Of a stretch of 64,000 nucleotides of DNA, positions 1-64,000 are shown one piece after another. The notes below the pieces were generated by a model, which was not told the origin of the DNA, ran no database searches, and saw only the letters and a list, made by a program, of their open reading frames with translations. Positions within the stretch are counted from its first letter, which is position 1; every line of letters starts with the position of its first letter. The position numbers and the translations under genes were made by a program. This stretch comes from Streptomyces vietnamensis (lineage in GTDB: Bacteria; Actinomycetota; Actinomycetes; Streptomycetales; Streptomycetaceae), in contig NZ_CP010407.1 of NCBI RefSeq assembly GCF_000830005.1, positions 5,770,001 to 5,834,000 of the forward strand. Direction: 5' to 3'.

Positions 1-506
1 CGAAGCCGCTCAGTCTCCCCTTCGACCCCATCGCCCGAGCCGACGAACTCTGGCAGAAGCGCTGGGGCCCGGTCCCCTCGATGGCCGCGATCACCTCGAT
101 CATGCGCGCCCACCAGATCCTCCTCGCGGAGGTCGACGCGGTCGTCAAGCCGTACGGGCTGACCTTCGCGCGGTACGAGGCCCTGGTCCTGCTCACCTTC
201 TCCAAGGCGGGGGAGCTGCCGATGTCCAAGATCGGCGAGCGGCTGCAGGTCCACCCGACCTCGGTGACGAACACGGTGGACCGGCTGGTGAGGTCGGGGC
301 TCGTGAGCAAGCGGCCCAACCCCAACGACGGGCGCGGCACCCTCGCCTCCATCACCGAGAAGGGGCGCGAGGTGGTCGAGGCGGCCACCCGCGACCTGAT
401 GGAGATGGAGTTCGGCCTCGGCGCGTACGACGCCGAGGAGTGCGCGGAGATCTTCGCGATGCTGCGCCCGCTGCGGGTCGCGGCGGGCGACTTCGACGAG
501 GGCTGA
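1..506 (+). CDS. MarR family transcriptional regulator (5' end cut by window)
   Basis: Winged-helix DNA-binding repressor of the MarR family; the target is unknown. The reading frame is open from base 3 and the residues before the first in-frame ATG at 81 (KPLSLPFDPIARADELW...) read as normal protein, so the true start lies left of the window. The winged helix is visible around GELPMSKIGERLQVHPTSVTNTVDRLVRSGLVSKRPNPNDGRG, with the DR-[SG]R wing pattern given here as NDGRG. The gene ends 55 bases before the DUF3817 gene on the same strand and may be cotranscribed with it. About 168 residues are visible, close to full length for the family. Confidence 0.85.
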   Translation, partial: KPLSLPFDPIARADELWQKRWGPVPSMAAITSIMRAHQILLAEVDAVVKPYGLTFARYEALVLLTFSKAGELPMSKIGERLQVHPTSVTNTVDRLVRSGLVSKRPNPNDGRGTLASITEKGREVVEAATRDLMEMEFGLGAYDAEECAEIFAMLRPLRVAAGDFDEG

Positions 507-561
507 CCGCACCCCGTACCCGCGCGAAGATCGCCCGGATCGTGCCGTTACGCTCGACGGC

Positions 562-894
562 ATGAAATCCAGCGTGCTGACCCGCTACCGCGTCATGGCC
601 TACGTGACCGCCGTCATGCTCCTCGTCCTGTGCGCGTGCATGGTCGCCAAGTACGGCTTCGGCGTCGGCGAGGACCTGACCTTCGCGGTCTCGCAGCTCC
701 ACGGCGTCCTCTACATCATCTACCTGATCTTCGCCTTCGACCTGGGCTCCAAGGCGAAGTGGCCGTTCGGCAAGCTGCTGTGGGTCCTGGTCTCCGGCAC
801 CATCCCCACCGCCGCGTTCTTCGTCGAGCGCAAGGTCGTCGCGGAGACGCTTCCGCTGGTCGGCGGCGCGCGGCCGGAGCCGGTCAAGGCCTGA
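562..894 (+). CDS. DUF3817 small integral membrane protein
   Basis: A 110-residue membrane protein with three predicted transmembrane helices (about residues 10-30, 42-62 and 70-90) and the pattern of the DUF3817 family (QLHGVLYIIYLIFAFDL, then a KWP segment before the third helix). Its function is not known. It lies downstream of the MarR gene on the same strand and is followed by a hairpin terminator at 901, so the two genes may form one short unit. The ATG at 562 is the first plausible start; no strong Shine-Dalgarno sequence is seen. Confidence 0.8.
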   Translation: MKSSVLTRYRVMAYVTAVMLLVLCACMVAKYGFGVGEDLTFAVSQLHGVLYIIYLIFAFDLGSKAKWPFGKLLWVLVSGTIPTAAFFVERKVVAETLPLVGGARPEPVKA

Positions 895-900
895 GCATTC

Positions 901-924
901 ACCCCCGCACTGATGTGCGGGGGT
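901..924 (+). terminator. Hairpin terminator after DUF3817 gene
   Basis: Ten-base arms ACCCCCGCAC and GTGCGGGGGT are separated by the loop TGAT, followed by a short T-containing stretch. It lies 7 bases after the stop codon and before the icmA promoter. Confidence 0.7.
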
Positions 925-930
925 TTGCCA

Positions 931-966
931 TCGACATTTACTAGGACGTCCTAGTAAATTCGAAGC
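931..966 (+). promoter_or_regulatory. icmA promoter filled by a 24-bp perfect palindrome
   Basis: Bases 936-959 are a perfect palindrome with half-site ATTTACTAGGAC and no spacer. A -35-like TCGACA (931-936) and a -10-like TAAATT (955-960) lie 18 bases apart, so the palindrome fills the spacer. The -10 ends six bases before the icmA ATG, which predicts a leaderless transcript. A repressor bound here would block the polymerase directly. The regulator is not identified; the nearby MarR and TetR proteins are only candidates by proximity. Confidence 0.6.
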
Positions 967-2667
967 ATGGACGCTGACGCCATCGAGGAAGGCCGCCGTC
1001 GCTGGCAGGCCCGTTACGACAAGGCCCGCAAGCGGGACGCCGACTTCACCACGCTCTCCGGGGACGAGGTGGAGCCCGTGTACGGGCCCCGCCCCGGCGA
1101 CACCTACGAGGGGTTCGAGCGCATCGGCTGGCCCGGCGAGTACCCCTTCACCCGGGGACTCCACCCGACCGGCTACCGGGGCCGGACCTGGACCATCCGC
1201 CAGTTCGCCGGCTTCGGCAACGCCGAGCAGACCAACGAGCGCTACAAGATGATCCTGGCCGCCGGCGGCGGCGGCCTCTCCGTCGCCTTCGACATGCCGA
1301 CCCTCATGGGCCGCGACTCCGACGACCCCCGCTCCCTCGGCGAGGTCGGCCACTGCGGTGTCGCCATCGACTCCGCCGCCGACATGGAGGTCCTCTTCAA
1401 GGACATCCCGCTCGGCGACGTCACCACCTCCATGACGATCAGCGGCCCCGCCGTGCCCGTCTTCTGCATGTACCTCGTCGCCGCCGAGCGCCAGGGCGTC
1501 GACCCGGCCGTGCTCAACGGCACGCTCCAGACCGACATCTTCAAGGAGTACATCGCGCAGAAGGAGTGGCTCTTCGAGCCCGAGCCCCATCTGCGCCTCA
1601 TCGGCGACCTGATGGAGCACTGCGCGGCGAACATCCCCGCGTACAAGCCGCTCTCGGTCTCCGGCTACCACATCCGCGAGGCCGGGGCGACGGCCGCGCA
1701 GGAGCTCGCGTACACCCTCGCCGACGGCTTCGGCTACGTCGAGCTGGGCCTGAGCCGAGGCCTGGACGTGGACGTCTTCGCGCCCGGCCTGTCCTTCTTC
1801 TTCGACGCGCACCTCGACTTCTTCGAGGAGATCGCCAAGTTCCGCGCCGCCCGCCGCATCTGGGCCCGCTGGATGAAGGAGGTCTACGGTGCCAAGACCG
1901 ACAAGGCGCAGTGGCTCCGCTTCCACACCCAGACCGCCGGCGTCTCCCTCACCGCCCAGCAGCCGTACAACAACGTCGTGCGCACCGCGGTCGAGGCCCT
2001 CTCCGCCGTCCTCGGCGGCACCAACTCCCTCCACACCAACGCCCTCGACGAGACCCTCGCGCTCCCCAGCGAGCAGGCCGCCGAGATCGCGCTCCGCACC
2101 CAGCAGGTGCTGATGGAGGAGACCGGCGTCGCCAACGTCGCCGACCCGCTGGGCGGCTCCTGGTACGTCGAGCAGCTCACCGACCGCATCGAGGCCGACG
2201 CCGAGAAGATCTTCGACCAGATCAAGGAGCGCGGCCGCCGCGCCCACCCGGACGGCCGGCACCCGATCGGCCCGATCACCTCCGGCATCCTGCGCGGCAT
2301 CGAGGACGGCTGGTTCACCGGCGAGATCGCCGAGTCCGCCTTCCAGTACCAGCGGTCCCTGGAGAAGGGCGACAAGCGGGTCGTCGGCGTCAACGTCCAC
2401 CACGGCTCCGTCACCGGCGACCTGGAGATCCTGCGCGTCAGCCACGAGGTCGAGTGGGAGCAGGTCCGCGTCCTCGGCGAGCGCAAGGGGCGCCGTGACG
2501 ACGCCAAGGTCCGCGCCTCCATCGACGCCATGCTCAAGGCCGCCCGCGACGGCTCGAACATGATCGCCCCGATGCTGGACGCCGTCCGCGCCGAGGCCAC
2601 GCTCGGCGAGATCTGCGACGCCCTGCGCGACGAGTGGGGCGTCTACACGGAGCCCCCGGGCTTCTGA
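967..2667 (+). CDS. icmA: Isobutyryl-CoA mutase large subunit IcmA
   Basis: Large (substrate-binding TIM-barrel) subunit of the coenzyme-B12-dependent mutase that interconverts isobutyryl-CoA and n-butyryl-CoA, linking valine breakdown to butyryl and methylmalonyl units. The product is 566 residues, the length known for Streptomyces IcmA. It lacks the C-terminal B12-binding domain of full methylmalonyl-CoA mutases, so it needs a separate IcmB, which is not in this window. Specificity residues fit ICM: Phe80 (TIRQFAGF) and Gln198 (EYIAQKEW), where methylmalonyl-CoA mutases carry Tyr and Arg to hold the carboxylate. A 24-bp palindrome fills its promoter and the mRNA is probably leaderless. A long bidirectional hairpin follows. 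Confidence 0.93.
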   Translation: MDADAIEEGRRRWQARYDKARKRDADFTTLSGDEVEPVYGPRPGDTYEGFERIGWPGEYPFTRGLHPTGYRGRTWTIRQFAGFGNAEQTNERYKMILAAGGGGLSVAFDMPTLMGRDSDDPRSLGEVGHCGVAIDSAADMEVLFKDIPLGDVTTSMTISGPAVPVFCMYLVAAERQGVDPAVLNGTLQTDIFKEYIAQKEWLFEPEPHLRLIGDLMEHCAANIPAYKPLSVSGYHIREAGATAAQELAYTLADGFGYVELGLSRGLDVDVFAPGLSFFFDAHLDFFEEIAKFRAARRIWARWMKEVYGAKTDKAQWLRFHTQTAGVSLTAQQPYNNVVRTAVEALSAVLGGTNSLHTNALDETLALPSEQAAEIALRTQQVLMEETGVANVADPLGGSWYVEQLTDRIEADAEKIFDQIKERGRRAHPDGRHPIGPITSGILRGIEDGWFTGEIAESAFQYQRSLEKGDKRVVGVNVHHGSVTGDLEILRVSHEVEWEQVRVLGERKGRRDDAKVRASIDAMLKAARDGSNMIAPMLDAVRAEATLGEICDALRDEWGVYTEPPGF

Positions 2668-2679
2668 TCCTCCACGGCA

Positions 2680-2719
2680 CGGCAGGGGCGGTACGGGAAC
2701 TCCCGTACCGCCCCTGCCG
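2680..2719. terminator. Bidirectional terminator between icmA and PPOX gene
   Basis: A near-perfect inverted repeat with 19-base arms (2680-2698 and 2701-2719; core GGCAGGGGCGGTACGGGA) and a two-base centre sits between two convergent genes. It would fold on either transcript. Confidence 0.8.
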
Positions 2720-2730
2720 CATGAGGTGAC

Positions 2731-3150
2731 CTACTTCGCGGCCGTGCCGAGGACCTTCGTCGGGGTGATCCGGACGACCACCCGGACCTCCTCCGGCGGC
2801 AGCTCCCGGTACTCCTGCCCGGCGCCCTCGCCCTCGTACTGCTCGGCGAGCGCCACCGCGAGCGCCCGGCCGGTGTCCTCGGCGACCGTGGCCGTACCCC
2901 GTATCTCGGCGTAGACGAGGGGGTCGTGGCGGTCGTGGACGGTGAGGCTGACCCGAGCGTCGGACCGGATGTTCTCGATCTTGCGGCGGCCGTCCCGGCT
3001 GGAGATCAGGAGTTCGTCGCCGTCCCGGCCCACCCACACCACGGAGGTCTGCGGGGAGCCGTCGGGCTGGATCGTGGCCAGCACGGCCGGGTTGACGTCG
3101 TCGAGCAAGGCGCGGACGGAGTCCGTGAGTTGAGTCGTCACGGCCGTCAC
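2731..3150 (-). CDS. PPOX-class (F420-type) oxidoreductase of the pyridoxamine-5'-phosphate oxidase fold
   Basis: A 139-residue split-barrel flavin or F420-binding protein. The PPOX family pattern is clear: N-terminal helix, then NPAVLATIQPDGSPQTSVVWV, then DELLISSRDGRRKIENIRSDARVSLTV. Many actinobacterial members use coenzyme F420 rather than FMN; which cofactor is used here cannot be read from the sequence. The likely start is GTG at 3150, with an in-frame GTG at 3141 as alternative. It is convergent with icmA and lies 34 bases from the TetR gene, which reads in the opposite order, so coregulation is not evident. Confidence 0.85.
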   Translation of the reverse strand: MTAVTTQLTDSVRALLDDVNPAVLATIQPDGSPQTSVVWVGRDGDELLISSRDGRRKIENIRSDARVSLTVHDRHDPLVYAEIRGTATVAEDTGRALAVALAEQYEGEGAGQEYRELPPEEVRVVVRITPTKVLGTAAK

Positions 3151-3184
3151 CGTAGGGCGTGGCGGCGGATGCTGCGCGCGACTT

Positions 3185-3820
3185 TCAGCCGCCGGCCGTC
3201 GCCGCCGCGCCCAGGCCGCCCATCAGGAGCGCCGAGAGGCGGGTCGCCCAGGGGGCGTCGACCGGTTCGGCGCTGACCAGGGCGCGGTGCACGACCGCGC
3301 CCGCGACGACGTCGAAGATCAGGTCGTCGGTGGCGTCCACGGCGACCGGGTCGAAGTGGTGAGGGAGTTCGCCGCGCTGCTGGGCCCGCTCGCGGCCCGC
3401 GAGGACCAGCCGCTTCTGGCGGTCGACTATGGAGGCGCGGATGCGCTCGCGCAGCGGCTCGTCCCGGGTCGACTCGGCCACGACGGCCATGAGGGCCGTC
3501 TTCGTCTCGGGCCGTTCGAGGAGCGCCGCGAACTGCAGCACCACGTGCTCGATGTCGGCCTGGAGGGAACCCAGGTCGGGCAGTTCGAGTTCGTCGAAGA
3601 GGACGGCGACGGCGTCCACGACGAGCTCGTTCTTGTTGGCCCAGCGGCGGTAGAGGGTCGTCTTGGCGACCCCGGCGCGGCCGGCCACGTCCCCCATCGT
3701 GAGCTTGGACCAGCCCAGTTCGACCAGGGCCGCGCGGGTCGCCTCCAGGATGGCCGTGTCGGCCTCGGTGGAGCGGGGGCGCCCGGTACGGCTGCGGTGG
3801 GGCTTGGTGCGACTACACAT
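3185..3820 (-). CDS. TetR family transcriptional regulator
   Basis: A 211-residue one-component repressor. The N-terminal helix-turn-helix is typical (AILEATRAALVELGWSKLTMGDVAGRAGVAKTTLYRRWANKNELV), followed by the ligand-binding helical domain of the TetR_C_11-like group. The start is the ATG at 3820; longer frames upstream run into a clear operator. That operator (3832-3849) lies only 11 bases before the start codon and is a near-perfect palindrome, so autorepression is likely. The thioredoxin/TPR gene diverges from it 331 bases away. Ligand and regulon are unknown. Confidence 0.88.
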   Translation of the reverse strand: MCSRTKPHRSRTGRPRSTEADTAILEATRAALVELGWSKLTMGDVAGRAGVAKTTLYRRWANKNELVVDAVAVLFDELELPDLGSLQADIEHVVLQFAALLERPETKTALMAVVAESTRDEPLRERIRASIVDRQKRLVLAGRERAQQRGELPHHFDPVAVDATDDLIFDVVAGAVVHRALVSAEPVDAPWATRLSALLMGGLGAAATAGG

Positions 3821-3831
3821 GAAAAGTGACC

Positions 3832-3849
3832 ATACCCGCCGGTAGGTAT
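3832..3849. promoter_or_regulatory. Probable TetR operator
   Basis: An 18-bp imperfect palindrome of the form ATACC-nn-CCGG-nn-GGTAT (14 of 18 positions symmetric). It sits just upstream of the TetR start codon at 3820. Position and symmetry fit an autoregulatory TetR site. Confidence 0.6.
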
Positions 3850-3984
3850 ACCGCCAGAGGCCGGTGATGTGAGGCAGTTCACCGTACGGATCGGGCGCGC
3901 GCCCTCCCGCCGGATCCTTCCCTGGAGTTACGCTACGACCTGTAGCGAAAGGCATTGAGCGGCCTGAGCGACAACCACACAGCA

Positions 3985-4030
3985 CCGGGTGGGGACCCGG
4001 CGCGACAGAAGGTGCCGGGTGGGGACCCGG
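3985..4030. repeat. Two direct copies of a 16-bp hairpin in the TetR/thioredoxin intergenic region
   Basis: The sequence CCGGGTGGGGACCCGG occurs at 3985-4000 and again at 4015-4030, a 30-base period. Each copy can fold into a 6-bp stem with a GGGG loop. The 331-base gap 3821-4151 also holds a CGCTAC...GTAGCG inverted repeat at 3931-3947 and the TetR operator; no gene is seen in it. Confidence 0.6.
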
Positions 4031-4151
4031 TGCCGAACGAAGACGAAGAACCGTGTCGTCCACGCGTCTCGCACACCGGCGGGAGATGCGCGGACGGCAC
4101 GGTTCAGCCATGGCTTACCGGTTACGCGCGCGGAAGGGGGAGGATGTATCC

Positions 4152-5120
4152 ATGCAGCCCCGAAACATGTCCATGAGCGGCGTCGTCGACCTCGCCGCGG
4201 TGAAGGCGGCCGGAGAGGCCAAGGCGAAGGCGGAGCAGGTGCGCGCCGAGGCCGCCCGGCAGGGTGGTTCCGCCGCGGTGCCCCCGTCGGCCCTGGTGAT
4301 CGACGTCGACGAGGCCGGCTTCGAGCGCGATGTGCTCCAGCGCTCCGCCGAGGTCCCGGTCGTCCTCGACTTCTGGGCCGAGTGGTGCGAGCCGTGCAAG
4401 CAGCTCGGCCCCCTCCTGGAGCGTCTCGCCGTCGAGTACAACGGCCGCTTCCTGCTCGCGAAGATCGACGTCGACGCCAACCAGATGCTGATGCAGCAGT
4501 TCGGCATCCAGGGAATTCCGGCCGTTTTCGCGGTGGTCGCCGGTCAGGCGCTGCCGCTGTTCCAGGGTGCGGTGCCCGAGGCGCAGATCCGGGAGACCCT
4601 CGACCAGCTGATCCAGGTCGGCGAGGAGCGCTTCGGTCTCACCGGGATCACCGTGGACGCGGACGCCTCCGAGGCCGGCGGGGCCTCCGCGCGGCCGGCC
4701 GGCCCGTACGACGCCCTCCTCGAAGCGGCCATGTCCGCGCTCGACGCGGGTGACCTGGCGGGTGCCGTCCAGGCGTACAAGAACGTGCTCGCCGACGACC
4801 CGGCCCACCCGGAGGCCAAGCTCGGCCTGGCGCAGGCCGAACTCCTCCAGCGCGTGCAGGGTCTGGACGCCGGCACCGTCCGCAAGAACGCGGCGGACGA
4901 TCCGGCCGATGTCGACGCGCAGATCGCCGCCGCCGACCTCGACCTCGTGGGCGGTCACGTGCAGGACGCCTTCGGTCGTCTCGTGGAGACCGTGCGCCGC
5001 ACGGCGGGCGAGGACCGGAACGCGGCGCGGCTGCGTCTCCTGGAGCTGTTCGAGGTGATCGGCGCCGACGACCCGCGGGTGACGGCGGCCCGGCAGGCCC
5101 TCGCGCGGGTGCTGTTCTAG
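4152..5120 (+). CDS. Thioredoxin-fold protein with C-terminal TPR region (CnoX-like)
   Basis: A 322-residue cytoplasmic protein. It has a charged N-terminal extension (about 1-45), a thioredoxin domain (about 50-155), a linker, and a C-terminal tetratricopeptide-like helical region (about 185-320). The active site is WCEPC (Cys79, Cys82) instead of WCGPC, followed by the conserved cis-proline segment GIQGIPAVF. This domain order is that of CnoX/YbbN co-chaperones, which hold unfolding proteins and protect them from overoxidation; that role is inferred by family only. The start ATG at 4152 follows a strong GGGGGAGGA ribosome site. An upstream in-frame ATG at 4053 has no such support. Confidence 0.85.
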   Translation: MQPRNMSMSGVVDLAAVKAAGEAKAKAEQVRAEAARQGGSAAVPPSALVIDVDEAGFERDVLQRSAEVPVVLDFWAEWCEPCKQLGPLLERLAVEYNGRFLLAKIDVDANQMLMQQFGIQGIPAVFAVVAGQALPLFQGAVPEAQIRETLDQLIQVGEERFGLTGITVDADASEAGGASARPAGPYDALLEAAMSALDAGDLAGAVQAYKNVLADDPAHPEAKLGLAQAELLQRVQGLDAGTVRKNAADDPADVDAQIAAADLDLVGGHVQDAFGRLVETVRRTAGEDRNAARLRLLELFEVIGADDPRVTAARQALARVLF

Positions 5121-5170
5121 CTGCCGTACGCGCCGGATCGTCCGACGATTTGGCAGCAGGGTGACAAAAG

Positions 5171-5208
5171 GCGGCCGCGCTTTACCAAAACTTGGTAATC
5201 GCGGCCGC
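5171..5208 (+). terminator. Two-part hairpin after the thioredoxin/TPR gene
   Basis: Outer arms GCGGCCGCG (5171-5179) and CGCGGCCGC (5200-5208) enclose a second perfect inverted repeat TTACCAA-AAC-TTGGTAA (5182-5198). It lies 50 bases after the stop codon. The inner AT-rich repeat may alternatively be an operator. Confidence 0.55.
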
Positions 5209-5210
5209 TG

Positions 5211-5355
5211 TTACTTGCAGTAAATCGAACCCGGCGTTCTGTCCGCATTCATCCGATGATCTCCTGACATTCCCCGTCGCCCGAACGCACCCAGCGTGCC
5301 CGTTCGGTCCCGTCCCGCCATGACGTGGTTATCCGTCCGTTACTGCCCAGTAACG
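5211..5355. promoter_or_regulatory. Two TTACT...AGTAA palindromes upstream of the DUF6230 operon
   Basis: The 590-base gap 5121-5710 contains no gene. After the hairpin it holds TTACT-TGC-AGTAA at 5211-5223 and CGTTACTG-CC-CAGTAACG at 5338-5355, the latter an 18-bp perfect palindrome. They share the same half-site about 130 bases apart, as expected for paired operators of one regulator. I could not place a convincing promoter between 5356 and 5710. Confidence 0.45.
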
Positions 5356-5710
5356 AACCCCCTTGTGCGGGGGCCCGGAATGGACCACGATCGGCGACGC
5401 TCGGTCCGAACCGCAGCCCCCGGAGACCAACCGGGATCGCGGCGAGGGTCCCCACCGAGTGGACCGGTGTTCCGGCACCGGTCGCGGACAGGGGGGTTCC
5501 CGCTCTCACCGAACGGGGCCTGTCCGATCAGGTCACGCTCCAAGGCGTGGCCCATGGTTGTCGCTCGGGGGTGATCGCCGGTGATTCGGACGCGCATCGC
5601 GCCGCCTGATGCCTCGGCGCTCTCCTTCCCGAGGACGTAGCTCTTCTCCCATCCCAGGGTGGCCCCCCGGGGCCCCTCCGGAGATGTACGTCCGAGAAGG
5701 AGGAATTCTC

Positions 5711-6376
5711 ATGAAGTCCCAGGTTCGTGGCGGGACCAGATGGAAGCGGTTCGCCGTCGTCATGGTCCCGAGCGTGGCCGCGACGGCCGCGATCGGTGTC
5801 GGCCTCGCCCAGGGTGCGCTCGCCGCGTCCTTCAGCATTTCCGGCCAGGAATTCAAGGTCAAGGCCAACAGCCTCGTCGGTACGGACTTCGTCCAGTACG
5901 GCAGCGTGGACGCGGGCAAGGACCTCGAGGGCAAGGACTTCGCCGCCCCGGTGGCCGTGTCCGGCTTCTCCGAGGCCTGGATCACCAACATGTGCCAGTC
6001 GGTCGTCACGCCGAAGGTGCCGTTCGTCGGTGACGTCACCCTCCGCCTGGAGGCCGGCACCGAGGCCGCCAAGACCGGCAAGGACGAGGACAAGGTCTAC
6101 GCGAAGGGCATCTACCTCGATGTCTCCGAGCTCAAGGCCGACGCCGAGTTCAGCAACATCGACATCGGCGTCGCGGCCGGTGCCCTCCCGAAGTCGCCGG
6201 GCAAGCCGGGCATCCAGCCCAACACCAAGGCCAACCCGTACGGCTTCGGCCAGCGCGCCGAGCAGGCCACGCTGAACAACGTGCAGCAGAAGGCCTGGGC
6301 CACCACGGCCGGCACCTTCAAGCTCCCCGACCTGCACCTGTCGCTGCACCGGGGCACGGACGCCGAGTGCTACTAG
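5711..6376 (+). CDS. DUF6230 family exported protein
   Basis: A 221-residue protein with a basic N-terminus and a hydrophobic segment (about residues 13-38, MVPSVAATAAIGVGLAQGALAA) that reads as a signal peptide or membrane anchor. A soluble domain follows, rich in Asp, Lys and Gly, and the chain ends in Cys-Tyr. It matches the DUF6230 family, found in Streptomyces next to DUF6114; no biochemical role is established to my knowledge. The ATG at 5711 is set by a strong AAGGAGG site. It heads a three-gene operon with the two genes that follow, probably acting at or outside the cell membrane. Confidence 0.85.
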   Translation: MKSQVRGGTRWKRFAVVMVPSVAATAAIGVGLAQGALAASFSISGQEFKVKANSLVGTDFVQYGSVDAGKDLEGKDFAAPVAVSGFSEAWITNMCQSVVTPKVPFVGDVTLRLEAGTEAAKTGKDEDKVYAKGIYLDVSELKADAEFSNIDIGVAAGALPKSPGKPGIQPNTKANPYGFGQRAEQATLNNVQQKAWATTAGTFKLPDLHLSLHRGTDAECY

Positions 6377-6495
6377 GACCGGCCGGTCCCTGAGGACCGT
6401 TCCGTCCGGAGGGGTGGGGCCGTCGCGTGCGGTCCCACCCGCCAGGTTCCTTCTCTTCATCTTTCTCAGCAACACCGCTTCCAGGGAGCTGTTCC

Positions 6496-7065
6496 ATGAG
6501 CGCCGAGTACCCCGCCTCCCGCGAAGTCCCCAAAAAGGAGAACCGGTTCAAGGTCTGGCGGCAGACCCGGCCCTTCTGGGCGGGACTGTTCACCATGATC
6601 GGCGGCGTACCGATCGCCTACCTCCCGTACGGGGACATGCGGCTCGGCAACGTCACGCTCGCCATGCAGACGACCGCCGGGGCCGGCGCGCTGATCATCG
6701 GCGTGCTGCTCATCACCCTCGGTCTGACGATGTGGTTCCAGCCCGTCGTCCGGGTGTTCGCGGGCATCGCGGCGATCGTCCTGGCGCTCGTCTCCATCCC
6801 GGTGTCGAACTTCGGCGGCCTCGTCATCGGATTCCTGTTCGCCCTCATCGGCGGCGCCTTGTCCGCCTCCTGGGCACCCGCACCCCCGGTCGAGGAGACC
6901 GAGGACGCACAGCACGACGGTCGGCCGGAGGCCTCGGAGGAGGTCGGCGCGGAGGCCGGGACCGAGGTCGTGCCCGCGGCCGTGGTCCCCGAGCAGCGCG
7001 AGCCGGAGCAGCAGGCGACCGAAACGACGATCGACGCCAACGGCGGGAGGAACAGTGCGGGGTGA
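6496..7065 (+). CDS. DUF6114 integral membrane protein
   Basis: A 189-residue membrane protein with four predicted transmembrane helices (about residues 25-130, including FWAGLFTMIGGVPIAYLPY and VFAGIAAIVLALVSIPVSNFGGLVIGFLFALIGGAL). A long acidic cytoplasmic or external tail follows (EETEDAQHDGRPEASEEV...). It belongs to the DUF6114 family and is nearly always paired with DUF6230 in Streptomyces. The start ATG at 6496 is chosen because membrane homology begins there. The 3' end overlaps the next gene by 11 bases, which indicates translational coupling. Confidence 0.82.
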   Translation: MSAEYPASREVPKKENRFKVWRQTRPFWAGLFTMIGGVPIAYLPYGDMRLGNVTLAMQTTAGAGALIIGVLLITLGLTMWFQPVVRVFAGIAAIVLALVSIPVSNFGGLVIGFLFALIGGALSASWAPAPPVEETEDAQHDGRPEASEEVGAEAGTEVVPAAVVPEQREPEQQATETTIDANGGRNSAG

Positions 7066-8371
7066 CGAGAATCAGTCGGCGCTCGCGAAGCAGGGCCCGC
7101 GGCACGCGGCCCCGCGCAAGTCGCTGCTGAACAGGATCCAGGGCCCCGCGGGGAAGGCGATGGCCCTGGCGGCCATGCCGACCGCGGTGTTCGTGGGCAT
7201 GGGCCTCACGCCCAAGCTCGCCCTCGCCGACGAGAAGGACATCCCCTTCGCCCCCGGCCCCTGCGTGACGCGCTCGGACGAGCCGACGCCGGAGGCGAGC
7301 GAGACGGCGAAGCCGACGGAGACCGCCAAGCCCACCGCCACCGCCACGGTCAGGCCGACGGACACCCCCTCGGCGACGGCCACGCCGTCCCCCACCGCGA
7401 CGCCGTCCGGGGTCCCGACGCCCACCCCGACGCAGACCGGCCGGACGGCCGTGCCGCAGACGCAGGAGCGCGCGCAGACCGCCCCCGCGCCCACCGCGAC
7501 CCCCACGGCCACCCCCTCGCCGACGCAGTCCAAGAACCCGCTGGACCCGCTGGGCCTGGGTGACGCCCTGAAGGACCTCTTCGACGGCCCGGACAAGACG
7601 CCGACGGCCACGCCCACGACGGCGGCGCCCACGGCCGCGCCCACCACGGCCGCGCCGCAGCAGACGGAGGCGCCCGCGACCGACGCGCCCGCCCCGACCG
7701 CCACCGCCACGGCCTCCGCTCCCGCCAAGCCGAAGACCGCGGAGAACCCGGCCACGGAGCGGACGAGGACGGCGATCGAGGAGGCCGCCGCGAAGACCGG
7801 CGCGAAGGTCGAGGAGCTCTCCGACGGCGCCAAGAGCCTCGAAGCCCAGAAGGACACGGACATACCCGACGGGGCCAAGCCCCGCTTCCCGTGCCCCGAG
7901 CTCGACGCGCAGGCGCTCGCCGACGCCGACCTGGAGCCGGGCATCCCGCTGCTGCCGGACGAGCCGTGGCGCCTGGAGAGCTCGCTGCTCAACCTGACCG
8001 GCCTGAAGTACCACGGCATCGTCGAGGTGAAGACCGGCAGCGGCAAGATCAAGAAGGTGCTGAAGTTCACCGCGTCCTCGGTGGACATCAAGGACCTGCA
8101 CCAGCTGACGGAGCACTCCGACGGCCGCACCGCCCACGTCCGCTCCGACAAGGGCTCGACCTCGACCATCCGCAACGGCACGGTGACGATGTACACGGAG
8201 GAGCTGAAGGGCAACCTCTTCGGCATCGTCCCGATCACCTTCGGTCCCGAGTCCCCGCCCCCACTGGACGTCCCCTGGGCCTTCTTCACCAACGTGAAGC
8301 TCAAGCAGGCGGGCCAGTTCGGCGGCACCCTCAAGATCCCGGGCCTCCGCAACACGATCGAGCCCAGCTGA
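7055..8371 (+). CDS. Secreted protein with long Pro/Thr/Ala-rich stalk
   Basis: A 438-residue protein starting at GTG 7055, inside the end of the DUF6114 gene. Residues about 36-58 form a hydrophobic export segment. Residues about 75-225 are a low-complexity stalk built of Thr-Pro, Thr-Ala and Ala-Pro repeats, as in cell-wall-spanning or glycosylated linkers. A compact C-terminal domain (about 280-438, from CPELDAQALADADLEPGIPLLPDEPW) contains the conserved LHQLTEHSDGRTAHVRSDKGSTSTIRNGTVTMYTEEL segment. In other Streptomyces this gene has been labelled cholesterol esterase or hypothetical; I see no lipase GxSxG motif in support. It closes the DUF6230-DUF6114 operon. Confidence 0.75.
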   Translation: MRGDENQSALAKQGPRHAAPRKSLLNRIQGPAGKAMALAAMPTAVFVGMGLTPKLALADEKDIPFAPGPCVTRSDEPTPEASETAKPTETAKPTATATVRPTDTPSATATPSPTATPSGVPTPTPTQTGRTAVPQTQERAQTAPAPTATPTATPSPTQSKNPLDPLGLGDALKDLFDGPDKTPTATPTTAAPTAAPTTAAPQQTEAPATDAPAPTATATASAPAKPKTAENPATERTRTAIEEAAAKTGAKVEELSDGAKSLEAQKDTDIPDGAKPRFPCPELDAQALADADLEPGIPLLPDEPWRLESSLLNLTGLKYHGIVEVKTGSGKIKKVLKFTASSVDIKDLHQLTEHSDGRTAHVRSDKGSTSTIRNGTVTMYTEELKGNLFGIVPITFGPESPPPLDVPWAFFTNVKLKQAGQFGGTLKIPGLRNTIEPS

Positions 8372-8396
8372 CCCCCGTACCGCTCCGGGAGCCGCA

Positions 8397-8439
8397 CACG
8401 ACGAAGCCCCCGTCCGATCCGGACGGGGGCTTCGTCGTG
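8397..8439. terminator. Bidirectional terminator between DUF6230 operon and pyk
   Basis: Perfect 20-base arms (8397-8416, 8420-8439; core ACGAAGCCCCCGTCCG) with a three-base loop lie between two convergent genes. Confidence 0.85.
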
Positions 8440-8450
8440 CGTCACGCGGG

Positions 8451-9881
8451 TCAGGCGCTCTCGGCGCCGCCCAGGTGGTGGACGCGGACCATGTTGGTGG
8501 TGCCGGGGACGCCGGGGGGCGAGCCGGCGGTGATGACCATGGTGTCGCCGGCGTTGTAGCGCTGGAGCTTGAGGAGCTCGGCGTCCACGAGGTCGACCAT
8601 GGCGTCCGTGTTGTCGACGAACGGGACCAGGAAGGACTCCACGCCCCAGCTCAGGGTGAGCTGGTTGCGGGTGCCCTCGTCCGTCGTGAAGGCGAGGATC
8701 GGCTGCTGCGTGCGGTAGCGCGACAGGCGGCGCGCGGTGTCGCCGGACTGGGTGAAGGCGATCAGTGCCTTGCCGTCCAGGAAGTCGGCGATCTCGCAGG
8801 CCGCGCGGGCGACGGAGCCGCCCTGGGTGCGCGGCTTCTTGCCCGGGACCAGGGGCTGGAGGCCCTTGGAGAGCAGCTCCTCCTCGGCCGCGGCGACGAT
8901 CTTCGACATCGTCTTCACGGTCTCGATCGGGTAGGCGCCGACCGAGGACTCGGCCGACAGCATGACCGCGTCCGCGCCGTCCAGGATCGCGTTGGCGACG
9001 TCGCTCGCCTCGGCGCGGGTCGGCCGCGAGTTGGTGATCATCGACTCCATCATCTGGGTGGCGACGATGACGGGCTTGGCGTTGCGGCGACACATCTCCA
9101 CGAGGCGCTTCTGCACCATCGGGACCTTCTCGAGCGGGTACTCCACGGCGAGGTCGCCACGGGCCACCATGACCGCGTCGAAGGCGGCGACGACGTCCGC
9201 CATGTTCTCGACGGCCTGCGGCTTCTCGACCTTGGCGATGACGGGGACCCGGCGGCCCTCCTCGTCCATCACCTTGTGGACGTCCTTGACGTCGTTGGCG
9301 TCGCGGACGAAGGACAGGGCGACCATGTCGCAGCCCATCCGCAGGGCGAAGCGGAGGTCGTCGACGTCCTTCTCCGACAGGGCGGGGACGTTGACCGCCG
9401 CGCCGGGCAGGTTGATGCCCTTGTGGTCGGAGATGACACCGCCCTCGACCACGATGGTCTTGACGCGGGGGCCGTCGACCTCGACGACCCGCAGCTCGAC
9501 GTTGCCGTCGTTGATCAGGACCTGGTCGCCCTTGGCCACGTCGCCGGGCAGACCCTTGTAGGTGGTGCCGCAGATCGACTTGTCGCCGGGGACGTCCTCG
9601 GTGGTGATGGTGAACTCGTCACCGCGCACCAGCTCGACCGGTCCCTCGGCGAAGGTCTCCAGGCGGATCTTCGGGCCCTGGAGGTCGGCGAGGACGCCGA
9701 CGGCGCGCCCGATGTCCGCGGAGACCTGCCGGAGGCGGTCGTACCGCTCCTGGTGCTCGGCCTGGGACCCGTGGCTGAAGTTGAATCGGGCCACGTTCAT
9801 ACCGGCCTCGATGAGAGCCTTCAGCTGCTCATACGAGTCGACGGCGGGGCCCAGCGTGCAGACGATTTTGGAACGGCGCAT
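8451..9881 (-). CDS. pyk: Pyruvate kinase
   Basis: Glycolytic enzyme converting phosphoenolpyruvate and ADP to pyruvate and ATP. The product is 476 residues, the usual size for actinobacterial Pyk. Motifs in order: MRRSKIVCTLGPA start, FNFSHGS (33-39), VIAKVEKPQAVENM with the catalytic Lys, VARGDLAVE, and the metal/substrate segment ATQMMESMITNSRPTRAEASDVANAI. The C-terminal allosteric domain follows. The start is the ATG at 9881. The 74 bases to ackA hold a likely promoter of its own (TTGTAC and TATTCC 16 bases apart on the minus strand, overlapping the palindrome CGGAATATTCCG at 9911-9922), so pyk need not depend on the pta-ackA transcript. Confidence 0.97.
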   Translation of the reverse strand: MRRSKIVCTLGPAVDSYEQLKALIEAGMNVARFNFSHGSQAEHQERYDRLRQVSADIGRAVGVLADLQGPKIRLETFAEGPVELVRGDEFTITTEDVPGDKSICGTTYKGLPGDVAKGDQVLINDGNVELRVVEVDGPRVKTIVVEGGVISDHKGINLPGAAVNVPALSEKDVDDLRFALRMGCDMVALSFVRDANDVKDVHKVMDEEGRRVPVIAKVEKPQAVENMADVVAAFDAVMVARGDLAVEYPLEKVPMVQKRLVEMCRRNAKPVIVATQMMESMITNSRPTRAEASDVANAILDGADAVMLSAESSVGAYPIETVKTMSKIVAAAEEELLSKGLQPLVPGKKPRTQGGSVARAACEIADFLDGKALIAFTQSGDTARRLSRYRTQQPILAFTTDEGTRNQLTLSWGVESFLVPFVDNTDAMVDLVDAELLKLQRYNAGDTMVITAGSPPGVPGTTNMVRVHHLGGAESA

Positions 9882-9910
9882 GAGGCGGATCCTATCGGTT
9901 TGTTTCACTG

Positions 9911-9922
9911 CGGAATATTCCG
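9911..9922. promoter_or_regulatory. Palindrome in the probable pyk promoter
   Basis: CGGAATATTCCG is a perfect 12-bp palindrome between ackA and pyk. On the minus strand it contains a possible -10 (TATTCC), with TTGTAC 16 bases upstream. Assignment as the promoter is tentative. Confidence 0.35.
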
Positions 9923-9955
9923 TCTGGCGGAAAGTACAAATGGGCGGGGGTCCGC

Positions 9956-11179
9956 TCAGGCGTTCACTTTTCCGGTCACCAGTGCGTAGCTCTGCTGAGC
10001 GATTTCCAGCTCCTCGTCCGTCGGCACCACGGCGACCGCCACCCGCGCGTACACCGGCGAGATGATCCGGGCCTCGTCGGACCGTACGGAGTTCAGATCC
10101 GCGTCCACCGCGAGCCCCAGCTCCTCCAGGCCCGCGATCGCGGCCGCCCGCACCGGCGCGGCGTTCTCGCCGACCCCGGCCGTGAACGCCACCGCGTCCA
10201 CCCGGCCGAGCACCGCGTAGTACGCGCCGATGTACTTCTTCAGGCGGTGGACGTAGATGTCGAAGGCGAGCGCCGCCCGCTCGTCGCCCTCGTCGATCCG
10301 CCGGCGGATCTCCCGCATGTCGTTGTCGCCGCAGAGCCCCACCAGACCGGACTTCTTGTTCAGCAGTACGTCGATCTCGTCCGCCGACATGCCCGCCACC
10401 CGCTTCAGGTGGAAGGTCACCGCCGGGTCGATGTCGCCCGAGCGGGTGCCCATGACCAGGCCCTCCAGGGGAGTCAGACCCATCGAGGTGTCCACGCACC
10501 GGCCGCCCCGCACCGCCGAGGCGGAGGCGCCGTTCCCCAGGTGCAGCACGATCACGTTCACCTCCTCCGGCTCCTTCCCGAGCAGCCGCGCGGTCTCCCG
10601 CGAGACGTACGCGTGCGAGGTGCCGTGGAAGCCGTACCGGCGGATCCGGTGCTTGTCGGCGGTCTCCACGTCGATCGCGTACCGCGCCGCCGACTCCGGC
10701 ATCGTGGTGTGGAAGGCGGTGTCGAAGACCGCCACCTGCGGCAGGTCCGGGCGCAGCGTCATCGCCGTACGGATGCCGAGGAGGTTCGCCGGGTTGTGCA
10801 GCGGCGCCACCGGCACGAGCCGCTCGATCTCCGCGAGCACCTCGTCGTCGACGACCGTCGGCTCGGTGAACCGGAGCCCGCCGTGCACCACCCGGTGGCC
10901 GATCGCCGCCAGCTCGGGGGAGTCCAGGCCCAGACCGTCCGCCGCCAGCTCCTCGGCGACCGCCTTCAGCGCGGCCGCGTGGTCGGCGATCGGCCCGGTC
11001 TTCTCGCGCTTCTCGCCGCCCCCGCCCTGCAGCGGGGTGTGCACGAGCCGGGAGGTCTCCTCGCCGATCCGCTCGACCAGGCCCTGCGCGAGCCGGCTGT
11101 CGTCCTTCATGTCGAGCAGCTGGTACTTCACCGACGAGGAACCGGAGTTGAGGACCAGTACACGGGTGGGGGTCGTCAT
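9956..11179 (-). CDS. ackA: Acetate kinase
   Basis: Interconverts acetyl phosphate plus ADP and acetate plus ATP; with Pta it forms the acetate overflow and activation route. The product is 407 residues, typical. Family motifs are present: VLVLNSGSSSVKYQLLD at the N-terminus, GHRVVHGGLRF, FDTAFHTTMP, YGFHGTSHAYV, VIVLHLGNGAS and DTSMGLTPLEGLVMGTRSGDIDP, then FTAGVGENA near the C-terminus. The ATG start (11179) overlaps the pta stop codon in an ATGA arrangement, so the two are translationally coupled. Pta lies upstream and pyk downstream. Confidence 0.97.
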   Translation of the reverse strand: MTTPTRVLVLNSGSSSVKYQLLDMKDDSRLAQGLVERIGEETSRLVHTPLQGGGGEKREKTGPIADHAAALKAVAEELAADGLGLDSPELAAIGHRVVHGGLRFTEPTVVDDEVLAEIERLVPVAPLHNPANLLGIRTAMTLRPDLPQVAVFDTAFHTTMPESAARYAIDVETADKHRIRRYGFHGTSHAYVSRETARLLGKEPEEVNVIVLHLGNGASASAVRGGRCVDTSMGLTPLEGLVMGTRSGDIDPAVTFHLKRVAGMSADEIDVLLNKKSGLVGLCGDNDMREIRRRIDEGDERAALAFDIYVHRLKKYIGAYYAVLGRVDAVAFTAGVGENAAPVRAAAIAGLEELGLAVDADLNSVRSDEARIISPVYARVAVAVVPTDEELEIAQQSYALVTGKVNA

Positions 11180-13269
11180 GCCGGGAGCTCCTGACCCTGC
11201 GAGGGGACCTGGGACTGGATCGCCGTGATGGCGACCGTGTTGACGATGTCGCTGACGAGCGCGCCGCGCGAGAGGTCGTTCACGGGCTTGCGCAGGCCCT
11301 GGAGCACCGGGCCGACGGCCACGGCGCCGGCCGAACGCTGCACGGCCTTGTAGGTGTTGTTGCCGGTGTTGAGGTCCGGGAAGATCAGCACGGTCGCCTG
11401 GCCCGCCACCTCCGAACCCGGCAGCTTCGTCGCCGCGACGGAGGGCTCGACGGCCGCGTCGTACTGGATCGGGCCCTCGATCCGCAGCTCCGGATGCGCC
11501 TCGCGGACCAGCTTCGTCGCCTCCCGCACCTTGTCGACGTCGGCGCCGGAGCCCGAGGTGCCGGTGGAGTACGAGAGCATCGCGATCCGCGGCTCCACGC
11601 CGAAGCGGGCCGCGGTCGCCGCCGACTGGGCGGCGATGTCGGCGAGCTGCTCGGCGTCCGGGTCCGGGTTGACCGCGCAGTCGCCGTACACGAGGACCTT
11701 GTCGGCGAGGCACATGAAGAACACCGAGGAGACGATCGAGGCGTCCGGCTTCGTCTTGATGATCTCGAAGGCGGGCCGGATGGTCGCCGCCGTGGAGTGC
11801 ACGGATCCCGACACCATCCCGTCGGCCAGGCCCTCCTGGACCATGAGGGTGCCGAAGTAGTTCACGTCCGAGACGACGTCGTACGCCAGCTCGACGGTGA
11901 CGCCCTTGTGGGCCCGCAGCGCCGCGTACTTCTCCGCGAACGCGTCGCGCAGCTCCGAGGTCTGCGGGTCGATCAGCTGCGTGTCGCCCAGGTTCACGCT
12001 CAGGTCGGCGGCCTTCTTGCGGATGGCCTCCACGTCGCCGAGCAGCGTCAGGTCGCAGACGCCACGGCGGACCAGCACGTCCGCGGCGCGCAGCACCCGC
12101 TCCTCCGTGCCCTCCGGCAGCACCACCCGGCGCCGGTCGGCCCGCGCCTGTTCGAGCAGCTCGTGCTCGAACATCATCGGGGTGACCCGGCCGCTGCGCG
12201 CGACCGAGACCCGCTTGAGGAGGTCGGCGGTGTCCACGTTCCGCTCGAAGAGGCCGAGGGCGGTCTCCGCCTTCCTGGGGGTCGCCGCGCTCAGCTTGCC
12301 CTCGAGGGAGAAGAGCTCGGCCGCCGTGGGGAAGCTGGTCTCGGGTACGGAGATGACCGGCGTGCCGGGCGCGAGCCGGGAGGCCAGGGTCAGGATCTCC
12401 TCGCCGGGCCGCTCGTTCAGGGTGAGCAGCACGCCGGCGATCGGCGGGGTGCCGGCCGAGTGCGCGGCGAGCGCGCCGACGACGAGGTCGGCCCGGTCCC
12501 CGGGGGTGACGACGAGACAGCCCGGGGTCAGCGCCTTGAGGACGTTCGGCAGCGTCGCGCCGCCGAAGACGAAGCCGAGCGCGTCACGGGCGAGCCCCGC
12601 GTCGTCGCCGAGGACGACGGAGGCGCCGAGGGCGTGGGTGATCTGGGCGACCGTGGGCGCGGCGAGCGCCGGCTCGTCGGGCAGGACGTAGCAGGGCACG
12701 GGGAGCCGGGTCGCGAGCCGCTCGGCGATGGCCTCGCGGTCCTCGCCGGCCACCCGGTTGACGACCATCGCGAGCACGTCGCAGCCGAGCCCGTCGTACG
12801 CCCGGAAGGCGTTGCGCGCCTCGGCCCGTACGGACTCGGCGGGCTGGCCCTTGCCGCCGACCACCGGGATGACGGAGGCGCCGAACTCGTTGGCGAGGCG
12901 CGCGTTGAGCGCCAGCTCGTCGGGGAGCTGGGTGGCGGCGAAGTCGGTGCCCAGGACGAGGACGACCTCGTAGTCGCGGGCGACGGCGTGGAAGCGGTCG
13001 ACGAGCCGGGACACCAGCTCGTCGGTGCCCCGCTCGGCCTGGAGCGCGGAGGCCTCGTGATAGTCCATGCCGTAGACCGTCGACGGGTCCTGGGTGAGCC
13101 GGTAGCGGGCGCGCAGCAGGTCGAAGAGCCGGTCGGGACGGTGGTGCACGAGGGGCCGGAACACCCCCACCCGGTCCACCTGGCGGGTGAGGAGCTCCAT
13201 GACTCCCAGCTCGACGACCTGGCGGCCGTCACCGCGGTCGATCCCGGTCACGTACACGCTGCGCGTCAC
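11176..13269 (-). CDS. pta: Phosphate acetyltransferase (long form)
   Basis: Interconverts acetyl-CoA plus phosphate and acetyl phosphate plus CoA. The 697-residue product is the long type: an N-terminal BioD-like P-loop region (about 1-200), a DRTGG domain (about 210-330) and the C-terminal PTA_PTB catalytic domain (about 370-690), with VVLPEGTEERVLRAAD, MLSYSTGTSGSGADVDKV and LIFPDLNTGNNTYKAVQRS. The start is GTG at 13269 with a GGAGA site upstream. It is first in the pta-ackA operon and divergent from pfkA. Long Pta proteins are often allosterically controlled through the N-terminal part; this is family knowledge only. Confidence 0.96.
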   Translation of the reverse strand: MTRSVYVTGIDRGDGRQVVELGVMELLTRQVDRVGVFRPLVHHRPDRLFDLLRARYRLTQDPSTVYGMDYHEASALQAERGTDELVSRLVDRFHAVARDYEVVLVLGTDFAATQLPDELALNARLANEFGASVIPVVGGKGQPAESVRAEARNAFRAYDGLGCDVLAMVVNRVAGEDREAIAERLATRLPVPCYVLPDEPALAAPTVAQITHALGASVVLGDDAGLARDALGFVFGGATLPNVLKALTPGCLVVTPGDRADLVVGALAAHSAGTPPIAGVLLTLNERPGEEILTLASRLAPGTPVISVPETSFPTAAELFSLEGKLSAATPRKAETALGLFERNVDTADLLKRVSVARSGRVTPMMFEHELLEQARADRRRVVLPEGTEERVLRAADVLVRRGVCDLTLLGDVEAIRKKAADLSVNLGDTQLIDPQTSELRDAFAEKYAALRAHKGVTVELAYDVVSDVNYFGTLMVQEGLADGMVSGSVHSTAATIRPAFEIIKTKPDASIVSSVFFMCLADKVLVYGDCAVNPDPDAEQLADIAAQSAATAARFGVEPRIAMLSYSTGTSGSGADVDKVREATKLVREAHPELRIEGPIQYDAAVEPSVAATKLPGSEVAGQATVLIFPDLNTGNNTYKAVQRSAGAVAVGPVLQGLRKPVNDLSRGALVSDIVNTVAITAIQSQVPSQGQELPA

Positions 13270-13576
13270 GCCGTGGTCTCCTGTCCAGTCCTGCGGAAGG
13301 GGCCGGAAGGGTGCCCTCGCGGCACCTTCTCCGCGGCCCGTGCGTCAATCGCCAGTGCTCAGAAAGCCCCGATAGGGCGGCATTACCCCCTTGACAATAC
13401 CCCCGCCGATGGTTACGTCGCCCGCCGGACGAAGGGCCCGGGAAGCCGGGACGAAAGGCCTCCGCGGGGCCGCCGGGAGGGACGCGCGGACGCCCGACGA
13501 GCGCGCCCGCCGGTAACGGCGTGTGAGAATCGAGGTGGCTCACAACGGACCGCGACCGAGCAGGAGACCAAGCACG
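13270..13576. other. Divergent intergenic region between pta and pfkA
   Basis: This 307-base gap holds no gene. A consensus -35 hexamer TTGACA occurs at 13391-13396 on the plus strand, but no matching -10 is convincing. On the minus strand TTGTCA is followed after 17 bases by TATCGG, a weak candidate for the pta promoter. The stretch 13421-13500 is very GC-rich. Confidence 0.4.
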
Positions 13577-14602
13577 ATGCGCATCGGAGTTCTCACCGCA
13601 GGCGGCGACTGCCCCGGCCTGAACGCAGTGATCCGGTCGGTCGTGCACCGGGCGGTCACCCACTACGGCGACGAGGTCATCGGCTTCGAGGACGGCTACG
13701 CGGGCCTGCTCGACGGCCGCTACCGCCGCCTCGACCTCGACGCCGTCAGCGGCATCCTCGCCCGCGGCGGCACCATCCTCGGCTCCTCCCGCCTGGAGCG
13801 CGACCGCTTCCGCGCGGCCTGCGACAACGCCAAGGAGCTCATCGAGAAGAGCGGCTTCGACGCGCTCGTCCCGATCGGCGGCGAGGGCACCCTCACCGCC
13901 GCCCGGATGCTCCACGAGGCCGGCGTGCCGGTCGTCGGCGTCCCCAAGACCATCGACAACGACATCTCCTCCACCGACCGCACCTTCGGCTTCGACACCG
14001 CCGTCGGCGTCGCCACCGAGGCCATGGACCGGCTCAAGACCACCGCCGAGTCCCACCAGCGGGTGATGGTCGTCGAGGTGATGGGCCGGCACGCCGGCTG
14101 GATCGCCCTGGAGTCCGGCATGGCCGGCGGCGCCCACGGCATCTGCCTGCCCGAGCGGCCCTTCGACCCGGCCGACCTGGTCAAGATGGTCGAGGAGCGC
14201 TTCTCCCGCGGCAAGAAGTTCGCCGTCATCTGCGTCGCCGAGGGCGCCCACCCCGCCGCGGGCACGATGGACTACGACAAGGGCGAGATCGACCAGTTCG
14301 GCCACGAGCGCTTCCAGGGCATCGGCACGGCCCTCGCGTACGAACTGGAGCGCCGCCTCGGCAAGGAGGCCCGCCCCGTCATCCTCGGCCACGTCCAGCG
14401 CGGCGGCACGCCGACCGCGTACGACCGGGTGCTCGCCACCCGCTTCGGCTGGCACGCGGTGGAGGCCGTGCACCGCGGCGACTTCGGCCGGATGACGGCG
14501 CTGCGCGGCACGAACGTCGAGATGGTGCCGCTGGCGGATGCCGTGACCCAGCTGAAGACGGTCCCGGAGGACCGCATGCGCGAGGCGGAGTCGGTCTTCT
14601 AG
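13577..14602 (+). CDS. pfkA: ATP-dependent 6-phosphofructokinase
   Basis: Commits fructose 6-phosphate to glycolysis. The 341-residue product equals the known Streptomyces PFK length. The N-terminal phosphate-binding segment is GVLTAGGDCPGLNAVIR. The phosphoryl-donor site is GGEGT (101-105) with Gly104, the ATP-type residue; PPi-dependent enzymes carry Asp there. PKTIDND (123-129) has Lys124 and the catalytic Asp127. Gly104 with Lys124 is the group III combination reported for actinobacterial ATP-PFKs. The ATG at 13577 is preferred over an upstream in-frame GTG at 13523 because homology starts there. It is divergent from pta and followed by a strong terminator. Confidence 0.95.
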   Translation: MRIGVLTAGGDCPGLNAVIRSVVHRAVTHYGDEVIGFEDGYAGLLDGRYRRLDLDAVSGILARGGTILGSSRLERDRFRAACDNAKELIEKSGFDALVPIGGEGTLTAARMLHEAGVPVVGVPKTIDNDISSTDRTFGFDTAVGVATEAMDRLKTTAESHQRVMVVEVMGRHAGWIALESGMAGGAHGICLPERPFDPADLVKMVEERFSRGKKFAVICVAEGAHPAAGTMDYDKGEIDQFGHERFQGIGTALAYELERRLGKEARPVILGHVQRGGTPTAYDRVLATRFGWHAVEAVHRGDFGRMTALRGTNVEMVPLADAVTQLKTVPEDRMREAESVF

Positions 14603-14641
14603 CCTCTGGCCCCGGACCCGGCCCCGGACCCTGAACGACCC

Positions 14642-14682
14642 GAGTGGCCCCGACCGTCCCCCGCGGACGGTCGGGGCCACTC
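14642..14682 (+). terminator. pfkA terminator
   Basis: Perfect 18-base arms (14642-14659, 14665-14682; core GTGGCCCCGACCGTCC) with a five-base loop lie 40 bases after the pfkA stop codon. Confidence 0.85.
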
Positions 14683-14807
14683 CGTCGTACACGGCACCAC
14701 CCCCGGAAATGCCGGATTCCGCCCTTGAGCCCCGGCGCGGGATCAACAAGGCTTGGGGCCTGTCCCGGACACGTCCCGACCCTGTCCGGCGGAAGGGGGA
14801 GGCGCGG

Positions 14808-15515
14808 ATGACGCCGGGGGAGCACGTTCCCGACCCACGGGAGGCACCGAGCCCCGCCGAGGACCCCGGAGAACCGCCCGCCTGGCCCGCCGCCCCCGAA
14901 GAACCGGCACCCGGCGAGGCCCGTCCGGGGCCCCGGTCCCGGATACGGCGCGGCCTGGTCTCGGCGATCGCGCTCGCGGGCCTCGTGCTCGCCGGCGCCA
15001 CGGTCGTCGGCTTCCTGAAGGACGGCCGTGCCGGGCACCCGCCCCGTACCCCCACCGCACCCGCCGCCGGGGACGTCCGCATCCGGGTGGCCGGCACCGA
15101 GTACTGCCTCGGCGAGCGGCGCGGCACCCGCACCGGCCAGGTCCACCAGCTGCCGTGCGCCGCCGCGGGCCTCCCGCGCTACTCGCTGGCGGAGCTGGGC
15201 GGCGGCCGGTGGAGGATCGTTTCGGACCACCCCGACTCCGGCCCCGGCTGCTCCGGCATAGCCTCCGGCGGCCGGATACCCGGGGCCGCGTACGAGGACT
15301 CCGGGTGCGGCGACCCGACCCGGATCGAGGCCTTCACCCTGGAGGCGTACGGCACCCCCGTCGAGGGCTACCGGATCGTTCCGGTGGGCTCGGCGACCCC
15401 CGGCAGCTGCGTCACCGTCGTCGGCGACCGCTCGGCCGCCTGGGCCCGCCTCGCCCAGGCGCCCTGCGCCCCGGACGCGGCGGGCCAGCTCTTCGACTTC
15501 GACCGGGAGGACTGA
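14808..15515 (+). CDS. Hypothetical membrane-anchored extracellular protein
   Basis: A 235-residue protein not recognised as a named family. A Pro/Glu-rich cytoplasmic N-terminus (1-45) precedes one transmembrane helix (about 48-68, GLVSAIALAGLVLAGATVVGFL). The extracellular domain has eight cysteines spaced as if in disulfides (for example GTEYCLGERRGTRTGQVHQLPC and SCVTVVGDRSAAWARLAQAPC). The repeated pattern of Cys, short strand, Gly-Gln-Leu resembles beta-trefoil (ricin-B-like) repeats, but this is only a suggestion. The ATG at 14808 is chosen because GGGGGAGG lies just upstream; an ATG at 14709 lacks this. It is convergent with the phosphatase gene, 18 bases away. Confidence 0.65.
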   Translation: MTPGEHVPDPREAPSPAEDPGEPPAWPAAPEEPAPGEARPGPRSRIRRGLVSAIALAGLVLAGATVVGFLKDGRAGHPPRTPTAPAAGDVRIRVAGTEYCLGERRGTRTGQVHQLPCAAAGLPRYSLAELGGGRWRIVSDHPDSGPGCSGIASGGRIPGAAYEDSGCGDPTRIEAFTLEAYGTPVEGYRIVPVGSATPGSCVTVVGDRSAAWARLAQAPCAPDAAGQLFDFDRED

Positions 15516-15533
15516 CGACCGGCCGGACAGGCC

Positions 15534-16265
15534 CTAGGGGATCTCCACCAGCCGGGCCCTGAGCGCCGTCACCACCGCCGGGTCGAGCCCGACGTGGCCG
15601 GTGACGTACTCGTACACCGAGCCGTACCGCTCGCGCAGGTCCGCGAGGAACAGCCGGATGACGTCGGCGGGCGCCCGGCCGAAGCCCGGCCAGCGCGGCT
15701 CCTTGCCGGGGTGTGCGGCCCGCCAGTCGTCGGTCAGCCGCTCCGTGGCCAGCTCGGTGAGCGCGAAGTCCGCGAGGATCTCCTCGTCCGGGACGTCCAG
15801 GAGACCGAGGACGACGGCCGCGAGCAGACCCGTACGGTCCTTCCCGGAGTGGCAGTGGAAGACGAGCGGTTCCTCGGCGGCGGCGATCAGCTCCAGGGCC
15901 GTACGGAGCTCCTCCGCCCCGTCCTCGGCGACCTCGGCGTACCGGTCGGCGAGGTAGCGCCACGGGTCGAGCGCGGGGTCGATGGACTCCTGGTGGTAGA
16001 AGCGGTGCTCGATGGAGAGGTTGTGCCAGGAGACCCCCTCGGTCTCCGGCAGTCGGCCCTTCTCGGCGATCTCCCAGGGGTAGCGCAGGTCGATCACCGT
16101 GCCCACGCCCAGTGCCCGGAAGCGCTCCAGGTCGGCGTCCGCGAGCTTGCCGAGGGAGTCGGAGCGGTAGAGGGCCTCCCACCGCACGGTGCCGCCGTCG
16201 GCGGTCCGATAGCCGCCCAGGTCACGGAAGTTGTGGACTCGGTCGAAGTCTATGTGTCGTCTCAC
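15534..16265 (-). CDS. Protein-tyrosine phosphatase (DSP/PtpB-like)
   Basis: A 243-residue cysteine phosphatase. The P-loop is HCHSGKDRTG, the Cx5R signature with nucleophile Cys138 and phosphate-binding Arg144. The N-terminal FDRVHNFRDLGGYRTADGGTVRWEALYRSD segment and the absence of a second phosphatase loop are typical of the Y_phosphatase3 group (mycobacterial PtpB relatives), whose members act on phosphotyrosine and in some cases phosphoinositides. Substrate here is unknown. The start is the ATG at 16265. A 27-bp tandem repeat fills the gap to the upstream XRE gene, which is on the same strand. Confidence 0.88.
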   Translation of the reverse strand: MRRHIDFDRVHNFRDLGGYRTADGGTVRWEALYRSDSLGKLADADLERFRALGVGTVIDLRYPWEIAEKGRLPETEGVSWHNLSIEHRFYHQESIDPALDPWRYLADRYAEVAEDGAEELRTALELIAAAEEPLVFHCHSGKDRTGLLAAVVLGLLDVPDEEILADFALTELATERLTDDWRAAHPGKEPRWPGFGRAPADVIRLFLADLRERYGSVYEYVTGHVGLDPAVVTALRARLVEIP

Positions 16266-16288
16266 GGCGCCAATGTACGGGCCTGATT

Positions 16289-16396
16289 CACCGTCACGGA
16301 CCCACCGCCAGGACCCACCGTCACGGACCCACCACCAGGACCCACCGTCACGGATCCACCGCCAGGACCCCCCGTCAGGGACCCACCTCCGCCCAG
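16289..16396. repeat. 27-bp tandem repeat, about four units
   Basis: Three almost identical 27-bp units (16289-16315, 16316-16342, 16343-16369; CACCGTCACGGACCC then ACCGCCAGGACC) differ by one or two bases. A degenerate fourth unit runs into the last codons of the XRE gene. In one minus-strand frame the array reads as a nine-residue repeat GGGSVTVGP, but no gene uses that frame. The array lies between the XRE and phosphatase genes. Confidence 0.85.
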
Positions 16397-17049
16397 AAGT
16401 GGTCGGTGATCTCGTCCAGGTAGGCGCGCCCCTCGTCGCCGGTCGACCACCCCGAGGCGCCCCAGCTGCTGATCGCGGTCATCTGCGCGTGGTAGTCCGT
16501 GTGGAGCTGCTGGAGCGCGGACTCCACGATCCGCTTGGGCAGCGGCACCAACTTCACGATCGGCTTCACGTACGCCTGCCAGCGGGTGGTGGCCGCGCTG
16601 CGCAGCAGCTCGGCGAGGGGCCCGTCGCCGCCGGTCGCGGTGATCAGGGTGCGCGGGGTGAGGCCGAGCGCCTCGGCGAGGGCGGCCGTCTGGCGTTCGT
16701 TGCCGCGCCAGCCGCCCTCGTCCTCCATCCGCTGGTACGCGGAGGCCGACATGCCCACCCGCCGGGCGAGGTCCTCGACGGCGAGCCCGCGCGCGACCCG
16801 GTGCTCGCGGAGGCTGGCGGGGGCGGCGATCAGGTCCACGGGGGAGCACCACAGGACGCCCGCGAGGGCGGTGAGCTCCTGCTCGTTCGGGATCGCCCGG
16901 CCGCGCTCCCAGGCGACCACGGTCTCGGGGGCGACGAAGAGGCCGTACTGTGCCCGCAGGCCGTAGGCGACGTGGTCGGGGGCCATGCCGAGTCCCTCGC
17001 GGAGACGGCGCGCGGCCGGGGCGTCGAAGGGTGGGGAGGGTTGGTGCAC
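16375..17049 (-). CDS. XRE-type regulator with two helix-turn-helix domains
   Basis: A 224-residue DNA-binding protein. Two Cro/C1-type HTH domains are seen: about residues 15-75 (LREGLGMAPDHVAYGLRAQYGLFVAPETVVAWERGRAIPNEQELTALAGVL) and 78-135 (SLREHRVARGLAVEDLARRVGMSASAYQRMEDEG). The C-terminal 90 residues have no recognised ligand domain. The start is the ATG at 17049. Its last codons fall within a 27-bp tandem repeat, so the C-terminus may vary between strains. Target genes are unknown; the phosphatase downstream is on the same strand. Confidence 0.85.
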   Translation of the reverse strand: MHQPSPPFDAPAARRLREGLGMAPDHVAYGLRAQYGLFVAPETVVAWERGRAIPNEQELTALAGVLWCSPVDLIAAPASLREHRVARGLAVEDLARRVGMSASAYQRMEDEGGWRGNERQTAALAEALGLTPRTLITATGGDGPLAELLRSAATTRWQAYVKPIVKLVPLPKRIVESALQQLHTDYHAQMTAISSWGASGWSTGDEGRAYLDEITDHFWAEVGP

Positions 17050-17150
17050 CCGGCCACGGTAGATACGAGAAGTGACGGCTGGCTACGGTGCGTTCCCCCA
17101 ACGTGCAGCGTCGTAGGAACATGGGAACCGGGCGGTAACCGCGGGGTCGC

Positions 17151-17846
17151 TCAGTGTCGGCCCGCCGGACCGTCGAGCCAGCGGTACTGGAGCTCGGGCC
17201 GCCCGATCTGCCCGTACTGCGGGGCGCGCACGGCCCGGCCCCCGGTGACCAGGTGCTCCAGATAGCGGCGCGCGGTGATCCGGGAGATCCCGACGGCCGC
17301 CCCGGCCTCGGCGGCCGTGAGCCCCGCCGGGGTGGCGCGGAGGGTACGGGTGACCGCTTCCAACGTCGGGCCGCTCAGCCCCTTGGGGAGCGTGGCGGGG
17401 TGCGGGGCCCGGAGCGTGGCGAGCGCCCGGTCCACCTCGTCCTGCCCGGAGGCCTCCCCGGCGGCCGCCCGGAACTCGGCGTACCGGACGAGCCGGTCCC
17501 GGAGCGTGGCGAACGCGAAGGGCTTCAGGACGTACTGGACGACGCCGAGGGACACGCCCTCGCGGACGACCGCCAGATCGCGGGCGGAGGTCACGGCTAT
17601 GACGTCGGCGGAGTGCCCGGCGGCCCGCAGGGCGCGAAGGAGCTGGAGGCCGTGCCCGTCGGGCAGGTAGAGGTCGAGCAGGATCAGGTCGACCGGCGTC
17701 CGGTCGAGGATCCGTACGGCGGCGGCCCGCGAGTGCGCGACCCCGACGACCCGGAAGCCCTCGACGCGCCCCGCGTAGAGCGCGTGGGCGTCGGCCGCGA
17801 CGGGATCGTCCTCGACGACGAGGACCCGGAGCGGACTCGTACTCAC
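17151..17846 (-). CDS. CitB/DcuR-type response regulator
   Basis: A 231-residue regulator. The receiver domain (5-120) has the acidic pocket VVEDD, phospho-acceptor Asp58 (LILLDLYLPDG) and the conserved Lys in QYVLKPF. The C-terminal HTH (about 165-225, LTAAEAGAAVGISRITARRYLEHLV) is of the CitT/DpiA type, typical of systems that sense citrate or C4-dicarboxylates. The start is GTG at 17846 and overlaps the kinase stop in GTGA, so kinase and regulator are coupled. The divergent dicarboxylate symporter gene is the obvious target (inference from context). Confidence 0.9.
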   Translation of the reverse strand: MSTSPLRVLVVEDDPVAADAHALYAGRVEGFRVVGVAHSRAAAVRILDRTPVDLILLDLYLPDGHGLQLLRALRAAGHSADVIAVTSARDLAVVREGVSLGVVQYVLKPFAFATLRDRLVRYAEFRAAAGEASGQDEVDRALATLRAPHPATLPKGLSGPTLEAVTRTLRATPAGLTAAEAGAAVGISRITARRYLEHLVTGGRAVRAPQYGQIGRPELQYRWLDGPAGRH

Positions 17847-19468
17847 GCGATCACCTCTTCTTCCTCGCCGGCCCGGCCCTCTCGCGGCAGCGGCAGCCGT
17901 ACGGTGAACTGCGCGCCGCCCTCCTCCGCGTCCGCCAGTTCCAGCGTGCCCGACGCGCGGGAGACCGCCTGGCCCACCAGGGCGAGACCGAGGCCGCGGC
18001 CGGGGCCCCGGGTGGACCAGCCGCGCCCGAGGACCGCCTCCCGGTCGGCGGGGCGGACGCCGGGGCCGCTGTCGCCGACCCGGAGCAGCAGCTCGCCGTC
18101 GCCCGCGCGGGCCGCGACCGTGACGGTCACGCGCGCGTGCGGGGTCCCGCCGGCCGCCTCCACCGCGTTGTCGATGAGGTTGCCGAGGATCGTCACCAGG
18201 TCCCGGGAGGGCAGCGCCGCCGGCACCCGGCCGTCGTCGATGCGGCTGTCCTCGGTGAGGAGCAGCTCCACGCCCCGCTCGTTGGCCTGCGCCGCCTTGC
18301 CGAGCAGCAGCGCCGCGAGGACCGGTTCGCCGACGGCGTCGACGACCCGGTCGGTCAGCGCCTGGGCGAGCTCGAGCTCCGCCGTCGCGAACTCCACGGC
18401 CTCCGCCACCCGGCCCAGTTCGATCAGCGACACGACCGTGTGCAGCCGGTTCGCCGCCTCGTGGGCCTGCGAGCGGAGCGCCTCCGTGAAGCCCCGCTCG
18501 GAGTCCAGCTCGCCGGAGAGCGCCTGCAGCTCGGTGCGGTCCCTGAGGGTGACGACGGTGCCGCGCCGCTCCCCGCCCACCACCGGGCGGGTGCTGACCA
18601 CGAGGACCCGGTCGGCCGTCAGGTGCGTCTCGTCGACGCGCGGCTCCGAGGAGAGCAGCGCCCCCGTCAGGGACGCCGGCAGGCCGAGCTCGGCGGCCGG
18701 GCGGCCGACGACCCCCTCGTCCAGGCCGAGCAGCTCCCGCGCGCCGTCGTTGATGAGGGCGATCCGCCGCCGGCCGTCCAGCATCACGAGCCCTTCGCGG
18801 ACCGCGTGCAGGGCGGCCTCGTGATAGTCGTGCATCCGGCTCAGCTCGGTCGCGTTCATGCCGTGCGTGTGGCGGCGCAGGCGCGCGTTCACCACGTACG
18901 TCCCCGCCCCGCCGAGCACGAGCGCCGCGCCCGCCATGCAGAGCAGGGCGGTCACCTGCTCCCGTACCTGCTCGCTGATCTTGTCGATCGTGATGCCCGC
19001 GCTGACCAGGGCGACGACCCGGCCGTGGTCGAGGACGGGCGCCACGGTCCGCACGGAGGGGCCGAGGACGCCCAGGTGCGTCTCGGAGTAGAGCCGGCCC
19101 CGGCGCGCCTCCTCGATGTGACCGAGGTACGTGCGGCCGATCTGCGCCGGATCCGGATGCGTCCAGCGGGTGCCGTCCGGGGCCATGACCACCACGAAGG
19201 CGACGCCCGCGTGCCGGCGCAGCGACTCCGCGTACGGCTGGAGGGCGGCCGTCGGGTCGGCGGAGCGGGCGGCGGCGAGCACGGACGGGGAGTCGGCGAC
19301 GGCGGCGGCGGTCGCCGTCGCCTGGCGCCGCGCGGTCTCCTCGGCCTGCGCCCGGTCCGTGAGGTACGCGAAGACCGAGCATCCCGCCACGACGACGGCC
19401 ACCAGCACGACCTGCATCGCGAAGAGCTGGCCGGCCAGGCTGCGGGGGCGGGGGAGGCGGAGGCGCAT
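17843..19468 (-). CDS. CitA/DcuS-like sensor histidine kinase
   Basis: A 541-residue membrane sensor. A transmembrane helix (about 12-35) and a second (about 170-195) enclose an extracellular sensor of the sCache/PAS-like type. A cytoplasmic PAS domain follows (about 210-310), then the H-box SQAHEAANRLHTVVSLIELG with the phospho-acceptor His, and an HATPase domain with LGNLIDNAVEA (N-box) and DSGPGV and GRGLGLALV (G-boxes). This architecture is that of kinases sensing external citrate, fumarate or malate. The ATG at 19468 is the likely start. It pairs with the downstream regulator and diverges from the dicarboxylate symporter gene. Confidence 0.9.
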   Translation of the reverse strand: MRLRLPRPRSLAGQLFAMQVVLVAVVVAGCSVFAYLTDRAQAEETARRQATATAAAVADSPSVLAAARSADPTAALQPYAESLRRHAGVAFVVVMAPDGTRWTHPDPAQIGRTYLGHIEEARRGRLYSETHLGVLGPSVRTVAPVLDHGRVVALVSAGITIDKISEQVREQVTALLCMAGAALVLGGAGTYVVNARLRRHTHGMNATELSRMHDYHEAALHAVREGLVMLDGRRRIALINDGARELLGLDEGVVGRPAAELGLPASLTGALLSSEPRVDETHLTADRVLVVSTRPVVGGERRGTVVTLRDRTELQALSGELDSERGFTEALRSQAHEAANRLHTVVSLIELGRVAEAVEFATAELELAQALTDRVVDAVGEPVLAALLLGKAAQANERGVELLLTEDSRIDDGRVPAALPSRDLVTILGNLIDNAVEAAGGTPHARVTVTVAARAGDGELLLRVGDSGPGVRPADREAVLGRGWSTRGPGRGLGLALVGQAVSRASGTLELADAEEGGAQFTVRLPLPREGRAGEEEEVIA

Positions 19469-19569
19469 GCGGGTAAGTGTGCACGTGGGAACGGTCGCGG
19501 GCGGTACCGCGTTCCCGAATCGTGCCCTTCCCGCCGGGGTCCGTCGTCGGGTCCGTCGTCGGGACCGTC

Positions 19570-19613
19570 GTTTCGGTCGTGAACGAAACGTACGCAACCG
19601 TGACCCGGGTCAC
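19570..19613. promoter_or_regulatory. Operator candidates between sensor kinase and dctA
   Basis: Two elements lie close to the symporter gene: GTTTCG-n8-CGAAAC (19570-19589) and the perfect 14-bp palindrome GTGACCCGGGTCAC (19600-19613). The second fits the GTG-N6-GNCAC pattern described for Streptomyces Crp sites. Just upstream (about 19538-19570) GTCCGTCGTCGG-like 12-mers are repeated three times. Confidence 0.45.
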
Positions 19614-19677
19614 AGGCTGATGGATAGTCGCGGAGGTCCACCGGGACGTGGACACCCATCAGCACGAGGAGGACCCC

Positions 19678-21027
19678 GTGGCCGCACGCCGGGACCGCAC
19701 CCACTATCTGTATCTGGCCGTCATCGGCGCCGTACTGCTCGGCATCGCGGTCGGATTCCTGGCGCCGGGCGTCGCCGTCGAGCTCAAGCCGATCGGCACC
19801 GGCTTCGTCAACCTGATCAAGATGATGATCTCGCCGATCATCTTCTGCACGATCGTGCTCGGCGTCGGCTCGGTCCGCAAGGCCGCGAAGGTCGGCGCCG
19901 TCGGCGGTCTCGCCCTCGGCTACTTCCTCGTGATGTCGACCGTCGCACTCGCGATCGGTCTGCTCGTCGGCAACCTCCTGGAGCCCGGCTCCGGACTCCA
20001 CCTCACCAAGGAGCTCGCCGAGGCCGGCGCGAAGCAGGCCGAGGGCGCGAGCGAGTCGACCTCGGACTTCCTGCTCGGGATCATCCCGACCACCCTCGTC
20101 TCGGCCTTCACCGGGGGCGAGGTCCTGCAGACCCTCCTCGTCGCGCTTCTCGCGGGCTTCGCGCTCCAGGCGATGGGTGCGGCCGGTGAACCGGTTCTGC
20201 GCGGGATCGGACACATCCAGAAGCTCGTCTTCCGCATCCTCGGCATGATCATGTGGGCGGCGCCGGTCGGCGCGTTCGGCGCGATCGCGGCGGTCGTCGG
20301 CGCGACGGGCGCCGCGGCGCTGAAGTCGCTGGCCGTCATCATGATCGGCTTTTACCTGACGTGCGGGCTCTTCGTCTTCCTCGTCCTCGGCACGCTGCTC
20401 CGCCTGATCGCCGGGATCAACATCTGGTCGCTCCTGAAGTACCTGGGCCGCGAGTTCCTGCTGATCCTCTCGACGTCCTCCTCCGAGTCCGCGCTGCCGC
20501 GGCTCATCGCGAAGATGGAGCACCTGGGCGTCAGCAAGCCGGTCGTCGGCATCACCGTGCCGACCGGCTACTCCTTCAACCTCGACGGCACCGCGATCTA
20601 CCTGACGATGGCCTCGCTCTTCACCGCCGAGGCGATGGGGAACCCGCTGTCGATCGGCGAGCAGATCTCCCTCCTCGTCTTCATGATCATCGCCTCGAAG
20701 GGCGCGGCGGGCGTGACCGGCGCCGGACTCGCGACGCTCGCGGGCGGCCTCCAGTCGCACCGGCCGGAGCTGGTCGACGGCGTCGGCCTGATCGTCGGCA
20801 TCGACCGCTTCATGAGCGAGGCGCGCGCCCTGACGAACTTCGCCGGCAACGCGGTGGCGACGGTGCTCGTCGGCACGTGGACGAAGGAGATCGACAAGGA
20901 GCGGGCGGCGGAGGTCCTGGCGGGGCGGATCCCCTTCGACGAGACGACGCTCGTGGACGACCACGGGCCGGCGCCGGTGCCGGACCAGCGCGCGGAGGGC
21001 GAAGAGAAGGCCCGCGCGGGCGTCTGA
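19678..21027 (+). CDS. dctA: Cation:C4-dicarboxylate symporter (DctA/GltP family)
   Basis: A 449-residue inner-membrane transporter of the DAACS family, predicted to import fumarate, malate, succinate or acidic amino acids with protons or sodium. Family signatures are clear: LIKMMISPIIFCTIVLGV, the re-entrant serine-rich loop STSSSESALPRL, and GITVPTGYSFNLDGTAIYLTMASLF, then the second loop region SKGAAGVTGAGLATL. GTG at 19678 is preferred because GAGGAGG ends five bases before it; an in-frame GTG at 19648 has a poorer site. It is divergent from the CitA/CitB-like pair, as is usual for substrate-induced dicarboxylate uptake. A terminator follows. Confidence 0.9.
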   Translation: MAARRDRTHYLYLAVIGAVLLGIAVGFLAPGVAVELKPIGTGFVNLIKMMISPIIFCTIVLGVGSVRKAAKVGAVGGLALGYFLVMSTVALAIGLLVGNLLEPGSGLHLTKELAEAGAKQAEGASESTSDFLLGIIPTTLVSAFTGGEVLQTLLVALLAGFALQAMGAAGEPVLRGIGHIQKLVFRILGMIMWAAPVGAFGAIAAVVGATGAAALKSLAVIMIGFYLTCGLFVFLVLGTLLRLIAGINIWSLLKYLGREFLLILSTSSSESALPRLIAKMEHLGVSKPVVGITVPTGYSFNLDGTAIYLTMASLFTAEAMGNPLSIGEQISLLVFMIIASKGAAGVTGAGLATLAGGLQSHRPELVDGVGLIVGIDRFMSEARALTNFAGNAVATVLVGTWTKEIDKERAAEVLAGRIPFDETTLVDDHGPAPVPDQRAEGEEKARAGV

Positions 21028-21086
21028 GGCCCCGGGGCCCGGTGAGGCCCCGGGTCCCGGGTCTTGAGCCGGATCCGGGGCCCGGG

Positions 21087-21123
21087 AGGAGGGCGGCCCC
21101 CCATCGAGGGGGGTCGCCCTCCT
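21087..21123. terminator. Bidirectional terminator between dctA and aldo-keto reductase
   Basis: Arms AGGAGGGCG and CGCCCTCCT plus CCCCCC/GGGGGG with a G-T pair between them form a 16-bp stem with a five-base loop, placed between convergent genes. Confidence 0.8.
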
Positions 21124-21127
21124 CGCG

Positions 21128-22009
21128 TCAGATGCCGTTCAGGGCCGCCAGCTCCTCCGGCGAGAGCACCAGTGACACCGCCCCCGCCGAATCCCGTACC
21201 GTCTCCGGCCGGCTCGCCCCCGGGATCGGGAGGACCGTCGGCGAGCGGGTCAGGAGCCAGGCGAGGGCCACCCGCTGCGGGCTGACCCCGTGCGCCCGCG
21301 CCACCCGGTGGAAGGCGCCGAACTCCGGGTCCTCCTCCAGGGCCGACGCCCCGTCCAGGGAGCTCCGCGAGATGCCGCCCAGCGGGCTCCACGGCAGGAA
21401 CGCGAGGCCGAGCGAAGCGCAGAGCCGCAGCTCCGCCTCGCTGTCCCGTACCGCCGGCGAGTACCGGTTCTGTACGGAGACCAGCCGGTCGCCGAGGATC
21501 TCGCGGGCCAGCCGGATCTGGTCGACGTCCACGTTCGAGATGCCCGCCGACCGCACCGTGCCCGCGTCCAGCAACTCCCGCACCGCGCCCAGCGATTCGG
21601 CGTATGGGACCGCCGGGTCCGGCTTGTGCAGCTGGTACAGGCCGATCGCGTCGCCGCCGAGCCGCCGCGCCGAGCCCTCCGCCGCCCGCCGCAGGTGCTC
21701 GGGCCGGCCGTCCACGGTCCAGCCGCCGTCCGCCGTGCGTCCCCGGCCGCCCTTCGTCGCCACGAGCACGCCGTCCGTGCCGCCGCCGTACGAGGCCAGG
21801 GCCCGGGCCACGAGGAGTTCGCCCTCGCCCGGTGTGCCGCCCGGCGGGTGGTAGGAGTCGGCGGTGTCGAGCAGCGTCACGCCCGCGTCGAGAGCCGCGT
21901 GCACGGTGGCGACGGCCCGCGCCTCGTCCGGCCGGCCCTCGATGGACAGCGGCATCGTGCCGAATCCGATGGCTCCGACCCGTACGTCGCCCAGCATCCG
22001 GTACCGCAT
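21128..22009 (-). CDS. Aldo-keto reductase
   Basis: A 293-residue NADPH-dependent oxidoreductase of the AKR superfamily (TIM barrel). Family features: AIGFGTMPLS at the first strand, DAGVTLLDTADSYHPPGGTPGEGELLVARAL with the catalytic Asp and Tyr, LVATKGGRG with the catalytic Lys, LYQLHKPDP with the catalytic His, and GISNVDVDQI with PIPGASRPETV for cofactor binding. The ATG at 22009 overlaps the stop of the upstream epimerase gene by one base (TGATG), so the two are coupled. The substrate is unknown. Confidence 0.9.
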   Translation of the reverse strand: MRYRMLGDVRVGAIGFGTMPLSIEGRPDEARAVATVHAALDAGVTLLDTADSYHPPGGTPGEGELLVARALASYGGGTDGVLVATKGGRGRTADGGWTVDGRPEHLRRAAEGSARRLGGDAIGLYQLHKPDPAVPYAESLGAVRELLDAGTVRSAGISNVDVDQIRLAREILGDRLVSVQNRYSPAVRDSEAELRLCASLGLAFLPWSPLGGISRSSLDGASALEEDPEFGAFHRVARAHGVSPQRVALAWLLTRSPTVLPIPGASRPETVRDSAGAVSLVLSPEELAALNGI

Positions 22010-22905
22010 CAGCGCGCCCCTCCGATCGTCTCCGCCACTGCCTTCGGCAGCCATGCGCCGGAATCGCCGAACGCATAACCCAGCGAAACCGCCCGGGAGT
22101 TGTCCATGCCGTACGAGCGCGTGAAGGAGAACGGCGAGACCTCGCCGACCTCCACCTCCTGGAACACCGTCCGGCCCCCCACCAGCCTCTCGATCTCCGC
22201 GCAGATGTCGGCCGTGGTGAGCGGGCCGTGAGAGTGCGCGTTCACCGGGCCGGTGAAGTCCGCCTCGACCGCCCACGCGAGGAACGCCGCGATCTCCTCC
22301 ACGTACACGTACGTCGCCGGGTGGTTCACCACCGGCACCGCGATCGGCTCGCCCGCCCGGATGCGCCGCGCGTAATGGTCCAGACGGCCCGTGAAGTCGT
22401 CCGCACCGCCCAGGACGTGCGCCACCCGCACCGAGGTCCACGCGAAGGGCGTGCCCGCCGCGAAGACCGCCTCGGCCTGCCGCTTCCCCTCCCCGTAGTG
22501 CGCCTCCAGGAACTCCGGGTCCTCCCAGGGCAGGCCGGTGTCGACGGCCACCGTGGCCAGGTCGAGGGCCGCCTCGGCGACCGGTACGGGCGAGTCCTCG
22601 TACTCGTACACCTCGACCGTCGAGGTCATCACATAGCGGCCGGTGCGCGTCCCGAACACCCGCCGGGCGATCTCCGCCTGGCGCGGGGTGTAGCAGACCT
22701 GGTCCACGACGACGTCGAAGGAACGGCCTGCGAGAACGGATTCCAGGGCGGCTTCGTCGTCGCGGTCGGCGACCAACTGCTCGATTCCCTCCGGGGCCGC
22801 GGAAGAACCCCGGTTGAGCACCGTGATCCGGTGCCCGGATTCCCGGAGGAGCGCGATGAGCCGCTTTCCGAAATAGCGGTTCCCGCCGATGACCAGAACG
22901 TCCAT
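22009..22905 (-). CDS. NAD-dependent epimerase/dehydratase family protein
   Basis: A 298-residue extended short-chain dehydrogenase. The N-terminal Rossmann motif is VLVIGGNRYFGKRL (GGNxxFG, the atypical form of the CSP41/isoflavone-reductase-like group). No clear YxxxK catalytic pair is obvious at the usual site, but HYGEGKRQAE may serve. The ATG at 22905 is preceded by AGGGAG. It is first in a two-gene unit with the aldo-keto reductase and divergent from an Lrp-type regulator that probably controls it. The substrate is unknown. Confidence 0.85.
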   Translation of the reverse strand: MDVLVIGGNRYFGKRLIALLRESGHRITVLNRGSSAAPEGIEQLVADRDDEAALESVLAGRSFDVVVDQVCYTPRQAEIARRVFGTRTGRYVMTSTVEVYEYEDSPVPVAEAALDLATVAVDTGLPWEDPEFLEAHYGEGKRQAEAVFAAGTPFAWTSVRVAHVLGGADDFTGRLDHYARRIRAGEPIAVPVVNHPATYVYVEEIAAFLAWAVEADFTGPVNAHSHGPLTTADICAEIERLVGGRTVFQEVEVGEVSPFSFTRSYGMDNSRAVSLGYAFGDSGAWLPKAVAETIGGAR

Positions 22906-22972
22906 GAATCCCAACTCCCTTGTTTCCGAACCCAAGTGTTACGTTGTGCGCTCGCCGATTGAAGGGGGAAAC

Positions 22973-23491
22973 ATGGGAGTGCAGGCCGTACCGCCGAAGG
23001 AACCACGGCATTCGCGGGCCGTCGCCGACGAAACCTCGGCAGCCGCTTTCGACCCCATCGACCGGCAGATCCTGGACCTCCTCCAGACCGACGGGCGCAT
23101 CAAGCTCAGCGAGCTCGGCCGCCGCGTCCGGCTCAGCCCCGCGGCCGTCACCGAGCGCGTCCGCCGCCTGGAGGCGAGCGGGGCGGTCACCGGCTACGGC
23201 GCCCACGTCTCACCGGCCCTGCTCGGCTACGGGATCCAGGCCTTCATCCGGGTGAACCCGCACGGCGGCTACAACCTCAAGCACCCCCGCACCCTGGAGC
23301 TGACCTCCCGCCCCGAGGTCCTGGAGGTGCACCACGTGGTCGGCGAGGACTGCTGGATCCTCAAGGTCGCCGTCACCGACACCGTCCACCTGGAGGACGT
23401 CCTGGAGCAGACCTCGGCCCTCGGCCGGACCACGACCTCCATCGTGCTGTCCTCCCCGGTGGTCCGGAAGCCCCTCCTCCCGCCGGCCTGA
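22973..23491 (+). CDS. Lrp/AsnC family transcriptional regulator
   Basis: A 172-residue feast/famine regulator. The N-terminal winged HTH is clear (about 25-75, DPIDRQILDLLQTDGRIKLSELGRRVRLSPAAVTERVRRLEASGAVTGYGAHV), followed by the RAM effector-binding domain (about 85-160, with LEVHHVVGEDCWILKVAVTDTVHLEDVL). The ATG at 22973 follows GAAGGGGGA. It is divergent from the epimerase/aldo-keto reductase pair across 67 bases and likely regulates it; the ligand, probably an amino acid, is unknown. Confidence 0.9.
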   Translation: MGVQAVPPKEPRHSRAVADETSAAAFDPIDRQILDLLQTDGRIKLSELGRRVRLSPAAVTERVRRLEASGAVTGYGAHVSPALLGYGIQAFIRVNPHGGYNLKHPRTLELTSRPEVLEVHHVVGEDCWILKVAVTDTVHLEDVLEQTSALGRTTTSIVLSSPVVRKPLLPPA

Positions 23492-23500
23492 CGCCGTCGC

Positions 23501-23531
23501 TTGCCTTGACGTCGGCGTCAAGGCCTACCGT
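23501..23531 (+). promoter_or_regulatory. MerR-type promoter with 19-bp spacer and perfect operator
   Basis: TTGCCT (23501-23506) and TACCGT (23526-23531) are separated by 19 bases, the abnormal spacing that MerR activators correct by twisting DNA. The spacer carries the perfect inverted repeat CCTTGACG-TCGG-CGTCAAGG (23504-23523). The -10 ends seven bases before the merR ATG, predicting a leaderless mRNA. Confidence 0.75.
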
Positions 23532-23538
23532 CGGGGAC

Positions 23539-23955
23539 ATGCGCATCGGAGAGCTGGCCGAGCGGGCCGGGACGACCACGCGGACCCTGCGGTACTACGA
23601 GTCCCGCGGTCTCCTCACCGCCCGGCGTACGGACCAGGGGCACCGCACGTACGACGAGGACGACCTGCGGCTGCTCCAGCAGATCAGGACCCTGCAGGAC
23701 TTCGGGTTCGAGCTCGAGGAGACCCGGCCGTTCGTCGACTGCCTGCGCGCGGGGCACCCGGCGGGGGACTCCTGTCCCGCGTCGATCGCCGTCTACCGGC
23801 GGAAGGTCGCCGAACTGGACGGGCTCATCGAACAGCTCCAGGCGGTACGCGCCCAGGTGGGCGCCCAGCTGCTCCGGGCCGAGGCGGAACTGCCGCACGG
23901 CCCGGAGCCCCGGTGCGAACTCGAAGCGGTGACGGACACGGATACGGAGGGGTGA
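23539..23955 (+). CDS. MerR family regulator, probably redox-responsive
   Basis: A 138-residue MerR protein. The winged HTH (1-70) starts MRIGELAERAGTTTRTLRYYESRGLL, and a dimerisation helix follows (about 80-115). Three cysteines, Cys68, Cys79 and Cys126, lie where MerR proteins bind metals or form disulfides, so thiol or metal sensing is plausible but not shown. The ATG at 23539 is close behind its own MerR-type promoter. It is followed after four bases by a thioredoxin gene, so the pair looks like a self-activated thiol-stress unit. Confidence 0.88.
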   Translation: MRIGELAERAGTTTRTLRYYESRGLLTARRTDQGHRTYDEDDLRLLQQIRTLQDFGFELEETRPFVDCLRAGHPAGDSCPASIAVYRRKVAELDGLIEQLQAVRAQVGAQLLRAEAELPHGPEPRCELEAVTDTDTEG

Positions 23956-23959
23956 CGGG

Positions 23960-24298
23960 ATGAAGACGTACGCGGAGGGCGTGGCCGAGGTCACGGACGC
24001 GGACTTCGGCACGGAGGTGCTGGGCGCCGGGCTGCCGGTCCTGGTGAAGTTCACGGCGGAGTGGTGCGGGCCGTGCCGGCAGCTGAAGCCGGTGCTCGGC
24101 GCGCTCGCCTCCGAGGAGGCGGCGCGGCTGCGGATCGTGGAGATCGACGTGGACCGCAACCCGGAGACCACCCTGAAGTACGGGGTCCTCGCGACCCCGA
24201 CCCTCATGGTCTTCCGGGGAGGCGAGCCCGTGAAGTCGATCGTCGGCGCCCGCCCGAAGCGCCGCCTCCTGGCCGACCTGGAGGACGTGCTGTCCTAG
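23960..24298 (+). CDS. trxA: Thioredoxin
   Basis: A 112-residue disulfide reductase with the canonical WCGPC active site (Cys36, Cys39) and the cis-proline segment LATPTLMVF. It accepts electrons from thioredoxin reductase, which is not encoded here. It is cotranscribed with the merR gene (four-base gap, GGAGGGG ribosome site). Its stop codon TAG shares the CTAG tetranucleotide with the stop codon of the convergent synthetase gene. Confidence 0.93.
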   Translation: MKTYAEGVAEVTDADFGTEVLGAGLPVLVKFTAEWCGPCRQLKPVLGALASEEAARLRIVEIDVDRNPETTLKYGVLATPTLMVFRGGEPVKSIVGARPKRRLLADLEDVLS

Positions 24299-25509
24299 GA
24301 CCACAGCTCGGTGCTGTGCGCGCCGGCCAGCTCCCCGATCCGGCCGAGGATCTCCTCGGCCGGTGCGGCGGGCAGTCGGCGGCCGTCGCGCAGCCGGAGG
24401 GCCACCAGGTCGTCGGCGGCCTCCCGGGCGCCGACGACCGCCTGGTACGGCACGAGCCTGGCCTCCCGGACGCGGGCGCCCAGGCTGCCCCGCTCGGGGC
24501 CCGCGACCTCCGCCCGCAGCCCGCGCTCCACGCACCGCGCGGCCAGCGCGTCCGCCTGCGGGAGTTCGGCCTCCGAGACCGGCAGGATCATCAGCTGGAC
24601 CGGGGCCAGCCAGGCGGGGAAGGCGCCGCCGTGCTGCTCCAGGAGGTGGGCGACGGCCCGTTCGACGCTGCCGATGACGGCGCGGTGGATCATCACCGGC
24701 CGGTGTTTGGCGCCGTCCGCGCCGATGTAGTGGAGGTCGAACCGCTCGGGCTGGTGGAAGTCGATCTGCACGGTCGACAGGGTGGACTCGCGGCCGGCGC
24801 CGTCGGCGACCTGGACGTCGATCTTCGGCCCGTAGAACGCGGCCTCGCCCTCCGCCGCCTCGTAGGGCAGCCCGGAGGCGTCGAGGACCTCGCGCAGCAG
24901 GGCGGTGGACCGCTCCCACAGCTCGGGGGCGGCGACGTACTTGCCGCCGGGCCCGGGCAGCGAGAGCCGGTACCGGGCGGGCACGATGCCGAGCGCCCCG
25001 TACGCCCGCCGGATCAGCTCCAGGGCGGCGGCGGCCTCCCCGGCGGCCTGCTCCAGGGTGCAGAAGACGTGCGCGTCGTTCAGCTGGATCGCCCGGACCC
25101 GGGTGAGACCGCCGAGGACGCCCGAGAGCTCGGAGCGGTACATGCCGCCGAGCTCGGCCATGCGCAGCGGCAGCTCGCGGTAGCTGTGCGGGCGGGAGCG
25201 GTACATGAGCGCGTGGTGCGGGCAGAGGCTGGGCCGCAGGAGGAACTGCTCGCCGCCGAGGTCCATGGGCGGGAACATGTCGTCGCTGTAGTGCGCCCAG
25301 TGTCCGGAGATCTCGTACAGCTCGCGCTTGCCGAGGACCGGGGAGTACACGTGCCGGTACCCGGCCCGGCGCTCGGCCTCCCGGACGTACTCCTCCAGGG
25401 CGTGGCGTACGACGGCGCCGTCGGGCAGCCAGTACGGCAGCCCGGAGCCGATCAGCGGGTCGGTGTCGAAGATGTTCAGCTCGCGGCCGAGCCTGCGGTG
25501 GTCGTGCAC
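24295..25509 (-). CDS. Short threonyl-tRNA synthetase without editing domain
   Basis: Class II aminoacyl-tRNA synthetase charging tRNA-Thr. Only 404 residues, against roughly 640-660 for a normal bacterial ThrRS: the TGS and SAD-type N-terminal editing domains are missing. The protein begins at the catalytic core (LGRELNIFDTDPLIGSGLPYWLPDGAVVRHALEEYV). Zinc ligands Cys96 (LRPSLCPHH, normally NCPGH) and His147 (NDAHVFC) are present, as are motif 2 (MYRSELSGVLGGLTRVRAIQ) and motif 3 (HRAVIGSVERAVAHLLEQ), then the anticodon domain. GTG at 25509 follows GAGGAGA. It is probably a second, stress- or inhibitor-related copy; the main thrS should lie elsewhere. The 5' leader looks like a threonine attenuator. 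Confidence 0.85.
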   Translation of the reverse strand: MHDHRRLGRELNIFDTDPLIGSGLPYWLPDGAVVRHALEEYVREAERRAGYRHVYSPVLGKRELYEISGHWAHYSDDMFPPMDLGGEQFLLRPSLCPHHALMYRSRPHSYRELPLRMAELGGMYRSELSGVLGGLTRVRAIQLNDAHVFCTLEQAAGEAAAALELIRRAYGALGIVPARYRLSLPGPGGKYVAAPELWERSTALLREVLDASGLPYEAAEGEAAFYGPKIDVQVADGAGRESTLSTVQIDFHQPERFDLHYIGADGAKHRPVMIHRAVIGSVERAVAHLLEQHGGAFPAWLAPVQLMILPVSEAELPQADALAARCVERGLRAEVAGPERGSLGARVREARLVPYQAVVGAREAADDLVALRLRDGRRLPAAPAEEILGRIGELAGAHSTELWS

Positions 25510-25548
25510 GGTGGTCTCCTCGCGTACGTCGGGCGAGTGACCACAGCG

Positions 25549-25580
25549 CGAAGCCCCGGGGCACTCGCCCCGGGGCTTCG
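25549..25580 (-). terminator. Attenuator-like hairpin in the ThrRS leader
   Basis: Perfect 14-base arms CGAAGCCCCGGGGC and GCCCCGGGGCTTCG with a four-base loop lie between the leader peptide stop and the ThrRS start. The loop and left arm (complement of CACTCGCCC at 25562-25570) can pair instead with 25531-25539 just downstream. This offers an alternative structure that would break the stem. Confidence 0.6.
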
Positions 25581-25595
25581 TCACTGGAACAACGG

Positions 25596-25649
25596 TCAGC
25601 GCGCCGGGACACTCTCCGGCGTCGTCGTCCTCATCGCAGCGCGCTTCAT
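25596..25649 (-). CDS. Threonine-rich leader peptide of the ThrRS gene
   Basis: A 17-codon reading frame, MKRAAMRTTTPESVPAR, with three consecutive ACG threonine codons, ends 87 bases before the ThrRS start and 16 bases before the attenuator hairpin. A -10-like TACGGT (25661-25656) ends six bases before its ATG, so it would be translated from a leaderless mRNA. Ribosome stalling at the Thr codons when charged tRNA-Thr is scarce would let the alternative pairing form. The logic is that of classical amino-acid attenuation; the evidence is positional and structural only. Confidence 0.6.
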   Translation of the reverse strand: MKRAAMRTTTPESVPAR

Positions 25650-25728
25650 GCGGGGACCGTAGCAAGGGGCGGCCGCCGGGCGCACCCGCTTTTCCACAGG
25701 GCCGCCCGCTCCGCCGAGGCATACAGAA

Positions 25729-25774
25729 ATACCCCGACTAGAATTGACAGTCGGGGTATCGCCTCGCGTATATT
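25729..25774 (+). promoter_or_regulatory. helR promoter overlapped by an 11-bp inverted repeat
   Basis: Perfect arms ATACCCCGACT (25729-25739) and AGTCGGGGTAT (25749-25759) flank a nine-base spacer. A consensus -35 TTGACA (25744-25749) lies in the spacer, and TATATT (25769-25774) follows 19 bases later as -10. The region around it is much more AT-rich than the genome. The 353-base gap 25510-25862 is otherwise taken up by the ThrRS leader. Confidence 0.6.
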
Positions 25775-25862
25775 GATAGATTCCGTGTCCGGCGTGCTCA
25801 TTTGGGCGCACCGAAGACGCGGAGAAGTTCAATAAACGCACTGTATCGCGCCGGGAGTCGAA

Positions 25863-28112
25863 TTGTCAACCGAGGAATTTCGGAATGAGCAGCAATTCAT
25901 CACCGATCTCTACGCACGACTCGACGACCTGAGGGACCAGGCCGAAGCCGCCGTCGAGCAGGCCCTCCGCACCCCCGGGGTCGGCAGCAGCCAGGGACGC
26001 CTCGAACGGGACGTGATGGTCGCCGAGCAGTCCGGGCTGCTCTCCGCGCTCAACGCCGGGGAGAGCGGGCTCTGCTTCGGCCGGCTCGTCTTCAAGGACG
26101 GCCGCGACCACCACATCGGCCGGCTCGGCATCCGCGAGGACGACCCGAACCGCACCCCGCTCGTCGTCGACTGGCGCGCCGAGATCGCCCGCCCCTTCTA
26201 CCTCGCCACCGGGTACGAGCCGATGGGCCTCACCCGCCGACGGCACATCACCACCAAGGGGCGCGAGGTCGTCTCCCTCCACGACGAGGTCCTCGACCTC
26301 GCCGACGCCACCCGCACCGGCCACGAGAGCCGGAACGCCGACGAAGTGCTGCTCGCCGCGCTCGACGCCGCCCGCACCGGCCGCATGCACGACATCGTGC
26401 AGACCATCCAGGCCGAGCAGGACGCCATCATCCGCTCCCCGCACCGCGGGGTCCTCGTCGTCGAGGGCGGCCCCGGGACGGGGAAGACCGCGGTCGCCCT
26501 GCACCGGGCCGCGTACCTCCTCTACGCGCACCGCGAGCAGCTCGCCAAGCGGGCCGTCCTCATCGTCGGCCCCAACCCCGCCTTCCTCGGCTACATCGGC
26601 AACGTCCTGCCCTCCCTCGGCGAGACCGGCGTCCTCCTCGCCACCCCCGCCGAGCTGTTCCCCGGCGTCCGCGCCACCGGCACCGACACCCCGCGCGCCG
26701 CCGCCGTCAAGGGCGCCGCCGGCATGGCCGACGCCCTCGCCGCGGCCGTACGGGACCGCCAGCAGGTCCCCGAGCGCGGCGAACCGCTGATCGTCCCGCA
26801 CGAGGACGGCGACCTGGTCATCGACTGGGACATGGCCCTCGAAGCCCGCCACAAGGCCCGCGAGACCTTCCTCCCGCACAACCTCGCCCGCCCCTACTTC
26901 GTCTTCCGGATCCTCGACGCGCTCGCCGAACAGCTCGCCGACCGCATCGGCGCCGACCCCTACGGCGGCCCCAACTTCCTCGGCCCCGACGACATCGCCC
27001 TGCTCGCCAAGGGCATCGCCGCCAACCCCGACGTCCACACGGCGATCGACACCCTCTGGCCGCCCCTCACCCAGCAGGGCTTCCTCGCCGACTACCTCGC
27101 CGAACCCACCCACCTCGACGACGAGGACGACGCCGCCGCGATCCGGCGCGACGGCGGCCCCTGGACCCCCGCCGACGTCCCCCTGCTCGACGAGGCCGCC
27201 GAACTCCTCGGCGAGGACGACTCCGCCCTCCGCGCCGCCGAGGAGGCCGAACGCCAGAAGCAGATCCAGTACGCGCAGGGCGTCCTCGACGTCTCCTTCG
27301 CCTCCCGCACCTACGAGTTCGAGGACAAGGAGGAGCTCGACAAGGACGCCTCCGAGGTCCTCTCCGCCCACGACATCATCGACGCCGAACGCTTCGCCGA
27401 ACGCCACGAGGAGGCCGACCACCGCACCGCCGCCGAGCGCGCCGCCGCCGACCGCACCTGGGCCTTCGGCCACATCATCGTCGACGAGGCCCAGGAGCTC
27501 TCCGCCATGGCCTGGCGGCTCCTCATGCGCCGCAGCCCCAGCCGCTCCATGACCCTCGTCGGCGACCCCGCCCAGACCGGCGACCCGGCCGGCGTCGGCG
27601 CCTGGCAGTCCATCCTCGGCCCGTACGTCGAGGACCGCTGGCAGCACGTCCGCCTCGGCGTCAACTACCGCACGCCCGCCGAGATCATGGCCGTCGCCGC
27701 CGAGACCCGCCGGGCCGCCGAACCCGGCTTCGAACCGCCCCGCTCGGTGCGCTCCACCGGCGTCGAGCCCTGGGACCGGACCGTCGACGACCCGGTGAAG
27801 GAGGCCGCCGACGCGGTCGCCGCCGAACTCCGCGAGGAGGGCCGGACCGCCGTCATCGCCCCGGCGGAGCTGCACCCCGGCCTGATCGCCGCCCTCCCCG
27901 AGGCCTCGTACGGCCCGAAGCCCGACCTCACCCGGCCGGTCGTCCTCCTCGACCCCCGGCAGGCGAAGGGCCTCGAATTCGACACGGTCCTCGTCGTCGA
28001 CCCCGACGGCATCCGGGAGGGCGCCACGCACGGGATCAACGACCTGTACGTGGCGCTCACCCGGGCCACTCAGCGGATGGGCGTCATCAGGCCGGCCGTC
28101 ACGCCGGCCTGA
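25863..28112 (+). CDS. helR: HelD-family RNA polymerase recycling ATPase (HelR-like)
   Basis: A 749-residue superfamily I ATPase that is not a true helicase: HelD proteins enter the RNA polymerase channels and release stalled or rifamycin-bound enzyme. The N-terminal coiled coil (about 5-65) forms the arm that enters the secondary channel. Walker A is [10 protein letters not shown] (about 201-210), the ATPase halves are split by a helical insert, Walker B is [11 protein letters not shown], and GDPAQTGDP follows. Length and the Walker A-proximal segment fit actinobacterial HelR (class II HelD). The start is an unusual TTG at 25863 behind CGGGAG. The 3' end overlaps the convergent glgB by 14 bases. 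Rifampicin resistance is a family property, not shown here. Confidence 0.85.
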
Positions 28113-30333
28113 GCCAGACCGTCGCGAGCGGCGGCAGGGTCATCCGCACGCTCGCCTCACGGCCGTGCCACGGCACCGACTCGGTCTTCACCGGGTCGGT
28201 GCCGACCACGTCCGAGCCGCCGTACCGCGCCGCGTCCGTGTTCAGCACCTCCGCCCAGGCCGCGAACGTGTCCGGGACCCCGAGCCGGTAGTCGTGCCGC
28301 ACCACCGGCGAGAAGTTGCACACCGCGAGCAGCGGCGAGCCGAAGCCGTCGTACCGCAGGAACGCGAAGACGTTGTCGTCGGCCGCGTCCCCCACCACCC
28401 ACTGGAAACCGTCCGGGACGGTGTCCCGCTCCCAGAGCGAGGGCGTCGCCGCGTACACCGTGTTCAGGTCGCGCACGAGATCCCGCACCCCCCGGTGGTC
28501 CGCCTCCGCCCCGTACGCCGGATCGAGCAGCCACCAGTCCGGGCCGTGGTCCGCCGACCACTCCCCGCCCTGCGCGAACTCCTGCCCCATGTAGAGCAGC
28601 TGCTTGCCCGGGTGCGCCCACATGAAGCCCAGATACGCGCGGTGGTTGGCCCGCTGCTGCCACCAGTCGCCCGGCATCTTCGACACCAGCGACCGCTTGC
28701 CGTGCACCACCTCGTCGTGCGAGATCGGCAGGATGTAGTTCTCGCTGTACGCGTACACCATCGAGAACGTCATCTCGTGGTGGTGGTACTTGCGGTGCAC
28801 CGGCTCCTTCTGCACGTACTCCAGGGAGTCGTGCATCCAGCCCATGTTCCACTTCATGCCGAAGCCCAGACCGCCGAAGCCGCCCGGACCCACCTGGTCC
28901 GTCGCCCGCGTCACCCCGTCCCAGGCGGTCGACTCCTCGGCGAAGGTGACGACGCCGGGGCAGCGGCGGTAGACGGTGGCGTTCATCTCCTGCAGGAAGC
29001 GGACCGCGTCCAGGTTCTCCCGGCCCCCGAACTCGTTCGGCAGCCACTCGCCGTGCTCCCGCGAGTAGTCCAGGTAGAGCATCGACGCGACGGCGTCCAC
29101 GCGCAGCCCGTCGATGTGGAACTCCTGGCACCAGTACACGGCGTTCGCCACCAGGAAGTTCCGCACCTCCTTGCGGCCGTAGTCGAACTCCAGGGTCCCC
29201 CAGTCGGGATGGTGCGAACGGCGCGGGTCCTCGTGCTCGTACAGCGGACGTCCGTCGAACTCGGCGAGCGCCCAGTCGTCCTTCGGGAAGTGCGCCGGCA
29301 CCCAGTCCATCAGCACGCCGATCCCGGCCCGGTGCAGCGCGTCGACGAGGAACCTGAAGTCGTCGGGGGTGCCCATGCGGGCCGTCGGCGCGTAGAACCC
29401 GGTGACCTGGTAGCCCCAGGAACCGCCGAAGGGATGCTCGGTGACCGGCATGAACTCCACGTGCGTGAACCCGAGGTCACGCACGTAGGCGGGCAGCTGC
29501 TCGGCCAGCTGGCGGTACGTGAGCCCCGGCCGCCACGACGGCAGGTGCACCTCGTAGACGGAGATCGGCGCCTCGTGCGGCGGGCGCGCCCCGCGCCGCT
29601 CCATCCACTCCGCGTCGTCCCAGGCGTAGTGCGACTCGGTGACGATCGACGCGGTGTTCGGCGGGCATTCGGTCCGGCGGGCCATCGGGTCCGCGCGGAC
29701 CGTGTGCGAGCCGTCGGGGCGAGCGATGTCGTACTTGTAGACGGCGCCCTCGCCGATCCCCGGCACGAACAGCTCCCACACGCCCGTCGAACCGAGCGAA
29801 CGCATCGGCAGCGCCGTGCCGTCCCAGTGCGTGAAGTCGCCCGTGACGCGGACGCCGCGCGCGTTCGGCGCCCACACGGCGAAGCGGGTGCCGGTGACGC
29901 CCTCGTGGGTCATCACGCGGGAACCGAGCGCCGTCCACAGCTCCTCGTGCCGGCCCTCGCCGATGAGGTGCAGGTCCAGCTCGCCCAGGGACGGGAGGAA
30001 GCGGTACGGGTCGTGGACGGGCATCTCGTCCCCGTCGTACCGCACCCGGAGCTCGTACGCGGGCACCTTGCGGAGCAGCGGGACGAACACCGAGAACAGC
30101 CCGTCGCCGTCGTCGTCCATCGTGAGGCGCTTGCCCTTCGTGAGGACGGCGACCTCCTGCGCCCAGGGGCGCAGCGCCCGGATCACGACCCCGCCCTTGA
30201 CCGGATGCGCGCCGAGCATCCCGTGCGGGTCGTGGTGCTCCCCGGCGAGCAGCCGCGCCCGGTCGCCGGGGTCGAGCGGGGGCGCCTTACGGGGCGTCTT
30301 GCCGGCCGTCTTGCCTGCGGATCGGGCGGTCAC
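28099..30333 (-). CDS. glgB: 1,4-alpha-glucan branching enzyme
   Basis: Adds alpha-1,6 branches to glycogen-like alpha-glucan. The 744-residue product has an N-terminal carbohydrate-binding region (CBM48, about 30-230), a GH13 catalytic barrel (about 240-620) and a C-terminal beta domain. The nucleophile Asp lies in [13 protein letters not shown], the acid/base Glu in [14 protein letters not shown], and the third Asp in [13 protein letters not shown]. The start is GTG at 30333. It is the last gene of the glgE-treS-mak-glgB set, separated from mak by 490 bases that contain a composite palindromic repeat, so it may have its own promoter or be affected by the repeat. Confidence 0.96.
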
Positions 30334-30823
30334 GGGGGTGCCTCCTGGGGGTACGGGGGGTACGAATGCGCAACGGTGAAGGGGGGTGCGGGGAAACTCG
30401 GCCGAACGGGCGCCGTTGCGGGCGGCGCCCTTCCGTTGTGGGCGGCGCCCGCCCCCGTTGTGGGCAGTCGTTCCGCTGGGGCGGAACGGGTGGGCACAAC
30501 GGACGGCGCCCTTGCCGGCGCCAGAGGCTCCAGCGCCTGAACCCGCACCCCGTGCACCGTCGCTGGTGGTGCGGGTCAGGGCGCGGGAGCCTAGGCCCGG
30601 CCGGGGGCGCCGTCCCGTGTGCCCACCCGTCCCGCCCTGCGGGACGATTGCCCACACGGGGGTGGACGAAGCGCACCGCCCAGCGCGGGGCGCGGGCCCC
30701 ACACGGCGGGTGGTGAAGGGCGCCGCCCAGCCCGGCGCGGGCGCGGTCACATGGGGCGGCAGGGCCCGGTCGGGCGTGGTGGTGGGCGTGACGGGGCCGA
30801 GGGGCGGCACGGGACGGGGGCGG
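30334..30823. repeat. Composite palindromic repeat, copy A (between mak and glgB)
   Basis: The core 30455-30659 has a left hairpin (30455-30502; outer stem CCGTTGTG/CACAACGG, inner stem CGTTCCGC/GCGGAACG), a central hairpin (ACCCGCACC 30541-30549 with GGTGCGGGT 30568-30576) and a right hairpin (30615-30659; CCGTGTG/CACACGG, CGTCCCGC/GCGGGACG). Each outer hairpin keeps the same unpaired six-base internal loop (GGCAGT/GGTGGG or its complement). The left flank repeats GTTGTGGGCGGCGCCC, and the right flank repeats the CGCCCAGC...CGCGGGC...CACA motif. The reverse complement of copy B (61320-61794) aligns with it throughout. No gene is seen in the gap. Confidence 0.85.
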
Positions 30824-32164
30824 TCACTGGGGGGTCGCCAGGCGCTCGATCGCCGACATCGGGACCGGAAGCCAGTCCGGCCGGTGCCGGGCCTCGTAGA
30901 GGACCTCGTAGACCGCCTTGTCCGTCTCGTAGGCGCGGAGGAGCGCAGGGTCGGCACGCGGGTCCGCGCCCGCCACCTCCGCGTACCCCGTGCAGTACGC
31001 CGCCCGGCACCGCGACGCCCACTCCGCGTTCCACGGCCGGTGCGTGCGGGCCGCGTAGTCGAAGGAGCGGAGCATTCCGGCGACGTCGCGGACGGTCGGC
31101 TGCGGGCTGCGCCGTTCGTCCAGCGGCTTCGCCGGTTCGCCCTCGAAGTCGATGACGGCCCAGCCGCCGTCGGAGCCGCGCAGGGTCTGCCCGAGGTGTA
31201 GGTCCCCGTGGATGCGCTGCACCGCGGCCCCGCCGCTCGCCGCGGCGAAGACGGCCCGCAGGGCCGGCACGTGCGGCAGGAGCGCGGGGACGGCCTGCGC
31301 CGCCGCGTGCAGCCGGCGGTCCATCGCGGCCGCGAGCTGCTCGGTCTCGGAGCGGGCCAGGCGCCGGGTCGGCAGGGCCGAAGCCAGCGCCAGGTGCACC
31401 TCCGCCGTCGCCCGGCCGAGGGCCCGCGCCTCCGTCGTGAACTCCCGCCCGTCCGCCAGCGCGTCGAGGGCGAGCCGCCAGCCGTCCCGGGAGTCCCGCA
31501 GGTAGGGCTGGAGGACGCCGAGGGTGGAGGCCCCCGACTCGTACCAGGCGACCGGGGCGGGTACCCGGGCGCAGCCGGCCCCGGCCAGGGCGAGGGGCAG
31601 TTCCAGGTCCGGGTTCGCCCCGGGACTCACCCTCCGGAAGATCTTCAGGATGAACGAATCGCCGTAGACGAGGGACGAGTTGGACTGTTCCGCGTCCAGC
31701 ATGCGGGGGGCCAGGGCCGGGGGCAGAGCCGTCGTGGCGTGGAAGCGCAGCGGGCCCGTCCGGCCCGGGGTGCGCAGCCGTTCGTACAGGAGCCCCGCCA
31801 GGCGCGGGTCGCGCAGGCCCTCGTACACCGCGCGTCCGGCGAGCGGGCCCTGCCGGATCCGCCCGATCAGGGCGGGGGCGAGGCGGGGCGGGAGCTGGGT
31901 CCTTACGCCCAGGAGCAGTTGGTAGCAGTCGGCGGGCGTTCCGGCCGGGCGGCCCGGCTGTTCGACCCGTACGAGCAGATGGAGGAGGCCGGGTCCCGCG
32001 CCGTCCAGGGGCAGCAGCTCGGTGGCCGCGTCCAGCGTGAATCCGGTGACCCGGCGGCCCTTGCCCGCGAACCAGCGCTGCCGTGGCAGCCATTCGTGGA
32101 GCAGGGGGGCGAGGGACGGAAGGAGGGCGTCCGGGGCCCGGGTGGTGGATGCGGTCTCCGGCAT
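30824..32164 (-). CDS. mak: Maltokinase (Pep2/Mak)
   Basis: Phosphorylates maltose to maltose 1-phosphate with ATP, supplying GlgE. The 446-residue product has an aminoglycoside-phosphotransferase-like kinase fold: an N-terminal cap ([15 protein letters not shown]), the Lys-containing strand FILKIFRRV, the catalytic loop [14 protein letters not shown] and the metal-binding segment [16 protein letters not shown]. The ATG at 32164 follows GAAAGGA; an in-frame TTG at 32215 seems less likely. It lies 246 bases downstream of treS on the same strand, in the order glgE-treS-mak-glgB known for the GlgE pathway. Confidence 0.92.
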
Positions 32165-32356
32165 GGCATCGCGTCCTTTCCCCGGGGCGCACAAGTGGCT
32201 TTCGTATGCGTTCAAATGCGCAGAGTGTCCCGGATGGCGGCTGTGACTGTCCGGATGTGCGGGACGTGTCGGAAAGGGAAGATCCGTATGGGCCCGGCAA
32301 GAAGGCCCGGATGGACCTGAAGGGTGGCGTGGATCGTGTGTGGTTCACAGTGCCCA

Positions 32357-32384
32357 GGGTGGGACGGGGGAAACCGCCCCACCC
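32357..32384 (-). terminator. Possible hairpin after treS
   Basis: GGGTGGG-A-CGG pairs with CCG-C-CCCACCC (one mismatch) around a six-base loop, 27 bases past the treS stop. It may reduce read-through into mak. The rest of the 246-base gap shows no gene. Confidence 0.45.
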
Positions 32385-32410
32385 GGGACGAAAACCGAAC
32401 TGGGTGTCGC

Positions 32411-34104
<1,694 letters not shown>

Positions 34105-34108
<4 letters not shown>

Positions 34109-36183
34109 GAGGTGGGTGACCCTCCGGTCTGCGGGGACGGTCGCAGGGCGAGTACGTGCGCGGGCGTGACGCCCGGTTCCAGGCGCACGTAAGCGGCCCT
34201 GCCCCAGTGATAGGTCTCGCCGGTGAGCTCGTCGCGCACCGGCACGGTCTCGTGCCAGTCGAGGCCGAGTTCCGGCATGTTCAACGAGAGTGAAGCCTCC
34301 TGGGTGTGGTGCGGGTCGAGGTTGACGACCACCAGAACGATGTTCGAACCCGAACGCTTCGAGTACGCGATCACCTGCGGGTTGTCGGTGTCGTGGAAGG
34401 TCAGGTTCCGCAGCCGGCGGAGGGCCGGGTGGCGGCGCCTGATCCGGTTCAGGGCGGTGATCAGCGGGGTGATCGTCGTCCCGGCGCGCTCCGCCGACTC
34501 CCAGTCGCGGGGCCTCAGTTCGTACTTCTCCGAGTCGAGGTACTCCTCGCTGCCCTCCCGCAGCGGGGTGTTCTCGCACAGCTCGTACCCGGCGTACATG
34601 CCCCAGGAGGGCGACAGCGTCGCCGCGAGCACCGCCCGCGCCTCGAACGCGGGCCGGCCGCCCTCCTGGAGGTAGGCGTGCAGGATGTCGGGGGTGTTCA
34701 CGAAGAAGTTCGGCCGCATCTGCGCGGCCGTTTCCCCGGACAGCTCGGTGAGGTACTCCGTCAGCTCCTCCTTGGTGTTGCGCCAGGTGAAGTACGTGTA
34801 CGACTGCTGGAAACCGATCGCGCCGAGCGTCCGCATCATCGCCGGCCGGGTGAACGCCTCCGCCAGGAAGATCACGTCCGGATCGGCCCGGTTGATCTCG
34901 CCGATCACCCGCTCCCAGAACACCACCGGCTTGGTGTGCGGGTTGTCCACGCGGAAGATCCGCACCCCGTGGTCCATCCAGTGGCGCAGGATCCGCACGG
35001 TCTCCGCGACGATCCCGTCCATGTCCTTGTCGAACGCGATCGGATAGATGTCCTGGTACTTCTTCGGCGGGTTCTCCGCGTACGCGATCGAACCGTCCGG
35101 CCGGTGGTGGAACCACTCCGGGTGCTTCTCCACCCACGGGTGGTCGGGGGAGCACTGGAGCGCGAAGTCGAGCGCGATCTCCAGGCGCAGCTCCCGGGCC
35201 TTCGCCACGAACGCGTCGAAGTCCTCGAAGGTCCCCAGGTCCGGGTGGAGCGCGTCGTGCCCGCCCTCCGGCGAGCCGATCGCCCACGGCACGCCCACGT
35301 CGCTCGGCGCGGCCGAAAGCGAGTTGTTGGGGCCCTTGCGGTGGGTCTCGCCGATCGGGTGCACCGGCGGCAGGTAGACGACGTCGAAGCCCATCGCGGC
35401 GATCGCCGGGAGCCGTTCGGCGGCGGTGCGGAAGTTCCCCGGGACCGTACGCCCCTTCACCTTCCGCACCCCCTCCGAGCGCGGGAAGAACTCGTACCAG
35501 GAGCCGAACAGGGCCCGCTCGCGCTCCACCTGGAGCGGCAACGCGGGGGAGGCGGAGAGGAGTTCGCGCAGCGGGTGGCGGTCCAGGGCGTCGACCACCT
35601 GCGGGGCGAGCGCGGCGGCGAGCCGCACGGCCGCCGGACGCGACACGTCGCGCAGCACGTCCGCCGCCGCGAGCACGGCCTCCCGGCCGCCGCCCTTCTT
35701 CGGGACGCCCTTCGCGGCCCGCTCGTGCAGCTCGGCGCCCTCGGCGAGGACCAGTTCGGAGTCGATCCCGGCCGGGATCTTGATCCGCGCCGTGTGGCGC
35801 CAGGTGGCCACCGGGTCGCTCCAGGCCTCCACGGTGTACGTCCAGAGGCCCTCGGCGTCCGGGGTGACCTCGGCGCCCCACCGGTCGGTGCCCGGGGCCA
35901 GTTCGCGCATCGGGGTCCAGGGTCCTGGCCGGCCCGACGGGCCGCGCAGCACGACATTGGCGGCGACCGCGTCGTGGCCCTCGCGGAAGACGGTCGCCGT
36001 CACCTCGAAGGTCTCTCCGGCCACCGCCTTCGCGGGGCGCCGGCCACAGTCGACCAGCGGGCGGACGTCCAGTACGGGAATGCGTCCCATGAGCGGATTC
36101 ACAGCATCACCTGACGGGTTACGGGGGTGCGGGTGGTGGTGCGCTCTTTCTAGCTCCGTCGGCGGCCGGCGGGTTGCGGGCAT
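34105..36183 (-). CDS. glgE: Alpha-1,4-glucan:maltose-1-phosphate maltosyltransferase GlgE
   Basis: Extends alpha-1,4-glucan with maltosyl units from maltose 1-phosphate. The product is up to 692 residues (GH13_3): an N-terminal beta domain (about 40-135, with [12 protein letters not shown] and [27 protein letters not shown]), a helical insert, and the catalytic barrel with nucleophile Asp in [18 protein letters not shown], Glu in [14 protein letters not shown] and Asp in [13 protein letters not shown]. The ATG at 36183 has an AGGAG site and an MPAT N-terminus like that recalled for S. coelicolor GlgE. GTG at 36102 behind AGGTGA is the alternative. It heads the operon with treS. Confidence 0.95.
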
Positions 36184-36374
36184 GACGGCTCCTGTCCGCG
36201 TTCACTCGAATGGCGGGTCCACAGGGATGAACAAGGGGGGAACGGAGGCTCGGAGGAGACGGGTTCGGGGGTTGTACCGGAGGAGCCTTCCACGGTCCTC
36301 GGGCGGGCAATCCGGCGCTTTGTTAACTACTCGGGCGTAGTCGCGTCGGCAAGCGCACGACCCGGACAAGAAAA

Positions 36375-36401
36375 GAGCCCCGCCTTTGTGGGGCGGGGCT
36401 C
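36375..36401 (-). terminator. Intrinsic terminator after the NmrA-like gene
   Basis: GAGCCCCGCC/GGCGGGGCTC arms with a seven-base loop are followed on the minus strand by TTTTCTTG. This gives a classical stem and U-tract 16 bases after the stop codon. Confidence 0.85.
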
Positions 36402-36416
36402 GATCGGCGTTCCGGG

Positions 36417-37358
36417 TCAGGCGCGCGGCGAGGCGTCCGGGGTCTCCGCGTCCGACGACCACACCTGCCAGGGCTGGCGGGCCACCCACTCCTCCACCGG
36501 GGCCGGTTCCAGGCCGAGGACCTCCGACGACACCCCGTCGTCGTCCGTCATCAGGAGCGGATCGGCGCCGCTCGCCATGTAGTGGTAGATCCCCGCGACC
36601 CCGGCCGCCGTCTCCGGGCCGAGCAGCTGCGCCAGGCCCTGCTCGAACACGGCCGGATCCAGCTCCTCGTACCGCACCGTCCGGCCGAGGCCCCGCCCGA
36701 AGGCCTCGGCGAGCTCACGGCCCGTCAGGGCGCGGTCGCCGCCGATGTCGAAGGTCCGGCCCTCCAGGTCCTCCCGGGTGAGCGCCGCGAGCGCCGCCTC
36801 CGCGAGGCCCCGGTGCGACAGCCACGCCGTCCGCGCGGACTCCGGCAGGGGGTAGGCGAGGACGCCCTCGTCGACCAGGGCGGGCCCGTTCCACGGCGAG
36901 AACAGGTTGTCCAGGTACACCGGCGGCCTGACCACCACGAGCGGCACCCCGCTGTCCCGCAGGACCTGCTCCGCGAGCCGCCGCGTCTCGAAGGCGGCGA
37001 CGTCCGTCGGGCCCAGCGGAAGCCGGGTGTTGGCGTTGAACACGAGCCGTTCCGTGCCCGCCGCGAGCGCGGCCTCCGCGATGTTCCGCGCGTACGCCTC
37101 CACCCGCGTCCCGTCGTACACGAGCGGCATCGTGACGAACGCGTGCGTGGTCCCCGAGAACAGTCGCCGCACGTCCCCCGGCACCCCCAGGTCCCCGGCG
37201 AGGAAGAAGGCCCCCGGCAGCGGCGGCCGGTCCGCCTCCGGGCGCCGGGTCAGGGTCCGCACCCGGTGGTGCCGCTCGGCGAGGAGGCGGGCCACCGCGC
37301 CGCCCTGGAAGCCGGTCGCGCCCACGACCGCCACCCGCATCGGAATCTCACTGTCCAT
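36417..37358 (-). CDS. NmrA-like NAD(P)-binding protein
   Basis: A 313-residue Rossmann protein of the NmrA/atypical SDR group. The cofactor motif is VAVVGATGFQGGAVARLLAERHHRVRTLTRRP (GATGxxG), and no SDR catalytic YxxxK is obvious, as usual for NmrA-type redox sensors and NAD(P)H:quinone reductases. The likely start is the ATG at 37358; an ATG at 37340 is also possible. It is divergent from an AraC regulator 118 bases away, a common pairing in which the regulator controls the reductase. It ends in an intrinsic terminator toward glgE. Confidence 0.82.
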   Translation of the reverse strand: MDSEIPMRVAVVGATGFQGGAVARLLAERHHRVRTLTRRPEADRPPLPGAFFLAGDLGVPGDVRRLFSGTTHAFVTMPLVYDGTRVEAYARNIAEAALAAGTERLVFNANTRLPLGPTDVAAFETRRLAEQVLRDSGVPLVVVRPPVYLDNLFSPWNGPALVDEGVLAYPLPESARTAWLSHRGLAEAALAALTREDLEGRTFDIGGDRALTGRELAEAFGRGLGRTVRYEELDPAVFEQGLAQLLGPETAAGVAGIYHYMASGADPLLMTDDDGVSSEVLGLEPAPVEEWVARQPWQVWSSDAETPDASPRA

Positions 37359-37476
37359 GTGTGTCCAAGGCCCTTCGATAGGCTGTCGTCGCTGTCGTGT
37401 CGGCGTCCCTCCAGGCTCCCCGCGACGGCTTCGGCCGTTCAATTAACAAACCGGGGCGGAAGTTGAAGGATCGTCC

Positions 37477-38493
37477 ATGGAAACCGTGGGAACCGACCGT
37501 CACGACCAGCGCGACCCCCTCGACCGGCGCGACCCCCTCGATCCGCCCGGCGACGGCGAGCACGAGGACCTGCTGAGCGAGCTCCTCAAACCCCTCCGGC
37601 TCACCGGCGTCTTCGACAGCCGCTGGCACGTCCGCGCCCCCTGGGCCATCGAGGGCGACGCCGAACGCAGCTGCGCCGTCCTCCACTACGTCGTCGAGGG
37701 CGGCTGCTGGATCACCGCCGACGGCGAGGCCCCCGTCGAACTCCACGCCGGCGACCTCGTCGTCTTCCCCACCGGCGCCGCGCACCGCCTCTCCGACCGG
37801 CCCGAACGCCAGGGCGTCCCGCTCAAGGCCGTCCTGCCCGAACGGCAGCCCGGCACCTCCGGCGAGATCGTCATCGAGGGCAGCGGACCCGAGAGCCGCC
37901 TCCTGTGCGCCGGCCTCCACTACGACGCCAGCGCCGCCACCGGCCTCTACACCTCCCTGCCCTGGGCCCTCGTCCTCGACGGCCACCAGGTCGACCGCGA
38001 ACCGCTGCTCCGCGACACCCTCCGGCTGCTCGCCGCCCCCGACCGGCCCGTCGGCCCCGGCGACCGGCTCATCACCCTGCGCGCCTTTGAGATGGCGCTC
38101 GTCCTCGCGCTCCGCCCGCTGCTCCGCGAGCTCGCCGACAACCCGGCCTCGCTGCCGCTGCTCCGCCACCCCGGGATCAGCCGGGCGGTCGTCATGATGG
38201 CGACCCGGTTCGCCGAGCCCTGGACCATCGACTCCGTCGCCCGGGAGGTGGGCATGTCCCGCTCCGCCTTCACCGCCGCCTTCCGCGAACTCGTCGGCGA
38301 CTCCCCGGCCCGGTACCTCGCCGCCCGCCGCATGCAGGAGGCCGGCCGGCTCCTCACCGAGACCTCGCTCCCGCAGTCGGCCCTGCCCGAACGCGTCGGC
38401 TACCGCAGCGCCGTCGGCTTCCACCTCGCGTTCCGGAAGTGGTTCGGGGTGACCCCCGGCGAGTACCGGGCGGGCGAGGTCAGGGCCGCCTGA
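37477..38493 (+). CDS. AraC family regulator with cupin sensor
   Basis: A 338-residue regulator. The N-terminal cupin (about 30-160, with CAVLHYVVEGGCWITADGEAPVELHAGDLVVFPTGAAHRL) binds an unknown ligand. The C-terminal double HTH (about 235-335, WTIDSVAREVGMSRSAFTAAFRELVGDSPARYLAARRMQEAGRLL...) is typical of AraC/XylS. The ATG at 37477 follows GAAGGA. It lies between the divergent NmrA gene and, 140 bases downstream on the same strand, the flavin monooxygenase operon. It could control either or both; the standard pairing favours NmrA. Confidence 0.9.
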   Translation: METVGTDRHDQRDPLDRRDPLDPPGDGEHEDLLSELLKPLRLTGVFDSRWHVRAPWAIEGDAERSCAVLHYVVEGGCWITADGEAPVELHAGDLVVFPTGAAHRLSDRPERQGVPLKAVLPERQPGTSGEIVIEGSGPESRLLCAGLHYDASAATGLYTSLPWALVLDGHQVDREPLLRDTLRLLAAPDRPVGPGDRLITLRAFEMALVLALRPLLRELADNPASLPLLRHPGISRAVVMMATRFAEPWTIDSVAREVGMSRSAFTAAFRELVGDSPARYLAARRMQEAGRLLTETSLPQSALPERVGYRSAVGFHLAFRKWFGVTPGEYRAGEVRAA

Positions 38494-38541
38494 TCCGCCC
38501 GACCTGACATCTTCGGGAGCCCCTGGACGGTTCTTAAGGAC

Positions 38542-38572
38542 CCCTGGACGGACGTTCATTGTCCGTCCGGGG
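38542..38572. promoter_or_regulatory. Hairpin between the AraC gene and the monooxygenase operon
   Basis: GGACGGAC (38546-38553) and GTCCGTCC (38561-38568) form a stem, extended by CCC/GGG with one G-T pair, around the loop GTTCATT. The sequence CCCTGGACGG also occurs at 38521-38530. It may terminate araC or serve as an operator for the operon starting at 38634. Confidence 0.45.
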
Positions 38573-38633
38573 CACCCCCGGACAGGCTCGGGACCGGCAA
38601 CAGCCGTGGCACCCGAGGAGAGGCGACACACCG

Positions 38634-40064
38634 GTGACGAGGTCCGGGCAGGAGTATCTGGAGGGACTGCGCGACGGGCGCGAGATCTGGCTCGACGGGG
38701 AGCGGGTCAAGGACGTCACCGCCCACCCCGCCTTCCGGGCCTCCGCGGCCTCCTTCGCCGGCCTGTACGACCTCGCCGACGACCCCGTGCACCGCCCCGT
38801 CCTCGTCCAGGGCGGAGTGCGCCGCGCCGGTGCGGTGCCCCGCTCGTACGAGGAGCTCGTCGCCCGCCGCCGCGCCTTCCGCACCACGGCGCGGGCGAGC
38901 TACGGCTTCCTCGGCCGCACCCCCGACTACATGGCCGCCGGGGCGGCCGGGTTCGCCGCCGCGCCCGCCGTCTTCACCGGCGACGCCTTCGACGGCGCCG
39001 GGCACGCCCTCGCCTTCCACCGGCGGCTCGCCGAGGGCGACCTGCACACCGCGTTCACCCTCACCGACCCGCCGTCCGGCCGCGGCGAGGACGACCTCGC
39101 CCTGCGGGTCGTGGAGGAACGCGACGGCGGGATCGTCGTCCGCGGCGCCAAGACCATCGGCACCGGCGCGGTCTTCGCCGACGAGCTCCTCGTCGGCACC
39201 ATCGAGCCGCTCGCCGCCGACGACACCGAGCACGCCGTCACCTTCTCCGTACGGCTCGACACCCCCGGCCTCAAGCTGATCTCCCGCACCTCCTACGAGG
39301 AGCGCTCCCGGTCCGTCTTCGACCAGCCGCTCTCCTCCCGGTACGACGAGAACGACGCGCTGCTCGTCTGCGAGGACGTCTTCGTGCCCTGGGAACGCGT
39401 CCTCACCTACCGGGACCCGGCCACCACCGCCGCGATCTGGTGGCAGACCCCCGCCTACCTCAACTTCGTCCACCAGTCCGCCACCCGCTTCTGGACCAAG
39501 CTGGAGTTCCTCACCGGCCTCGCGATCCTGATCACCCGCTCGAACGGCACAGGGGACCTGCCGCCCGTCACCCAGGCGATCGGCCGGCTCCTCGGCATGG
39601 TCGCCCAGGCCAAGGCCTTCGTCCTCGCCGCCGAGGCCTCGTACGAGGAGGTCGACGGCGGGCGCGGCGGCGTCCGCCCCGGGCAGGAGATCTCCTTCGC
39701 CCAGCGGATCATGGCCGGCGAGCTGTACCCGCGCGCCGTCCAGGACGTCAAGCTCCTCGCCGGCGGCGCCCTCGTCCAGCTCCCCGCCAGCGGCCGCGAC
39801 CTGCTCCACCCCGAACTCGGGCCGCTGGTCCGCCGCTACTTCGCGACGCCCGGCCATCCCGCCGAGGACCGCGTCAAGCTCCTCAAACTCGCCTGGGACG
39901 CCCTCGGTTCGGAGTTCGCCGGCCGCCACGAGCAGTACGAGCGCTTCTACCACGGCGCCCCGCACGTCTACCTGACCATGCAGACCCGGGCCGGAGCGGC
40001 GGAGGAGTGCGAGAGCCTCGCGCAGGCCTGCCTCGACGGCTACGGCCTGGGGACGACCCGGTGA
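38634..40064 (+). CDS. HpaB-family FADH2-dependent monooxygenase
   Basis: A 476-residue flavin monooxygenase of the 4-hydroxyphenylacetate 3-hydroxylase (HpaB) family, which hydroxylates phenols or related aromatic rings using reduced flavin supplied by a partner reductase. Family segments: RSGQEYLEGLRDGREIWLDGERVKDVTAHPAF at the start, RARASYGFLGRTPDYM, FTLTDPPSGRG, the flavin-site RTSYEERS, and VPWERVLTYRDP with WWQTPAYLNFVHQSATRFWTKLEFLTGLA. No flavin reductase is next to it. GTG at 38634 is the likely start (GAGGAG 13 bases upstream). Its stop overlaps the exporter start (GTGA). It is the first gene of a four-gene operon. Confidence 0.87.
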   Translation: MTRSGQEYLEGLRDGREIWLDGERVKDVTAHPAFRASAASFAGLYDLADDPVHRPVLVQGGVRRAGAVPRSYEELVARRRAFRTTARASYGFLGRTPDYMAAGAAGFAAAPAVFTGDAFDGAGHALAFHRRLAEGDLHTAFTLTDPPSGRGEDDLALRVVEERDGGIVVRGAKTIGTGAVFADELLVGTIEPLAADDTEHAVTFSVRLDTPGLKLISRTSYEERSRSVFDQPLSSRYDENDALLVCEDVFVPWERVLTYRDPATTAAIWWQTPAYLNFVHQSATRFWTKLEFLTGLAILITRSNGTGDLPPVTQAIGRLLGMVAQAKAFVLAAEASYEEVDGGRGGVRPGQEISFAQRIMAGELYPRAVQDVKLLAGGALVQLPASGRDLLHPELGPLVRRYFATPGHPAEDRVKLLKLAWDALGSEFAGRHEQYERFYHGAPHVYLTMQTRAGAAEECESLAQACLDGYGLGTTR

Positions 40065-41512
40065 CGCCCCCCGGACGCGGGGCGCTCGCCCTCCTCGCCT
40101 CCACACAGCTGCTGCTGATCATGGACACCGCGATCGTCAACGTCGCACTGCCCTCCGTCGGCGAGGACCTCGGCTCCGGCTCCACCGGCCTGTCCTGGGT
40201 CGCCAACGCCTACCTCATCGCCTTCGGCGGACTGCTCCTCCTCGGCGGACGCGTCGCCGACCTCCTCGGCCACCGGCGGGTCTTCCTCGGCGGCCTCGGC
40301 CTGCTCGCCGTCGCCTCCGCCGCCGGTGGTCTCGCCCCCGGCGCCGACCTCCTCGTCGCGGCCCGCGCCGTCCAGGGCGTCGGCGCCGCCCTCGCCGCGG
40401 CCGCCGCCTTCGCCCTGCTGCTCCTGCTCTTCCCCGACGGCCCCGCCCGGCACAAGGCCCTCGGCGTCTTCGCCGCCATGGGCGGCCTCGGCGGAGTCCT
40501 CGGCACGGTCCTCGGCGGCGTCCTCACCGACCTCCTCGGCTGGCGCGCCACGTTCTGGCTGAACGTGCTCCTCGCCGCCGTCCTCGCAGCCCTGGCCGTC
40601 CGGATCCTCGCCCCCCGTTCGGGAGCGGTCCTCCGCGGCGGCTTCGACCTCGCCGGGGCGCTCACCGCGACCGCCGGCCTCGGCCTCGTCGCCTACGCCC
40701 TCGTCGGCGGATCCGAGGCCGGTTGGCTCTCCGCCCGTACCCTCGGCGCCGGGGGAGCCGGCCTGGCGCTGCTGCTCGCCTTCGCCGCGGTCGAGACCCG
40801 GGCCGCCGCCCCGCTGGTGCCGCCCTCCGTCCTCGCCCGGCCCGCGCTCCGCCTCGCCAACGTCCTCGCCGCGCTCGCCCAGACCACGCTGTTCCCGATG
40901 TTCTTCCTGGTCAGCCTGTATCTGCAGAGCGTCCTCGGATACGCGCCCCTGGGCGGCGGCCTCGGACTGCTTCCGCTGTCCCTCGTCGTCGTCGCGGTCG
41001 CCCCGCAGACCGGCCGGATCATCTTCCGCATCGGCCTGCACCGGGCCATGACCCTCGGCTTCGTCCTGCTGTGCGCCGGGACCGCGTGGCTGGCCCTCGC
41101 GCTCACCCCGGACGGCACTTATCCGAGCACCGTCCTCGCCCCCAGCCTCCTCCTCGGCGCCGCCCTGCCGCTGGTCATGGTCACCACCAACGTGGCCGCC
41201 ACCGCCGACGCCGCGCCCGAGGAGACCGGACTCGCCTCCGGACTCGTCAACACCAGCCAGCAGTTCGGCTCCGTCCTCGGCCTCGCCGTCCTGGTCGCCG
41301 TCGCCACCACCCGTACGGGAGACACCACCCGTACGGGAGACACCGGCCGCACGGGAGACGCCGGCCGCACCGGGGCCGCCGACGCGGCCCGCGCCGCCGC
41401 CGAGACCGCCGGCTTCCGCGCCGCCCTGCTCACCGGCGCCGCCTTCGCCGCGCTCGCCGCCCTGCTCTCCGTACGCCCGCGCGTACGGGAGCGGGTGCCC
41501 GAGCCGCACTGA
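40061..41512 (+). CDS. DHA2-type MFS exporter
   Basis: A 483-residue integral membrane drug:proton antiporter with about 14 transmembrane helices (EmrB/QacA group). Motifs: LLIMDTAIVNVALPSVGEDLG in helix 1 and LLGGRVADLLGHRRVFLGG after helix 2 (motif A). Residues about 416-441 hold a low-complexity loop, TRTGDT-like, encoded by four 18-bp tandem units. The GTG at 40061 overlaps the upstream stop by four bases. It probably exports the product of the surrounding oxidative genes, or gives self-resistance (inference from operon position). Confidence 0.88.
   Translation: MTPPGRGALALLASTQLLLIMDTAIVNVALPSVGEDLGSGSTGLSWVANAYLIAFGGLLLLGGRVADLLGHRRVFLGGLGLLAVASAAGGLAPGADLLVAARAVQGVGAALAAAAAFALLLLLFPDGPARHKALGVFAAMGGLGGVLGTVLGGVLTDLLGWRATFWLNVLLAAVLAALAVRILAPRSGAVLRGGFDLAGALTATAGLGLVAYALVGGSEAGWLSARTLGAGGAGLALLLAFAAVETRAAAPLVPPSVLARPALRLANVLAALAQTTLFPMFFLVSLYLQSVLGYAPLGGGLGLLPLSLVVVAVAPQTGRIIFRIGLHRAMTLGFVLLCAGTAWLALALTPDGTYPSTVLAPSLLLGAALPLVMVTTNVAATADAAPEETGLASGLVNTSQQFGSVLGLAVLVAVATTRTGDTTRTGDTGRTGDAGRTGAADAARAAAETAGFRAALLTGAAFAALAALLSVRPRVRERVPEPH
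41306..41377 (+). repeat. Four 18-bp tandem units inside the exporter gene
   Basis: Units of ACCACCCGTACGGGAGAC at 41306, 41324, 41342 and 41360, the last two diverged, encode the six-residue repeat TRTGDT. The copy number could vary without a frameshift. Confidence 0.85.
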
Positions 41513-41544
41513 CCGCACATCCCTCCGGAAGAAGGAGCGCTGCC

Positions 41545-42648
41545 TTGTTCGGCGACCCGCGTCACATGACCGAGGACATACGTGCCGCCGACCCGCTGGG
41601 CGCCGACGCCCTGCTCGCCGCGGTGCCCGGGATGAACGAGCGGGCCGACGCGGCCGCGCTGACCGTCGCCCTGCGCGCCCTGGTGCCCGACCTCGAGGAG
41701 GCCGCCGGATGGAGCGTCGGCGGCGCGCTCGCCGCCATGCGGGACCTCGGCATCCTGCTCGGCTCCCTCAAACGGCACGGCGTGCAGCCGCTGGCCGCCG
41801 TCCCCGAGGCCCTGCCCGTCCTCGAACTCCTCGGCCGCCGCACCGACATGATCCCCCGGGACACCGTCCACCACTACACGAGCTGGAACCCCACGGGCCC
41901 CCGCCGCCGCACCTACACCGGCCACCCCACCGAGGCCCGCCTCCAGGACGCGGTACGGATGGTGTTCCCGGGGCTCGTCGCGGCGCTCGAGGACTGCACC
42001 CGGGTCGCCCGCCTCGAACCGTACGACCCCGGGTTCCCGGCCGCCCTCGACCGCATCGCCGGCCACGTCCGGGCCATGGTGGAGTCCATCGACCTCACCG
42101 TCGCCCAGGTCCCGCCCGAGTACTTCGCGCTCACCCTCCGCCCCTACTTCGAGGAGGTCGAGATCGCCGGCCGCGACTACCTCGGCCCGGCCGCCGCACA
42201 GGTCCCGCTCTGGCTGGTCGACCTGACGCTGTGGCAGTGCGACCGCTCCGACGCCGCCTACGACGCCTTCCTCGCCGAGTCCCTGCCGTACGCCCTGCCG
42301 TCCTGGCGCGCCTTCCACGCCCGGCACCGGGGCGGGATCTCCGCCGTCAGCAAGCTGTCGGCGGCCGTCAGCTGGGAGGGCGCCGACCGGCTGCCGCCCG
42401 CGCTCACCGCCTCGGCGGAGGCGCTCGGCCGCGTCCTGCGGATCCTGAAGACCTTCCGGGCCCGGCACCTCGGCATCGCCCGCAAGGCCTACAGCGACGA
42501 CATACGCCTGTACGAGGAGGGCAGCGGCGGGGCCCCCGTCGCGCTGCTGCGCTCGATCCTGGACCTGACCAGGGAGAACGAGACCATGGTGCGCCGCGCG
42601 ACCGCGCAGCGCCGTCCCGCCGGCGCCCCCGTCGGCCCGGCCGCGTAG
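41545..42648 (+). CDS. PrnB-like haem protein (indoleamine dioxygenase superfamily, DUF1864)
   Basis: A 367-residue protein resembling monodechloroaminopyrrolnitrin synthase PrnB, which rearranges a tryptophan indole ring to a phenylpyrrole on a haem of the IDO/TDO superfamily. Similarity features are overall length, the HHYTSWNPTGPRRRTYTGHPTEARLQDAV segment, DLTLWQCDRSDAAYDAF, and a candidate proximal haem ligand His308 in KTFRARHLGIARKAY (PrnB uses His313). The start is taken as TTG 41545, because GAAGGAG sits seven bases before it; the in-frame ATG at 41566 would be too far away. No tryptophan halogenase is present, so the substrate is probably not 7-chlorotryptophan. It is third in the operon. 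Confidence 0.75.
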   Translation: MFGDPRHMTEDIRAADPLGADALLAAVPGMNERADAAALTVALRALVPDLEEAAGWSVGGALAAMRDLGILLGSLKRHGVQPLAAVPEALPVLELLGRRTDMIPRDTVHHYTSWNPTGPRRRTYTGHPTEARLQDAVRMVFPGLVAALEDCTRVARLEPYDPGFPAALDRIAGHVRAMVESIDLTVAQVPPEYFALTLRPYFEEVEIAGRDYLGPAAAQVPLWLVDLTLWQCDRSDAAYDAFLAESLPYALPSWRAFHARHRGGISAVSKLSAAVSWEGADRLPPALTASAEALGRVLRILKTFRARHLGIARKAYSDDIRLYEEGSGGAPVALLRSILDLTRENETMVRRATAQRRPAGAPVGPAA

Positions 42649-42656
42649 GAGCCGAG

Positions 42657-43991
42657 ATGTCCCCCCACACCCCGTACGGGCCGCAGTACGGCCAGAGCCC
42701 GCACATCCTGATCGCCGGCGGCGGCATCGCCGGCCTCACCGCCGCCCTCGCCCTGCACGCCGCCGGATTCGAGCGGGTGACCGTCGTCGAGGCCGCGCCC
42801 GCCATCCGCCCCGTCGGCGCCGGACTCAACCTGATGCCGAACGCCGTCCGCGAACTCGACGCCCTCGGCCTCCTCGACGCCCTGGAGGCCGGCGCCCTGC
42901 GCACCCGCGAACTGCGCTACTACCACCGCTCGGGCGGCCTGATATCCCGGGAGCGGCGCGGCCTCGCCGCCGGCTACCGCTGGCCCCAGCTGTCCGTCCA
43001 CCGCGGCCACCTCCAGCAGGTCCTGGCCGGCGCCGTCCGCGCCCGGCTCGGCACCGCCGCCCTGGTCACGGGCGTCCGGGTGACCGGCGTCGAACTGCTC
43101 CCGGGCGGGCGGCCCCGGCTACGCCTCGAGCACCGCGAAGGACCCGTCAAGGGCCGGGCCTCCCTCGAACCGGACGTCCTCGTCGGCGCCGACGGCATCC
43201 GCTCCGCGGTCCGCGCGGCGCTCAACCCGACGGAGGGCGGGCCCGCGTGGAACGGGATGCTGGTGTGGCGGGGGGTGTCCCGGATGCCCGCGCGGGCCGT
43301 GGGCTCCTTCATGTTCATCGCGGGCGACGACCGGCAGAAGGCCGTCGTCTACCCGATGGGCCGGCCCACCGGACCGGACAGGGAGGTCCTCGTGAACTGG
43401 GCCCTCGCCCGGCCCGCCGACACCCCCGGCGCCGCCGGCGAGGAGGGACTGCGGGGCGACTGGAACCGGCCCGCCCCCGTCGAGAGCTTCCTCCCGTACT
43501 ACGAGGGCTGGGAGTTCGACGGCGTCAGCGTCCCCGCAGTCCTGCGCGCCGCCGACACCGCCCACCTCTACCCGATGGTCGACCGCGAACCCCTCGACCG
43601 GTGGACCCACGGCCGCACCACCCTCATCGGCGACGCCGCCCACGCCATGTACCCCATCGGCTCCAACGGGGCGACCCAGTCGATCGTCGACGCCCGCGCC
43701 CTCGCCCACGCCCTCGCCCTCCACCCCGACCCCGCCGAGGGCCTCGCCGCGTACGAACGGGAGCGCCGCCCCGCCATGACCGCGCTCCAGCACGCCAACC
43801 GGCAGCTCGGCCCCGAGGTCGTCATCAACCTCGCCCACGCGCGCGCCCCGCACGGCTTCACCGACATCCACCAGGTCATCCCCGCCGAGGAACTCGCCGC
43901 CATCGCCGGCCGGTACGCCGCCACCGGAGCCTTCGACCCGACCACGGTCAACCAGGGCTCCCCGTACGAGACCGTCGTGCCCGCTCCCTAG
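42657..43991 (+). CDS. PhzS-like FAD-dependent monooxygenase
   Basis: A 444-residue class A flavoprotein monooxygenase. The FAD Rossmann motif is ILIAGGGIAGLTAALALHAAGFERVTVVEAA, the middle motif is DVLVGADGIRSAVRAALNP, and the ribityl-binding motif is TTLIGDAAHAMYPIGSNGATQSIVDARALA. The segments LRYYHRSGGLISRE, LSVHRGHLQQVLAGAVRARLG, MLVWRGVS, DWNRPAPVESFLPYYEGWEFD and YPMVDREPLDRW line up with the phenazine hydroxylase PhzS. An aromatic or N-heteroaromatic acid substrate undergoing oxidative decarboxylation or hydroxylation is therefore plausible. The ATG at 42657 follows AGGAG. It is the last gene of the operon, eight bases behind the PrnB-like gene. Confidence 0.85.
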   Translation: MSPHTPYGPQYGQSPHILIAGGGIAGLTAALALHAAGFERVTVVEAAPAIRPVGAGLNLMPNAVRELDALGLLDALEAGALRTRELRYYHRSGGLISRERRGLAAGYRWPQLSVHRGHLQQVLAGAVRARLGTAALVTGVRVTGVELLPGGRPRLRLEHREGPVKGRASLEPDVLVGADGIRSAVRAALNPTEGGPAWNGMLVWRGVSRMPARAVGSFMFIAGDDRQKAVVYPMGRPTGPDREVLVNWALARPADTPGAAGEEGLRGDWNRPAPVESFLPYYEGWEFDGVSVPAVLRAADTAHLYPMVDREPLDRWTHGRTTLIGDAAHAMYPIGSNGATQSIVDARALAHALALHPDPAEGLAAYERERRPAMTALQHANRQLGPEVVINLAHARAPHGFTDIHQVIPAEELAAIAGRYAATGAFDPTTVNQGSPYETVVPAP

Positions 43992-44074
43992 GACCTGTAC
44001 CGTCGGAGCGGCACGCCGGGCACACAGCGTGGTGCGCCCGCTCCGCTCCGTACTCGCCTGCGAAGGTGGACAAC

Positions 44075-46624
44075 GTGAAGGCAATCCGTCGATTCACCGT
44101 GCGTCCCGTCCTCCCCGACACCCTTCGACCCCTCGCCGACCTCGCGCACAACCTGCGCTGGTCCTGGCACGAGCCCACCCGGGCGCTCTTCGACTCCCTC
44201 GCGCCCGAGGGACTGGCCGGTGCCGACCCCGTACGGGTCCTCGGCGCCCTCGAAGCGCCCCGGCTCGCCGCGCTCGCCGCCGACCAGGAGTTCCTGGACC
44301 GGCTGCGCGCGGTCGCCGAGGACCTCGACCAGTACCTGCACGCCCCCCGCTGGTACCAGGGCCGCCCCGGCGACGCCCCGGCCGCCGTCGCCTACTTCTC
44401 GCCCGAGTTCGGCGTCGCCGCCGCCCTGCCCCAGTACTCTGGCGGCCTCGGCATCCTCGCCGGAGACCACCTCAAGTCCGCCAGCGACCTCGGCGTCCCC
44501 CTCGTCGGCGTCGGCCTGCTCTACCGGCACGGCTACTTCCGGCAGTCCCTCGGCCGCGACGGCTGGCAGCAGGAGCAGTACCCCGTCCTCGACCCCGGCG
44601 AGCTGCCCGTCACCCTGCTCCGCGAGGCCGACGGCACCCCCGCCCGGATCACCCTCGCCCTGCCCGGCGGCCGCAGCCTCCACGCCCAGATCTGGATCGC
44701 CCAGGTCGGCCGCGTCCCGCTGCTGATGCTCGACTCCGACGTCGAGGAGAACGCCCCCGGCGAACGGTCCGTCACCGACCGGCTGTACGGCGGCGGCAGT
44801 GAGCACCGGCTCCTCCAGGAGATGCTCCTCGGCATCGGCGGTGTCCGCGCCGTCCGCACGTACACCCGGCTCACCGGCCACCCCGCACCCGAGGTCTTCC
44901 ACACCAACGAGGGCCACGCCGGCTTCCTCGGCCTCGAACGCGTCCGCGAACTCCAGGGCGAGGGCCTCGACTTCGACAGCGCCCTGGAGGCCGTCCGGGC
45001 CGGCACCGTCTTCACCACCCACACCCCCGTCCCCGCCGGCATCGACCGCTTCGACCGGGCCCTCGTCGCCCGCCACCTCGGCGACGACGGCGCCCTCCCC
45101 GGCGTCGACCTCGGCCGGATCCTCGCCCTCGGCGACGAGACCCCGCTCGGCGGCGAACCCGGCGTCTTCAACATGGCCGCCATGGGCCTGCGGCTCGCCC
45201 AGCGCGCCAACGGCGTCTCCACCCTCCACGGCGCCGTCAGCCGCTCCATGTTCGCCGGGCTCTGGCCCGGCTTCGACGCCGACGAGGTGCCGATCACCTC
45301 CATCACCAACGGCGTCCACGCCCCCACCTGGGTCGCCCCCGAGGCCGCCCGGACCGGACCGGACGCGAGCGACCGGGAGCTGTGGGAGCTGCGCCGCACC
45401 CTCCGCGAACGCCTCGTCGCCGACGTACGGGACCGGCTGCGGGCCTCCTGGCGGCAGCGCGGCGCCGCCGCCGCCGAACTCGGCTGGACCGAATCCGTCC
45501 TCGACCCCGACGTCCTCACCATCGGCTTCGCCCGCCGCGTCCCCTCGTACAAGCGGCTCACCCTCATGCTCCGGGACAAGGACCGGCTGCGGGCCCTGCT
45601 CCTCCACCCCGAGCGGCCCGTGCAGCTCGTCGTCGCGGGCAAGGCCCATCCCGCCGACGACGGGGGCAAGAAGTTGGTCCAGGAGCTCGTCCGGTTCGCC
45701 GACGACCCCCGGGTCCGGCACCGCATCGTCTTCCTGCCCGACTACGGCATGGAGATGGCCCGCGGCCTCTACCCCGGCTGCGACGTCTGGCTCAACAACC
45801 CCCTGCGCCCCCTCGAGGCCTGCGGTACGAGCGGGATGAAGGCCGCGCTCAACGGCTGCCTCAACCTGTCCGTCCTCGACGGCTGGTGGGACGAGTGGTA
45901 CGAGCCCGAGTTCGGCTGGGCCATCCCCACCGCCGACGGCGCGGCCGCCGCCGACGAGGACCGCCGCGACGACCTGGAGGCCGCCGCCCTCTACGAGCTG
46001 ATCGAGCGCCGCGTCGCCCCCCGCTTCTACGACCGCGGCCCCGACGGGGTGCCGTCCGGCTGGACCGCCATGGTCCGGCGCACCCTCGCCGACCTCGGCC
46101 CGAAGGTGCTCGCCGACCGGATGGTCCGCGAGTACGTCGAGAGGCTGTACGTGCCCGCCGCAGGCTCCCGCCGGGCCCTCACCCCCGGGCGGGCGCGGGA
46201 CCTCGCCGCCTGGAAGGCCCGGGTCCGGGCGGCCTGGCCGGCGGTGGCCGTGGACCACGTGGAGATCGGCGACGACCTCGCCGAGGTGGACGCCGAACTC
46301 GGCGCGACGCCCGTCGTCCGGGTCCGGGTCGCGCTCGGCGGCCTGGAGCCCGACGACGTCGAGGTGCAGGCCGTCACCGGCCGAGTCGACGCCGACGACA
46401 CCCTCGCCGCCACCCGCACCGTCACCCTCAAACCGGCCGGCGGCCCCGACCTGGAGGGGCGGCTGCCCTACGCGGGCACCCTGGAGCTCGACCGGACCGG
46501 TTCCTTCGGCTGCACCGTCCGCGTCCTGCCCGCCCACCCGCTGCTCGCCCACCCGGCCGAACTCGGCCTCGCGGCCCTGCCGGGGGAGACGACGGGGGAG
46601 GGGGCGGGGGTGCTGCTGAGGTAG
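44075..46624 (+). CDS. glgP: Alpha-glucan (glycogen) phosphorylase
   Basis: Releases glucose 1-phosphate from alpha-glucan ends. The 849-residue GT35 enzyme has the N-terminal domain SPEFGVAAALPQYSGGLGILAGDHLKSASDLG, the TGHPAPEVFHTNEGHAGFL substrate region, the phosphate-binding FARRVPSYKRLTLML, and the pyridoxal-phosphate lysine in EACGTSGMKAALNG. The extra N-terminal DUF3417 segment (LPDTLRPLADLAHNLRWSWHEPTRALFDSL) is typical of the actinobacterial form. The start is GTG at 44075 behind GAAGGTGG. It supplies the degradative side of the GlgE pathway and reads away from glgE across the inserted operon. Confidence 0.95.
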   Translation: MKAIRRFTVRPVLPDTLRPLADLAHNLRWSWHEPTRALFDSLAPEGLAGADPVRVLGALEAPRLAALAADQEFLDRLRAVAEDLDQYLHAPRWYQGRPGDAPAAVAYFSPEFGVAAALPQYSGGLGILAGDHLKSASDLGVPLVGVGLLYRHGYFRQSLGRDGWQQEQYPVLDPGELPVTLLREADGTPARITLALPGGRSLHAQIWIAQVGRVPLLMLDSDVEENAPGERSVTDRLYGGGSEHRLLQEMLLGIGGVRAVRTYTRLTGHPAPEVFHTNEGHAGFLGLERVRELQGEGLDFDSALEAVRAGTVFTTHTPVPAGIDRFDRALVARHLGDDGALPGVDLGRILALGDETPLGGEPGVFNMAAMGLRLAQRANGVSTLHGAVSRSMFAGLWPGFDADEVPITSITNGVHAPTWVAPEAARTGPDASDRELWELRRTLRERLVADVRDRLRASWRQRGAAAAELGWTESVLDPDVLTIGFARRVPSYKRLTLMLRDKDRLRALLLHPERPVQLVVAGKAHPADDGGKKLVQELVRFADDPRVRHRIVFLPDYGMEMARGLYPGCDVWLNNPLRPLEACGTSGMKAALNGCLNLSVLDGWWDEWYEPEFGWAIPTADGAAAADEDRRDDLEAAALYELIERRVAPRFYDRGPDGVPSGWTAMVRRTLADLGPKVLADRMVREYVERLYVPAAGSRRALTPGRARDLAAWKARVRAAWPAVAVDHVEIGDDLAEVDAELGATPVVRVRVALGGLEPDDVEVQAVTGRVDADDTLAATRTVTLKPAGGPDLEGRLPYAGTLELDRTGSFGCTVRVLPAHPLLAHPAELGLAALPGETTGEGAGVLLR

Positions 46625-46654
46625 CCCGGCGGCCGTCGCCCTGCTGCGGTCGCC

Positions 46655-48280
46655 CTACGGCACCTCGGCCTTGTCGGCGAGGTGCCCGTCGACGAAGCAG
46701 AGCCGGTACACCGGGATCGCGGCCAGCATCGTGGACCGGTAGTACCGGCATTCGTCCATGCCGCGCGGCTCCGCCGGGACTTGCACCGGCGGGCCGTCCA
46801 GCGGGCGGTCGGGCCAGTCCTCGGCGTTCTCGGTGATCTCCGTGAGCGACTGCCCGATCCGCAGCCGGGCGTAGTCCTCCGGCTCCAGGTACGACCGGGC
46901 CTGCGTCCACACGGCGACCCCGGCCATCAGCAGGCCGAGCGCGACGAGGAGCGCGAGCGGGATCCAGATCGCCCGCGCGAGGCCCTTGCGGACCTCGCGG
47001 CGGGCCCGGTCCAGCTCCCGCGCCGAGGTCGGTGCGGCCGGCAGCGGCGCCGGGGGGTTCCGGGGCAGGACGGCCTCCAGGACGAACCCGCCGTCCCCGG
47101 CCACCCGGTGCGCCAGCGAACCGCCCGCGAGCCGCACCCGCTCCCCGAGGCCCACGAGCCCGGTGCCGCCGGAGGCGAGGCCGACGCGTGCACTGCCGTC
47201 GGGGGCAGGGTCCGGACGTGCCGTGTCGTCGGGGGCGGTGCCGGAGGCGTGGCCCGGGTGAGCCGTGTCGCCGGAGGCACGGCCGGGCCGTGTCGTGTCG
47301 CCGGGGCCGCTCGAGACCCGGACCCGCACGTCCGCCGCGTCCTGGGCGACGGTCACCGTCACCGCCGCGCCCGGCGCGTGCTTGGCCGCGTTCGTCAGGC
47401 CCTCCTGGACGACCCGGTGCAGGGCGAGGCCCGACATCCCCGGCAGCGTCGGCACCGGGGTGGCGGCGGTGAGGGTGACCGCGAGGCCCGAGGCGCGGGC
47501 CCGGGCCGTCAGCTCCTCGACCGTCTCGCCCGACGGGGTCGTCGGCGCCCCGGCGTCGTCCTCCCGCAGGACGCCGATGATGTCCCGCAGCCGGGCCGTC
47601 GCGTCCGCCGCCGCGCGCCGCAGCTCGCCGGCCGCGTGCTGCTGGGCGGGACCCAGCGCCGGATCGACCTCAAGGGCGCCCGCGCGGACCGCGATCAGGG
47701 CCAGGTCGTGGCCGAGGGAGTCGTGCATGTCGCCCGCGATCCTGGACCGCTCCCGCAGCCGCTCCCGGTCGGCGACGGCCGCCTGCTCCCGCTCCATCCG
47801 GTCGGCCAGCTCCCAGCCGCTGCGCACGAGCCGGTCGTACTGGCGCACGTAACGGCCGATCAGCCACGGCGCCACGACCGCCAGGGCCAGCGTGAGCAGC
47901 AGCGTGAACCACTGGCCGAGGGAGGTGTGCGTGACCGTCGTCAGGAGCAGCCCCGCCGCCGCGACCGCGCCGAACAGCCACAGTGCCGCCCGGGTCTGCT
48001 CCTCCCGCCGCCCGGCGAGATAGCCGAAGGCGATCAGGGCCAGGCTGTACGAGGCGGTGAACAGCTCCAGGGAGGAGGACAGGCTCACCGCGACCACGAC
48101 GGCGACCGGCACCGGCGGCCACCGCCGGCCGGCCGCGACACAGCCGCCGAGCAGCGCCACGCCGATGGCGACCTCGGTCCAGCTTCCGCCGTCGTTCGGG
48201 TCCGACTTGAGGAGGACCGGCACGCAGAGCAGCAGCCAGAGCCCCAGGTCGAAGAGGCGCTCACGGGCCGCCTCACGCAT
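46655..48280 (-). CDS. NarL-type sensor histidine kinase with C-terminal membrane extension
   Basis: A 541-residue kinase. Four to five transmembrane helices (about 10-135) precede the HisKA_3 box RSRIAGDMHDSLGHDLALIAVRAGALE with the phospho-acceptor His, and an HATPase domain with VVQEGLTNAAKHAPGA. Two oddities: a low-complexity insert (about 325-370, GDTTRPGRASGDTAHPGHASGTAPDDTARP) lies between the N-box and GLGERV, and a further transmembrane helix (about 430-455) with a short extracellular tail carrying two Cys is fused at the C-terminus. The ATG at 48280 overlaps the response regulator gene by eight bases. The signal is unknown. Confidence 0.87.
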   Translation of the reverse strand: MREAARERLFDLGLWLLLCVPVLLKSDPNDGGSWTEVAIGVALLGGCVAAGRRWPPVPVAVVVAVSLSSSLELFTASYSLALIAFGYLAGRREEQTRAALWLFGAVAAAGLLLTTVTHTSLGQWFTLLLTLALAVVAPWLIGRYVRQYDRLVRSGWELADRMEREQAAVADRERLRERSRIAGDMHDSLGHDLALIAVRAGALEVDPALGPAQQHAAGELRRAAADATARLRDIIGVLREDDAGAPTTPSGETVEELTARARASGLAVTLTAATPVPTLPGMSGLALHRVVQEGLTNAAKHAPGAAVTVTVAQDAADVRVRVSSGPGDTTRPGRASGDTAHPGHASGTAPDDTARPDPAPDGSARVGLASGGTGLVGLGERVRLAGGSLAHRVAGDGGFVLEAVLPRNPPAPLPAAPTSARELDRARREVRKGLARAIWIPLALLVALGLLMAGVAVWTQARSYLEPEDYARLRIGQSLTEITENAEDWPDRPLDGPPVQVPAEPRGMDECRYYRSTMLAAIPVYRLCFVDGHLADKAEVP

Positions 48281-48929
48281 CGGGCACCAGGCCCGCCTCG
48301 TACGCCAGGACCGCGAGCTGCACCCGGTTGCGCAGGCCGAGCCTGCCGAGGACGGCGCTCACGTGCGCCTTCACCGTGCCCTCGACGACGTACATGCGGT
48401 CCGCGATCTCCTGGTTGGAGAGCCCGGCGCCGAGGAGGGCGACGACCTCCCGCTCCCGGCCCGTGAGCGGTTCCAGGCGGGTGCGCGCCTCGGCCGCGCG
48501 GGTGAACCGCTCCCCGCCGAGGGTGTCGATGACCCGCCGGGCGACCGTGGGGGAGAGCGCGGCGCCGCCCCCGGCCACGGCCCGGACCCCGGCGATCAAC
48601 TCGCGCGGGTCCCCGGACTTGAGGAGGAAACCGCTGACGCCGCTGCCGAGCGCCCGCGCGATGTAGGCGTCCTCGGAGAAGGTGGTGAGCATGACGACGG
48701 CCGTGTCCGGCACCGTCGTGCGCAGTTCCTCGGCCGCGCCGAGCCCGTCGAGCCGGGGCATCCGGATGTCGAGCAGGATCACGTCGGGGCGGTGCTCGCG
48801 GGCGAGTTCGACGGCCTCGTGGCCGTCGCCGGCCTCGGCCACCACCTCGATGCCGGGGTCGGTGGCGAGGATGGCCCGCACCCCGGCCCTGATCATCGTC
48901 TCGTCGTCGGCAAGCAGCACCCTGATCAT
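48273..48929 (-). CDS. NarL/LuxR-type response regulator
   Basis: A 218-residue regulator. The receiver domain has the DDE acidic pocket, phospho-acceptor Asp54 (VILLDIRMPRLDG) and the conserved Lys in GFLLKSG. The C-terminal LuxR HTH (about 150-210) reads LTGREREVVALLGAGLSNQEIADRMYVVEGTVKAHVSAVLGRLGLRNRVQ. It precedes and overlaps its kinase gene. Targets are unknown. Confidence 0.92.
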   Translation of the reverse strand: MIRVLLADDETMIRAGVRAILATDPGIEVVAEAGDGHEAVELAREHRPDVILLDIRMPRLDGLGAAEELRTTVPDTAVVMLTTFSEDAYIARALGSGVSGFLLKSGDPRELIAGVRAVAGGGAALSPTVARRVIDTLGGERFTRAAEARTRLEPLTGREREVVALLGAGLSNQEIADRMYVVEGTVKAHVSAVLGRLGLRNRVQLAVLAYEAGLVPDA

Positions 48930-48951
48930 GCGGTCCAGGGTATGCAGACGC

Positions 48952-48991
48952 GCGGGCGCCCCGGAGGGAACGTTCCCTCCGGGGCGCCCGC
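48952..48991. terminator. Perfect 40-bp palindrome, terminator of the protease gene
   Basis: Twenty-base arms without a spacer (48952-48971 and 48972-48991; half-site ends GCCCCGGAGGGAAC) lie 16 bases past the protease stop codon on the minus strand and just upstream of the response regulator start. Confidence 0.8.
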
Positions 48992-49007
48992 TCCCGTGCG
49001 GTGGTGC

Positions 49008-51038
49008 TTACGGGAAGGTCAGCTTGAAGCTGTTGATGTAGCCGGTGTCGATGGCCGCCTTGTCCTGGACCCGGAGCTTCCAGACGCCGTTGGCGACCTC
49101 CGAGGAGGCGTTCACGGTGTAGGTCTGCTGGATGTTGTCGGCGCTGCCGCCCGCCCGGTTGGACAGGTTGTAGACCGAGCCGTCGGGGGCGATGAGGTCG
49201 ACGACGAGGTCACCGATGTAGGTGTGGACGATGTCCACGCCGACCTGGAGGTTGCTCGGCGCGTTGCCCGTGATGCCGGAGACGGTCACCGAGGAGGTCA
49301 CCGCGGCTCCCGGGGAGTCCGGGATGGAGACGTCGGTGTCGTTGCTGAAGACCGTGCCGCCGCCGGGGTTGCCGCCGGAGCGCGCACCCACGTTGATCGC
49401 GGCGAAGGCGTCCTGGACGGCCGCGACCTCGGGGCTGCTCGCGCCGTACAGGTCGGTGGCCGCGGCGATGGCACCCGTGCGGGCGCCCGCGTAGTTGGTG
49501 GTGGAGCTGAACTTGGTGGTCAGCGCCTTGTACCAGATCGCCGCGGCCTTGTCCCGGCCGATGCCGGTGACGGGCAGGCCGTCGGAGGTCGGCGAGTTGT
49601 AGGTCACGCCGTTGATGGTCTTCGAGCCGCTGCCCTCGGACAGCAGGTAGAAGAAGTGGTTCGCCGGGCCCGAGGAGTAGTGGACGTCGATCGAGCCGAT
49701 GCCCGAGTACCAGGAGTCCTTGGACGCGCCGTCCTTGCTCGGCTTGTCCATGTAACGGAGCGGCGTGCCGTTGCCGTTGATGTCGATCTTCTCGCCGATG
49801 AGGTAGTCACCGACGTCCTTGGAGTTGTTGGCGTAGAACTCGACGGTCGAACCGAAGATGTCCGAGGTGGCCTCGTTGAGGCCGCCGGACTCGCCGCTGT
49901 AGTTCAGGCCCGCGGTGTTGGACGTGACGCCGTGCGTCATCTCGTGCGCGGCCACGTCGATGGACGTCAGCGGCTTGCTGTTGCCCGAGCCGTCGCCGTA
50001 CGTCATGCAGAAGCAGGAGTCGTCCCAGAACGCGTTGACGTACGCGTTGCCGTAGTGGACCCGGGAGTACGCGCCGACACCGTCACCGCGGATGCCGGAA
50101 CGGCCCTGCACGTTCTTGTAGTAGTCCCAGGTGAGCGCGGCGCCGTAGTGCGCGTCGGCGCCCGCGGTCTCCTTGTTGGAGGCCAGGCCGTTGCCCCACG
50201 TGTCCGTGGTGTTGGTGAACAGCGTGCCGGTGCCGGAGGAGCCGCCGTTGAGGTTGTACGTCTTGTGGTTGCCGCGCGTCGTGTCCGTGAGGGAGTACGA
50301 CGGGGCGGTGCCGAGGGTGACCTGGCCGCTGTACATCGTGTTGCCGATGCCGGTCTCGATGGCCTGCCACTCGTACAGCTTGGCGCCGGTCTTGGCGTCC
50401 GTGATGACGTGCAGCGCGCTCGGGGTGCCGTCGTCCTGGAAGCCGCCGACGACCGTCTCGTAGGCGAGGACGGGGGTGCTCTTGGCGGCCCACACGACCT
50501 TGCGCGGGGCGTGCTTGGTGGCGGCCTTCTCGGCACCCGCCGCGTTCGCGCGGCCGATCGCCTGCTTCTCGGCGGCGGCCGGGGCGATGGTGGCCGCGGC
50601 GGTGTCCACCTTGGCGATGTCGGCGCGGCTGGCCTTGATGACACCGGTCTGGGCGCCGGCCTTGGTCTCGTCGACGATCAGGTCGCCGCCGAGGACCGGG
50701 AGGCCGTCCAGGGTGCGCTCGTAGCGCGTGTGGGTGGAGCCGTCGCGGTCCTGGACGACGTCGCGGACGGCCAGCTTCTCCGTGGCGCCGAGGCCGAGGC
50801 GCTTCGCCGTGGCGGCGGAGTCGGCCTGCGCGGCCTTGATCAGCGCGGCGCGCTGGGCGGGGGAGAGGTCGGCCGGGAGCTTGCCCGGGTTGACCTTGCC
50901 GAGGGACTGCGCCGCGGGGGCGGCGGCACCGAAGGTGCCGGCCGAGGCGGTGCCGGCCTGGACACCGATGGTGAGCATGGCGGCGGCGGCGATCAGGGCG
51001 CCGGTCGCGGTGGCGCGACGGCTGGGCGTGGATCTCAC
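49008..51038 (-). CDS. Secreted M4 (thermolysin-like) neutral zinc metalloprotease
   Basis: A 676-residue extracellular protease precursor. A signal peptide (1-33, ending ASA) is followed by an FTP/PepSY propeptide (about 45-230), the M4 catalytic domain (about 235-545) with HEMTH (His365, Glu366, His369) and third ligand Glu389 in GGLNEATSD, the active-site His in SIDVHYSSGPANHFF, and a C-terminal P/proprotein-convertase domain (about 560-676, DVSIPDSPGAAVTSSVTVSG...). GTG at 51038 follows AAGGAG. The 244 bases upstream show no gene. Probably a nutrient-scavenging exoenzyme. Confidence 0.95.
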   Translation of the reverse strand: MRSTPSRRATATGALIAAAAMLTIGVQAGTASAGTFGAAAPAAQSLGKVNPGKLPADLSPAQRAALIKAAQADSAATAKRLGLGATEKLAVRDVVQDRDGSTHTRYERTLDGLPVLGGDLIVDETKAGAQTGVIKASRADIAKVDTAAATIAPAAAEKQAIGRANAAGAEKAATKHAPRKVVWAAKSTPVLAYETVVGGFQDDGTPSALHVITDAKTGAKLYEWQAIETGIGNTMYSGQVTLGTAPSYSLTDTTRGNHKTYNLNGGSSGTGTLFTNTTDTWGNGLASNKETAGADAHYGAALTWDYYKNVQGRSGIRGDGVGAYSRVHYGNAYVNAFWDDSCFCMTYGDGSGNSKPLTSIDVAAHEMTHGVTSNTAGLNYSGESGGLNEATSDIFGSTVEFYANNSKDVGDYLIGEKIDINGNGTPLRYMDKPSKDGASKDSWYSGIGSIDVHYSSGPANHFFYLLSEGSGSKTINGVTYNSPTSDGLPVTGIGRDKAAAIWYKALTTKFSSTTNYAGARTGAIAAATDLYGASSPEVAAVQDAFAAINVGARSGGNPGGGTVFSNDTDVSIPDSPGAAVTSSVTVSGITGNAPSNLQVGVDIVHTYIGDLVVDLIAPDGSVYNLSNRAGGSADNIQQTYTVNASSEVANGVWKLRVQDKAAIDTGYINSFKLTFP

Positions 51039-51282
51039 GCAGACTCCTTATGCGAGGGGGGTACCGGCGGACTTGGGTGAGCCCGTCCGGGCGGAGCAAG
51101 GAGAGCTGTGGAGCATGAAGTTGTACTTGTGACGCGGGACCCGTTCGGGGGAACCCGATCGGACGACGCGTTGAACAGTGGTGCGAACAACCGGGGAGAG
51201 AGTGACAGAACTGACGGGTACCTGTCAGGACTGCATCGGGAAGTTGGCTGGAAACCGTCCGCTGCCCGAATGTCCGTGTTCG

Positions 51283-52191
51283 TTAACCGGACGTTTCGTC
51301 GATCAGGGCCGCGATGCCGTCCAACGTTCGGCGGAGCCCGAATTCGAAGAGCGTCTCCAGGTCCAGACCGAAGCCCCCACCACTGGTGACCGCCGCCAGC
51401 TCCGGGTACGAGCCGGCCGCCTGAATCGCGTCGAACCGTGGCTCATTCTTTTCCATCCACTCGCCGTCGGAGATCCCCGTGTCCTGGCGCGCCTGCTCCT
51501 CCAGATCGTCCGCCATCGACAGGCCCTGGACGTAGGCGAAGATCAGCAGATGGGCGTGGAGCTTGTCCGCGGGGGAGAGCGGTGTGCCCCGGAGCGCCCG
51601 CAGGACCCACTCCGTGTACCTCATCGCGTTCGGCGTCGCCACCGGCCGCGTGAACGACGCCATCGCGTGTGCCATCCACCGGTGCCGGGCGTACACCCCG
51701 CGCAGCCAGCGCGCCCCCTGCTCCAGGCCCGTCCGCCAGTCCGCCGGCACCGGTCCCAGCGGCACCTCGCCGCACACCGCGTCCGCGATCAGCCGCACCA
51801 GCTCCACCTTGCCCGGGACGTGGCGGTACAGCGCCATCGTCGACGTGCCCAGGGCCGTCGCCACCCGGCGCATCGTCAGCGCGTCCAGGCCCTCCGCGTC
51901 GGCGAGTTCCAGGGCCGCGCGGACGATACGGGCCCGGGTGAGGGCCTGGGCCTCCGTGGCCGGAACCCGCCTCGCCGCGTCCACGACCACCGTCCCCACC
52001 CCCGGCTCCACCCGCACCAGGCCCTCCTGGCGCAGCGCCGCCAGCGCCTTCGTCGCCGTCGCCATCGCCACGCCCCACTCGCGCGTGATCGCCCGCGTCG
52101 ACGGCACCCGGTCACCCGGGGCCAACTCCCCCGTGTGCACGCGGCGTCGGATCTCGGCGGCGATGGCCAGGTAGGGCGGTTCCGTCGGCAT
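51283..52191 (-). CDS. GntR-TetR hybrid transcriptional regulator
   Basis: A 302-residue protein with two DNA-binding modules. Residues about 1-70 are a GntR winged helix (YLAIAAEIRRRVHTGELAPGDRVPSTRAITREWGVAMATATKALAALRQEGLVRVEPGVGTVV). Residues about 85-135 are a TetR HTH (RARIVRAALELADAEGLDALTMRRVATALGTSTMALYRHVPGKVEL), followed by a TetR_C-type ligand domain with TRPVATPNAMRYTEWVLRAL. It diverges from an MFS pump gene 125 bases away, with inverted CTAGTGCACC sites between. It is probably a drug- or metabolite-sensing repressor of that pump. Confidence 0.9.
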   Translation of the reverse strand: MPTEPPYLAIAAEIRRRVHTGELAPGDRVPSTRAITREWGVAMATATKALAALRQEGLVRVEPGVGTVVVDAARRVPATEAQALTRARIVRAALELADAEGLDALTMRRVATALGTSTMALYRHVPGKVELVRLIADAVCGEVPLGPVPADWRTGLEQGARWLRGVYARHRWMAHAMASFTRPVATPNAMRYTEWVLRALRGTPLSPADKLHAHLLIFAYVQGLSMADDLEEQARQDTGISDGEWMEKNEPRFDAIQAAGSYPELAAVTSGGGFGLDLETLFEFGLRRTLDGIAALIDETSG

Positions 52192-52205
52192 GGCGGGTGA
52201 GTGTA

Positions 52206-52273
52206 CTAGTGCACCTGTGCGGTGTACACGGGGCTGACCTGTGGCTTTGTGGGGGGTGTGCGTGGTGCACTAG
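52206..52273. promoter_or_regulatory. Paired inverted operator sites in the hybrid regulator/MFS promoter region
   Basis: CTAGTGCACC (52206-52215) and its exact complement GGTGCACTAG (52264-52273) lie 48 bases apart. Related GTGTAC/GTGTACAC elements occur at 52201 and 52222. They occupy the 125-base divergent gap and are the likely sites of the GntR-TetR protein. Confidence 0.6.
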
Positions 52274-52316
52274 GGCGTTCGTGGCGCTGTACGCCCCCTG
52301 TTGCTTCGCTGCTCGC

Positions 52317-53804
52317 ATGACACTCACCGCAGGCCCCTCGACAGCCGCAGAACCCGCCCGCGCCGGACGGCGCGAATGGACCGCCCTCGGCGTCCTCATG
52401 CTCCCGCTCCTCCTCGTCTCCATGGACGTCTCCGTCCTCTACTTCGCCATCCCCTCCATCGCCGCCGACCTCCGGCCCGGCGCCACCCAGCAGCTGTGGA
52501 TCCTCGACATGTACGGCTTCGTCCTCGCCGGACTCCTCGTCACCATGGGCTCCCTCGGCGACCGCGTCGGACGCCGCAGGCTCCTCCTCCTCGGCGCCGC
52601 CCTCTTCGGCGTCGCCTCCGTCGCCGCCGCCTACGCCCACAGCCCCGGCGCCCTCATCGGCGCCCGCGCCCTCCTCGGCGTCGCCGGCGCCTGCCTCATG
52701 CCGTCCACCCTCGCCCTGATCCGCACCCTCTTCCAGGACCCGGCCCAGCGCACCAAGGCCGTCACCCTGTGGACCACCGTCATGGCGAGCGGCATCTCTT
52801 TGGGGCCCGTCGTCAGCGGCGCGCTCCTCGAACACTTCTGGTGGGGGTCCGTCTTCCTCATCAACCTGCCCGCCATGGCCTTGCTGCTGGTCCTCGCGCC
52901 GCTGCTGGTGTCCGAGTCCAAGGAGGCCGCGGGGGGTTCGCGGTTCGACTTCGTCAGTGCCGGGCTCTCGCTCGTCGCCCTGCTGCCGGTGATCTACGGG
53001 ATCAAGGAGCTCGCCAAGGACGGGTGGGCGCCCGTGCCCGCGGTCGCGGTGGCCTTCGGGGTTCTGCTCGGGCTCGCCTTCGTCCGGCGGCAGCTGCGGC
53101 TCGCCGAGCCGATGATCGACCTGCGGCTCGTCCGGACTCCCGCGTACGGGGGGTCTCTGCTGGTCAATCTGCTCGCCATGGCCGCGACGGTGGGGTTCGC
53201 CGTCTTCCTCACCCAGTACCTCCAGTCCGTCCTCGGCCAGAGTCCGCTCGAGGCGGCCCTGTGGAGCCTCGTTCCCACCGGGGGCGTCATGGTCGCCGCG
53301 CCCGTCGCCGCGGTGCTCGCCCAGCGGGTCGACCATGCGTACGTCATGGGTGGCGGGTTCCTCGTCTCCGCCGCCGGGTTCGGGTGGCTGGTCACCGTCG
53401 ACCGCGCCACGCCCTTCTGGGTCGTCCTCGTGGGCAGCGCCGTCTACGCCGCCGGGCTCGTCTCCGCGATGACCCTCGCCAACGAACTCGCCCTCGGCGC
53501 CGCGCCGCCCGAGCGGGCCGGTGTCGCCGCCGCCGTGCTCGAATCGGGGTCGGAGTTGGGTGGGGCGCTCGGGATGGCCGTTCTCGGGGCGGTCGGTGCC
53601 GCTGTGTACACCGCGGCCATGCCTTCCTCGGCGCCGGCCGCCGCTCGGGAGACGTTGGGGGGTGCGCTGTCGGCTTCGCCCGGTGTCGTCGAGGCCGCGC
53701 GTGACGCCTTTGTCGAGGCGATGTCCGGTGCCGCTGTCGGGGCTGCTCTGTTGATGCTTCTTGCGGCTGGGCTGTCGCTGGTGCTCCTGCGGCGAAAGGT
53801 GTGA
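52317..53804 (+). CDS. DHA2-type MFS drug exporter
   Basis: A 495-residue transporter with 14 predicted transmembrane helices. Motifs: LLLVSMDVSVLYFAIPSIAADL in helix 1, LGDRVGRRRLLLLG (motif A) and ASGISLGPVVSGALLEHFWWGSVFLINLP (motif C of antiporters). QacA/SmvA-like; it probably expels a cationic or amphiphilic compound that is the ligand of the divergent GntR-TetR repressor. The ATG at 52317 is chosen; earlier in-frame codons lie in the operator region. Codon use in the second half is noticeably less C-ended than in the first. Confidence 0.88.
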   Translation: MTLTAGPSTAAEPARAGRREWTALGVLMLPLLLVSMDVSVLYFAIPSIAADLRPGATQQLWILDMYGFVLAGLLVTMGSLGDRVGRRRLLLLGAALFGVASVAAAYAHSPGALIGARALLGVAGACLMPSTLALIRTLFQDPAQRTKAVTLWTTVMASGISLGPVVSGALLEHFWWGSVFLINLPAMALLLVLAPLLVSESKEAAGGSRFDFVSAGLSLVALLPVIYGIKELAKDGWAPVPAVAVAFGVLLGLAFVRRQLRLAEPMIDLRLVRTPAYGGSLLVNLLAMAATVGFAVFLTQYLQSVLGQSPLEAALWSLVPTGGVMVAAPVAAVLAQRVDHAYVMGGGFLVSAAGFGWLVTVDRATPFWVVLVGSAVYAAGLVSAMTLANELALGAAPPERAGVAAAVLESGSELGGALGMAVLGAVGAAVYTAAMPSSAPAAARETLGGALSASPGVVEAARDAFVEAMSGAAVGAALLMLLAAGLSLVLLRRKV

Positions 53805-53815
53805 TGGCGGTCGTC

Positions 53816-53916
53816 GGGGGCGGGCAGGGGGCGGTGTTCGGGACTGCATGATTTACGGCGCCGGGGCGCCACAAATCACGCTTTACGTCCCGAACACCAC
53901 CCCCTGCCCGCCCCCC
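53816..53916. terminator. Long nested inverted repeat between convergent genes
   Basis: Outer arms of 29 bases (53816-53844 and 53887-53915, one mismatch) enclose an inner repeat with TGATTT/AAATCA and GGCGCC/GGCGCC (53849-53878). The whole 100 bases can form one long cruciform and terminate transcription from both sides. Confidence 0.8.
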
Positions 53917-53941
53917 ACTTCCGTTTGCTGGCCGCTTTCCC

Positions 53942-55750
53942 TCAACCCACCAGGCTGTCCCGCCACGCCTGGTGCAGGCCCGCGTAGTGGCCCTTGCCCG
54001 TCACCAAGGACTTCGGGTGGCCGTCCTCGACGATCCGGCCCTGCTCCATCACCAGGACCCGGTCCGCCACCTCGACCGTGGACAGGCGGTGGGCGATGAC
54101 CACCGCTGTACGGCCCGCCAGGACCGTGTCCATGGCCTGTTGCACCGCGCGTTCGCCCGGTACGTCCAGGGAGCTCGTCGCCTCGTCCAGGATCAGGACC
54201 GCCGGGTCCGCCAGGAGGGCGCGGGCGAAGGCCACCAGTTGGCGCTGGCCCGCGGAGATGCGGCCGCCTCGTTTGCGGACGTCCGTGTCGTAGCCGTCGG
54301 GGAGGCTGGTGATGAAGTCGTGTGCCCCGATGGCCTTTGCCGCTTCCTCGATTTCGGTGCGGGTTGCGTCCGGGCGGCCGATTGCGATGTTGTCCGCCAC
54401 CGTGCCCGAGAAGAGGAATGCTTCCTGGGTGACCATGACGATGCCGCGACGGAGATCTGGGGTTCTCAGGTCGCGGAGGTCCACGCCGTCGAGTTTTACG
54501 TGGCCTTCGGTCGGGTCGTAGAAGCGGGCCAGGAGTTTCGCCAGCGTCGATTTGCCCGCTCCTGTCGCTCCCACCACCGCGACTGTCTGGCCTGCCGGGA
54601 TCGTCAGGTCGAAGGTGGGGAGTACCTCGCCGCCCGTTCGGTAGGCGAACCTGACCTTTTCGAAGGTGATCTCTCGGCCGCCCGATCTGGCCGGCAGCTC
54701 CCGGGGCGCTGTTGTTTCCGGGACTCCCGGTTCCTGCGCCAGGAGGCCGGCGATCTTGGTGAGAGATGCTGCTGCCGACTCGTACGAGTTCAGGAACATG
54801 CCCAGGCGGTCGATCGGGTCGTACAGGCGGCGCATGTAGAGCACCGCCGCGGCCAGTACGCCCAGTTCGAGCGTTCCGGCGGCGACCCTGTACGCGCCCC
54901 AGAGGCACATGCCCGCCACTGCCGTGTTCGCCACCAGGCGCGAGCCCACCACGTAGCGGGCCATTTCGAGGAGTGCGTCGCCGTTGCTTCGTTCGTGGCG
55001 GTGGTTGAGCGCCCTGAATTCGGCGTCGTTCGCTTTTTCGCGGCGGAACGCGCGGACCGGGCGGATGCCGTTCATCGTCTCCGCGAACTTGACGATCACG
55101 CCCGCGATGGCCGTGGACCGTTCCGCGTACACCCTGCCCGCGCGTGCCTGGTAGAGGCGGATCAGGAGGTGGAGGGGCAGGAAGGAGGCCACGGCCACTG
55201 CCCCGATGCCCCAGTCCAGGTAGAGGAGGACCAGGGAGATCGAGAGGAAGGAGAGGACCACGCCGATCAGTTCCTGGAGGCCCTCCGAGAGCAGTTCGCG
55301 GAGGGATTCGACGTCCGTGGTCGAGCGGGAGATCAGGCGGCCCGAGGTGTACCGCTCGTGGAAGTCGACGCTCAGCACCTGCGCGTGCCGGAAGATCCGG
55401 CCGCGCAGGTCCAGGAGCACGTCCTGGTTGATCCGGGCCGCGCTGCGCACGAACGTGTACTGGAGGACGCCCGAGAGGGCGGCGCACAGGAGGTAGCCGG
55501 TCGCCACGGCGATCAGCGGGCCGTGGTCCCCCGTGCGGAAGGCCGGGACCCCCCGGTCGATGGCGTACGCGACGAGCAGCGGGCCCGCCTGGAGCGCCGC
55601 CTCCCTGAGGAGGAGGATCAGGGACACGATCACGAGGCGCGTGCGGTGGCCGGCCAGGAGGGAGCGGAGCAGGGCTCCCGTCGCTCCCCGGGGGGCCGGG
55701 AGGTCGTCGCGGTCGAAGGGGTCCTGGGAGTCCTTCGTGGTGTCCGTCAT
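53942..55750 (-). CDS. ABC exporter half-transporter, catalytic subunit
   Basis: A 602-residue fused membrane-ATPase protein. A six-helix exporter domain (about 30-320) precedes the ATPase domain (about 355-590): Walker A GATGAGKST, Q-loop VTQEAFLFSG, Walker B VLILDEATSSLD with intact Glu, and the switch His in IAHRLST. The signature loop is ISAGQRQ, a departure from LSGGQ. With the partner gene it forms a heterodimer in which this subunit carries the complete Walker B. The ATG at 55750 overlaps the partner stop (ATGA). Substrate unknown, probably a lipid or drug. Confidence 0.93.
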   Translation of the reverse strand: MTDTTKDSQDPFDRDDLPAPRGATGALLRSLLAGHRTRLVIVSLILLLREAALQAGPLLVAYAIDRGVPAFRTGDHGPLIAVATGYLLCAALSGVLQYTFVRSAARINQDVLLDLRGRIFRHAQVLSVDFHERYTSGRLISRSTTDVESLRELLSEGLQELIGVVLSFLSISLVLLYLDWGIGAVAVASFLPLHLLIRLYQARAGRVYAERSTAIAGVIVKFAETMNGIRPVRAFRREKANDAEFRALNHRHERSNGDALLEMARYVVGSRLVANTAVAGMCLWGAYRVAAGTLELGVLAAAVLYMRRLYDPIDRLGMFLNSYESAAASLTKIAGLLAQEPGVPETTAPRELPARSGGREITFEKVRFAYRTGGEVLPTFDLTIPAGQTVAVVGATGAGKSTLAKLLARFYDPTEGHVKLDGVDLRDLRTPDLRRGIVMVTQEAFLFSGTVADNIAIGRPDATRTEIEEAAKAIGAHDFITSLPDGYDTDVRKRGGRISAGQRQLVAFARALLADPAVLILDEATSSLDVPGERAVQQAMDTVLAGRTAVVIAHRLSTVEVADRVLVMEQGRIVEDGHPKSLVTGKGHYAGLHQAWRDSLVG

Positions 55751-57534
55751 CGGGTCTCGTTCCCTTCGCCGGACATCAGCCAGGCGTACTCGGCGTTGCT
55801 GCGCAGCAGTTCCTGATGGGTGCCCACGGCCGCGATCCGGCCGTGCGAGAGCAGCGCGACCCGGTCGGCGAGCATCACCGTCGACGGGCGGTGCGCCACG
55901 ACCAGGGCCGTCGTCTCCTTGAGGACCTCCCGCAGGGCCGCCTCGACCCGGGCCTCCGTGTGGACGTCGAGCGCCGAGAGCGGGTCGTCCAGGACCAGGA
56001 ACCGGGGCCTGCCGACCACCGCGCGGGCCAGGGCGAGGCGCTGTCGCTGGCCGCCGGAGAGGCTCAGTCCCTGCTCGCCGACCTGGGTGTCCGCCTTTTC
56101 GGGCAGCCGGTCGACGAAGCCGTCCGCCTGGGCGACGCCCAGGGCGCGCCGCAGTTCCGGGTCGCCCGCTCCTTCCGCGCCCATCAGGACGTTCTCGCCG
56201 ACGCTCGCCGAGAACAGCGTCGGCTCCTCGAAGGCCATCGAGACGAGCGAGCGGAGCTTCTCCCGTTCCATGAGGGCGATGTCCGCCCCGTCGAGGAGGA
56301 TCCGGCCGGTGGTCGCCTCGTGCAGGCGCGGTACGAGGGCGGTGAGGGTCGTCTTGCCGGAGCCCGTGCCGCCCACCAGGGCCATCGTCTCGCCCGGGCG
56401 GATGTGGAGGTCGATGCCGTCCAGGACGGGGGGCGCCTCGTCGGGGGCGTCCGGGTAGCGGAACGTGACGCCTTCGAAGCGGACTCCGTCCGGGGTGGTG
56501 GTGCCCTTCGTGGTGCCGGTCGTCTCTTGTTCCTCCGGGGCGTCCATCACCTCGAAGTAGCGTTCCGTCGCCGTCGCCGCCTCCTGGCTCATCGCGAGCA
56601 GGAAGCCGATCGACTCCACCGGCCAGCGCAGTGCCAGGGCCGTCGACAGGAACGCGACGAGGGTGCCCGCCGACAGGTCCCCGTCCGCGACCTGCACCGT
56701 GCCGAGCACGAGCGTCGCGCCGATGGCCAGTTCCGGCAGGGCGGTGATGACCGACCAGATCATGGCGAGCAGCCGCGCCTTGGCCAGTTCCGTGCCGCGG
56801 AGGTGTTCGGCGAGGGCGCGGAAGGCCCGCGCCTGGCTGCGGTGCCGGCCGAAGCCCTTCACGATCCGGATGCCGAGGACGCTCTCCTCGACGACCGTCG
56901 TCAGGTCGCCGACCTGGTCCTGGGCCGTGCGCGCCACCACCCCGTACCGGCGCTCGAAGAGGTTGGAGAGGGCCACCAGGGGGAGTACGGGCGTCAGCAG
57001 CACCAGGCCGAGGGACCAGTCCTGGGCCAGGAGGAGCACGTAGCCGGCGAGGATCGTCACGCCGTTGACCAGGAGGAAGGTCAGCGGGAAGGCCAGGAAC
57101 ATCCGGACCAGCATCAGATCCGTCGTCCCGCGCGACAGCAGCTGCCCGGACGCCCAGCGGTCGTGGAAGGCGATCGGGAGGCGCTGCAGCCGCTCGTAGA
57201 GGTCGGCCCGCATGGTCGCCTCGACGTTCGCGAGCGGCCGCGCCACCAGCCATCGCCGGATGCCGAAGAGGACCGCCTCCGCCACCCCGAGCAGCAGCAG
57301 GTACAGGGCGCCGAACCACACGCCGGTGGTGTCGCCCGCCGCCACCGGACCGTCGACCAGCCACTTCAGGACGAGCGGGATGACGATGGAGAGCAGCGAG
57401 GCGACGATCGCGACGAACGCGGCCGTGGTCAGGCGGGCGCGCACCGGCCGTACGTACGGCCAGAGGCGCAGCAGCGTACGGGTGGTGGAGCGGCCGGGGG
57501 CCGCGTTCTCGGTGGGTACGTGTTCTGATGGCAT
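55747..57534 (-). CDS. ABC exporter half-transporter, degenerate-site subunit
   Basis: A 595-residue half-transporter. Membrane domain about 25-310; ATPase domain about 345-585. Walker A is GGTGSGKTT and the signature is a perfect LSGGQRQ. The Walker B end is LVLDDPLSALD with Asp in place of the catalytic Glu, and the Q-loop reads SMAFEEPTLFSASV with Glu instead of Gln. These changes mark the non-hydrolysing site of a heterodimeric exporter of the TM287/288 or BmrCD type. The ATG at 57534 is chosen by homology. First gene of the pair. Confidence 0.93.
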   Translation of the reverse strand: MPSEHVPTENAAPGRSTTRTLLRLWPYVRPVRARLTTAAFVAIVASLLSIVIPLVLKWLVDGPVAAGDTTGVWFGALYLLLLGVAEAVLFGIRRWLVARPLANVEATMRADLYERLQRLPIAFHDRWASGQLLSRGTTDLMLVRMFLAFPLTFLLVNGVTILAGYVLLLAQDWSLGLVLLTPVLPLVALSNLFERRYGVVARTAQDQVGDLTTVVEESVLGIRIVKGFGRHRSQARAFRALAEHLRGTELAKARLLAMIWSVITALPELAIGATLVLGTVQVADGDLSAGTLVAFLSTALALRWPVESIGFLLAMSQEAATATERYFEVMDAPEEQETTGTTKGTTTPDGVRFEGVTFRYPDAPDEAPPVLDGIDLHIRPGETMALVGGTGSGKTTLTALVPRLHEATTGRILLDGADIALMEREKLRSLVSMAFEEPTLFSASVGENVLMGAEGAGDPELRRALGVAQADGFVDRLPEKADTQVGEQGLSLSGGQRQRLALARAVVGRPRFLVLDDPLSALDVHTEARVEAALREVLKETTALVVAHRPSTVMLADRVALLSHGRIAAVGTHQELLRSNAEYAWLMSGEGNETR

Positions 57535-57629
57535 CAGGTCCGAGCCTAAGGTTCGCCCCTGACATCCCTCATGTGGTTTTCCGGCGCCGGGCAGGAGCCG
57601 CGGACGGCCCGCCCGGTCGTAGCCGGCCA

Positions 57630-57663
57630 TCAACCGATCGGTTGATCGCGCTTCGAGCGCGAT
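57630..57663. promoter_or_regulatory. Perfect 16-bp palindrome and adjacent hairpin between ABC operons
   Basis: TCAACCGATCGGTTGA (57630-57645) is a perfect palindrome of TetR-operator type. Directly after it ATCGCGCT-TCG-AGCGCGAT (57645-57663) forms an eight-pair hairpin. Both lie in the 170-base divergent gap between the heterodimeric exporter and the ABC-2 exporter, so one regulator could control both. No TetR gene is adjacent. Confidence 0.6.
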
Positions 57664-57704
57664 GGCCGATACCGCCCGCCGGCCCCGCCGAAGAACCTTG
57701 AGTC

Positions 57705-58607
57705 ATGCCCATGATCGAGGTCCAGGACCTGCACAAGTCCTACGGCGAGCGCAAGGCCGCCGACGGCGTCACGTTCACGGTCGAGGAGGGGGAGATCTTC
57801 GGAATCCTCGGCCCGAACGGCGCCGGCAAGACCACCACCGTCGAGTGCGTCGCCGGACTGCGCGTCCCCGACGCCGGCACCGTCCGGGTCGCCGGGCTCG
57901 ACCCCGTCGCCCGGCACGCCGAAGTCACCCGGCTGCTCGGCGTCCAGCTCCAGCAGAGCGCGCTCCAGCCCAAGCTCACCGTCCGCGAGGCGCTCGAACT
58001 GTACGCGTCCTTCCACAAGAGGCCCGCCGACTGGCGGATCCTGGCCGAACGGCTCGGCCTGACCGACCAGTTGGGCAAGCGGTACGCGAAGCTGTCCGGC
58101 GGGCAGCAGCAGCGGCTGTTCATCGCCCTCGCCCTCATCGGCAACCCGCGCGCGGTGATCCTCGACGAGCTCACCACCGGCCTCGACCCGCGGGCCCGCC
58201 GCGACACCTGGGCGCTCGTCGAGTCCGTACGCGACAGCGGCGTGACCGTCCTCCTCGTCACCCACTTCATGGAGGAGGCCCAGCGGCTCTGCGACCGGAT
58301 CGCCGTCATCGACCGCGGCCGGGTCACCGCCCTCGACACCCCCGCCGGCCTCATCCGCCGGGCCGGGGCCGCCAAGTCCGTCTCGTACGAGGACGACGCG
58401 CGGATCGGCCGGGCCGAACTCCTCGCCCTGCCCGGCGCCGCCGCCGTGGACACCCAGGGCGGCCGGACCGTCCTCACCGGCACCGACGCCACCGTCGACG
58501 CCTTCGTCCAGCTCCTCGCCCGCCGCGGGGTCACCGCCCGCGGACTGCGCGTCACCGACGCCACCCTCGACGACGCCTACCTCGACCTGACCGGAGCCGA
58601 CCAGTGA
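57705..58607 (+). CDS. ABC-2 type exporter ATPase
   Basis: A 300-residue ATPase of the drug-export DrrA/NodI type. Walker A is GPNGAGKTT, the Q-loop LQQSALQPKLTVREAL, signature LSGGQQQR, Walker B AVILDELTTGLD, and the switch His in LLVTHFMEEA. The C-terminal 80 residues are the regulatory extension seen in DrrA-like proteins. The likely start is the ATG at 57705 (a second ATG is two codons on). It overlaps the permease gene (GTGA) and is followed by a two-component pair, the usual order of a regulated efflux system. Confidence 0.92.
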   Translation: MPMIEVQDLHKSYGERKAADGVTFTVEEGEIFGILGPNGAGKTTTVECVAGLRVPDAGTVRVAGLDPVARHAEVTRLLGVQLQQSALQPKLTVREALELYASFHKRPADWRILAERLGLTDQLGKRYAKLSGGQQQRLFIALALIGNPRAVILDELTTGLDPRARRDTWALVESVRDSGVTVLLVTHFMEEAQRLCDRIAVIDRGRVTALDTPAGLIRRAGAAKSVSYEDDARIGRAELLALPGAAAVDTQGGRTVLTGTDATVDAFVQLLARRGVTARGLRVTDATLDDAYLDLTGADQ

Positions 58608-59374
58608 CCACCCTGACCGCCGCCGCCCCGCGCAGCCGCCCCGCCGCCGCCCTGCTGCGCACCGAACTCCGCCTCTTCGCCCGCGAACCCGCCTTCCTGT
58701 TCTGGGTGCTGGCCGCGCCGACCGTGCTCCTCGTGATCCTCGGGAGCATCCCGTCCTTCCGCGAACCCTCCGCCGACCTCGGCGGACTGCGCACCATCGA
58801 CCTCTACGTCCCCATCGCCGTCCTCTTCGCCCTGATCACGGCCGGACTCCAGGCCCTGCCACCGGTCCTCGCCGGCTACCGGGAACGCGGCATCCTGCGC
58901 CGCCTGTCCACCACCCCGGTCCGCCCCGGCGCCCTGCTCGCCGCCCAGCTCGTCCTGAACGGGGCCGCGGGGCTCGGCTCCGCACTGCTCGTCATCGCCG
59001 TCGGCCGGCTCGCCTTCGGCGTCGCCCTGCCCGGCAACCTCCCCGGCTACGCCCTCGCCCTGCTCCTCGCCACCGCCGGCAGCCTCGCGCTCGGCGCGAC
59101 GGTCTGCGCGGTCTCCCGCACCCAGAAGATCGCCCAGGGCATCGGCTCGGCCGCCTACTTCCCCAGCATGTTCACGTCGGGTGTCTGGCTGCCGGTCCAG
59201 ATGATGCCGGATACGCTGCGCGAGATCGTCGAGTTCACCCCGCTCGGCGCCGCCTCCCGGGCCCTGGGCGCGGCCGCGTCCGGCGCCTGGCCGGCATGGA
59301 GCGCGCTCGGCACGATGGCGCTGTGGACGGTGCTGCTGACCGGGGCGGCGGTCCGCTGGTTCCGCTGGGAGTGA
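58604..59374 (+). CDS. ABC-2 type exporter permease
   Basis: A 256-residue membrane protein with six predicted helices (about 30-250) in the ABC2_membrane pattern: an N-terminal RTELRLFAREPAFLFWVLAAPTVLLVILG, a middle VLAGYRERGILRRLSTTPVRPGALLAAQLV, and a C-terminal FPSMFTSGVWLPVQMMPDTLREIVEFTPLGAASRAL. The last segment is the classic signature of this family. It is the channel partner of the upstream ATPase and starts at GTG 58604 within its stop codon. Confidence 0.92.
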   Translation: MTTLTAAAPRSRPAAALLRTELRLFAREPAFLFWVLAAPTVLLVILGSIPSFREPSADLGGLRTIDLYVPIAVLFALITAGLQALPPVLAGYRERGILRRLSTTPVRPGALLAAQLVLNGAAGLGSALLVIAVGRLAFGVALPGNLPGYALALLLATAGSLALGATVCAVSRTQKIAQGIGSAAYFPSMFTSGVWLPVQMMPDTLREIVEFTPLGAASRALGAAASGAWPAWSALGTMALWTVLLTGAAVRWFRWE

Positions 59375-59400
59375 CACAAGTGCCGTACGTGAGGGGCGAA

Positions 59401-60684
59401 GTGACCACGAGTACCGTGACGTCGGTCGAGGAACGCCGGCGGCAGTTCTTCCGCTGGGCACCGTACGCGCTGCTCGTCGTCGCCACGGTCCTCGCGCTCG
59501 CCGCCGCCGACCGGATCACCCCCCGCCCCCTCGCCGTCCTCGTCGCGCTCCTCACCGCGACCCTCGCCCTGCAGCTCTGGTGGACCCGCCGCGAGCGAGC
59601 CTTCGCCGCGAGCGAGCCGCCCGCGCCGGACACCCCCGGCGTCGTCAGCATCCCCGGCGCCCCCGGTCCCGCCTCCGTCACGTACTTCGTGCTGCGCACC
59701 GCGCTCGGGTTCGCGCTCACCTGGGTGAGCCCGTTCTACGCCGTCTTCGCCTGCGTCGGGTACTTCGACGCCGTTTCCCTGCTGCCGCCCCGCCCCGCGT
59801 ACGCCCGCGCCGGACTCCTCGCCGTGGCGCTGATGCTCGGCGGCTCGCAGTCGGGCGGGCTGCCGCCGCGGTCCGCCGTCCAGTGGGCGGCGTTCGGCGG
59901 ACTGTTCGCGCTCAACGCCGCCCTCGCCCTCGGCCTCGCCCACCTCGGCGGCAGGGAGATCGAGAGGGCCGCCACCCTCGCCCGCACCAACGCCCGCCTG
60001 GAACAGGCCCTCACCGAGAACGCGGCGCTCCAGGCGCAGCTCCTCGTGCAGGCCCGCGAGGCGGGCGTCGCCGACGAGCGGCGGCGGCTCGCCGCCGAGA
60101 TCCACGACACCATCGCGCAGGGCCTCACCGGCGTCATCGCCCAGCTCCAGGTCGTCTCCATGACCACCGACCCCGAAGTCGCCCGGGTCCACCTGGGCCG
60201 CGCCGCCGACCTCGCCCGGCACAGCCTCGGCGAGGCCCGCCGCTCCGTGCAGAACCTCAGCCCGGTCGCCCTGGAGCACGACACCCTGCCCGAGGCGCTG
60301 AAGAAGACCGTCGCCGCCTGGACCGAACGCACCGGCATCACGGCCCGGTTCACCGTCACCGGCACCGAGCACCCGCTGCACGACGAGATCGCCGCCACCC
60401 TGCTGCGGATCGCCCAGGAGGCCCTCGCCAACGCCGAGCGCCACTCGGGCGCCGCCCGCGCCGGCGTCACCCTCTCCTACATGGGCGACGAGATCACCCT
60501 CGACGTCCGCGACGACGGCCACGGCTTCGACCCGGCCGCCGTCCCCGCCCGCTCCCGGGCCGGCGGCTTCGGCCTCGACGGCATGCGCGCACGGGCCGAA
60601 CGCCTCGCCGGCACGGTCACCGTGGAGACCGCGCCGGGCGAGGGCACGGCGGTCTGCGCTCGCGTACCGTTGGGCACGCCATGA
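59401..60684 (+). CDS. NarL-type sensor histidine kinase
   Basis: A 427-residue kinase. Five or six transmembrane helices (about 18-200) precede a coiled coil (about 200-235), the HisKA_3 box DERRRLAAEIHDTIAQGLTGVIAQLQ with the phospho-acceptor His, and an HATPase domain with LLRIAQEALANAERHSGA and DDGHGFDPA and GGFGLDGMRARAERLAG. GTG at 59401 is preferred (GAGG six bases before it). GTG at 59371, overlapping the permease stop, is the alternative. Encoded directly behind the ABC-2 genes, it probably senses the exporter substrate or envelope stress. Confidence 0.9.
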   Translation: MTTSTVTSVEERRRQFFRWAPYALLVVATVLALAAADRITPRPLAVLVALLTATLALQLWWTRRERAFAASEPPAPDTPGVVSIPGAPGPASVTYFVLRTALGFALTWVSPFYAVFACVGYFDAVSLLPPRPAYARAGLLAVALMLGGSQSGGLPPRSAVQWAAFGGLFALNAALALGLAHLGGREIERAATLARTNARLEQALTENAALQAQLLVQAREAGVADERRRLAAEIHDTIAQGLTGVIAQLQVVSMTTDPEVARVHLGRAADLARHSLGEARRSVQNLSPVALEHDTLPEALKKTVAAWTERTGITARFTVTGTEHPLHDEIAATLLRIAQEALANAERHSGAARAGVTLSYMGDEITLDVRDDGHGFDPAAVPARSRAGGFGLDGMRARAERLAGTVTVETAPGEGTAVCARVPLGTP

Positions 60685-61319
60685 CTGACATCACGCTCCT
60701 GATCGTCGACGACCACCCCGTCGTACGGGACGGCCTGCGCGGCATGTTCGCCGTCGAGGGCTCCGGCTTCCGCGTCCTCGGCGAGGCGTCGAACGGCGTC
60801 GAGGGCGTCGAACTCGCCGAGCGCCTCGACCCGGACGTCGTCCTGATGGACCTGCGCATGCCCGGGGGCGGCGGCGTCGACGCCATCGCCGAACTCGCCC
60901 GGCGCGGCGCCCGGGCCCGGGTCCTCGTCCTCACCACGTACGACACGGACACCGACACCCTCCCGGCGATCGAGGCCGGCGCCACCGGGTACCTCCTGAA
61001 GGACGCCCCGCGCGAGGAGCTGTTCGCCGCCGTCCGGGCCGCCGCCGACGGCCGCACGGTCCTGTCACCGACCGTCGCGTCCCGCCTGGTGACGGCCGTC
61101 CGCGCGCCCGCCCCGGACACCGGACTCTCCGCCCGCGAGAACGAGATCCTCGCCCTCGTGGCGAAGGGCACCGCGAACCGTGCCATCGCGGCGGAGCTGT
61201 TCATCAGCGAGGCGACGGTGAAGACCCATCTCACCCACATCTACGCGAAGTTGGGCGTGAAGGACCGGGCGGCGGCGGTAGCCACGGGCTACGAACGCGG
61301 CATCCTGGGCAACACCTAG
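60681..61319 (+). CDS. NarL/LuxR-type response regulator
   Basis: A 212-residue regulator with phospho-acceptor Asp57 (VVLMDLRMPGGGG), conserved Lys in GYLLKDA, and LuxR HTH (about 145-205, LSARENEILALVAKGTANRAIAAELFISEATVKTHLTHIYAKLGVKDRAAAV). The ATG at 60681 overlaps the kinase stop in ATGA. It completes the operon ABC ATPase, permease, kinase, regulator and probably activates it. Confidence 0.94.
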   Translation: MTDITLLIVDDHPVVRDGLRGMFAVEGSGFRVLGEASNGVEGVELAERLDPDVVLMDLRMPGGGGVDAIAELARRGARARVLVLTTYDTDTDTLPAIEAGATGYLLKDAPREELFAAVRAAADGRTVLSPTVASRLVTAVRAPAPDTGLSARENEILALVAKGTANRAIAAELFISEATVKTHLTHIYAKLGVKDRAAAVATGYERGILGNT

Positions 61320-61794
61320 CCGGCTGCCGCGTGGGCCCGCGCCCGGCCGGGCCTTCGCCCCGCGCCCGTGCGAGCGGTGCCCCCCGCCCACCCCCGTGTG
61401 GGCCCGCGCCCGGGCTGGGCGGTGCCCTTCGTCGCCCCCCCCCGTGTGGGCCCGCGCCTGGCTGGGCGTCGTCCCGCTGCCGTGTGGGCAATCGTCCCGC
61501 TGGGGCGGGACGGGTGGGCACACGGGACGGCGCCCTTCAGCGGCGCCTCCGCGTCCCGAGCCTGGACCCGCACCCCAGCGGTGCCGCACGACGTGGTGCG
61601 GGTTCGGGCGCGGGAGCCTCGGGCGCCGGCAGGGCGCGGGTCCGTTGTGCCCACCCGTTCCGCCCCAGCGGAACGATTGCCCACAACGGGGGCGGCGGGG
61701 ACGCGCCGCCCCGGGCGGGCGCCGCCCGCAACGGGGTGGGCGCCGGCCCAGCGGGGCGACGCCCGCGACGGCGAGGCGCGGGACCGTAGTGGGG
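61320..61794. repeat. Composite palindromic repeat, copy B (between response regulator and glgX)
   Basis: The core 61480-61689 has a left hairpin (61480-61525; CCGTGTG/CACACGG, CGTCCCGC/GCGGGACG), a central hairpin (ACCCGCACC 61566-61574 with GGTGCGGGT 61595-61603) and a right hairpin (61642-61689; CCGTTGTG/CACAACGG, CGTTCCGC/GCGGAACG). Upstream, the motif CCGTGTGGGCCCGCGCC recurs at 61394 and 61442, with a variant at 61327. Its reverse complement aligns with copy A (30334-30823), so the two copies are inverted. It lies between convergent genes; no gene is seen in the 475 bases. Confidence 0.85.
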
Positions 61795-63996
<2,202 letters not shown>

Positions 63997-64000
63997 CGTC

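Follow-up and report, generated by a model that had tools for sequence, protein, structure and literature searches.

The 64,000-nucleotide stretch of Streptomyces vietnamensis DNA analysed here (the window) carries, inserted between glgE and glgP, a block of six genes that on balance appears to be a small specialised-metabolite operon for making and exporting a hydroxylated aminophenylpyrrole-type compound. As judged from sequences and predicted fold, the genes for a PrnB-type enzyme, a PhzS-like and an HpaB-like monooxygenase, an MFS transporter, an AraC regulator and an NmrA-like protein travel together (Table 1).

Table 1. Features of the six-gene unit and its flanks, with positions in the window.
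Feature	Position	Strand	Basis
glgE, left flank, outside the unit	34105-36102	-	gene call and relatives
NmrA-like NAD(P)-binding protein gene	36417-37358	-, divergent from operon	PF05368, E 1.5e-26
AraC-type regulator gene (Cupin_6 + HTH_18)	37477-38493	+	PF12852, 2.5e-37; PF12833, 1.2e-20
Direct repeat CTGGACGG, two copies (38523, 38544), 21 bp apart	38523-38551	+	proposed AraC operator
HpaB-like flavin monooxygenase gene	38634-40064	+	HpaB_N, E 8.5e-78; HpaB, E 3.5e-53
MFS transporter gene, exporter-like (DHA2-like)	40061-41512	+	PF07690 (MFS_1), E 1.5e-43
PrnB-type haem enzyme gene	41545-42648	+	PrnB, E 2e-33
PhzS-like (PRK07538) FAD monooxygenase gene	42657-43991	+	FAD_binding_3, E 6.6e-22
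glgP, right flank, outside the unit	44066-46624	+	gene call and relatives

A first-pass annotation of the DNA had described four tightly packed genes on one strand, encoding the HpaB-like, MFS, PrnB-like and PhzS-like proteins, and these are present with the junctions it gave: a GTGA overlap between the HpaB-like and MFS genes, and gaps of 32 and 8 bases before the PrnB-like and PhzS-like genes, respectively. The family that it had assigned to each product was borne out by Pfam and NCBIfam profile searches. The unit is larger than these four genes, as it also comprises a conserved direct repeat and, on the glgE side, two genes that had been overlooked, the divergent NmrA gene and the AraC regulator. 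The start codon of the PrnB-like gene is TTG (41545), with an alternative ATG at 41566 possible. No flavin reductase is encoded in the operon, with 7 candidates elsewhere in the genome, and the six genes include neither a ring-cleavage enzyme nor a carrier protein.

The flanking genes, taken to be glgE and glgP, had been described as neighbours in S. coelicolor, and this adjacency holds in genomes without the operon. In 11 of 11 such genomes measured, the glgE and glgP match starts lie 0.48-2.1 kb apart, compared with 8.0-17 kb in 8 of 8 measured genomes with the operon (26 genomes were queried, and 7 dropped with a match missing or on another contig). The 11 empty sites contain no trace of NmrA, AraC, HpaB, MFS, PrnB or PhzS. 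In a first search of 199 Streptomyces genomes, 22 had a PrnB match, 14 of them with at least 54% identity, and in 13 of these 14 (window included) the operon adjoins glgP, the fourteenth being genome G098. At locus L027, glgE lies 17 kb away and the glgE side extends beyond the fetched stretch. Within the 199 genomes, HpaB relatives of at least 66% identity are confined to the same 14 (next best 44%), while PhzS relatives of at least 59% occur in 15, namely the same 14 and G119. At its glg site, G119 carries PhzS as the sole gene of the set, with PrnB absent; this assembly is doubtful because glgP there is in pieces. A plasmid search yielded 7 records with identities of at most 51%, and the window's operon was not found in the three of the seven that were inspected.

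When species genomes were scanned with a PrnB alignment of eight rows, 90 stretches were confirmed, and the best 80 of these constitute loci L045-L124. Fifty-one of these best 80 of 90 are of the window type, and 44 of the 51 hold both flanks. NmrA and AraC are present in 44/44 two-flank loci, PhzS in 43, HpaB in 42 (one as an 18% piece only) and MFS in 37. The exact gene order of the window between glgE and glgP recurs in 35 of the 44 named Streptomyces loci holding both flanks, and the arrangement is therefore more than chance. The one two-flank locus in which PhzS was missed, L053, is interrupted by an assembly gap. The MFS and HpaB losses occur in gap-free DNA and, with MFS missing in 7/44 and HpaB in 2/44 plus the one 18% piece, neither gene is essential everywhere. 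The four operon genes have a median dN/dS of 0.33-0.40 when compared with relatives, and glgP and glgE have 0.27 and 0.20, respectively, values from the Nei-Gojobori method that are rough in high-GC DNA and read here only as below 1. Co-occurrence inside one inherited operon is no independent evidence for joint function.

PrnB and PhzS form the most constant pair, found in 73 of the best 80 of the 90 loci. These loci were chosen by PrnB, and a loss of PrnB is invisible among them. PhzS was not seen in 5 of the 80, one of which has an assembly gap; loci L106, L107, L111 and L112 have PrnB without PhzS. The idea of an irreducible PrnB-PhzS core is weakened by these five loci and by the doubtful G119 with PhzS alone. 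Among the 29 loci that are not of the window type, 12 combine HpaB, PrnB, PhzS, NmrA, AraC and MFS; 11 of them also hold a ketosynthase, and the twelfth, L102 of Crenobacter (Pseudomonadota), has the window's six genes in a different order. In Crenobacter L102 and the larger clusters, the NmrA gene runs in the same direction as the operon. L094 is a related cluster of the ketosynthase type with HpaB and MFS missing from its stretch. Seven loci (L117, L118, L120-L124) combine PrnB and PhzS with a methyltransferase, and in four of them PhzS and the methyltransferase share one frame. PrnB and PhzS in one natural frame also occur.

The product of the gene at 41545 had been predicted to have the IDO/PrnB fold. 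Sequence, predicted fold and haem/substrate residues all confirm it as a PrnB homologue: it scores 116.2 bits against PF08933 (PrnB; cut-off 27), shares 37% identity over 342 aa (E 1.4e-61) with the prnB product of an Azotobacter salinestris plasmid (L142), and its predicted structure ranked PrnB matches far above IDO. Residues were compared in an 87-row alignment. Besides the window and two PDB chains, it contains eight further loci and 76 of the 80 named ones, L060, L102, L105 and L110 being omitted for want of one PrnB call of suitable length. His308 of the window enzyme aligns with His313 of PfPrnB, the proximal haem histidine, and Ser327 with Ser319 of FbPrnB, the substrate-loop serine, each present in 86/87 rows. 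Residues of both crystallised PrnBs are kept in the window clade, with Trp114 in 81/87 rows, Arg305 in 87/87 and the GSGG loop, and a six-row clade (L039-L044) has Arg at position 114. Tyr111 of the window occupies the position of FbPrnB Tyr104, where PfPrnB has Val117, so the pocket resembles that of FbPrnB at this point. L062 alone lacks this His and Ser. HpaB and MFS are gone from that locus as well, and it seems, from its sequence, to be a natural case of decay of the entire pathway. At L067, where the same two genes are lost, the PrnB residues are kept, and the decay of L062 is thus a single case and no rule. In a tree of the 87 rows the window clusters with the glg-site loci; both PDB PrnBs are on long branches, and for this reason the tree was not used for dating or rooting.

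In FAD-dependent HpaB, Arg100, Tyr104 and His142 are described as holding the phenol OH, with His142 deprotonating the phenol (PMC10537072). We compared 58 HpaB-like proteins, the window's and 57 from named loci, each at least 400 aa. Arg100 is found in 58/58 and Tyr104 in 47/58 (Cys in 11), whereas the His142 position is Phe in 58/58. It is His in three solved members of the same family used for comparison, HpaB (2yyg, 6b1b) and chlorophenol 4-monooxygenase (4oo2). The window protein thus departs from the triad, keeping its Arg and Tyr with His replaced by Phe, and scores 267.0 bits against TIGR02310 (cut-off 885.2) and 260.8 bits against TIGR02309 (cut-off 480.2). The earlier label of an HpaB-type enzyme is valid at the family level only: the loss of the phenol-activating His in all 58 proteins and the missed cut-offs rule out a canonical 4-HPA 3-hydroxylase. 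The change would be explained if the substrate carried no phenol OH, as is the case for an arylamine or a pyrrole. The operon contains no HpaC. The PhzS-like protein belongs to the PRK07538 subfamily (NF005720; 484.2 bits, cut-off 400) and matches phenazine hydroxylase PhzS (2rgj, 3c96) with E 9.5e-83 over 370 residues, sharing the class A FAD monooxygenase motifs GGGIAG, DG and GDAAH. PhzS itself catalyses a decarboxylative hydroxylation. The transporter is a member of MFS_1 and falls below the cut-off of the DHA2 exporter model TIGR00711 (198.8 against 230.2 bits).

The substrate had been proposed to be tryptophan or another aromatic amine. In the related cluster L036 of G098, trpC (identified by Pfam) lies in the same operon, with trpD, trpG and trpE (identified by reading the sequence) beside it. 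Three or four trp genes occur in 9 of the 29 non-glg loci, with trpC and trpD in L104 and trpE only in L110. Two or three trpC copies were found in 10/10 genomes checked (G098 and nine others), while the window's genome has one. A tryptophan halogenase adjoins PrnB in Glycomyces (L114, L115), and another is on the same stretch in S. halstedii (L122). Since two separate contexts, tryptophan supply genes and tryptophan halogenases, indicate tryptophan, these gene neighbourhoods of related clusters strongly support the first of the two proposed substrates, and the PrnB-type enzyme very probably acts on L-tryptophan.

The direct repeat lies 83-111 nt ahead of the HpaB start. At spacings of 18-25, no other pair on the plus strand of the window has one mismatch or fewer; the minus strand has one pair, with spacing 24 and one mismatch. 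Of 47 loci, 44 have a repeat pair (at most 3/16 mismatches) in the 200 nt that precede the first gene. The pair shows at most one mismatch in 28 of the 44 and two or three in the other 16, and for these 16, to which the shuffle control is confined, 0/50 shuffles equalled the pair. In L062 and L067 the pair lies further upstream, and in L075 no pair was found. Where extra DNA separates AraC from HpaB (L069, L096), the pair stays near the operon and away from AraC. The 21 bp amount to two turns, the customary spacing for AraC-type activators, and we propose the repeat as a candidate AraC operator of the operon. The AraC protein scores 118.9 bits against the RclR equivalog (NF040475), far under the cut-off of 400. 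Two of its cysteines, considered as possible redox sensors, recur among relatives, Cys144 in 63/63 and Cys66 in 61/63.

In the pathway that we propose, the PrnB-type enzyme would, with release of CO2, convert the indole of tryptophan into a compound of the 3-(2-aminophenyl)pyrrole type, a rearrangement that the window enzyme probably performs. The PhzS-like enzyme, nearly always adjoining PrnB, would hydroxylate the PrnB product, a step that we consider quite probable. Using reduced flavin provided in trans, the HpaB-like enzyme may put a second oxygen on the arylamine or the pyrrole, not on a phenol, and the MFS protein would export the resulting aminophenol or quinone-imine-like compound. 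The AraC protein may switch the operon via the 21-bp-spaced repeat, possibly in response to the product, and the NmrA protein could be a reductase or a redox guard. The view of the operon as a small route from an aromatic substrate to an exported oxidised heteroaromatic is supported in part. Marinoquinolines, reportedly aminophenylpyrrole alkaloids, are halogen-free phenylpyrroles that we liken to the proposed product by compound class; phenylpyrroles of this type originate from tryptophan. A natural 3-(2'-aminophenyl)-pyrrole has been reported (PMC2630848). The mansouramycin pathway, likewise from Streptomyces, is described as having a tryptophan-derived amino-quinone precursor (PMC12690601); mansouramycin was rejected as the product, the words 'PrnB' and 'monooxygenase' appearing 0 times in the main text of that source.

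The operon had been called undescribed. In the open-access literature searched we found no gene-level account and no product, and only one entry: BGC 17 of S. venezuelae NRRL B-65442, listed with five gene numbers (RS25415-25435), the label 'Pyrrolnitrin-like?' and metabolite 'ND', not detected (PMC9769785). An antiSMASH region 'Other' given for S. venezuelae in 2021 (5,475,407-5,516,513; PMC8788739) brackets the place of PrnB in the genome G015 (5,495,955-5,497,054, in two frames), and from these coordinates BGC 17 is probably the same operon. Pyrrolnitrin clusters (prnABCD of Pseudomonas and of A. salinestris L142) likewise have PrnB, start from tryptophan and are compact one-strand operons. 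The window differs in having PhzS-like, HpaB-like, MFS, AraC and NmrA genes instead of prnA, prnC and prnD: tblastn of the A. salinestris prnA, prnC and prnD against the 64 kb gave no match (best E 7.8, 0.71 and 4.1), which rules out these pyrrolnitrin genes in the window. A true pyrrolnitrin-like pathway, with halogenases and the Rieske enzyme elsewhere in the genome, would fit the shared PrnB and the label in S. venezuelae, whose locus identity is itself inferred. We regard it as highly improbable, given the missing prn genes and the fact that the 44 glg-site relatives hold the window's set only, among the genes queried.

The main rival, which we find rather unlikely, is that the PrnB-like enzyme hydroxylates or otherwise oxidises the indole of tryptophan, whereupon the PhzS- and HpaB-like enzymes oxidise the hydroxyindole. 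Its basis is Luz15, reported to be a haem-dependent tryptophan 5-hydroxylase and weighed here from its published description, together with a PrnB homologue of the paenidepsin cluster that is proposed to be a tryptophan hydroxylase (PMC13036774); the tryptophan supply genes fit equally. The shared residues of the two crystallised PrnBs, the predicted fold and the Glycomyces halogenase beside PrnB, as in pyrrolnitrin clusters, argue instead for rearrangement. A catabolic or detoxifying unit, in which indole or an aromatic amine from soil is degraded or modified, AraC and NmrA sense the reactive compound and the pump removes it, would be consistent with the distant likeness of AraC to RclR, the NmrA-like redox protein, the lack of a carrier protein among the six genes and a location between primary-metabolism genes. 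It appears improbable, as a second tryptophan synthesis set in related clusters builds the substrate instead of removing it, and a ring-cleavage enzyme is missing among the six genes.

Beyond the proposed pathway, we tentatively suggest that PrnB and the PhzS-like enzyme form a module of two enzymes that is widespread among Actinomycetota and Pseudomonadota. The flavoenzyme would take over the unstable PrnB product directly, or a still-carboxylated dihydropyrrole, perhaps by decarboxylative hydroxylation to a hydroxy-aminophenylpyrrole, with lineages adding HpaB, a methyltransferase, a ketosynthase or a halogenase. Purified PrnB is reported to have formed no product with the many reductants and oxidants tried, and prnABCD to function in E. 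coli without PhzS (PMC11791213), so PhzS is not generally required by PrnB. If the module exists, the PrnB-PhzS and PhzS-methyltransferase frames would reflect enzyme hand-over, and a missing partner could explain the inactivity in vitro. PrnB is an unsolved haem enzyme, and loci that keep a flavin monooxygenase beside it offer a concrete partner. For Streptomyces, the operon points to a class of exported, halogen-free tryptophan-derived compounds in many species, probably including S. venezuelae, and the proposed operator may serve as a handle for activating the operon.

Three loci pair the PrnB and PhzS relatives with further genes: the PrnB-PhzS stretch also holds a Trp halogenase and a flavin reductase in L114 and L115 (Glycomyces) and in L122 (S. 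halstedii), and L114 has a ketosynthase and KAS III in addition. These loci probably encode halogenated relatives of the putative product of the operon.

PrnB relatives also occur in other settings. At L106, L107, L111 and L112 the PrnB identity is 51-55% and PhzS is absent; the hosts are two Actinopolyspora and two Streptomyces genomes. On an Azotobacter salinestris plasmid (L142, NZ_CP045303.1), typed as conjugative, a prnA-prnB-prnC-prnD-like cluster is accompanied by flavin reductase genes, and its surroundings include IS genes as well as a gene of a group II intron. The PrnB relative L140 is located on the 0.8 Mb linear plasmid NZ_CP109179.1 of Streptomyces sp. NBC_01717, where DoxX, PrnB, a flavin-dependent oxidoreductase, a ketosynthase and a phosphopantetheine-binding protein are encoded on the same strand.

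L039-L044 form one distant PrnB-like clade (about 30% identity), and all six members have Arg, not Trp, at alignment position 114. Their PrnB-like gene has two neighbours that Pfam, run on L039, assigns as a kinase of the GHMP type and a PLP-dependent decarboxylase, and methyltransferase-, HAD- and glycosyltransferase-like genes were recognized by eye in the same neighbourhood, a set whose logic resembles that of psilocybin-type tryptamine pathways.

L062 (Streptomyces sp. CB02261) appears to be an operon copy in decay: HpaB and MFS are lost, and PrnB has neither the haem His nor the loop Ser. In G015 (L008, L023, L030) the PrnB frame is interrupted around residues 305-308, which is either a true break or a sequencing error. 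At L139 (G119:C75) PhzS was the only operon gene found between glgE and a fragmented glgP.

In the AraC protein, the proposed regulator of the operon, and its relatives, Cys144 is present in 63 of 63 sequences, Pseudomonadota included, and Cys66 in 61. The protein could conceivably be a thiol-based sensor.

Coordinates of the AraC gene and the interrupted PrnB frame
Feature	Location	Coordinates	Strand
AraC protein gene	window	37477-38493	+
Interrupted PrnB frame	G015:C1	5495955-5497054
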